Of a stretch of 30,406 bases of DNA, positions 1 to 30,406 are shown one piece after another. The notes under the pieces are model-generated. The model was not told the DNA's origin. It made no database searches and saw only the letters and a list, made by a program, of their open reading frames with translations. This stretch comes from a virus. Both the position numbers and the translations under genes were made by a program. Every line of letters begins with the position of its first letter. Within the stretch, counting starts at the first letter, position 1. The stretch lies in IMG/VR virus record IMGVR_UViG_3300032241_001421, positions 1-30,406 of that record, one strand, 5' to 3'.

Positions 1-122
1 CTAACGTCTGCTATGTTTTTGCAAACTTTGGCAATTTGTGCTTGCCATTTACCAATGTTAAGTAACTCTCGGTGTCCGTCGCGCTTGGTGACGTAAATTT
101 CTCCCTGTCTTTGGGCGGCCAT
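1..122 (-). CDS. nrdA: Ribonucleotide reductase large subunit, N-terminus (partial)
   Basis: The gene runs off the left edge; only the first 40 codons are visible. The start ATG (120-122) follows an AGAGGA ribosome site. The peptide begins MAAQRQGEIYVTKRDGHREL and continues with a predicted helix (IGKWQAQIAKVCKNIADV). The V-T-K-R-D-G pattern near the N-terminus is the start of the ATP-cone allosteric domain of class I reductase alpha subunits, which reduce ribonucleotides to deoxyribonucleotides for phage DNA synthesis. T4-type phages commonly carry nrdA. An ATP cone also occurs in NrdR and class III reductases, so the exact class rests on context. The remaining gene, and whether it holds an intein, cannot be seen. 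Confidence 0.72.
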   Translation of the reverse strand, partial: MAAQRQGEIYVTKRDGHRELLNIGKWQAQIAKVCKNIADV

Positions 123-208
123 GTTTTGTCCTCTTTCAAATATTTTGATAACTGTTATGAGCAGCTAAGCTCGAGAGCTGAGTATTTACGCGTCATAAAG
201 TCGCATCG

Positions 209-733
209 TTATTTTTTTATTATATTACCGACCGATGCAATAGTCCTAGATTTTAATAGGAAATGATGGTTGTCTTGGTAATCATATATCTGCTGTATGT
301 TGTATGTTTTTGCAACTGTTTGATTATCAATTACTTTTTGATACTCTAAATTTAATAACCATCTGTTATCAACACTCAAAATAATTCTCTGTATTGCGCG
401 AATTTGATCGCTTACAAGAATAAGTTGTAGTCTATTGCCGATCCATCTAGCATCTTGTGACAACAGCAACGTATAAAACATTCCTACTGCAACGGCACTT
501 TCGTCAAATATGTTATTGTGTATAAAAGTCCAAGGATCAGGCCAAGATTTCGGCTCATCCCAGTCAAATGTTCTCACTGATATTGGAGCATTACTCCAAA
601 ACTGTGTAACTAATTCCAAATGTTGTTTATCCGACAAACCATCTGTTAAATTTTTGCGTAATTCTTTCCAACAACTCATAAAAGATTTAGAATTATCATT
701 CATAAACTTAATATGTTCCAGAAAATCTTCCAT
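209..733 (-). CDS. Conserved-looking hypothetical phage protein, 174 aa
   Basis: I do not recognise a family. The protein is soluble, rich in Trp, Asp and Ile, with a central stretch DPWTFIHNNIFDESAVAVG that looks like a folded alpha/beta core. No signal peptide or membrane segment is visible. The ATG at 733 is preceded by AGGTGA at good spacing, which supports the start. It lies 86 bases upstream of nrdA in the same direction and may be co-transcribed with it. A TATACAAT-like -10 lies just upstream of the ribosome site, but no convincing -35 was found. Confidence 0.75.
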   Translation of the reverse strand: MEDFLEHIKFMNDNSKSFMSCWKELRKNLTDGLSDKQHLELVTQFWSNAPISVRTFDWDEPKSWPDPWTFIHNNIFDESAVAVGMFYTLLLSQDARWIGNRLQLILVSDQIRAIQRIILSVDNRWLLNLEYQKVIDNQTVAKTYNIQQIYDYQDNHHFLLKSRTIASVGNIIKK

Positions 734-857
734 ATGTCACCTATTGTATAGTAATAACTTAATGCACTATTTTTATGAGTGAATCAATTAATTGTTAGTG
801 GTTGGATTCTAAACGACTTTAGACCAGGATCTACAGTTTTTGACAGCATTGACAACA

Positions 858-865
858 ATTTATAG
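858..865 (-). promoter_or_regulatory. Possible late promoter core (TATAAATT)
   Basis: On the minus strand the 146-base gap 734-879 contains TATAAATT, seven of eight bases of the T4 late core TATAAATA, about 125 bases upstream of the 174-aa gene. The same gap carries TTGACA and TATAGA on the plus strand (840-866, spacing 15), which would read antisense into the tail-fibre gene. Both are weak candidates; nothing else is evident in this gap. Confidence 0.25.
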
Positions 866-879
866 ATGTAAAAAAGGTG

Positions 880-3477
880 TCATGTTACGTTTACCAACGA
901 TGTTGCATCGGCTGTAGGAGTATCTATACCGTTGCCTGTATGCGAACCTACGGTACCGATGATCAACGACAACTGGACAGAGTCGTAACTATAGGTTGTG
1001 TTATTGGTTGATACAGCACCATTTGCGTTTAGTACAGCGCTGCCTTTGGCCAAATAACCAGATCCGGTTGAATGGTCACTTTCTGCCAAGTAGCAGTTAA
1101 GATATCCTTTGTTTGTTGACGCATAATTTGCAGTCTCTGCGGTTGTGCCATTATACGACCCGGTGGAGGATGTGGCATCTACAGAACCGCCATTTAATGC
1201 CAAATAGCCATATTGCAAGTTGTGAGAACCATTTGTGTTCATGGCCCACATACTGCCGTTAGTCTCGGCTGCAAACCCCGCTATATAGTTGTAAATGGCA
1301 AATCCATTGTTGGCAACTATGCTGCCCATTTCTGCCAAAAATCCATATCCAAGATTTTGTGAACTATCTCCACAATAGGCAGCATGAGCGTATCTTGCTT
1401 CAATTGCACCGCCGTTAAATGCGTGGAAACCTACGTCGCCTGCATCTGCAACATATGGTCCAGTTGATCCGTTATTTTGGCAATAGATATGACCACCAAG
1501 TTCTGCGCGCATACCGTAATAAAATTTATTGATATAAATGTTAGCCCCTACAACAATATTGCCACCTGCGTAGGCCCAGATTCCAAAACCATATGGATTT
1601 ATTCCAGCATTCCAGGTATAAGTCCCTGTCCATCCATCTAGTGCGTTTATTGTAAAGCCATCTAGCAATCCAAGACTTTTGTCGTTTTTAATCAAGAATG
1701 CTGGGCTATAGTTGGCCTGATAAAACTGAAGAACCACGTTTGCCGGCGTGGTTGTGTTGCCAATAATTTGTATTTGCGCACCTTGAGGATGTGTTATTTC
1801 AATTGGAACAGGCGATCCCGAGCTACCATATGTATATGTTCCATCTGCTACTTGTATTGTAACAACAGCACCGTTGTTAATCACTCTGTCATTTAGGTAA
1901 TTAAGAGCTACTTTTATATCAGAAAACTGTGCAGGTACATGTAGTGTGCATGATGCACTTACATCGCCTATAGGTATTAGGCCACCGGCATAGCTAAAAC
2001 TGCCAGGTCCATATAGCTGTGTTCCGTAACTTAATGCGGAACTTGTTACAAGATATATAGTCTGTGGCGCATAAACTAGCGACCCGGTAGCTGCTGCTGC
2101 AACAAATGCCGCAGTATCGTCAGTGGTGCCGTCTCCAACAGCTCCGTAATCTTTAACATTTACAACATCGGCAAATCTGTTGGCCAGGGTTCTGGCCACA
2201 GCGGTACCTGTAGTAATAACAGTTGCAGAACTGGCATTACTGGAGGAATTGAACACTCCACTGTAACCTGAATATCCACTTGTACCCGATACACCCGTTA
2301 AATTAGTTTGCTGCGCGTCAACAATTATATTTGTTGTTCCACTATCTATCACGCCTGGTGCAGTAGAAAATACGTCGCCCATACTGCCATTGAGTACAGA
2401 TGCTGTGCCCCAATAAATGCTTTTAACGGATGTCGGTGTTCCTACGCTTTTAAATGTGTTGCCAATGCTTGTAACGCCCGGATTACTGCTGGCATCGCCT
2501 ACATAAATTCCGTAATTGCTAATGCTATAAAATTTTGTTTGTGTAACAGTTGTGTACTCAGGTCCGTTGTGTACAGGTGTTAAGCCAGCTACAATGCCTC
2601 TATACAGTTGATGTAGCGTACAACGACTTAGGGTTGTGTATGCAACAGGGTCATTCATTAAAACGGCATTGGTAAACCCTTGTATATCACAATCTACAAG
2701 CTGCAAATCATGAGTGAATACTGCATTGCCTATGCTGCTGCAGGTAAACGCAGAATCTGTTCCGGCAGAATTGCCGGCTACCCATCCACCTATTGCATTT
2801 ACTCTCTCGTATCTAATGTGCGAGTATCTGGTTGAGTGCACCGCGCTAATTTGTTGTGAATTTGTACTGATACTGATGTCACGTATGTGTATCTTGGTCG
2901 GAAGAACTGCGCCATTTAAACCGATATTGGCTCCAGTTTGTCCGAGGCTGTCTACCGTTTCTAGCATATATTGCATAGATGTATCTGCCGCAGCAAGAAT
3001 TGTTGTTCCGTTGTTGCCGTCACCTATTATGCTCAAATACGGATACAGCAACAGTGTACTGTTTATTAGATAAGTACCTGCTGGAAAAAAGATCGAAACC
3101 GCAGTGTTGTTGGAAGCAGGGTATCCTTTAAGAAGTTCTGAAATGGCAGCATTAATCGCAGGGGCGTCGTCTGTTATGCCGTCGCCTGTTGCACCAAAGT
3201 CTTTAATGCTAACAATATCGTCTAATTTTGCATGCAGCGTGCGCGAGATAGCAGATGAAAGATTTATGCCATTAGCACTATAAATTGTAGTTATCAATTC
3301 GTCGTTTTGGCTGTAGGCAGTTAACACCTCGGTGTTTGCTCCATACCCATTAGAATTGCCTATAAACAACTGCCGCGTATCAAGGCACCAACCAAACTCG
3401 CCTTCTGCTAGAGAAGCTGGTAAATCAGCATATAAACCTCTACGGTTTTGTAGTCTTGCAATTGTTTGGATGGCCAT
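880..3477 (-). CDS. Tail fibre/tail spike with two pectate-lyase-type modules, 865 aa
   Basis: The N-terminal ~55 residues (RRGLYADLP..LAEGEFGWCLDT..LFIG) match the short virion-attachment module seen in many phage fibre proteins, such as the Mtd N-terminal domain. It is followed by two copies of the pectate-lyase-3/beta-helix entry signature: IKDFGATGDGITDDAPAIN near residue 90 and VKDYGAVGDGTTDDTAAF near residue 440. A collagen-like GTSGYSGYSG linker lies between them. The C-terminal ~330 residues are Gly/Ala/Asn-rich beta-helix-like repeats ending in a small Ser/Thr-rich tip. The likely role is host-surface binding, possibly with polysaccharide cleavage, but no catalytic residues can be assigned. 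The start ATG follows GGAG at ten bases. A late-type GGTAAATA lies upstream at 3504-3511. Confidence 0.85.
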   Translation of the reverse strand: MAIQTIARLQNRRGLYADLPASLAEGEFGWCLDTRQLFIGNSNGYGANTEVLTAYSQNDELITTIYSANGINLSSAISRTLHAKLDDIVSIKDFGATGDGITDDAPAINAAISELLKGYPASNNTAVSIFFPAGTYLINSTLLLYPYLSIIGDGNNGTTILAAADTSMQYMLETVDSLGQTGANIGLNGAVLPTKIHIRDISISTNSQQISAVHSTRYSHIRYERVNAIGGWVAGNSAGTDSAFTCSSIGNAVFTHDLQLVDCDIQGFTNAVLMNDPVAYTTLSRCTLHQLYRGIVAGLTPVHNGPEYTTVTQTKFYSISNYGIYVGDASSNPGVTSIGNTFKSVGTPTSVKSIYWGTASVLNGSMGDVFSTAPGVIDSGTTNIIVDAQQTNLTGVSGTSGYSGYSGVFNSSSNASSATVITTGTAVARTLANRFADVVNVKDYGAVGDGTTDDTAAFVAAAATGSLVYAPQTIYLVTSSALSYGTQLYGPGSFSYAGGLIPIGDVSASCTLHVPAQFSDIKVALNYLNDRVINNGAVVTIQVADGTYTYGSSGSPVPIEITHPQGAQIQIIGNTTTPANVVLQFYQANYSPAFLIKNDKSLGLLDGFTINALDGWTGTYTWNAGINPYGFGIWAYAGGNIVVGANIYINKFYYGMRAELGGHIYCQNNGSTGPYVADAGDVGFHAFNGGAIEARYAHAAYCGDSSQNLGYGFLAEMGSIVANNGFAIYNYIAGFAAETNGSMWAMNTNGSHNLQYGYLALNGGSVDATSSTGSYNGTTAETANYASTNKGYLNCYLAESDHSTGSGYLAKGSAVLNANGAVSTNNTTYSYDSVQLSLIIGTVGSHTGNGIDTPTADATSLVNVT

Positions 3478-3503
3478 GTTGATTTACGCTCCGATATGTA
3501 GAA

Positions 3504-3511
3504 TATTTACC
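3504..3511 (-). promoter_or_regulatory. Late-type promoter variant GGTAAATA for tail fibre
   Basis: The minus strand reads GGTAAATATTC 27 bases upstream of the tail-fibre start. It differs from the NATAAATA core found elsewhere in the window by T instead of A at the third position before the AAATA (GTAAATA). The same variant (AGTAAATA) precedes the AUU-start gene at 27746-27753. Confidence 0.4.
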
Positions 3512-3527
3512 TGCAAAATCTTTATAC

Positions 3528-3555
3528 TTGACTTGAATGTTAAACTTGTTATAAA
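3528..3555 (+). promoter_or_regulatory. Sigma70-type promoter for cca, predicts leaderless mRNA
   Basis: TTGACT at 3528-3533 and TATAAA at 3550-3555 are separated by 16 bases. The transcription start expected about 7 bases past the -10 falls on or next to the cca ATG at 3562. No Shine-Dalgarno sequence is present in the 6-base gap. Confidence 0.6.
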
Positions 3556-3561
3556 ACAACT

Positions 3562-4728
3562 ATGCCATGTGAACCCGCAACACATACCGTAGATATAAGC
3601 AATCTGACTAATGCAGAACTGGTCGGTCTACATACATTGTTTGTGGATAAAGGATTTGATATCCGGTTCGTAGGTGGGTGTGTTAGAGATTTTCTTGTAG
3701 GACACACACCCAATGACATCGATCTCTGCACAGATGCCAATCCGACAGAACAAATTGAAATTTATCAAGCTGCGAATATTCGTTATATTACAACAGGATT
3801 GCAACACGGCACTGTTTCTGTTGTGTTGAATAACATAACTTATGAAATTACCAGCTTGCGTCGAGATGAGAAAACTGATGGACGACATGCCACTGTGGCG
3901 TATACCCGCGATTGGTACACAGATTCAGAGAGGAGAGACTTTACTATCAATGCTATGAGCTTGACATTTAATGGCAAGCTAATTGACTACTTTAATGGTC
4001 TCAACGACCTGCACAATGGCCTTGTTGTATTCGTAGGCAATGCCGAGCAACGCATCCAGGAAGATTATCTTCGTATATTGAGGTGGTTTCGCTTCAGGGG
4101 GCGTTTTGGTATAAGCATGATTTATTCTGCAAGGCGTGCTGTTGAAAAACACGCATCAGGTCTTGCATCCATTAGTCGCGAACGTGTATGGAGCGAGATT
4201 AGCAGGATTTTGTCCGGCAATGACGGTCCCTACATTGTGATTGAAATGAAATCTCTTGGAATTTATCCACATATAAACCTAGGCGACATGCATGGCGACA
4301 TTCTAGTATCGCAAAAAACACATGCCATTACCAGGAATCCTGTCACTCTCATGGTAAGCTTGTTCCACGACCAAGCATACAGAGTACTTGAAAATTGGAA
4401 AGCCAGCCGAGACGATCAGGACTTGGCAAGATGGTTAGCTCTTGAAGAATGGTCTAACATCTCTCCATACAACTGGATGGCAGTTTCGGGTATTAGTAGA
4501 GAATGGGCAATGGAACTTGCTGCGCTTAGAGAGATGGATGCGTTTGATAGAGCTGTATTAGCAGAATGGGAGGTCCCAACGTTTCCTGTGTCTGGCAATG
4601 ATATTATTGCTCTAGGAGTAGCTCAGGGTCCAGAAGTTGGTAAAATTCTAAGTGCTCTTAAATTATTATGGTCACAAAACAATTACGTACCAACGAAGCA
4701 GGAATTGCTCGATACTGTTAATATCTAG
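3562..4728 (+). CDS. cca: tRNA nucleotidyltransferase (CCA-adding enzyme), class II, 388 aa
   Basis: Adds or repairs the 3'-CCA end of tRNAs using CTP and ATP. Visible class II nucleotidyltransferase landmarks: FVGGCVRDFLVG (residues 36-47), the catalytic metal-binding NDIDL with Asp52 and Asp54, the LRRDEKTDGRHA segment (99-110), RRDFTINAM (124-132, nucleotide recognition) and the EDYLRILRWFRFRGRFG helix region (167-183). The length is normal for the short enzymes. It is one of few plus-strand genes and has its own sigma70-type promoter placed so close that the mRNA would be leaderless. No tRNA gene was seen in the window, so it may serve phage tRNAs elsewhere or repair host tRNAs. A poly(A) polymerase of the same superfamily is the alternative; motifs alone do not separate the two. 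Confidence 0.9.
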   Translation: MPCEPATHTVDISNLTNAELVGLHTLFVDKGFDIRFVGGCVRDFLVGHTPNDIDLCTDANPTEQIEIYQAANIRYITTGLQHGTVSVVLNNITYEITSLRRDEKTDGRHATVAYTRDWYTDSERRDFTINAMSLTFNGKLIDYFNGLNDLHNGLVVFVGNAEQRIQEDYLRILRWFRFRGRFGISMIYSARRAVEKHASGLASISRERVWSEISRILSGNDGPYIVIEMKSLGIYPHINLGDMHGDILVSQKTHAITRNPVTLMVSLFHDQAYRVLENWKASRDDQDLARWLALEEWSNISPYNWMAVSGISREWAMELAALREMDAFDRAVLAEWEVPTFPVSGNDIIALGVAQGPEVGKILSALKLLWSQNNYVPTKQELLDTVNI

Positions 4729-4825
4729 TTGATTTAACAGACTTTTAATATTGTAATCCAGCAATTATTGAGTACATGCTGCTATACAGTTAAACCGTCT
4801 CATTCAATACTATGTGCCCATGTAG

Positions 4826-5079
4826 CAATTAACAGAGGATCTTCACGGTCCTGTGTTTTGTGCTGTATTTGATTCTAGACAGTTGGCAGAATCTGTGCAA
4901 CATCTATACGCTGTTATACGGAAATTAAAGTTGTCAAACAAAGGTGACAAAAATTAGATGACGTACCAAAGTCGATAGTCGGCCGGGCGTCATATATTGC
5001 AAACAAGCCAGTATCTATAAACGATGTTAACGAAACATTAGATACGTTTGAAGATTGGTTAGATCATAATAAATTGTAA
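4826..5079 (+). pseudogene. Broken small gene, two frames joined by a frameshift
   Basis: The 335-base gap after cca holds no intact gene but has two protein-like frames in series. Frame one (4826-4957) encodes 43 residues including HGPVFCAVFDSRQLAESVQH and ends in a TAG right after an A5 run at 4949-4953. The next frame (4948-5079) continues with KLDDVPKSIVGRASYIANK and ...TLDTFEDWLDHNKL and stops at 5077-5079. A one-base shift at the A5 run would fuse them into about 85 residues. A third frame upstream (PSHSILCAHVAINRG, about 4795-4839) may be the N-terminus after another shift. No start codon with a ribosome site was found. Its 3' end overlaps the convergent exonuclease gene by 16 bases. 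Most likely a decayed gene of unknown family; programmed frameshifting or a sequencing error at the homopolymer are alternatives. Confidence 0.5.
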
Positions 5080-5750
5080 TACTGCGCCACTCGCTGCCAC
5101 CAACGAGCAGTAAATTCTTCAAACTCGGCACCGTGTAACACCCAATGTTGAGGAGCATAGTCTTTTGAACACATTAGAATTACCCCCTGTTTAATATCTG
5201 TTCCGTATATTGCATTGTGCGCTGCGGCATAGGCTACTAACTGTGTTTTATAGTCAACTACTCGGTCATCTGTTTTAGGCCGATTAGTTTGTTTAAAATC
5301 AACAATGCTGGGCACACCTTTATACACACCAAGCACGTCGGTAGTTCCTGCATACAACTCTGGATAGTAAAGATTAACTTCTAGACCCCACACTTCGTCT
5401 AGACACGGCCTAAGATAGTTTTCCAATATGACTTCTGCCATTTTAGAACTCTGCTTGTGATAAAAATTTGTACCAGGCTTAGGATTTTCGCCCTTTAGGT
5501 ATCTTTCTAAAAACGAATGCATAAGTGTGCCTCGAAATGCAGCTTCCTTGGTAATTTCGTCTGCCTTTTTTTCACCTATGCTGCGTCGCCACGCATCGAG
5601 TGCTTTTTTAGACTCTTCTGATTTTGTTTTATCTAAAATAGTTGTAACCGACGGCAGTTTGCTTCCATGTGGGTCTACATACTTGCGACCGTCTTGACCA
5701 CCGTCTTCTCTAACAAGTGGAGTATACTGGAATTTGTTTGATAGTATCAT
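5064..5750 (-). CDS. PD-(D/E)XK exonuclease, MGME1/Cas4-like, 228 aa
   Basis: Probable metal-dependent DNA exonuclease of the PD-(D/E)XK superfamily. Visible landmarks: PSVTTIL (33-39), GTLMHSFLE with the His79 region (74-82), GLEV (122-125), AGTTDVLG with Asp138, IVDFKQT with Asp151 and Lys153 (149-155), and YKTQLVAY with Gln170 (167-174). The order H...E...D...DxK...Q is that of RecB/Cas4-type nucleases and resembles mitochondrial MGME1 and the small exonucleases common in marine T4-type phages. The likely role is recombination or DNA-end processing. The ATG at 5750 lacks a good ribosome site; AGGT lies about 22 bases upstream. It lies 33 bases after the 5784-6287 gene in the same direction. 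Confidence 0.82.
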   Translation of the reverse strand: MILSNKFQYTPLVREDGGQDGRKYVDPHGSKLPSVTTILDKTKSEESKKALDAWRRSIGEKKADEITKEAAFRGTLMHSFLERYLKGENPKPGTNFYHKQSSKMAEVILENYLRPCLDEVWGLEVNLYYPELYAGTTDVLGVYKGVPSIVDFKQTNRPKTDDRVVDYKTQLVAYAAAHNAIYGTDIKQGVILMCSKDYAPQHWVLHGAEFEEFTARWWQRVAQYYNLL

Positions 5751-5783
5751 GTTTCTAGTATTGTTGGTGTACCTGTCGAATAA

Positions 5784-6287
5784 CTATATTGTTTTCCCTA
5801 GGTTGTTAAGCCGGTCATGTTCTAATTTGTGCAAATCTGCAACAGTACCATCTGTAACATACACGCTGCACGCAATCATTTTTTTGTCAATGTCTCCTGT
5901 TACTTTTAACAGATTATTGCTTATTAAAATTTTGTTGTTGTACAGGTGCGCCCAGTACCAGCCGCACCTGGCGTTTAGCTCAGTGCTGCCTACCGGAATC
6001 CAAAAATCGTCTGTTGAAATTGTATAAATTTTACAAGGCACGTCTAGCCCGCTGTTAGTTGTCTTGCTAACAGCTTCCATTTTATCTGCTATTTTTTCAG
6101 CTATGGTAGCTTTCTTTTGCTCAGCACCAAACTGATTGATCAAAAGTAGCCCGCGAATTACGTCGGGCTTTTCGTTTAATAGTTTAATCTCATCTTCGGT
6201 CATATATACCGATTTTGCAACAAGTTCTTTTATTCTAGGTTTTTTGCTAGCCAGCAGCAGGGTGTCAGGGCTGTACATGCTTCTCAT
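5784..6287 (-). CDS. Hypothetical phage protein, 167 aa
   Basis: Family not recognised. The N-terminal half is charged and helical, with a predicted helix QFGAEQKKATIAEKIADKME (about residues 52-71). The C-terminal half (LDVPCKIYTISTDDFWIPVG onward) is beta-rich and could form a compact domain. No membrane segment. The in-frame ATG at 6278 (MYSPDTLL) has GAGAAG just upstream and may be the true start instead of 6287. It follows the 6298-6981 gene by 10 bases, suggesting co-transcription with the upstream structural-type genes. Confidence 0.7.
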   Translation of the reverse strand: MRSMYSPDTLLLASKKPRIKELVAKSVYMTEDEIKLLNEKPDVIRGLLLINQFGAEQKKATIAEKIADKMEAVSKTTNSGLDVPCKIYTISTDDFWIPVGSTELNARCGWYWAHLYNNKILISNNLLKVTGDIDKKMIACSVYVTDGTVADLHKLEHDRLNNLGKTI

Positions 6288-6297
6288 ATAATATATT

Positions 6298-6981
6298 TCA
6301 CCATTGTAGAACCCAAGTGAAAGTATTGCCAGTACTGGTGTTGACTATACGATTGACAATATAACCCATTGATGCAAAATAGTTAATTACAGCGTTCATT
6401 TGGGTATTGTACGGAGGCGACAACAACGGATTACTCATATTTGTTCCTTGCCATGCACCATAGTAATCTTGACTAGGATAGTATGCGTAAACGTAAAATG
6501 TTCCCGAGCCGACAGTAGTTAATGTAATTGCAATTGGTCTTGGTTGAATTGCATTAGCATAGCTGGATGCTAGCATAATGGTATTTGTGTCTACGTAGAT
6601 AACATAGTAGTATGTTGCCTGAGCTAGTGGAGACGGCAAACTGACTGTGCTGCTAACTGTGACAATATCTCCTGTGTTAAAAGGATGGTTAGTAATAGTC
6701 AGCATATTACCCGAAACAGTCCAGGTAAGTGGCGTAAACGGAGTGCTATAAGTCATAAGTGTGCCGTTTGACACTTGAGTCTGATACACCCCTTGCCCTA
6801 TTGCAGCAAACACAGCTTGTTGAAGAGCATTGGTCTCCTTATTAATTGCTTCCTCTCCAGGCAGCGAACTTCTGGCGTCTATTGCATTATAAAATACCGG
6901 ACTTGGCGGCGGGGATGGGTTATATGCATAGTTATAGTAAAAACTAGTTTGATAATTGGCATTATTAAGCGCGCAAGACAT
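6298..6981 (-). CDS. Putative virion protein with tail-type beta domain, 227 aa
   Basis: The middle of the protein (about residues 90-165) has the pattern LTITNHPFNTGDIVTVSS...YYYVIYVDTNTIMLASSYANA...GSGTFYVY. This beta-sandwich-like repeat is frequent in phage tail and fibre proteins. The N-terminus is Tyr/Asn-rich with a PSPPPSP stretch. The C-terminus (NTQMNAVINYFASMGYIVNR, ending FTWVLQW) is a different, more helical unit. The ATG at 6981 follows a GAGGA ribosome site. The exact position in the virion is unknown; assignment as structural rests on composition and on the neighbouring late genes. Confidence 0.65.
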   Translation of the reverse strand: MSCALNNANYQTSFYYNYAYNPSPPPSPVFYNAIDARSSLPGEEAINKETNALQQAVFAAIGQGVYQTQVSNGTLMTYSTPFTPLTWTVSGNMLTITNHPFNTGDIVTVSSTVSLPSPLAQATYYYVIYVDTNTIMLASSYANAIQPRPIAITLTTVGSGTFYVYAYYPSQDYYGAWQGTNMSNPLLSPPYNTQMNAVINYFASMGYIVNRIVNTSTGNTFTWVLQW

Positions 6982-7016
6982 TTTATTCGGTCCTCATAAT
7001 ATGGTTACAATTGTTT

Positions 7017-7382
7017 TTACAACGACAGTTCACCGGATTTCACTGCTTTGTCTGCTGCTTTTTCTGCAGTCTTATCAATCTTTTGTTGTTCCTTTTCCTC
7101 AGCTTTGTCGCTTAAAGGATCGGGAATGGTAGTTTTGAGCTTGATATGCTCAGGCCCACTTCGTTCTACTACGTCGATAAAAGGTGGTTTTGATAACACA
7201 TTCATCAAGTTGTCGGCATCAACGTCGTGATCTAAGCTGCGCATATATCTAACCGCGCCGTTGGGCCCGCTCATAGGAGCCCAAGGACTGTTTTTGTTGC
7301 GATACATAACAATGAAATCCATAAGATCATTGTTGATATCTTGTATAACTGCACTTTCAAAAAGTATTTCTTTAATTAACAC
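7017..7382 (-). CDS. Hypothetical phage protein with charged helical tail, 121 aa
   Basis: Starts with GTG at 7382, three bases after the stop of the 921-aa gene, with AAAGG upstream, so it is probably translationally coupled to it. The N-terminus MLIKEILFESAVIQDINND resembles the short amphipathic starts of other virion-type genes here. The C-terminal ~35 residues are Lys/Glu/Ala-rich (EEKEQQKIDKTAEKAADKA), a probable coiled coil or disordered tail. No known family. Confidence 0.65.
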   Translation of the reverse strand: MLIKEILFESAVIQDINNDLMDFIVMYRNKNSPWAPMSGPNGAVRYMRSLDHDVDADNLMNVLSKPPFIDVVERSGPEHIKLKTTIPDPLSDKAEEKEQQKIDKTAEKAADKAVKSGELSL

Positions 7383-7385
7383 GTA

Positions 7386-10151
7386 TCAAGCCTTTAACTT
7401 TTTGTTTATAGCAGCGTCAAATGTTTCAGGTTCGACTAAACGAATATTTGAAATTTTGATACCATGCAGATCTAACCAATAGCTTCGTGTTGCAGCATTT
7501 TCAAACATTTTTTTAGCTTTACGTCCAGATTTTGTTTCGTATATAATGCCATAAGGTGTTTGATTTTTGACTGTAGTCAAATCTTTGGCTTTGTTAAGCA
7601 TTTCTATGCTCTTCAACATTCCAATTACACCTTCTTGCATGAGTTGACGCACAACGCTGGTTTGCTCGGTTATTTTCTTTTGTGCAGCAATCATTTGTTG
7701 ACGAATTGCCTCACCTTCTAAGCCATACCCTACATTCAACGGATCAGTTGTTTTGCCTTCTGCAATCATCTTTTTAAAATTAGTTTTGTGTGCAGCCATG
7801 CTATCTGACAGCGCACTAAAAACCTGCTTGGCTTCACTTAATGCTGCAACAGCCTGGCTATAGCCTTCTTTTTTTGGTCCAAATTCTTTCCATGCTGTAG
7901 CATAAAGGACTTTTTCCCAGTTTTTGCCATAGCGTTTTTTAAAATCAGCCTTTTGATCACGTATAAACTTTTCGGCGGTTTTACCTGGAGGAGCTACTTC
8001 TTCTATAGTATTCTCAACAACTGGAGCATCGCTGTAAATTTTTGTTATGTCTTCCCACTTCTTATCAGCATCGCTTGGCTTAGCCTTTTGATTTGCCATG
8101 TTCTTTTTGTATCCTGGCCATGTTTCAGATACTTGCTGGTCTTTTATCTTTCCCCACGAGTCTTTTTGTTTTGCACGAATAGCAAAATTCAGTTGTTTAA
8201 CTGTTTTTTGTTCAGCGGCACTACGTTCTTCTTTTTTCATAAGTTTAGCTTTTTTAGCTTTTAGTTCAGCTATGGTATAGCCATCCCATTTTCCCATATC
8301 TTTCTTAGCAGTGTGCATTTCTGTGCCCCAAGCCTCTTGCATTATTTGCATAGTAGCACCGCACTCATTGCAACACATCTTGCCGTTAGATGCTTCCATG
8401 TATGTACCTACTCCACATTCGTTGCAGGTCATCTTGCCTTCGGATACTGGCTTTTTAGCCCGGCCTAATGCAGCCTCGGGAGCAACTGGCTCTTCCTCTG
8501 TGTTTTTTGGACCTAGTGCAGCCATGTCTGCACTTATATCTGTATCATCTGGCGGAGACTCTGGAGAACCTGCTTGCTCTATATCTGATTTTTCAGCTGG
8601 TACGCCTCCACCTTGTAAGGTGGTTATGGCAGCATCAATAGTTTCTTTGGTGTCAGTTGTTACACTGAGCAAGTTGTCAAGTGCTGCTTTTACAGTATCA
8701 TTAAAACCCGACGCAGCCTCAACACCAAACTGTGTACGCATGCTGTCAACTAACGGCATTAGTTCGTTTACTCCAAGTTTAGCTGTATCTTCGGCCATAT
8801 CTTGAACTTTGCCTGCCATAGTTTTGGCATTGATTATCAGCGTAGCCTTGGCCAGCTCTTCGTTATTTGGATCAGCATCTTCTACCAACTGCGATTCGGC
8901 TATGGCATTTCTTTTGGCACGGCGTGCTTCAGTAAAATGATCATCTAGTGCATGTTGTTCAAATTGAACGTAATCCATGTAATGCTTGCTGCTACTGATA
9001 CATTCACTTGCAGTGGTAAGTTTCATTGCTACCCACCCTTCGAGTTTGTCGCCGGGCTGAATAAGATTAAACAGCTTTGTGCTATATTCAACTATAAGCA
9101 TTAGGTTTTCTCTGGCAATACTGCCACTGGTCTCTCCTAATTCTACATCGTTGTCAATGTCTTCTGGTAACTGATCAGGTTCAAATTTTTTGTAGTAGTC
9201 TAGATAATGGTATACTTTATCTAACATGTTTGCAGATTTTGTAAGGCACGCAGCAATCCATGGTTGAATTTCAGCATTAGGATCAACTTGCTTCAACATG
9301 CTCATTGCATATTTTGCATTTCGGTAAAGTTCGCTTCTAGCCATGCTAGCTTGATATTCGTAATGATGCGCCTGACTAAATGTTGCGTTTCCTGGCATGA
9401 CCGGTGTGTCAATTACCTGCGGCTCTAATGTATTGCGTTCGTTTAGTTGCTCGTGAACGTTGTCCATACCTGGGTTAGCGGTTTTGCTTGGTTTGGCTGT
9501 CATTATTGACAGTGTTTCATCTGTATCAACCGTTGGCAGCGTAGCAACATGTGCCATTCTTTTTGTTAACAAATTTTGGCCAAATTGTTTGATACCATCA
9601 TTTATCATGTTAGTAACATTGATTGGACGAGTAAGCCCTTTGATCCACAGCATGATATCCTTTTCTTCTGGAGTTAGGTCACTTACTCCAGAGGCAAATG
9701 GTGTTCCTTTGCTGGATAACTTATCTGCAATACTAGACAGTGCATTTGAAAATGCAGTTGCAGCGTGGGTTGTCTGTGGTATTTTAGCTGATATATCTGC
9801 TAACTGGGTTGAAATTGTTGGTTTACCTTGCATGGATTCTTCCGTTGTGGATTCGTTCATCTTTAACTTACGTCTACGTTTTGGCCCAATCTCTGTGAGC
9901 ATAATTTTCATAGCTTCCAATATCAACATTGCCTTTGTATATTGTGGATTTTGTTGATATGAATTAAAGCTGCTTTCGGAAACAATCTTGTTTCTAGTTG
10001 ATTCCCATGCTGACTGGCATTCTTTAATTGCAAATTCTGCTGTTGGGCTGCCAAGATCTATTTTAATATGGACACCATGAACATCCTTCAGAGTTGCCAG
10101 GACTTGTTGCAGTCTTACCTGGGATGTGGATTCAAACTGATTTAGATACAT
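7386..10151 (-). CDS. Large late protein with zinc ribbon, 921 aa, function unknown
   Basis: I do not recognise the family. The first ~100 residues are helical (MYLNQFESTSQVRLQQVLAT). The region to ~560 is long, helical and low in Cys, and contains an acidic Pro/Glu linker (SPESPPDDTDISADMAALG). Around residues 575-600 is a zinc ribbon, two CNECG knuckles (CNECG...CCNECG). A Lys-rich charged region follows (AELKAKKAKLMKKEERSAAE). The C-terminal ~80 residues form a small domain (TPYGIIYETKSGRKAKKMFE...). There is no signal peptide. It has its own CATAAATA late promoter at 10194-10201 and an AGGAGAT ribosome site, so it is probably a virion or assembly protein made late. The zinc ribbon suggests nucleic-acid or protein contact; that is inference. 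Confidence 0.75.
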   Translation of the reverse strand: MYLNQFESTSQVRLQQVLATLKDVHGVHIKIDLGSPTAEFAIKECQSAWESTRNKIVSESSFNSYQQNPQYTKAMLILEAMKIMLTEIGPKRRRKLKMNESTTEESMQGKPTISTQLADISAKIPQTTHAATAFSNALSSIADKLSSKGTPFASGVSDLTPEEKDIMLWIKGLTRPINVTNMINDGIKQFGQNLLTKRMAHVATLPTVDTDETLSIMTAKPSKTANPGMDNVHEQLNERNTLEPQVIDTPVMPGNATFSQAHHYEYQASMARSELYRNAKYAMSMLKQVDPNAEIQPWIAACLTKSANMLDKVYHYLDYYKKFEPDQLPEDIDNDVELGETSGSIARENLMLIVEYSTKLFNLIQPGDKLEGWVAMKLTTASECISSSKHYMDYVQFEQHALDDHFTEARRAKRNAIAESQLVEDADPNNEELAKATLIINAKTMAGKVQDMAEDTAKLGVNELMPLVDSMRTQFGVEAASGFNDTVKAALDNLLSVTTDTKETIDAAITTLQGGGVPAEKSDIEQAGSPESPPDDTDISADMAALGPKNTEEEPVAPEAALGRAKKPVSEGKMTCNECGVGTYMEASNGKMCCNECGATMQIMQEAWGTEMHTAKKDMGKWDGYTIAELKAKKAKLMKKEERSAAEQKTVKQLNFAIRAKQKDSWGKIKDQQVSETWPGYKKNMANQKAKPSDADKKWEDITKIYSDAPVVENTIEEVAPPGKTAEKFIRDQKADFKKRYGKNWEKVLYATAWKEFGPKKEGYSQAVAALSEAKQVFSALSDSMAAHKTNFKKMIAEGKTTDPLNVGYGLEGEAIRQQMIAAQKKITEQTSVVRQLMQEGVIGMLKSIEMLNKAKDLTTVKNQTPYGIIYETKSGRKAKKMFENAATRSYWLDLHGIKISNIRLVEPETFDAAINKKLKA

Positions 10152-10166
10152 GTGATTAGATCTCCT

Positions 10167-10179
10167 GGCCGCGCGGGCC
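10167..10179. repeat. GC-rich imperfect palindrome in the 5' leader
   Basis: GGCCGCGCGGGCC lies between the late promoter and the ribosome site of the 921-aa gene, in otherwise A+T-rich DNA. It could form a short hairpin just upstream of the AGGAG. Confidence 0.4.
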
Positions 10180-10183
10180 TTCC

Positions 10184-10210
10184 GCTGTTTGGTTATTTAT
10201 GTCAAACAGC
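10184..10210. repeat. 8-bp inverted repeat flanking a late promoter
   Basis: GCTGTTTG (10184-10191) and CAAACAGC (10203-10210) are perfect inverted repeats separated by 11 bases that contain the CATAAATA core. It could be a protein-binding operator or a weak terminator for the Fe-S carrier gene that ends 11 bases away. Confidence 0.5.
10194..10201 (-). promoter_or_regulatory. T4-type late promoter core CATAAATA
   Basis: On the minus strand CATAAATAACC lies 43 bases upstream of the 921-aa gene start, after the stop of the Fe-S carrier gene. It matches the NATAAATA core used by T4-type phages with their gp55-like late sigma factor. Confidence 0.7.
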
Positions 10211-10220
10211 TATAGAGTAA

Positions 10221-10538
10221 CTAGATTGAAAATGAAGTTCCACATCCGCAGGTGCTAATTGCACTAGGGATATCTACAGTAAAGTAAGATCCGCTGAGAT
10301 TATTTTTGTAATCTATAACAGCGTCATCTATAATATCGAGACTAACAGGGTCAACAACTAATTTACCCACACCCATTTCCAAAATTATGTCATCGTCTGC
10401 TATATCGGTTGTTAGATCCCACGATTTTGAAAAACCCTGGCAGCCGCCGCTGTTAATTGCTAAACGTACTGCACTGCCAGTGGTTTCACATAACGTGTTT
10501 ATCTGTTTAATAGCAGACTCTGTTACTTTAACGGGCAT
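10221..10538 (-). CDS. A-type iron-sulfur cluster carrier (IscA/ErpA/HesB-like), 105 aa
   Basis: Binds and delivers Fe-S clusters. Counting from the chosen start, MPVKVTESAIKQI opens the protein, followed by the first cluster cysteine in SGGCQGFS, the DPVSLDIIDDAVIDY segment, and the C-terminal pair in TCGCGTSFSI. All three conserved cysteines of the A-type carrier family are present and the length is normal. The start at 10538 was chosen over 10571 because homologous sequence begins there and GGCCGGA lies just upstream. The gene overlaps the end of the preceding gene by 11 bases. It sits among virion-type late genes, so its client may be a phage structural or replication protein; that is inference. 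Confidence 0.88.
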   Translation of the reverse strand: MPVKVTESAIKQINTLCETTGSAVRLAINSGGCQGFSKSWDLTTDIADDDIILEMGVGKLVVDPVSLDIIDDAVIDYKNNLSGSYFTVDIPSAISTCGCGTSFSI

Positions 10539-11187
10539 TTCCGGCCAACATTTTAATTGACTTTTTGGCAATCATGCAACGATCCATACTTGCTTGTAAT
10601 CGACTTTCATAAATGTCTCTTTTTGAAGCATCTTTAACTGTAAGCAGTCGACGTTTGTATGTAATTGCATCAACCTTGTGGCTTGTATATGTAGTGTCAG
10701 CTTCAAATAGTTTTCTTACAGCAATGTCATTTGTAAACTTACCTGAGTTGAGTAGTCTTATTACAGCAAGCGCAGTTTCATACAAACTTATGTCGTCGGC
10801 TATAGTATCATTTGTCAGGCTGTTATAAATGCTGTAAAACTGTTTGCCGGCAATACGAGTTGTATCTTCTTTTATTAAAATTTGATAGCGTCCGACTTTA
10901 ACACCGTTGGTTAACCGTTCAGTGGTTAATGCTTCTGCAACATCGTTATGCTGGGTTGATTCAGTTATCATATCGTCTACAACATGATTACTTAGATTGT
11001 TCAGTCGAGATAATACAGATGCCATTGCAGTAACATCTGCAGATGTAACTTGTCCTGGCCCTGCTAACTCAACAGAACTGTATGTTTCTGTAATCTGAGT
11101 TGAATTGCGAGAAGGTGGTAGAGGGTTGCCTTCCATAATGCTTTTAAGCCGCTGCATTGCGTCTCGGTCTTCCTGTGTTACTGCCAT
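10528..11187 (-). CDS. Hypothetical late protein, 219 aa
   Basis: Family not recognised. The start at 11187 (MAVTQEDRD) has a strong GGGAGAG ribosome site; an in-frame ATG at 11211 lies inside the upstream gene. The protein is mostly helical. Features include an N-terminal helix (RDAMQRLKSIME), a central mixed alpha/beta stretch (GVKVGRYQILIKED...FYSIYNSL), and a C-terminal basic helix pair (YKRRLLTVKDASKRDIYE). It overlaps the Fe-S carrier downstream and directly follows the 76-aa gene, so it belongs to one operon with them. Probably a structural or assembly protein. Confidence 0.7.
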   Translation of the reverse strand: MAVTQEDRDAMQRLKSIMEGNPLPPSRNSTQITETYSSVELAGPGQVTSADVTAMASVLSRLNNLSNHVVDDMITESTQHNDVAEALTTERLTNGVKVGRYQILIKEDTTRIAGKQFYSIYNSLTNDTIADDISLYETALAVIRLLNSGKFTNDIAVRKLFEADTTYTSHKVDAITYKRRLLTVKDASKRDIYESRLQASMDRCMIAKKSIKMLAGNAR

Positions 11188-11188
11188 A

Positions 11189-11419
11189 TTAGCTCTCCCA
11201 TAGATCCTCAAGATCGTTTACTACAAAACATAGATTACCTTCGTAAACGAGTCTGGTCAATAAACCTCTTTTTACAAGATTCCTTGCAAGCTCTTGCTCG
11301 CGTTCATCTAGTATTGCTTTAGGAAGTGGACCATCATACCCTCTAACTCGTTCTACAATAACGTTTTCTTCATTGCTCACAGGTTGTAAAAAGCCACCTC
11401 GCACTTCAATAAATTTCAA
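11189..11419 (-). CDS. Small hypothetical protein, 76 aa, possible winged-helix
   Basis: Begins MKFIEVRGGFLQPVSNEENV. The middle (LDEREQELARNLVKRGLLTR) is a helix followed by a short beta stretch (LVYEGNLCFVV) and an acidic end. The arrangement would suit a small winged-helix or assembly-chaperone-like fold, but there is no diagnostic motif. It lies between two other late genes, separated from the next start by one base. Confidence 0.65.
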   Translation of the reverse strand: MKFIEVRGGFLQPVSNEENVIVERVRGYDGPLPKAILDEREQELARNLVKRGLLTRLVYEGNLCFVVNDLEDLWES

Positions 11420-11432
11420 GTGGTATTCTCCG

Positions 11433-12116
11433 TTACTTGGCTTGAGTCATGCTTTTAGCAGCAGTCATTAGTGCTGCTCCTAATCCAACTGCCATATTAA
11501 TTTTGTTTTCAAGATCAGATGTAACCTTGCCGCGTAATGGTTCGACTTGACTTTCGAGCCCTACCATAATTTGGCCAATAGTTGCAAGACGAGCTGCATC
11601 TGGATTGTTGCGATACTCGCCGTTTAAGTTTGCGTTAAATAGTTGCTGAAACATGTTTGTAGAGTCTGCTTCTTCTATTTCTTCAGTTTCAACTACAGGT
11701 TCTACAATGGTTGGTGTGCCGATTCCAGCAAGCTGCATTATTCTGTTAATTGGATTAAGCGGTTGCATACCACCTAACACACCCTCATCAAGACGTTCTA
11801 GTCTAGATACTAACACCATTTTTGTACGCCCTTCAAATAGTATGCCAATGGTTCCGTTTGGTCCTTTTGGTACTGTAACTTCAACTGCATGAGATTCGTA
11901 AACAGCGATGTCGCCCTTTTCCCAGGTTATGCATTGTTCGGTATCTACTTCGTTTATGCGTAATTGGTGTTTGGCCTTACGACTCCAACGATCGTTTTCT
12001 GTATTCCATAAAACTAAATCTTCGTTGGTTTGTTCAGCTACTATTTTCATAGGTTTCATGTCAGTGTCCTCCGTTGTTCCACGCACTTGTGCAATGTAAT
12101 CTAAAAATGTCTTCAT
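11433..12116 (-). CDS. Hypothetical late virion-type protein, 227 aa
   Basis: Family not recognised. The N-terminus MKTFLDYIAQVRG is a short amphipathic helix like those of other virion-type genes here. Residues ~20-110 look like a beta-barrel-type domain (WEKGDIAVYESHAVEVTVPK, GTIGILFEGRTKMVLVSRLE). The C-terminal ~90 residues are helical and end in an Ala/Met-rich segment (INMAVGLGAALMTAAKSM). The start overlaps the stop of the 52-aa gene as ATGA (12113-12116), indicating coupled translation. Confidence 0.72.
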   Translation of the reverse strand: MKTFLDYIAQVRGTTEDTDMKPMKIVAEQTNEDLVLWNTENDRWSRKAKHQLRINEVDTEQCITWEKGDIAVYESHAVEVTVPKGPNGTIGILFEGRTKMVLVSRLERLDEGVLGGMQPLNPINRIMQLAGIGTPTIVEPVVETEEIEEADSTNMFQQLFNANLNGEYRNNPDAARLATIGQIMVGLESQVEPLRGKVTSDLENKINMAVGLGAALMTAAKSMTQAK

Positions 12117-12271
12117 GATCGGTCCTTGCTTATTGGAAACATTGGTTTTTCAGACTGATCGTTGTCGGTAGTCTGCATAAGTTCACGCGCAACATGAATA
12201 AGCTTACCATCCTTGCGAAGGATAGCTATTTCTGTTGGTATATTTGATTTGAAAAAATGATCTAATAACAT
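12113..12271 (-). CDS. Small phage protein, 52 aa, near-leaderless late gene
   Basis: This short frame starts at the ATG at 12269-12271 and encodes MLLDHFFKSNIPTEIAILRK, then DGKLIHVARELMQTT and an acidic/basic end, stopping in an ATGA overlap with the 11433-12116 gene. The overlap and protein-like sequence support a real gene. The AATAAATA late core at 12279-12286 is only 7 bases upstream, so the transcript would have a leader of about two bases and no ribosome site. An alternative is that the promoter serves the downstream gene and this frame is its leader peptide. Confidence 0.6.
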   Translation of the reverse strand: MLLDHFFKSNIPTEIAILRKDGKLIHVARELMQTTDNDQSEKPMFPISKDRS

Positions 12272-12278
12272 GATTCGA

Positions 12279-12286
12279 TATTTATT
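12279..12286 (-). promoter_or_regulatory. T4-type late promoter core AATAAATA
   Basis: The minus strand reads TAATAAATATCGAATCATG. The core directly precedes the 52-aa gene and follows the terminator at 12300-12323, which separates this transcript from the upstream structural gene. Confidence 0.6.
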
Positions 12287-12299
12287 ACTATATCACAAA

Positions 12300-12323
12300 G
12301 AAAGGCGCATTGCTGCGCCTTTC
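12300..12323 (-). terminator. Rho-independent-type terminator
   Basis: Perfect 10-bp arms (GAAAGGCGCA / TGCGCCTTTC) with a 4-base loop, followed on the minus strand by TTTGTGATAT. It lies 29 bases after the stop of the 267-aa gene and isolates that gene as a single transcript. Confidence 0.8.
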
Positions 12324-12351
12324 CTGAATAATATGTGCGTTAAAGGCAATA

Positions 12352-13155
12352 TTACGGAGTTGGTAGTGCGTTCTGATTTGGAACGTTTGGTGACCCAGCG
12401 TTTGCCAATGTTGCAACATAGGCAACTGTGTTAATGATTGTCTGAGAAGAACCATTAACAGTTGCTGGATTAACAATGAACGAGTTTGTGTTAACGTTCA
12501 CAGTCTGTCCGCTTAGCGATGTTACTGTACCTGTTGTTGTTGACAGGTCAAGAACTTCACTTTGTAAGTCAAATACTGGTACGCCAGCTGCTGTAGCACT
12601 GTTCAATGCATCTAGGAACTGATAGCCAGTTGTGTTGCTGTCCCAGCTTGCGCTGTCAACAGTTGATCCACTTACATACCAATAACCAGTGCGCTCAGTG
12701 ATAAATTTGATGTAATAAACAGTTTGTGAGCTGCTGTAATAGGCACCAAAGTTATTGCTGTAGCTGAAGTTTGTGCTAGCGTTTAGCTGTGTAGCAGTTA
12801 GGTTGACAGCACTTGGGTTGCTAGATGTAGCATAGTTTACACTAACAGCCACTGGGTTAACATTCTGGGCAAAAAGCTGAGTTAGAACGTTAAGGTTGGT
12901 CTGCTTTGTGTACGCATCTTGGTATTGACCTGCGGTGCTGTATGTTTGCGCAGTGCCTGTTCCGTCTACAACGGTAATTGGCTGCCAAGTGCTGTAACCT
13001 TGCTGTGTATACAGAAGGTTAATTGGGGTGTCGACGTTGGTTTGGAAGCATGGTACCAATGTAGCAATGGTGAAAAAGTCCATGCTGCCAGTGAGGAAGT
13101 TACCCCCAAGAGCGCCGCCGTTAACCCGGTTGTAAGTGCCTGAATTATAGGCCAT
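12352..13155 (-). CDS. Probable abundant virion protein, 267 aa
   Basis: The protein is rich in Ser, Thr, Asn, Tyr and Val with few charged residues, typical of a beta-rich virion component. It starts MAYNSGTYNRVNGGALGGNF. The centre (GYWYVSGSTVDSASWDSNTT) and the Thr/Val-rich C-terminal third (LSTTTGTVTSLSGQTVNVNT) fit beta strands. It is a stand-alone transcription unit: a CATAAATA late promoter at 13198-13205, a strong AAGGAGA ribosome site and a strong hairpin terminator. This arrangement suggests high late expression, as for tail tube, decoration or capsid proteins. I could not match it to gp19 or gp23 of T4, so the specific role stays open. Confidence 0.68.
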   Translation of the reverse strand: MAYNSGTYNRVNGGALGGNFLTGSMDFFTIATLVPCFQTNVDTPINLLYTQQGYSTWQPITVVDGTGTAQTYSTAGQYQDAYTKQTNLNVLTQLFAQNVNPVAVSVNYATSSNPSAVNLTATQLNASTNFSYSNNFGAYYSSSQTVYYIKFITERTGYWYVSGSTVDSASWDSNTTGYQFLDALNSATAAGVPVFDLQSEVLDLSTTTGTVTSLSGQTVNVNTNSFIVNPATVNGSSQTIINTVAYVATLANAGSPNVPNQNALPTP

Positions 13156-13197
13156 TGTTTGTTCTCCTTGTTAAGTGCAAACTTTGTTTTGCAGAGT

Positions 13198-13205
13198 TAT
13201 TTATG
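13198..13205 (-). promoter_or_regulatory. T4-type late promoter core CATAAATA
   Basis: The minus strand reads CATAAATAACTC 43 bases upstream of the 267-aa gene and 14 bases past the stop of the 776-aa gene. Confidence 0.7.
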
Positions 13206-13218
13206 TTAATTTGTATTT

Positions 13219-15549
13219 TTAGCTCTTTTTGCGCTGCTTCTTAGTGATCTTTGATTTTTTTGGTGGCAAGGTTCCTGCCGGTCCAAAAAAGCTTTGTCCC
13301 GCTGGCATTCTACGTATCATAGGCATAAGTGGTCCACCTGCGCCTGGTAGACTAGCAACACTGCCAGCAGAAGTGCTGCCGCCGGATGCATATTCAGCAA
13401 TAAGTATAACTTTTTTGCTGTTATTTTCTTTTATCACCGAGACATATCCAAGTTCCGACCAACTTACATTGTGCTCTTTTAGCATCTTATCTACCATGTC
13501 AAAAGCAGATTCTTCTACTATTTTTGCATTAGGTAACAACGCTAATATTTCATTTTTCTTGTTATTTGATATTCGTTTATTAGCTGCTAAAGCTGTTTGC
13601 ACTTGATGAAGACCTGTGTTGGTTAGGCTTTTAGGTTGTATTAGTTGTTTAATTTTTTCAACATTTCTACCTTTTACAGCGGCTAAAAGTGCGTCTTCGG
13701 GGTTGCTAGCAGGAACAGAAGATGACGCAGGTTGTGTTGCTGCCGGTTGTGTAAACTTAGCCACCTCGTCAGTAGATTTTTTCAATAACGCCATTGCTTT
13801 TGTTTTTGCGTCCGGGTCATTGCTTTTTAGTAAAGCTTCTACCTGTGCTTTTACTTTGGTTAAAATATTGTTAGCACCTTCATTACCTAAATCAACTGAA
13901 AGGTTGCTAACAATTGTGTCAACTAAGCTTGTATCGGTGTCTGGTGGCATCATAGCAGGAGTTTGATCCTCGAGACCAGCGTCTTTAAAAATGGTTGTTA
14001 TTGCGTTGTTATCAAATCCTTGTGCTGCCAGTATTTTTGCAATAGCAGCGCTGTCAGTCGGTCTGTTTGCGTTTTCCCATGCTGCACGTAGTTTCTTTTG
14101 TGTAACTTGGTTGGTATATTCGCTTGCAACTTGGCCAAGTTTTGCGGATGCGGTAGTTGCTAGTTTCGTTGCCAATCCTTTTGTTTTATCCCATGCTCCC
14201 TTAAAATCTACTTCGTTTAATGCTTCTGTATTTTTTCTTTCGGTACCTGCAAATCCTGCTGCACCTGCGTTGGCTGCTGCTGCCAGCCCTTGAGATAGGG
14301 TTCGCACATGAGATTCAAAATCACTTGCAACTTTCATTATGGCACTAGATGCAGCGCTTTCATCCGACAACTCTTTACCAAAAAATGTAGACATAAGGTT
14401 TGTCAACACTTTACCGCCTTTTTCAGAACGAGTAAATTGTTTAACTAACTCTTGTGGATACGGAGTACGATCGGCCAAATTTTGCAAAAGTTTGCTAGCA
14501 TCATCTAGTTTTCCGTCATTTACCAACTGCTGAGACTTGTCAATTATATTTTGTATAGCTGCTATTTCTTTAGGGGTTCCTAGGAAGTTTAGGTAAGCTG
14601 ATTTAACATTGCCTTGACCATCAACAATATTAATTGTTGTTTGGTAGCTTGAAATGTCTACACCTGGGTCAGCTGCTGTTTGCGTGGTATAGACATTTCT
14701 AATCATAGGATCACCAATTAGGTGTTGAAGTTCGTCTACTCCCATATGTGCAATAGCACCAACCATTGCACCCCATAATCCTTTGCCGGCGGCTGTGCTG
14801 AGTTTCTCGCCTTTTACAAGTTCCATTGCAAATCTCAAAAAATACCCAATTATAGCCGATTTACTGACTCCTGCTACTGCTAGCATAGGTGCAACTGTTA
14901 CTCCACCGGTACCTAGGGTCACAGTTGCCAACAGTGTAAGAACTGAAACAATTCCTGCGCCATACATAGGATGTTTTCTTAACCATGCACCTAGCTCCTT
15001 TGTAAGTTTGCTGAGCTCGCTGTCTGGGCCGCCAACTGCTGCTTCAAGTTTTGCAACGGCCTTATCATACAATGCGTCTATATTTTTAACAGTTTTTGTG
15101 TTTTGTAATAGCTCACCTATTTTGTTTTTTATCTTGTTTTGTAAAACAACTGCTTGAGCAAGTTTTTTACCGCCTACTTTGGCCACATCAACTGCTTTAC
15201 CAGCTACGTTTTTACCAATATCGGCTGCTTTCCCTACAGCTGTTCTATTTTTCCCACTGGCATTAGCATGATCTACTGCTTTTCCAAACAGTTGCGAAAT
15301 TTGGTTAGGCTCCAATTCTGCTTCGGCTACAAATGTTAAAAATTCGAGCAAGAGAGGTAACGCATCTCGTTCCCATTTACTGAAATATTGTGCTTCATCA
15401 ATAGAAACACTTTCAAATATTCCCAAATGTGAAAATGGTATACTACTAGTAGTGCTTGATAACGTTGCGCGGTTAGATGCTGTTTCAAAAAGAATATTGA
15501 TTTGTAACTGTGTTAACTTTGTCGAGTCAACTATATCGGTAATTTTCAT
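13219..15549 (-). CDS. Large virion-type protein with hydrophobic centre, 776 aa
   Basis: Family not recognised. The first ~100 residues are a mixed helical head. Residues ~100-190 are Lys/Ala-rich helices. Residues ~196-243 are strongly hydrophobic and Gly/Val-rich (GIVSVLTLLATVTLGTGG, SAIIGYFLRFAMELV), forming one or two membrane-type segments. After ~250 come Ala/Lys/Asp-rich helical regions (KAQVEALLKSNDPDAKTKAM) and a Gly/Pro-rich basic tail ending KKSKITKKQRKKS. Such an internal hydrophobic stretch in a long helical protein is seen in virion proteins that enter the host envelope during DNA delivery; that is inference. The start at 15549 overlaps the preceding gene by four bases. Confidence 0.7.
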   Translation of the reverse strand: MKITDIVDSTKLTQLQINILFETASNRATLSSTTSSIPFSHLGIFESVSIDEAQYFSKWERDALPLLLEFLTFVAEAELEPNQISQLFGKAVDHANASGKNRTAVGKAADIGKNVAGKAVDVAKVGGKKLAQAVVLQNKIKNKIGELLQNTKTVKNIDALYDKAVAKLEAAVGGPDSELSKLTKELGAWLRKHPMYGAGIVSVLTLLATVTLGTGGVTVAPMLAVAGVSKSAIIGYFLRFAMELVKGEKLSTAAGKGLWGAMVGAIAHMGVDELQHLIGDPMIRNVYTTQTAADPGVDISSYQTTINIVDGQGNVKSAYLNFLGTPKEIAAIQNIIDKSQQLVNDGKLDDASKLLQNLADRTPYPQELVKQFTRSEKGGKVLTNLMSTFFGKELSDESAASSAIMKVASDFESHVRTLSQGLAAAANAGAAGFAGTERKNTEALNEVDFKGAWDKTKGLATKLATTASAKLGQVASEYTNQVTQKKLRAAWENANRPTDSAAIAKILAAQGFDNNAITTIFKDAGLEDQTPAMMPPDTDTSLVDTIVSNLSVDLGNEGANNILTKVKAQVEALLKSNDPDAKTKAMALLKKSTDEVAKFTQPAATQPASSSVPASNPEDALLAAVKGRNVEKIKQLIQPKSLTNTGLHQVQTALAANKRISNNKKNEILALLPNAKIVEESAFDMVDKMLKEHNVSWSELGYVSVIKENNSKKVILIAEYASGGSTSAGSVASLPGAGGPLMPMIRRMPAGQSFFGPAGTLPPKKSKITKKQRKKS

Positions 15550-16301
15550 GGGTTGGCTCCGGCTAAGTTGTGCATAGCAAGTTGCAGTTGATATAATATG
15601 TTTGCCGCATTGTCAGCTTGTTGGTTACCTGTTGTAACGGGCTTCTGCGGAGCTACTGCAGGATTATATGCAGAGGCAGTTGGCGCTGGTTGGGCAGTTG
15701 CTGTGGTAGGGGCTGTGGTAGGGGCTGTAGTAGGGGCTGTAGCAGTGGGCGTACCGGTTCCGGGCGGGCCTGCTAAACCAGCTGTATTTTGAGATGTGCC
15801 ACCGGCTGCATCTTCTAAATGCTTAATAGCTGCCAGCTCTAAAATGTAGGTTATAATCGCTTGCCCAGTTTTCATGCTATTAGGATTGGCAGGATCGCCA
15901 CTAATGGCGCTGTCTGGGTGTCCCCAGGTAGTAGATGAAGGCATTGTAAGTTTGCTTGCGTTAAGTATTTTGTTTACACCAGTTTTGGTATCGGTAGACA
16001 TTAACAATTGTTTCGCATCGGCAGGGCTAATACCTAGTTGGTTTTTTATAGTCAGATATTTAAACAATGAATTCCATGTTACATTACTAAAATCTTTCTT
16101 AAGCCTTCCCATGTATTGTGCAAACCTGTTAAGAGAAAGTTTTGTAAGATCGCTTACTTCCCGTTGACCGTGTTTTCTTGCCCGAGCAACGGGATCTAGT
16201 ACAGGTGCAACCTTTTTAAGAAAATCAAGAATGCCTTCATCTACTTCAAGGCTGTTTTTGTTTTCTACAATCTGGATGAGATTGCGCATACTATCGCTCA
16301 T
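15546..16301 (-). CDS. Hypothetical virion-type protein with Thr/Ala/Pro repeat, 251 aa
   Basis: Starts MSDSMRNLIQIVENKNSLEV behind AAGGAAAG. The N-terminal ~165 residues are a helical domain (RKHGQREVSDLTKLSLNRFA, YLTIKNQLGISPADAKQLLM). A low-complexity linker follows (APTTAPTTAPTTATAQP) from a 12-base DNA repeat, then a short C-terminal helix (ADNAANILYQLQLAMHN). It is coupled by ATGA overlaps to genes on both sides. The sequence resembles no enzyme. The linker suggests two separated virion-binding parts. Confidence 0.68.
   Translation of the reverse strand: MSDSMRNLIQIVENKNSLEVDEGILDFLKKVAPVLDPVARARKHGQREVSDLTKLSLNRFAQYMGRLKKDFSNVTWNSLFKYLTIKNQLGISPADAKQLLMSTDTKTGVNKILNASKLTMPSSTTWGHPDSAISGDPANPNSMKTGQAIITYILELAAIKHLEDAAGGTSQNTAGLAGPPGTGTPTATAPTTAPTTAPTTATAQPAPTASAYNPAVAPQKPVTTGNQQADNAANILYQLQLAMHNLAGANP
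15700..15747. repeat. 12-bp tandem repeat, four copies
   Basis: Four successive 12-base units of type GCTGTGGTAGGG, the last two diverged, lie within the 251-aa gene and encode a Thr-Ala-Pro-Thr repeat. Copy number could vary by slippage. Confidence 0.85.
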
Positions 16302-16543
16302 CTTTCTTTCCTTATTTCTTTAATTTTGCGCGTGAACTTTTTGTCGTCTTCGCTCATTATGCTACGATGCAATCGTTTAACAAGATCTTCGGCTTGTTCG
16401 TCTGGGTAGCTTTCTCTTATTAATCTCACCAGATTAATTGCACTAGCTATTAGATGTGTAGCCCGGCTTTCTATAACGGTATGTTTACTTTTTGCAGGAA
16501 CTATTGCATCAAGCTCGTCTATAATGTTTTTTAATGCGTCCAC
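16298..16543 (-). CDS. Small helical hypothetical protein, 81 aa
   Basis: Starts with GTG at 16543 (AAGGAACC upstream) and reads MDALKNIIDELDAIVPAKSK. It is entirely helical and ends in a basic segment (DDKKFTRKIKEIRKER). It is the first gene of a late operon that continues through ATGA overlaps into the 251-aa and 776-aa genes. A CATAAATA late promoter lies 26 bases upstream at 16569-16576. Confidence 0.68.
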   Translation of the reverse strand: MDALKNIIDELDAIVPAKSKHTVIESRATHLIASAINLVRLIRESYPDEQAEDLVKRLHRSIMSEDDKKFTRKIKEIRKER

Positions 16544-16568
16544 GTGAAGGTTCCTTATAATCGTCTGA

Positions 16569-16576
16569 TATTTATG
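16569..16576 (-). promoter_or_regulatory. T4-type late promoter core CATAAATA (divergent pair)
   Basis: The minus strand reads CATAAATATC ahead of the 16543-13219 operon. Together with 16593-16600 on the other strand it forms a divergent late promoter pair 16 bases apart. Confidence 0.7.
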
Positions 16577-16592
16577 TTCGTTTGGTGCTGTA

Positions 16593-16600
16593 TATAAATA
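16593..16600 (+). promoter_or_regulatory. T4-type late promoter core TATAAATA
   Basis: An exact match to the T4 late consensus TATAAATA, 22 bases upstream of the 16623 start. Confidence 0.8.
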
Positions 16601-16622
16601 GCATTACATTTTGGAGACATTC

Positions 16623-17357
16623 ATGACACAGTTTACCGCAGAAAATTTTAGAGTTATAGTTGACAAACTAAACGAATACATGTTTGCGGTTACAGAAGAC
16701 GACTCTGTGCCTAGCAACACAAGTCAGCCTGTGTCTACGATGTTGACAACGCCTGCCGAAATTAAAAAAATTTCCGGAAGCCTTAATGCTGACGCACTTA
16801 TATCAATACTTGAGATTCCATCCGATATGCAATCCAATTTTAAAAGCGCACTAACTGCGCTGCAGGAAGACAATCCAACATTGAATCCCAATCAAGCATT
16901 GGCATTAGCCACTGCATTTGATCATTTGTTAAGTTTGCCATCTATGCAAAAAGCACAAACAATGGGCCAGCTCAAAACAGTAGGCTCGGATAACGTAACC
17001 GAGACACAAGAAGATACCAGCAACCATGTAACAATAGATGATGTTGTTAAATGTGTACAATCTGCTAGCGAAGCTAGTCCTGTAGCAAAGTTGCAAACAA
17101 CAAAGTTAGTTACATATCTTAGTAATGGTATTAAAAATCGCAATGTTGATGGTGGTATGCGCCATGTAATGTCGGGTATTGTTGACGCAATAAATGCTGC
17201 ACAAAGTGACAAAGAAACCGATGCATTAAAACACATATCAAGTATGGTAAATCATGTCGAAGGCGACAAACATGCCTTCGACAGTGAAATATTTCCTAAT
17301 CTAATTGTAAGTTTAATGCTGCTGGTAGGTGATATTCTACAACATAGTGCAAAGTAG
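16623..17357 (+). CDS. Hypothetical late protein, 244 aa
   Basis: The ATG at 16623 follows TTTTGGAGACATTC, an SD-like GGAG at good spacing; the TTG at 16611 would lie inside that site. The sequence MTQFTAENFRVIVDKLNEYM is followed by all-helical, Ser/Thr/Ala-rich sequence without cysteine-based motifs (NPNQALALATAFDHLLSLPS; KHISSMVNHVEGDKHAFDSE). No membrane segment, no recognised family. It is transcribed toward the C-terminal half-gene of helicase gp41, ending 2 bases before its stop on the other strand. Confidence 0.72.
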   Translation: MTQFTAENFRVIVDKLNEYMFAVTEDDSVPSNTSQPVSTMLTTPAEIKKISGSLNADALISILEIPSDMQSNFKSALTALQEDNPTLNPNQALALATAFDHLLSLPSMQKAQTMGQLKTVGSDNVTETQEDTSNHVTIDDVVKCVQSASEASPVAKLQTTKLVTYLSNGIKNRNVDGGMRHVMSGIVDAINAAQSDKETDALKHISSMVNHVEGDKHAFDSEIFPNLIVSLMLLVGDILQHSAK

Positions 17358-17359
17358 AA

Positions 17360-17869
17360 TTATCTTCTTACCAACGATGTTAATGCACTGAGATCTTTGA
17401 TGCTTTTATTTGCATCATTTTGTTTTTTGTCAGAATCGTCTTTCTTTGCTGCTGCCGAATTTTTTCTGCGTAAATCTGCAAACTTGTCAGCCGTACTAGC
17501 TATAACTGGTGTTTGACCATCGTCGTCGGTGTTGAAAATACGTAGTGTATTTTGGTCAAAACCGAGATGTACCTTACTTCCTACACCACTAGACGAACGT
17601 GTTTTCAAAAACTGCACTTGATATTGTCCACGTTCTTTCATAGCTGTAGATGCAAAAATTGAAATCACATTATCAGCCGTTTGGATTTTTGAGATACCAC
17701 CGGATATATGGCTATGATCGTGTTCTTGTTCTTGAACCGACGAGTTGTGAGTTAATATGTTGTTAGCATAAAATAAATGGTTGCCAGTAACTGATATATC
17801 TAGTGTATCTTGGATACCGATATATTCTATAGATTCAATTTCATCTAGCTCTGTAAAAAGTTGATACAT
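17360..17869 (-). CDS. Replicative DNA helicase gp41-like, C-half gene (C-intein + C-extein)
   Basis: The first 42 residues are a C-terminal split intein: MYQLFTELDEIESIEY, then IGIQDTLDISVTGNHLFYAN (block F) and NILTHN (block G), with Ser as the +1 extein residue. The remaining 127 residues (SSVQEQEHDHSHISGGISKI...) are the C-terminal part of a DnaB-type helicase with the ISGG and FLKTRSSSGVG segments, ending in a Lys/Asp-rich tail. Joined to the 341-residue N-extein from 18983-20275 this gives about 468 residues, close to T4 gp41 (475). The start lies inside the 3' end of the endonuclease gene (25-base overlap) with only a weak GAAGA site, so expression probably depends on translation of that gene. 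Confidence 0.88.
   Translation of the reverse strand: MYQLFTELDEIESIEYIGIQDTLDISVTGNHLFYANNILTHNSSVQEQEHDHSHISGGISKIQTADNVISIFASTAMKERGQYQVQFLKTRSSSGVGSKVHLGFDQNTLRIFNTDDDGQTPVIASTADKFADLRRKNSAAAKKDDSDKKQNDANKSIKDLSALTSLVRR
17744..17869 (-). other. Split intein, C-fragment (gp41-8 type)
   Basis: 42 residues with block F and block G. It ends in His-Asn followed by Ser, the normal splice chemistry for Asn cyclisation and a Ser nucleophile. Strongly resembles the C-fragment of the known gp41-8 split intein (..ASIEYVGVEETIDINVT..., ending ILTHN). Confidence 0.88.
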
Positions 17870-18960
17870 TCTTCAAATGTCCTTTGTGGATTGTTAACAT
17901 AATCATATTCCCATACTGTCAATGTTTGGTAATTCTTGCTTTGATAGTACGCAATTCGGTTGGCATCTTTGTCCCATATATCTTTTGCTGACCACATCGG
18001 CCGATATGGGTGCGGCGTGTCAGTAGATTCAAACAATGTCGGATTAGCATGTATACAGTCTCCATTAAACTCTATTATACGACCTTTGTAAAATAAATCT
18101 GGACAAATACACCGAGTACCAATAATCGTTTGCCATTTAGCCGGAAGCTGCCATACCATTTCGTTTATACCATAGTAATATAAATCCGGTATAATCTTTA
18201 AACAAGACATTATTACCTCCAATGACCACTTACTTGCTGTAAATTTATTAGGCAATGTCTTATTTCTGTACGCATTATATTTGGTTGTTCCTAGATCGTT
18301 GCCGTATCTACTAACAAAATATTCTAAAGATCTTGATTTAGCTACTTTACATCGCAGTCGACCTTCTTCTTCTCCATATTTTTCAATATATCCGGCTAAA
18401 CTAACCTTATATCCCTGTGCCCTTCGCTTTTTGTCCCAGATCTGATAACCAAGTTCCTCGCCATGCTTCTCTACAAACCATGCTAAATTTCTCTTGGCAT
18501 ATTTCCCTCTATTAGATTTGTAAGTTTCTGACCTCTTTTTGCAATACAAATTCCATTTAACTATACCATCTTCTTGTCCATATCTAGCAATATAGTTCTC
18601 CAGCGATGCTCCAAGTTTAGACAACCGTTCTGCCGCGTTAACTTCACCATACTTGGCTTGATATTTTTCTTTAGTCTGTATGCAACTGTTAGTCTTTATC
18701 GCATGTAGCCTTGTCCCGTGTATATGACCGTATCTAGCAATATAAACATCAAGAGACGATGCATCGTGTGTAGTTAGTAATTTGGCTATAGGCCATTGAA
18801 CTTTCAATGTCTCTAAATCTATACCAAGAACCAGATATCGTGTTAATAAATCTTTAAACTTTCGATACTCGGCTCTTGATATATCTATATCGTTTAATAT
18901 CAGTTTTTGATCAAATGCCAGATCTGGTAATTTCTTACAGAACGAGAAATATGTAGGCAT
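17845..18960 (-). CDS. Homing endonuclease (Vsr-like EDHH type) with RYG repeats, 371 aa
   Basis: Sits between the two halves of the helicase gene. The start ATG at 18960 (MPTYFSFCKK) follows AGGAG and a CATAAATA late promoter. Residues ~70-230 contain at least five diverged repeats around Y-[IV]-x-[RK]-[YH]-G-x-x-x-G (YIARYGHIHG, YIARYGQEDG, FVEKHGEELG, YIEKYGEEEG, FVSRYGNDLG), presumably DNA-contacting. Residues ~250-355 are the nuclease: CPDLFYKGRIIEFNGDCIHA with Glu297, Asp301 and His304, then IWDKDANRIAYY and LTVWEYDYV, as in Vsr-type nucleases. This class (EDHH) is known from fractured phage genes with split inteins. It likely cuts intein-less alleles so that repair copies the whole insertion. 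The N-terminal 70 residues are unassigned. Confidence 0.85.
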   Translation of the reverse strand: MPTYFSFCKKLPDLAFDQKLILNDIDISRAEYRKFKDLLTRYLVLGIDLETLKVQWPIAKLLTTHDASSLDVYIARYGHIHGTRLHAIKTNSCIQTKEKYQAKYGEVNAAERLSKLGASLENYIARYGQEDGIVKWNLYCKKRSETYKSNRGKYAKRNLAWFVEKHGEELGYQIWDKKRRAQGYKVSLAGYIEKYGEEEGRLRCKVAKSRSLEYFVSRYGNDLGTTKYNAYRNKTLPNKFTASKWSLEVIMSCLKIIPDLYYYGINEMVWQLPAKWQTIIGTRCICPDLFYKGRIIEFNGDCIHANPTLFESTDTPHPYRPMWSAKDIWDKDANRIAYYQSKNYQTLTVWEYDYVNNPQRTFEECINFLQS

Positions 18961-18982
18961 AAATGTTCTCCTGTGTTGCAGT

Positions 18983-20275
18983 CTATTTATGCCGTACAAT
19001 TAGTTTATCACCAACTTTCAGTCCTGTTTCTAAACTTTTTTCTCCGTTACTTGTTGGGAACACATGATTATTACTACATGTAATAGTCTTTCCAGATTTT
19101 GTTGTGATCTTAAACACTGGTCTAGGACTAACTTTGGTTACATCAGTTACGCTAACAGGTCCTTCATCTGAATCTAGCCAATCGCCGACATTGACATCTT
19201 TGATTTGGATAGTTTTACCATTGGCAGTTACAGTCGAGTCAAGAGTAAGGCAACGATTTAATTGTGCAGCGGTCTGCCCAATCATTTTACGTTCGACCAT
19301 TAACCCTCTTAGTTCTTCGGTAACAAACTTATCCTTAACAAACAAGTTGCTTGGGTCAATTTTTTTATTGTTCGGAAACAACAAGTCAAGGTAATCAACA
19401 ACTAGTGCATCGGCTTTTTTTCCAGTTTCAATTTCATAGTTTTTGAGATATGCTTTGATATCATTTACAGTGCTACCTTGCGGCATTTGCTTAACATGCA
19501 TACTACCGCTCTTGTGGCCAGCTTGTTTTACACGTATTTCAACTTCATCTAGCTTGCGGAATATTTCTTTAGTTGCTACTTCACTAAGCATACTGTCCAT
19601 TCTCATTGAACACAGTTCTTCACTGAGCTCTAGTGAAATATAGATAACATTAAGACCTTGTTTAGCAAAGTTAAGTGCAATATTTTGCAAAAACAATGAC
19701 TTACCAACACCCGACCCTGCGCACCATATTGTAATCTCGCCTCTGTTTACCCCGCCATATAACTTGTCGTCTACATCGCGCCATCCAGTACTGATTTGTC
19801 CATTGTTGTCTTTAATACGAAGAAGCCTTGCACGAGGATCATGGAAGTAGTTGGTACCAATATCACTTTGCAAGCTGATTAGTATTGCTTCGCGTACACG
19901 TTTTTCAACTTCGCCATAATTACCTTTTTCTATAAGATCCACTGCGCTTAAAACAGCGTCAGCAAGAGCTCTATTTTTACAAAACTCTTCGATTTCATCC
20001 AAAAATGCGTCTTGATGTTGTGCAGTAATGTTATCAATTTTTGCAAAATTCATCCCTGTTTCGGCATTAACCTGCTCAAACTTTGGTAATACACTATAAT
20101 TCTCAGCATGACTTAATATAAATCGCATAGCAGGACGAAGTTTATTAACAAAATATGTTGCATTGAGTATATTTTGACACCTGGCAAATATTTCGTCGCT
20201 GCTCAGCAGCACATTAATTAGCAGCTTTTGCTTGTCTTCAGTATATTCCTTTACCTCGTCTGGTTCTCTTGCCAT
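18983..20275 (-). CDS. Replicative DNA helicase gp41-like, N-half gene (N-extein + N-intein)
   Basis: The 341-residue N-extein carries a DnaB-type N-terminal domain, then the RecA-like core with Walker A AGSGVGKS (186-193), Walker B LVVDYLDLL and the EELRGLMVERKMIGQTAAQLNR motif region. Cys342 begins an 89-residue N-intein (CLTLDSTVTANGKTIQIKD..., SNNHVFPTSNG, LKVGDKLIVRHK) and the frame stops. The start at 20275 has a strong GAGGAG site one base after the primase stop. The hexameric helicase unwinds the fork together with that primase. It can only be complete if it trans-splices with the 17360-17869 product. Its last codons CAT AAA TAG are at the same time the late promoter of the endonuclease gene. 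Confidence 0.92.
   Translation of the reverse strand: MAREPDEVKEYTEDKQKLLINVLLSSDEIFARCQNILNATYFVNKLRPAMRFILSHAENYSVLPKFEQVNAETGMNFAKIDNITAQHQDAFLDEIEEFCKNRALADAVLSAVDLIEKGNYGEVEKRVREAILISLQSDIGTNYFHDPRARLLRIKDNNGQISTGWRDVDDKLYGGVNRGEITIWCAGSGVGKSLFLQNIALNFAKQGLNVIYISLELSEELCSMRMDSMLSEVATKEIFRKLDEVEIRVKQAGHKSGSMHVKQMPQGSTVNDIKAYLKNYEIETGKKADALVVDYLDLLFPNNKKIDPSNLFVKDKFVTEELRGLMVERKMIGQTAAQLNRCLTLDSTVTANGKTIQIKDVNVGDWLDSDEGPVSVTDVTKVSPRPVFKITTKSGKTITCSNNHVFPTSNGEKSLETGLKVGDKLIVRHK
18984..18991 (-). promoter_or_regulatory. Late promoter CATAAATA overlapping the N-half stop codon
   Basis: CGG CAT AAA TAG encodes the last Arg, His and Lys plus the stop of the helicase N-half, and the same bases form the CATAAATAG late core that drives the endonuclease gene 24 bases downstream. 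Confidence 0.75.
18986..19252 (-). other. Split intein, N-fragment (gp41-8 type)
   Basis: 89 residues starting with the Cys nucleophile (CLTLDSTV, block A) and ending with VGDKLIVRHK. Block B has the conserved TxxH-type region as CSNNHVFPT. It closely resembles the gp41-8 N-fragment (CLSLDTMVVTNGK..., GLKVGDFLRSRAK). Confidence 0.88.
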
Positions 20276-20276
20276 T

Positions 20277-21302
20277 TTAGCTCCTCAATGTCTTTCGTTT
20301 CATTTCTATTTGTAACTTGCTGTGTGTTCGCGAGTTTATGATACTAGCTATTGTGTAAAGTCTTCCATAGGTTTTGCTAGCATCTGCTGCATCTTTTATG
20401 CCTTCACCCCATTCCGGAAAGCTTACCGACCATCCTTGCTCAAGTGCAACATTGATTAGATCTTGGTTATTCTGTTGTCGGTCCGGTACTATAATTTTCT
20501 CTTTGTCTGTCGAATTTAACCAAGATATTTGTTGCTTGTTCATGGTGCTGCCTAATGGTGATACACCATCTACTGCAATTGCATCAAACGGCCCTTCTGT
20601 TATCAATACGTATTTCCGCGGTTGCAAATTTATAACATGATTATTAAACAAGTATCCTTGCGGAATATCGCTGTTAAAATACTTTGGAGTATTTTTTGGT
20701 GGTGTACCTGCATATCTTCCAGTCCACCCAATTATTTTGTTGTTGTGATAAAACGGAATTATAATGCGTTTGTTTAAATTCCATCTGGTTATAGGAGTCC
20801 AATGGTACTGCCATCCGCTTGCAATTGCTCTACCACGAGTTGAAAGATATTCCATACAAGTTATTAGTTCTTCAGAAATTTCTTGTGATTCTGCCCACAC
20901 TTCAATTGGCTGACTGTGGTTTGGCAGTTCTATTTCCTTAAAATGGTCTGTATGAAACACTTCAGGTAATACAATTGTTTCTATTTCTCCATTTAATTTT
21001 TTACTAAGAATTTCTAATTTAGCTTCTTGTATTTTGTTGTGTGGCACACCCAAATACCTAAGCCAATTTTCAAAATTACCTGTAAGGTCGCCATTGCGAT
21101 ATCCGGTTTTAAAGCCGCAATTGTAACAGTTAACAATCATTCCACCATCTGGAGTCAGAAGCAAATTTCCTCGAGATCTTGTATCGCGACTGTGGCCGCG
21201 GTGATGGCAACACACTGAATTAAAAACTATCCACCCTTTTGCAGTTTGCTTTCGCTTGGCTGGAAGATACTCTTCTACAAGTTGATGTACAAGTAACGTC
21301 AT
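20277..21302 (-). CDS. DNA primase, T4 gp61-like, 341 aa
   Basis: Synthesises primers at the fork with the adjacent gp41-like helicase. The N-terminal zinc-binding region has CCHH (31-34) with C59 and C62 (CYNCGF). A TOPRIM domain has YVLITEGPFDAIAV with catalytic Glu236 and a second acidic site in IVPDRQ (272-276). The length nearly equals T4 gp61 (342). It is the first gene of the primase-helicase unit, with its stop one base before the helicase start. The ATG at 21302 has no ribosome site; the TATAAT box at 21314-21319 lies only 11 bases upstream, so the mRNA would have a leader of about 5 bases. Confidence 0.88.
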   Translation of the reverse strand: MTLLVHQLVEEYLPAKRKQTAKGWIVFNSVCCHHRGHSRDTRSRGNLLLTPDGGMIVNCYNCGFKTGYRNGDLTGNFENWLRYLGVPHNKIQEAKLEILSKKLNGEIETIVLPEVFHTDHFKEIELPNHSQPIEVWAESQEISEELITCMEYLSTRGRAIASGWQYHWTPITRWNLNKRIIIPFYHNNKIIGWTGRYAGTPPKNTPKYFNSDIPQGYLFNNHVINLQPRKYVLITEGPFDAIAVDGVSPLGSTMNKQQISWLNSTDKEKIIVPDRQQNNQDLINVALEQGWSVSFPEWGEGIKDAADASKTYGRLYTIASIINSRTHSKLQIEMKRKTLRS

Positions 21303-21313
21303 ACTAGCATTGT

Positions 21314-21343
21314 ATTATACCAGTATCGGTGTCACAATATCAG
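21314..21343 (-). promoter_or_regulatory. Sigma70-type promoter with extended -10 for primase-helicase
   Basis: On the minus strand CTGATA (-35, four of six consensus bases), an 18-base spacer ending in TGG, and a perfect TATAAT. The -35 overlaps the stop codon of the 396-aa gene. It predicts a very short 5' leader. Confidence 0.6.
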
Positions 21344-22530
21344 TTTTTATACAGTACCCCAGCAAAGTATCCGTGGTTACATGCCGGAAATCCGGGCGGA
21401 CCAGGTGGTTGCGGTGGATACGGAATTGGTGGAGGAGCGGGTGGATACGGTCCGGGTGGTGGCGGATACGGAGCTGGTGGATAGGGCGGCGGCGGCACAC
21501 AAGTTGGTGGTGGCCAACTTGGCGGGTTTGGTCCGCACGGCCACGGGCCGTTGGGCGGATTAAATGCGCGTCCCGATCTAGAACTACAGTTAAAGGGCAA
21601 CGGCCCGCAAGGAATTGGACCGCATGATAATGCAGGCCGACTGTTGTTTGCTGCTGGCACAAACGGACTAACGCGGTAGTATTGATTGCATGTATTGCAC
21701 TGCAAATAATACGGATTTTCAAAAACAAATCTAACCCAATAATAGTTACCTGTAAAATTAAAAACTTTAATAGGCGGGCTATTAACAGGTGGAGTGTATT
21801 GATAATAATCTGTCCCATTACCAATTGGTATATTAGACCAATCTATAGATGCAGGTGGACCAATGGTTAAGCTAACCTGTATCCAAAATTTCCCAGCATA
21901 ACCATTGCCAGTATATGCAACAACTGTATGCATACCGTTACTGCGTTCTGCTTGAGCATCACCTTGTAAAGCGCCTGAGGCAAAAATATATTGGTTGGTT
22001 AAATCATCAACTGTTTCCGGAGTAAACTGATAGGCCGGTATGTTTACCGCAGGAACTAACGATGTGCTCATGCCTTCAATTAATTCAAAAGTACCATATG
22101 TACTGCGATTCACATCCGTGTATAAAAACGATTGAACGCCTGTTACACTTGTGAGGCGGATTGTATATCTATAAAATCCTGCAAGCCAATGACCAATTTC
22201 AAGGTCGGTTAATGTTAATCTGCAAGTACCTGCAGTATCTTGTAACGTCTGTACCGGTTGTGTTAACAGTAACTCGGCTAGTGGATTGAACCCATTGCCC
22301 GGCACAGTAGTTACACTTTCTACACGTTGTATCAATGCATCTATCTGATATCCAACAAGATTAACTGGCTTACGGTCGTTGTTTCGTACGACAAAATCTA
22401 TAGTGTTGGTTGCACCTTTGTAAACTGTTGTGTTATATTGTATCATAGGACCATTTATGTTAGGAGCGTTTCCGCCGGTAAACCAGAGTTGTACATATTC
22501 TCTAAAGTGAAACAAAACTTGGTCAACCAT
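21340..22530 (-). CDS. Putative virion protein with proline-rich tail, 396 aa
   Basis: The N-terminal ~300 residues look beta-rich, with immunoglobulin-like stretches (TVYKGATNTIDFVVRNNDRK; GFYRYTIRLTSVTG; GKFWIQVSLTIGPPASIDWS). A Cys-containing segment follows (YYLQCNTCNQYYRVSPF; CGPIPCGPLPFNCS). The last ~80 residues are almost only Pro, Tyr, Gly and Cys (PPPPYPPAPYPPPPGPYPPA), a stiff polyproline-II-like tail with a small cap (ACNHGYFAGVLYKN). A GATAAATA late promoter at 22554-22561 lies 23 bases upstream. It is probably exposed on the virion; I recognise no specific family. In other frames the tail DNA produces spurious open frames. Confidence 0.7.
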   Translation of the reverse strand: MVDQVLFHFREYVQLWFTGGNAPNINGPMIQYNTTVYKGATNTIDFVVRNNDRKPVNLVGYQIDALIQRVESVTTVPGNGFNPLAELLLTQPVQTLQDTAGTCRLTLTDLEIGHWLAGFYRYTIRLTSVTGVQSFLYTDVNRSTYGTFELIEGMSTSLVPAVNIPAYQFTPETVDDLTNQYIFASGALQGDAQAERSNGMHTVVAYTGNGYAGKFWIQVSLTIGPPASIDWSNIPIGNGTDYYQYTPPVNSPPIKVFNFTGNYYWVRFVFENPYYLQCNTCNQYYRVSPFVPAANNSRPALSCGPIPCGPLPFNCSSRSGRAFNPPNGPWPCGPNPPSWPPPTCVPPPPYPPAPYPPPPGPYPPAPPPIPYPPQPPGPPGFPACNHGYFAGVLYKN

Positions 22531-22553
22531 TTGCTACCATCTGCCTTTCTAGG

Positions 22554-22561
22554 TATTTATC
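22554..22561 (-). promoter_or_regulatory. T4-type late promoter core GATAAATA (divergent pair)
   Basis: The minus strand reads CAGATAAATACC upstream of the 396-aa gene; it forms a divergent pair with 22590-22597. Confidence 0.68.
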
Positions 22562-22589
22562 TGTTTATTTCAAACCAATGTCAAACACT

Positions 22590-22597
22590 GATAAATA
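22590..22597 (+). promoter_or_regulatory. T4-type late promoter core GATAAATA
   Basis: The plus strand reads TGATAAATACC, 22 bases before the 22620 start. Confidence 0.68.
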
Positions 22598-22619
22598 CCA
22601 TCACTAGAGATTGGAAAAC

Positions 22620-22994
22620 ATGACTCCCGACACACACAAGCTATTACAAGAAAAATTCCCTTTCTTAACCATAGTCATATACCTTAACAACGAATACATC
22701 GGAATCATGCAGAATTCCGATGCTCAGTTTATTAGTATCTATGTTCTTGATGCAGTATTTACTAGCGAACATAAACGAGAATTTTTATTATGTGGCGAAA
22801 CTTGGTGGTGGGAAAGCAATCGCACCATACCTATTAATTTGTTTCTTCGCGAACGCTTTAAGCCATTTAAACCATGTCTTAAAACATTCGCTAAAAAAGA
22901 AACTACAATAATAGAAGGTCCAACTGTTAATATGATGGACCTTATGAATAAAAAACTTAAACGTCGCACTATACAACTTATTAAGGCACAGTAA
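22620..22994 (+). CDS. Conserved-looking phage hypothetical, 124 aa
   Basis: The start ATG at 22620 (MTPDTHKLLQEKFPFLTIVI) follows AGAGATTGGAAAA and a late promoter. It looks like a compact alpha/beta protein, with beta strands FLTIVIYLNNEYIGIMQNSD and a Trp-rich segment (CGETWWWESNRTIPINLFLR), then a basic C-terminus (NKKLKRRTIQLIKAQ). No motif for an enzyme. Its last 14 bases overlap the convergent 22981-23190 gene. Confidence 0.72.
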   Translation: MTPDTHKLLQEKFPFLTIVIYLNNEYIGIMQNSDAQFISIYVLDAVFTSEHKREFLLCGETWWWESNRTIPINLFLRERFKPFKPCLKTFAKKETTIIEGPTVNMMDLMNKKLKRRTIQLIKAQ

Positions 22995-23190
22995 TTGTAC
23001 GTATTTCGTCGTTTACCATAACAGCCAACGTTAATCGGTTTTTATAATCTAAGTTTTCAGGAAACAAATATTTTGCTCCTCTAAGGCTAAGATAGGCTGC
23101 AAGACTTTCTTGAGTAGACTTGTCCCACATCTGTAGTGCAACAAGCTCATGTATCCGTGTCGCTAAACTTTCCCACTCGTTATTTGTCAA
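22981..23190 (-). CDS. Small hypothetical protein, 69 aa, TTG start
   Basis: Starts with TTG at 23190, inside the last codons of the 158-aa gene (11-base overlap), with GGTGA about six bases upstream, which supports translational coupling. Sequence: TNNEWESLATRIHELVALQM with a second helical half, ending NDEIRTITVP. No recognised family. Confidence 0.6.
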   Translation of the reverse strand: MTNNEWESLATRIHELVALQMWDKSTQESLAAYLSLRGAKYLFPENLDYKNRLTLAVMVNDEIRTITVP

Positions 23191-23656
23191 GAGTAGTCAC
23201 CGTTGTTTTCACTCGAATACGCCCGTCTTTGCCCATTTTTGCTGTGGTCTTACGAGCTTTATTATCACGCTTCTCTTGTTCTTCGTTTTCGTTACTCCAT
23301 TTTTGCCAGTTGTCAACGTTACTCCATGCAAACACAGCAGCATCGCTTTTATCTTCAAATCGAGCCCACGCAGTTACAACAGAATTGTTTTCTTTATCAG
23401 TTACAACCTTGGCTGTAATAGAAAAATTTCCATCAATGTTGTTAAGTGTTTTTAACATAGAGGACCATTGATCTGTGGCAATATCTGGGCTACGAAACAA
23501 GTATCCAGTGCTTAGTTTTGCCTTGTTGTTTTTCAACGGATTGTTTTCTAGGTATTCAGCCAATTTCACATGGTAACTACCATCGTTGCTTGAAAGTGCA
23601 ATGGTAGTACCAAGAGACGTTGTATCAGCTTTTAACTTAAGAACCTTAGACGGCAT
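23180..23656 (-). CDS. Hypothetical early protein, 158 aa
   Basis: Starts MPSKVLKLKADTTSLGTTIA behind AGGAGATAAAC. The first two thirds look beta-rich (GNFSITAKVVTDKENNSVVT, AWARFEDKSDAAVFAWSNVD); the last third is a Lys/Arg/Glu-rich helix (NENEEQEKRDNKARKTTAKM). It has a near-perfect sigma70 promoter directly upstream, unlike the late genes, so it is probably expressed early. The basic tail would suit a nucleic-acid-binding role, but no family is recognised. Confidence 0.72.
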   Translation of the reverse strand: MPSKVLKLKADTTSLGTTIALSSNDGSYHVKLAEYLENNPLKNNKAKLSTGYLFRSPDIATDQWSSMLKTLNNIDGNFSITAKVVTDKENNSVVTAWARFEDKSDAAVFAWSNVDNWQKWSNENEEQEKRDNKARKTTAKMGKDGRIRVKTTVTTLDK

Positions 23657-23680
23657 GTTTATCTCCTGTACTTTACTGGT

Positions 23681-23708
23681 ATTATAGCATTTTAAGATTA
23701 GCTGTCAA
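23681..23708 (-). promoter_or_regulatory. Consensus sigma70 promoter TTGACA-N16-TATAAT
   Basis: Perfect -35 and -10 hexamers 16 bases apart on the minus strand. The -35 lies inside the last codons of the 201-aa DnaE-like gene (GTT GAC AGC TAA). It drives the 158-aa gene. Confidence 0.85.
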
Positions 23709-24303
23709 CAGTGTAGGTGGCTTGTTCTACAATAAGATTAGCATGCACTTTTACTAAAACAGCGTAACTGGTGGCATGACTTTTATGGAATGTGTATCCG
23801 CCGCTTGCAGAATTTGCCCATATCTCTTGTTTAATTGCATCAAACCCGTGTGCTTTACATTTTTCAAATAAATGTCGTTTTCCAGGACGTATCAAAGCCA
23901 GCACCATTGCTATTTCTTGAATATTGCAAGGTTTCAGGCTGGCAACCATGTCTGCATGATTTCCTAAATGTGTTAATTGTGATGTAAACTCTGGATAGGT
24001 TAATAAGTTATAATCAAGTTCTTGCGACATTAGATCTAACAAATGTTGTTCACTCTTTACTAGCTCATATACACCTACATTAAGTAAGTCAACCTTGTAC
24101 CACCCTTGCTGTTCTGCTTCTTCGTAATTCAAGCTTGCTAACCCAGTAAGCGGGTCCGTAGGTACTGCGTGGAAATATACGCCTGTATTATGTTTTACTA
24201 TATTATTGTTGCGTATTATTGATGCAGGTACGTAATCAAGCAATGCCAGTGCTTGATTACGATTGGCAAAATCTATATCAACATCGCCAACTAATTTACG
24301 CAT
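23698..24303 (-). CDS. Miniature DnaE (PolIII-alpha)-like protein, 201 aa
   Basis: The protein keeps short signatures of bacterial C-family polymerases in the family order. GDVDIDFANR (6-15) matches the catalytic PDxDIDF motif with Asp9 and Asp11. VKHNTGVYF (36-44) matches KHAAGVVI. WYKVDLLNVGVYELV (68-82) matches the LVKFDFLGL segment with Asp72 at the third catalytic Asp. SLKPCNIQEIAMVLALIRPG (122-141) matches LxPxxFEDxIALxALxRPG. GYTFHKSHATSYAVLVKVHA (169-188) matches GFNKSHAAAYALxxxxxA. The family is usually over 1000 residues; here PHP, most of the palm, beta-binding and OB parts are absent. The ATG follows GGAG. It lies between small early-type genes, close to the gp62-like gene. Whether it polymerises DNA is unknown. 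Confidence 0.7.
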   Translation of the reverse strand: MRKLVGDVDIDFANRNQALALLDYVPASIIRNNNIVKHNTGVYFHAVPTDPLTGLASLNYEEAEQQGWYKVDLLNVGVYELVKSEQHLLDLMSQELDYNLLTYPEFTSQLTHLGNHADMVASLKPCNIQEIAMVLALIRPGKRHLFEKCKAHGFDAIKQEIWANSASGGYTFHKSHATSYAVLVKVHANLIVEQATYTVDS

Positions 24304-24384
24304 GTATCGTCTCCATAATATTCTATAATTCTGTAGTAATAGTAATGGTTATGTCAATACATGGTGTCTATTACTGTACTATAG

Positions 24385-24690
24385 TTAATCGTAACTAACT
24401 TTGTTGTCCAGTTCGGCATTGATTGCTTTAAAACGTCGCTCTGCGTTTGATAATCTCGTGGTTAAATTACGTATATCGTTTGTTAATTTGGCAATTATAG
24501 TTTGAAAATTACGTAGATCACTAGTTAATTTTATAACCACTGCTGCGTCAACTACAGAAATCTTTTTGCCATCTATCTCCATTTCTTTGATCATACCTTT
24601 TTCCTGAAGGTGTATGCCCGTGTGTTGAGTTACTTGTGTAAGGGCATCATCGTTGTTGGCTTCGTACATACCGTTGTAATTGTTGTCCAT
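24385..24690 (-). CDS. Small coiled-coil hypothetical protein, 101 aa
   Basis: The N-terminal ~40 residues are polar (MDNNYNGMYEANNDDALTQV). Residues ~50-95 form a heptad-like helix (TSDLRNFQTIIAKLTNDIRN, LTTRLSNAERRFKAINAEL), a probable coiled coil and oligomeriser. It starts one codon after the stop of the zinc-finger gene (TAACAATG) and so belongs to the same operon. No family recognised. The following 81-base gap (24304-24384) has only a weak TTGACA-like element for the DnaE-like gene. Confidence 0.65.
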   Translation of the reverse strand: MDNNYNGMYEANNDDALTQVTQHTGIHLQEKGMIKEMEIDGKKISVVDAAVVIKLTSDLRNFQTIIAKLTNDIRNLTTRLSNAERRFKAINAELDNKVSYD

Positions 24691-24692
24691 TG

Positions 24693-25379
24693 TTACATTC
24701 CGTTCTCTCTAAGTGTATTTCTTATAAAATCGCAAGTGTCTCTATTCTTATTAAATCGTATTTTCCATGGTCCGGGCGGCGCACAATTTTTGATTATTCC
24801 CAATTGTTCCGGGGTGCATCTTTCAAAAAAATCAACTGCACTGTCAACATTATATAGCACCCACGGAGATATTCTGCCGCTACGTATCCATGCAACTGCT
24901 TGATTAGGGTTTACGTTCCTAAAAAAGTTGGGCCAAGGTTCACCGCTTTGCATACTCCATTCGTTCATTAACATTACGTTACGTTCCAGGGCATCTTCGC
25001 CTGTTTCTTGTCGTGTCAATTCTCGTACATACTGTTCGTATACAAAGTCGTGTGTCCATTTATCCAATGGAAGATTATTTTTTATAACATAGTCTATGAA
25101 TTTAGCAGGATCAATTGCATTCAGGTCGCGTATGTGCTTACCAAATTTGACGAATGCGATATAATATTGGCTGTCAATGAACGTGCGGTGGTTGTTTTTG
25201 AAATTCTTTGATTTGTTGTAGCTATTGAGCTCATAAAATCTACACCATGCAAGAAAGCCAAAACGTGCATGTGGTTCATCACGTTGAAACCACCGCCTCT
25301 TTTTTTCGCAACTATGATTTATAAGAGGAAGTTCATTTGAAAATTTCCGTTGGCAAAACTCGCACTGGAATTCGGTCAT
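24693..25379 (-). CDS. C2HC zinc-finger phage protein, 228 aa
   Basis: The start at 25379 overlaps the stop of the clamp-loader-like gene as ATGA and is preferred over the ATG at 25397, which lies inside that gene. The N-terminus MTEFQCEFCQRKFSNELPLI followed by NHSC gives a classic single zinc finger (Cys6, Cys9, His22, Cys24). The rest is Trp/Phe/Asn-rich and mainly helical (FGFLAWCRFYELNSYNKSKN; DKWTHDFVYEQYVRELTRQE; SGRISPWVLYNVDSAVDFFE). No catalytic motif was seen. Operon position next to a replisome subunit suggests a DNA-metabolism role; that is inference. Confidence 0.75.
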   Translation of the reverse strand: MTEFQCEFCQRKFSNELPLINHSCEKKRRWFQRDEPHARFGFLAWCRFYELNSYNKSKNFKNNHRTFIDSQYYIAFVKFGKHIRDLNAIDPAKFIDYVIKNNLPLDKWTHDFVYEQYVRELTRQETGEDALERNVMLMNEWSMQSGEPWPNFFRNVNPNQAVAWIRSGRISPWVLYNVDSAVDFFERCTPEQLGIIKNCAPPGPWKIRFNKNRDTCDFIRNTLRENGM

Positions 25380-25870
25380 GCAGCTTGTTTTTTCCATGCA
25401 TCTATCAGCTCTTTTACTTCACTGTCACTTACACCGCTGGCCTTTACAAACGCCGCCCAACTTTTAGAATCGTATAGTGATTTAAGTATTTGTAGCTCGT
25501 CGTCATTTAAGCTAGGAAACTTGTCTAACAGCCACTGATCTATTTTGCTGCTTTTTTTTGAGTTTTTTGCAGATAACCAAGGACGAAATTGTTTACTACC
25601 TACGCCAGTTAAGCATAGTAACTGATGCTGTAGCTCTGGATGTTTACTAAGATTCCAAAATCCAATGTTAACCAAGTCGTTTGCAGCCATTACTGCATAT
25701 GCAGCATTTGGATTTTGCATATTAAGCGAACTCATATACCGCATTAAGACCAACGGAGTGTAGCCTTTTTTCTCGTCGTCTGTTAATTTGTTGTAATAGC
25801 CAAGATCGCCTCGATCAAGTGCGCTTAACACGTCGCCAAGATCTAATTTATGTTGCTTTGCTGCGGCCAT
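25376..25870 (-). CDS. Probable clamp-loader small subunit, gp62-like, 164 aa
   Basis: Helical protein with LGDVLSALDRGDLGYYNKLT, the conserved-looking YTPLVLMRYMSSL, and NIGFWNLSKHPELQHQLLCL followed by GVGSKQFRPWL. This pattern (an MR[YF]xS box, FWxLxKHPELQ, then a K/R-x-x-PW box) is that of small clamp-loader subunits in marine T4-type phages, which load the sliding clamp with gp44. No gp44 is in the window. The ribosome site GAGAGG lies before the ATG. It heads the operon that continues with the zinc-finger and coiled-coil genes. The assignment rests on recalled family pattern, not on catalytic residues. Confidence 0.55.
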   Translation of the reverse strand: MAAAKQHKLDLGDVLSALDRGDLGYYNKLTDDEKKGYTPLVLMRYMSSLNMQNPNAAYAVMAANDLVNIGFWNLSKHPELQHQLLCLTGVGSKQFRPWLSAKNSKKSSKIDQWLLDKFPSLNDDELQILKSLYDSKSWAAFVKASGVSDSEVKELIDAWKKQAA

Positions 25871-25962
25871 TTAACATACCTCTCAATGTAGTTTTTATTG
25901 TTACTGAATATATATGGTAACGCAAGTCTTGAAATAAATTGTAGTAGGTTTTATCAAAACAT

Positions 25963-25970
25963 CATAAATA
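25963..25970 (+). promoter_or_regulatory. T4-type late promoter core CATAAATA
   Basis: The plus strand reads CATAAATACTTCC, 72 bases upstream of the 26043 start, in the 172-base gap between the divergent clamp-loader-like and structural genes. It would give a ~66-base leader. Confidence 0.7.
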
Positions 25971-26042
25971 CTTCCATCTAGCATTATGCGGTCGTCCGTC
26001 CGCGTAGCCCTAGAACGGCAGCAAATTTTAAGGAGAAACAAA

Positions 26043-27137
26043 ATGGGACGCCCGATTAATAACAGATACATTGGCAATACCAGTGGATCTGGACAAACAA
26101 TTCAAGCTACAGCATATTTCACAGGTCTAGGCGGAACTGCAAACGCTTGGATATCTTCGCAAAAAGCAACAAATACCTATAACATGGTTTCCGCAACTGG
26201 GTTGTATGCCGATCGTGTTGAATTAACAAACGGCGGAGTAGCATTACAGCCCGGGCAGGCCAACATCACTGTACAACCATACGGTTATACAGGCAGTGGT
26301 GCAACTGCAATTGCCAATTTAGGAGTAACCGGTTATACAGTTACATCGGGCGGTACAGGAACATCTGCTGCTGGTTATATTCCAGGACAAATTCTCAGTG
26401 TAAACAGCGGAACATACAACACCAACCAGCGTGCAAATGCAGCGGTAACTAGTGTTACGTTGGGCGCAGTTGGTAACATTACCACAAATACCGGTTATAC
26501 AGTCGGGGATACATTTACATGGAATTATGCAGGGTGGTTGACACCTACTGTAGTTACAGTTGCAACAACAAGCGGCAACGGTAATATCAGTGGTGTAACA
26601 ATTACATCCGCAGGTACAACAACCAATATCAGTATCAGCAACACCACAGTATACAGCAGTGCAACTACAGCTAATGCATGGGCAAACACTGCCAACTTTA
26701 ATCTACGTTGGGACGTATCCGGCTTAGCCGTGTACAATCAAGGCGATTACACAACACCACCAACTAATCCAATAGCATTTACTCCTGCTAGTGGTCATGG
26801 TACAGGTGCTGCTGCAACAGCTAGTTATGGCATATCTTCCACACGTATTACCAATGGCGGGTCTGGGTATCAAGCTGTAAATGCAACAGTAAGTGGTGCT
26901 GCTGGCGCAATTGTTGCTACTACTGTAACAAGCGGTAGTGTAACTGCACTGTCTGTTATTGCTCCCGGAACTTTCGGACCAACACGTCCTACTATTGCCA
27001 TTACTCCAATTGCAAGTCTCGAATACGCCGAAGTTATTAGAAACTTAACAGTTACAACATGGTCATATAACACATATGAGTGGGTTCCAACTGGTACAGT
27101 TCCGCAACCAGGTCAAGCTGTACTACAGACAGCTTAA
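26043..27137 (+). CDS. Probable abundant virion protein, Gly/Thr/Ala-rich, 364 aa
   Basis: The start ATG (MGRPINNRYIGNTSGSG) follows a perfect AAGGAGAAACAAA; an earlier in-frame ATG at 25986 lacks a ribosome site. The composition is Gly, Thr, Ala, Ser, Asn and almost no charge, typical of beta-structured virion proteins. Internal repeats contain GYTVTSGGTGTSAAGYIPGQ and GYTVGDTF, and a 12-base DNA motif (CCGGTTATACAG) recurs at about 26329 and 26493. The C-terminal ~40 residues are a distinct cap (EYAEVIRNLTVTTWSYNTYE). A late promoter, a strong ribosome site and a very strong terminator argue for high late expression, such as a fibre, decoration or neck protein. Family not recognised. Confidence 0.7.
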   Translation: MGRPINNRYIGNTSGSGQTIQATAYFTGLGGTANAWISSQKATNTYNMVSATGLYADRVELTNGGVALQPGQANITVQPYGYTGSGATAIANLGVTGYTVTSGGTGTSAAGYIPGQILSVNSGTYNTNQRANAAVTSVTLGAVGNITTNTGYTVGDTFTWNYAGWLTPTVVTVATTSGNGNISGVTITSAGTTTNISISNTTVYSSATTANAWANTANFNLRWDVSGLAVYNQGDYTTPPTNPIAFTPASGHGTGAAATASYGISSTRITNGGSGYQAVNATVSGAAGAIVATTVTSGSVTALSVIAPGTFGPTRPTIAITPIASLEYAEVIRNLTVTTWSYNTYEWVPTGTVPQPGQAVLQTA

Positions 27138-27140
27138 TAA

Positions 27141-27214
27141 CTGCCCTGCAAAAGCAGGCAGACTCAGCGAAACCCCGGTGATTAGCCAGAGCGAAATCAC
27201 CGGGGTTTCTGCTG
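27141..27214. terminator. Double hairpin, bidirectional terminator between convergent genes
   Basis: A small hairpin (CTGCCCTGC AAAA GCAGGCAG, 27141-27161) lies just after the structural gene's stop. It is followed by a perfect 15-bp stem GAAACCCCGGTGATT / AATCACCGGGGTTTC (27169-27183 and 27195-27209) that extends further as CAGC/GCTG. It separates the plus-strand structural gene from the minus-strand 27216-27716 gene. Confidence 0.85.
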
Positions 27215-27215
27215 A

Positions 27216-27716
27216 CTAAAACATTTTACGTATATCGAGGTTGTCTGGAATTTTTCCAATATCCTTTACGAAAAAAGCACACAACGGGTTCTCGCCGTCT
27301 GAAAGTGGTACCGCAAGAAGGTGACCATTTTTAAGTTTTGGAAAATACCATTTCACATCTGGCCAGGTATTGATTATTTCAAGGCGTAGAAAACTTGGCA
27401 TATAACCTTTAATAGGATTAAAGCAGAAAACATCAAAATCTTTGTCCATTAGGTATACCAACGGCATAACTTCAAGGTCACCCAAGTGCATATCACCAAT
27501 TATTACACTCCAATCTAGCGGCATCTGCACATTGTATTGGCCAATTCGAATGTCAATGCACGGGCTATTAAAGCTTTCAAGGAAAATCAACGGTAAAAAA
27601 TAATAATCAACATCGGCCTGGTTTGAGTAATCTAAAATGCAATAGCGTAGATCTTCAACACGATCTGGTATTTGATTAATTGCATAAGATCTGTTGTCAT
27701 GGGTTAGAATTCTAAT
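27216..27716 (-). CDS. Hypothetical phage protein, 166 aa, probable AUU start
   Basis: The frame is open from 27761 and has no ATG, GTG or TTG until the TTG at 27590, which lacks a ribosome site and would cut off 42 protein-like codons. A perfect AGGAG (27724-27728) lies seven bases upstream of an ATT codon (27714-27716); an ACG (27717-27719) is the next candidate. The protein would read (M)RILTHDNRSYAINQIPDR, then LPLIFLESFNSPCIDI, GDMHLGDLEVMPLVYLMDKD and KLKNGHLLAVPLSDGENPLC. It looks like a globular alpha/beta protein with no known motif. A late-type AGTAAATA lies upstream. The AUU call is an inference from spacing and reading frame. Confidence 0.65.
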   Translation of the reverse strand: MRILTHDNRSYAINQIPDRVEDLRYCILDYSNQADVDYYFLPLIFLESFNSPCIDIRIGQYNVQMPLDWSVIIGDMHLGDLEVMPLVYLMDKDFDVFCFNPIKGYMPSFLRLEIINTWPDVKWYFPKLKNGHLLAVPLSDGENPLCAFFVKDIGKIPDNLDIRKMF

Positions 27717-27745
27717 CGTACTTCTCCTGCCGTGTAATTGACAGG

Positions 27746-27753
27746 TATTTACT
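27746..27753 (-). promoter_or_regulatory. Late-type promoter variant AGTAAATA
   Basis: The minus strand reads CAAGTAAATACC 30 bases upstream of the proposed AUU start. It shares the GTAAATA variant with the tail-fibre promoter. Confidence 0.4.
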
Positions 27754-27796
27754 TGGTATTCTTAACTATTGTTTAAAAAGATCAATAAGATATATT

Positions 27797-27835
27797 AAGG
27801 CAAACTAGATAGCAGGCCAGCATCTAGTTTGCCTT
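27797..27835 (-). terminator. Hairpin terminator after UvsW C-half
   Basis: 14-bp perfect arms AAGGCAAACTAGAT / ATCTAGTTTGCCTT with an 11-base loop, 23 bases after the UvsW C-half stop, followed on the minus strand by an A/T-rich stretch without a clean T-run. Confidence 0.7.
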
Positions 27836-27858
27836 GCAATATGCGTGAAATTTTGCTA

Positions 27859-28698
27859 CTAATAAGTTGTTTTCTCAACTGAATAGCTGTATTGCACATC
27901 GGCATAGAATTTTTTACGTTTTAACAAATGCCTGTTAGAAAACTTACATTTGCTAGAAATATCGTAGATTTCTACTGAGTCTTTGTCATCTGCTTTACGT
28001 AGGCCACGACCTATGCTTTGTATTACTCTGACAAAACTTTTTCCAGGTTCTACTAGAACAAGATTAAAGATTCTGTTAATTGATATTCCGGTAGATGTTG
28101 TTCCGTATGTTGCGATCATTATTGCGTTTTCAGCTAAATTAATTTCTTTATAATGCTCTTTACGCTTGGTGCTTTTCATTTGTCCGCTAATGAACGTGGA
28201 CTCCGGCATCAGCTCATGCAATAATTCGCCCGTTTCTATCCTGTCAATCAGCACCAATGTATTACCGGTTTTGGCAATTTCTTGGATCTTTTCGGCTAAC
28301 CATTGTATTCGGGTCTTATTGGTAACCAAAAACTTCAATTCTTCCTGATAGTTGTTGTATACAACAGACTCCTGGGTATGCAAGATGTTGACATGGCACT
28401 GGGCTAAATGGCCTTCATCCTGTAGCTCCTTGGCGGTGAGCCGGCCAATTATTGGCCCAATTGCGCTATAAAGACTTGCTTGATTGTATTCTTCTTCCGG
28501 TATCGTACCGGTTAATCCCCATCGAATGGGTATGTTGGCAAACGTAGTTGTAAGCAAACCATGCAAGACGTTCATGTTTTTCACACTATGACAGTTAGAC
28601 ACTACGGCCCGTTCTACTATATAATTGTGATCATCCTGTACATGTAGGTTGTAAACTTGATCAGGTTTACTGATTTCTCGGCGACTTAGCAGTTTCAT
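27859..28698 (-). CDS. UvsW-like helicase, C-half gene (C-intein + C-extein)
   Basis: The first 35 residues (MKLLSRREISKPDQVYN, LHVQDDHNYIVERAVVSN) are a C-terminal split intein ending Ser-Asn before Cys. The 244-residue C-extein then begins CHSVKN, finishing the helicase box DE|CH, and carries the other SF2 landmarks: GLTGTIPE (motif III), LVLIDRIETGELL (motif IV region), ATYGTTSTGISINR (motif V) and VIQSIGRGLRK (motif VI). UvsW unwinds branched and R-loop structures in recombination-dependent replication. The start lies inside the 3' end of the endonuclease gene (32-base overlap), so it is probably coupled to it. It is functional only if trans-spliced to the 29615-30406 product. Confidence 0.88.
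   Translation of the reverse strand: MKLLSRREISKPDQVYNLHVQDDHNYIVERAVVSNCHSVKNMNVLHGLLTTTFANIPIRWGLTGTIPEEEYNQASLYSAIGPIIGRLTAKELQDEGHLAQCHVNILHTQESVVYNNYQEELKFLVTNKTRIQWLAEKIQEIAKTGNTLVLIDRIETGELLHELMPESTFISGQMKSTKRKEHYKEINLAENAIMIATYGTTSTGISINRIFNLVLVEPGKSFVRVIQSIGRGLRKADDKDSVEIYDISSKCKFSNRHLLKRKKFYADVQYSYSVEKTTY
28594..28698 (-). other. Split intein, C-fragment in UvsW
   Basis: 35 residues with block F (VYNLHVQDDHNYIVERAVVSN in part) and a terminal Asn followed by Cys+1. The usual penultimate His is Ser (VVSN|C). Confidence 0.8.
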
Positions 28699-29578
28699 AT
28701 AGGTATCCTATCTTTCTTGCAGTTTCAGAATCAAATCTAGCTAGATCTGGCAATGGTACATTAGACGTTAGCCATTGTTGATCAATTAGCAATATTTTAT
28801 AATCGTGTTGTTTTGCCCAGTCTTTAAGGACAGTATATTTTGCTTCCCATTTAGTGCCATTAAACAAGTTGTAAGGTTTGACCTCAACTACAAGTTTATC
28901 AACATGATCAATAAAATCAACGATGTACACATAATTCTTACCATCTAACATGTACATTAAACGAAGTTGTTCGTATTCAGATTGTTGATTATGATAATGG
29001 TATAATGCTTCCCAGCTAGATCTGTATTTTTTACCATCAAATGTTGAATTCCATCGACCAAATCGATTACTAGATTTTGGTGTAAATTTTCCAGTTAATA
29101 TTAAATTTGTTATTGTTTTGGACAGATGGCACTTCTCCTCGTCAGAGTGTAGTCGTCCATACATTCCGTTATTTTTGCCAGAATTCTGTTGTCCTATTTT
29201 ATGTTTGGTCTCCGTTGAATGTTTTTTACCTGTAAATGTACCAGGTTTTCCTTTACTCCAGGGTATGCCGGTGTTTAAATTTTTCCGTATAGTCTCACTG
29301 TTCATATTCCATGATTTTTTTCCTCGATTTATTGCCAACTGATGTTTTATATCATATTCTGTTATTTCACCACAAAACAATTTATCAAAGTTTTCAATCC
29401 ATATACTAGTACGTGTGTTGGACAATCTAAGCCTAAATACATTTTTATTTTTTCCCGTTATTATTACCCCATTCGACAACTTAATTAATGATCTATTATA
29501 GTCATCTATTCTTAGATTTTGATTATAATTTTCTAAAATACTATTGAATCGCGTTATTATATTTTCATACGTTGCCAT
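28667..29578 (-). CDS. Homing endonuclease, NUMOD3 + PD-(D/E)XK-type, 303 aa
   Basis: Lies between the UvsW half-genes. The first ~95 residues are unassigned (LRIDDYNRSLIKLSNGVIIT...). Residues ~105-155 hold two NUMOD3-type DNA-binding repeats (WSKGKPGTFTGKKHSTETKH; NSGKNNGMYGRLHSDEEKC). Residues ~178-270 are the probable nuclease: FDGKKYRSSWEALY with Glu190, YVYIVDFID with Asp221, and VVEVKPYNLF with Glu232 and Lys234, followed by KYTVLKDWAKQHDYKILLID. The E...D...ExK order fits a PD-(D/E)XK fold. This is unrelated to the Vsr-like enzyme in the gp41 locus. A CATAAATA late promoter lies ~30 bases upstream. The ribosome site is weak (AGGTATTTT). Confidence 0.8.
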   Translation of the reverse strand: MATYENIITRFNSILENYNQNLRIDDYNRSLIKLSNGVIITGKNKNVFRLRLSNTRTSIWIENFDKLFCGEITEYDIKHQLAINRGKKSWNMNSETIRKNLNTGIPWSKGKPGTFTGKKHSTETKHKIGQQNSGKNNGMYGRLHSDEEKCHLSKTITNLILTGKFTPKSSNRFGRWNSTFDGKKYRSSWEALYHYHNQQSEYEQLRLMYMLDGKNYVYIVDFIDHVDKLVVEVKPYNLFNGTKWEAKYTVLKDWAKQHDYKILLIDQQWLTSNVPLPDLARFDSETARKIGYLYETAKSPRNQ

Positions 29579-29606
29579 AAAATACCTATATGTCTTTGAC
29601 TGTATG

Positions 29607-29614
29607 TATTTATG
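29607..29614 (-). promoter_or_regulatory. Late promoter CATAAATA abutting the UvsW N-half stop
   Basis: On the minus strand the stop TAA of the N-half is followed at once by CATAAATACATAC, which drives the endonuclease gene. Positions may be off by one base. Confidence 0.75.
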
Positions 29615-30406
29615 TTAATAGTTGATAATGTCGTGATCAACAGTTATTTCATCAGCTCGGCACCACCCGATGGTGGTTAAAAACTTATGATTACCAGTAA
29701 CCTGTATTTTTGAATGATTATCAAATTCTAATTCATACATCTTTTCATTTGTTGAATCGGTTAGATTGCAATGTTGTTTTATTACAGTGTCAACTTTGAA
29801 TTGTTGTAACTTCTCAGAATAGTTGATAACCTGTTGCCCAGACGATATATCCTTTATTGGAATATATCCGGTAGGTGTTAAAACACGCATATCACCATTA
29901 AAACATTCATCGCATACCACTGCCACTAGATTATCCAGGAACACTGTTAGTTGTTCATCATCCAGCGCGTCCTTGTTCTTTTTGTCAAGGACGTTAAGGC
30001 TTTGCCACGTACATATGGTATGGGTCCTATCATATTCCTTACGATCTCCATAAAGCACTCCAACGTCTAGACCCACATTCCTATAATCCTCTTCTGTTTG
30101 CAACACAAGGTTCTTATTTGGAACGATAACTATGGTACGGCCATATTTTTCAGCCAGCTTTGATAAGCTGGCAGTGATGATCGTTTTTCCTGCCGATGTA
30201 GGAGCCACAGACACGCCCTGCAGGTTGTTGATACATTCGTTGATTGCCTGCGCTTGATAATCCCGTAGCTGTATGGGTTGTCCGGCTGCCCTATGATCCG
30301 CCGGCCATACTATGTGGCTTAGGAAATTTTCATCAATTTCGTCAAACTCGAATGTATGATTAGCCCTTAGATCAGTTATGTCGAACTCGTATCCTGCGGC
30401 TACCAG
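29615..30406 (-). CDS. UvsW-like helicase, N-half gene (partial; N-extein + N-intein)
   Basis: The frame enters from the right edge, so the true start is outside the window. Visible N-extein of 167 residues: RAAGQPIQLRDYQAQAINEC (Q-motif-like), Walker A APTSAGKT, IVIVPNKNLVLQTEEDYRN (motif Ia), then motif II beginning VAVVCDE. There the extein stops and Cys begins a 96-residue N-intein (CFNGDMRVLTPTGYIPIKD, VTGNHKFLTTIGW, ending DEITVDHDIINY). The upstream (N-terminal) UvsW domain is outside the window. The protein must be joined to the 27859-28698 product to restore the DExH box and the ATPase. Its stop is directly followed by the endonuclease late promoter. Confidence 0.9.
   Translation of the reverse strand: MVAAGYEFDITDLRANHTFEFDEIDENFLSHIVWPADHRAAGQPIQLRDYQAQAINECINNLQGVSVAPTSAGKTIITASLSKLAEKYGRTIVIVPNKNLVLQTEEDYRNVGLDVGVLYGDRKEYDRTHTICTWQSLNVLDKKNKDALDDEQLTVFLDNLVAVVCDECFNGDMRVLTPTGYIPIKDISSGQQVINYSEKLQQFKVDTVIKQHCNLTDSTNEKMYELEFDNHSKIQVTGNHKFLTTIGWCRADEITVDHDIINY
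29618..29905 (-). other. Split intein, N-fragment in UvsW
   Basis: 96 residues from Cys1. Block A CFNGDMRVLTPTGYIPI; block B VTGNHKFLT with the conserved His. The insertion point is between DE and CH of the helicase DExH box, a highly conserved site as is usual for inteins. Confidence 0.85.

Follow-up and report, generated by a model that had tools for sequence, protein, structure and literature searches.

A gene on the minus strand of the window, the 30,406-nucleotide stretch of viral DNA analysed here, appears to be translated from an AUU codon at 27716, a start that is strongly supported by comparison with homologues. The combination of this weak start codon with a hairpin-masked Shine-Dalgarno sequence and a late promoter suggests that the phage keeps the protein both low and late. 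A double gate, in which the product would be kept low by the weak codon and late by the hairpin, is the reading we favour, with a probability of roughly 0.6.

Translation start of the window gene

The coordinates of the gene and of the elements surrounding it are listed in Table 1. The minus-strand frame is open from 27761 to 27216, and the first in-frame ATG, GTG or TTG is codon 43 (TTG, 27590-27588). A first-pass annotation made from the sequence had proposed that this gene starts at the ATT, and its description of AGGAG seven bases ahead of the ATT, with no ATG, GTG or TTG between the upstream stop and that codon, was borne out; its statement that the TTG was the only such start was not correct, as further in-frame canonical codons exist downstream. 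The same annotation had regarded the 42 codons ahead of the TTG as protein-like, and the coding-type position bias of codons 2-42 (differences of 0.187/0.081/0.533) indeed resembles that of codons 43-166 (0.151/0.059/0.530), whereas ten pseudo-codons upstream of the ATT lack this bias (0.634/0.593/0.644). Three-base periodicity sets in exactly at the start-column codon, with none before it.

Table 1. Features of the AUU-start gene and its surroundings in the window
Feature	Position	Strand	Details or basis
Coding sequence	27216..27716	minus	166 residues, ATT start read as fMet, stop TAG 27216-27218; phrog_11279
ATT start codon	27716-27714	minus	start column in 156 homologues; no alternative start upstream
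Shine-Dalgarno AGGAG	27728-27724	minus	7 bases between AGGAG and ATT
TAAATA, very probable T4-type late promoter core	27746..27751	minus	motif enrichment; late sigma factor in relatives
Predicted leader hairpin CCUGUC (8-nt loop) GGCAGG	27726..27745	minus	predicted folds, swap test, control genes
Strong inverted repeat, terminator-like, between uvsW and the gene	27797..27835	minus	-24.6 kcal/mol, z -4.8
Inverted repeat AACCCCGGTGATT...AATCACCGGGGTTT, terminator-like, just past the stop codon, between convergent genes	27170..27207	minus	sequence

Initiation at the internal TTG, the codon chosen by the ORF lister as the first in-frame ATG, GTG or TTG, would yield a protein of 124 residues. However, codons 2-42 are under purifying selection, contain the invariant residues N8, D29 and D37 and make up the first strands of the predicted fold, and the TTG itself is not conserved, being replaced by TTA in L191 and L194, CTG in L198 and L195, CTT in L202 and CTC in L179. 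This start is refuted by the comparison with relatives and is hardly credible.

The 15 open codons upstream of the ATT, and an out-of-frame ATG (27700) located 16 bases into the gene, could be taken to indicate an upstream start in a longer frame or an out-of-frame start followed by a frameshift, but the upstream bases lack periodicity, and the upstream stop lies just five codons from the start column in L195 (ATA) and L227 (ATT) and four codons from it in L100, with no start between. The out-of-frame ATG is missing at that place in L191, L195, L198 and L181. Both variants are very improbable and were rejected on the evidence of these relatives. An error converting ATG to ATT during sequencing or assembly might be suspected in a metagenomic contig such as the window; however, this ATT context recurs in several contigs that come from different samples, and in sister lineages ATA, ATC or ATT stands in different flanks. 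Such an error is refuted by the independent contigs and sister lineages, and its probability is negligible.

Start codons across homologues

The gene is common to giant T4-like phages, and matches to the 166-residue protein were found in 58 phage records and in hundreds of IMG/VR contigs. With tblastn, the alignment to the 58 phage records started at the ATT codon (query residue 1) with a single exception; among the fetched loci it started at residue 1 in 243 of 255 and at residue 2 in 10 of 255, and the annotated start coincided exactly with the ATT column in 12 of 14 isolates examined. The codon at the start column of 156 distinct homologues was ATG (130), GTG (3), TTG (3), ATT (11, including one false case, L120), ATA (5), ATC (1) or CTG (3), with neither ACG nor any further codon type among them. 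L120 was ruled out as an ATT start by an in-frame ATG five codons upstream.

With L120 excluded, 15 near-cognate cases have no ATG, GTG or TTG between the upstream stop and the start column, and in the remaining four (L185, L202, L179 and L178) a candidate start lies upstream in frame but lacks a Shine-Dalgarno sequence. In L199 and L183 an ATG occupies the start column and a stop codon lies immediately upstream; L199 sits inside the near-cognate clade on the best tree. The proposal of an AUU start is therefore upheld by homologues with ATG at the same column and by relatives in which ATT, ATA or CTG follows a good Shine-Dalgarno sequence and no alternative exists. Homologues with the TTG as their start, or with an ATG at another position, had been named in advance as evidence against it, and only L120 and a small group beginning MSRILNL, which has a one-residue N-terminal insertion, were found to differ.

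An independent isolate, Vibrio phage 2.275.O (MG592671), has an ATT start behind AAGGAGG, and its product read from the ATT is predicted to begin fM-LIITPENIPFEMTTVHDTAPDEMYCTL. The GenBank start of this gene (NVP2275O_010; MG592671.1 9513; L087:2501) appears to lie 12 codons too late, the annotation being truncated because of the ATT start. No relatives of the Vibrio 2.275 protein were found in IMG/VR. The start codon in PA5oct is TTG. Comparison of the homologues shows recurrent use of AUU, AUA and CUG, and probably also of AUC, as start codons in this family.

The near-cognate state required 6-7 changes on a tree of 147 proteins, at least four of them on well-supported branches, a count that is an estimate given the long branches in the tree and the scoring of L120 as near-cognate there. 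Median Shine-Dalgarno duplex energies were -7.4 kcal/mol for near-cognate and -3.2 kcal/mol for canonical starts, with values of -6 or below in 95% and 18% of cases, respectively. The raw P value for start type against Shine-Dalgarno strength, 1.6e-10, is inflated by relatedness; phylogenetically independent pairs (4-7) had the same direction with none opposed, without reaching 0.05 for near-cognate starts. The comparison shows an association of near-cognate starts with strong Shine-Dalgarno sequences, most AUG members having weak ones.

In order to examine gene specificity, a codon-usage census covered 200 kb of a relative, G001, with 207 coding ORFs, and this gene was the sole one in which a Shine-Dalgarno sequence preceded a near-cognate codon at the inferred coding start. 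No further odd start at an inferred coding start was found in these 200 kb or in the window. The observation of an AUU-start gene with a strong Shine-Dalgarno sequence is confirmed by these sequence comparisons as real and not due to chance. Two coding ORFs of G001, at about 33.7 and 54.3 kb (L264 and L265), have no ATG, GTG or TTG in their first 44-58 codons and lack a Shine-Dalgarno sequence; they may be fragments of split genes.

Late promoter and leader hairpin

TAAATA is concentrated 0-50 bases upstream of ORF starts, with 10 of 17 occurrences in the window and 41 of 73 in G001 in this position, and relatives encode a T4-type (gp55-like) late sigma factor (phrog_12791, E=6.7e-87 in G001). 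The TAAATA upstream of the window gene is therefore very probably a T4-type late promoter.

The CCUGUC arm of the leader hairpin begins directly after TAAATA and occupies 27745-27740, promoter positions -5 to +1, and the 3' arm overlaps the Shine-Dalgarno sequence. The paired arms co-vary in 23 distinct TAAATA-led leaders of the gene, as in CCUGC/GCAGG, CCUGGCA/UGCCAGG, UCUCCUGA/UCAGGAGA and UAUCUGCC/GGCAGAUA. A covariation count by column on a MAFFT alignment was set aside in favour of a swap test, as the register of the hairpin shifts from clade to clade. The mean pairing score of the 23 leaders was 14.6 with their own arms and 10.5 with swapped arms, and none of 5000 swaps reached 14.6. The 44 other TAAATA-led ORFs used as controls had no pairing excess (7.9 vs 8.1), and just one of the 44 scored 14 or more, so that the hairpin over the Shine-Dalgarno sequence sets this gene apart from nearly all other TAAATA-led genes tested. 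The fold of the window's own leader is moderately unusual (z -1.7), and no Rfam family matched the leader. In the window's clade, the comparison shows a gene-specific, covarying hairpin directly behind TAAATA.

The hairpin is also present in AUG members of this clade, indicating that the hairpin is a layer distinct from the weak start. TAAATA is absent from the leaders of the near-cognate genes L179 and L181, of the CTG cases and of the Vibrio case, and the two gates are therefore not always found together; in L194 the strong arm pairing behind TAAATA is absent. Another TAAATA-led ORF, near 9.9 kb of L266 (G001 about 69.9 kb, minus strand), has its Shine-Dalgarno sequence covered by a hairpin, UAUCUCCA/UGGAGAUA, and is a further candidate for late gating of this kind.

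It is possible that, given a strong Shine-Dalgarno sequence, the start drifts neutrally to AUN or CUG in a gene of which little protein is needed, with no role in control. The interchange of ATT, ATA, ATC and ATG inside one clade speaks for such drift, with which the Shine-Dalgarno association is equally compatible; the repeated origins in this one gene, with none in other genes of a relative, and the gene-specific covarying hairpin on the same Shine-Dalgarno sequence speak against it, and drift without control is considered somewhat unlikely.

Predicted protein and gene neighbourhood

The gene product matched the phrog_11279 profile over residues 2-163 (E=2.1e-51), a family for which no function is annotated, and no credible match to the protein was found among Pfam and PDB sequence profiles. 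Its structure model (pLDDT 88.4) matches inteins and Hedgehog autoprocessing domains over its full length (Z up to 11.9, 130-133 residues). Residue 1 of the model aligns with intein residue 6, so that the protein has no counterpart of the catalytic Cys1, and none of the family's invariant or nearly invariant columns is occupied by His. On both grounds the protein is not expected to be an active intein, and a free-standing, non-splicing Hint-fold protein is predicted from the model. It thus resembles the Hint fold of inteins and Hedgehog domains but differs from them in being free-standing and in lacking Cys1 and the conserved His, with a likeness invisible to sequence search.

In RaK2, PA5oct and the window, a gene of this family adjoins uvsW, followed by phrog_11758 and phrog_11058. 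The window adds, between these otherwise conserved neighbours, a plus-strand gene (25986-27137) for a repetitive Gly/Thr-rich protein with no match in PHROG or Pfam. The uvsW-like helicase of the window (27859-30406, minus strand) is split: its N-part carries an intein N-domain (Pfam Intein_splicing, E=1.2e-07), its C-part opens with what appears to be an intein C-segment (ending VVSNC), and between the two lies a separate NUMOD3/endonuclease ORF (28667-29578) with its own TAAATA. The arrangement resembles a split intein accompanied by a free-standing endonuclease. The predicted Hint-fold protein lacking catalytic residues (27219-27716, minus strand) thus adjoins a helicase with a split intein.

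Proposed mechanism and comparison with known systems

Transcripts from T4 late promoters start about six bases after the TAAATA core. This spacing would place the transcript start near 27740, and late mRNA is therefore predicted to lack the 5' arm of the hairpin. At the first gate of the proposed mechanism, read-through transcripts from uvsW would fold the Shine-Dalgarno sequence into the hairpin and be poorly translated, and late transcripts, beginning beyond the 5' arm, would leave it free; however, the terminator-like repeat after uvsW may leave the hairpin little read-through to silence. At the second gate, the strong Shine-Dalgarno sequence on late mRNA would place the 30S subunit on the AUU codon, which would be badly read by fMet-tRNA and often rejected by IF3, holding output at a low set-point. 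In AUG relatives a similarly low output might be reached via a weak Shine-Dalgarno sequence. In S. aureus reporters, an AUU or AUA start with an extended Shine-Dalgarno sequence gave about 10-30% of AUG output (PMC13009471).

The suggestion that the AUU start is a control device is plausible because weak starts recur together with strong Shine-Dalgarno sequences and because this gene has a hairpin over its Shine-Dalgarno sequence. One form of control, comparable to infC and sigR, would be an IF3 sensor, in which output tracks the level or activity of IF3 and the phage thereby reads the translation state of its host. AUU, AUA, AUC and CUG are all near-cognate starts, non-canonical starts are repressed by IF3 in bacteria (PMC5472188), weak third-position pairs such as AUU/CAU are disfavoured by IF3 (PMC10158994), and the medium-dependent output from the ccpN AUA start offers a precedent (PMC13009471). 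However, the product belongs to phrog_11279 and has a predicted Hint fold rather than being IF3, and AUG members occur within the same clade, so that a response to IF3 is not essential to the family. Sensing of IF3 is regarded as unlikely, and IF3 control is no more probable than a fixed low set-point. Also doubtful is a composite in which a trade-off between Shine-Dalgarno and start-codon strength would give the low set-point, the hairpin would serve as a time gate and AUN output would read the host's IF3 state.

The double gate that we favour has parallels in several known systems. In infC (AUU in E. coli, AUA in S. aureus) an AUN start likewise stands behind a strong Shine-Dalgarno sequence; the window product, however, is unrelated to IF3, autoregulation is not expected, and its family includes AUG members. 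The sigR gene of Streptomyces (GTC), which has also been misannotated in databases, and ccpN and cvfC1 of S. aureus (AUA/AUU) share a conserved non-canonical start at which poor decoding keeps output low, but these genes are cellular, whereas the window gene is a phage gene with a late promoter and hairpin in its clade. Nivinskas et al. reportedly described in 1992 an internal AUU start in T4 gene 26; there, AUU initiation in a T4-type phage is internal to a longer protein, whereas here it is the only start. The T4 genes e, soc and I-TevI start with AUG, and their ribosome-binding sites are covered by hairpins with the 5' strand in or close to the late promoter. Like the window gene they have TAAATA, a Shine-Dalgarno sequence in the 3' arm and a 5' arm outside the predicted late transcript; the window gene adds a near-cognate start, and its late transcript start is predicted from the T4 spacing. 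The same late-promoter hairpin arrangement has been described for e and I-TevI, and inhibitory hairpins have also been described for soc and 49 (PMC3014915).

Conclusion

In conclusion, the start codon is real and well supported, and the arrangement, as far as can be read from sequence, varies known mechanisms. To our knowledge, near-cognate starts are documented in few bacterial genes and in hardly any phage genes. Standard annotation truncates such genes, as in Vibrio phage 2.275.O, and the analysis also exposes a family of free-standing Hint-fold proteins unseen by sequence profiles. The Vibrio isolate makes the AUU start open to testing. In this one gene near-cognate starts have arisen repeatedly across giant phages and AUG sister lineages provide natural controls, and the reason for keeping a bad start codon is therefore directly testable.
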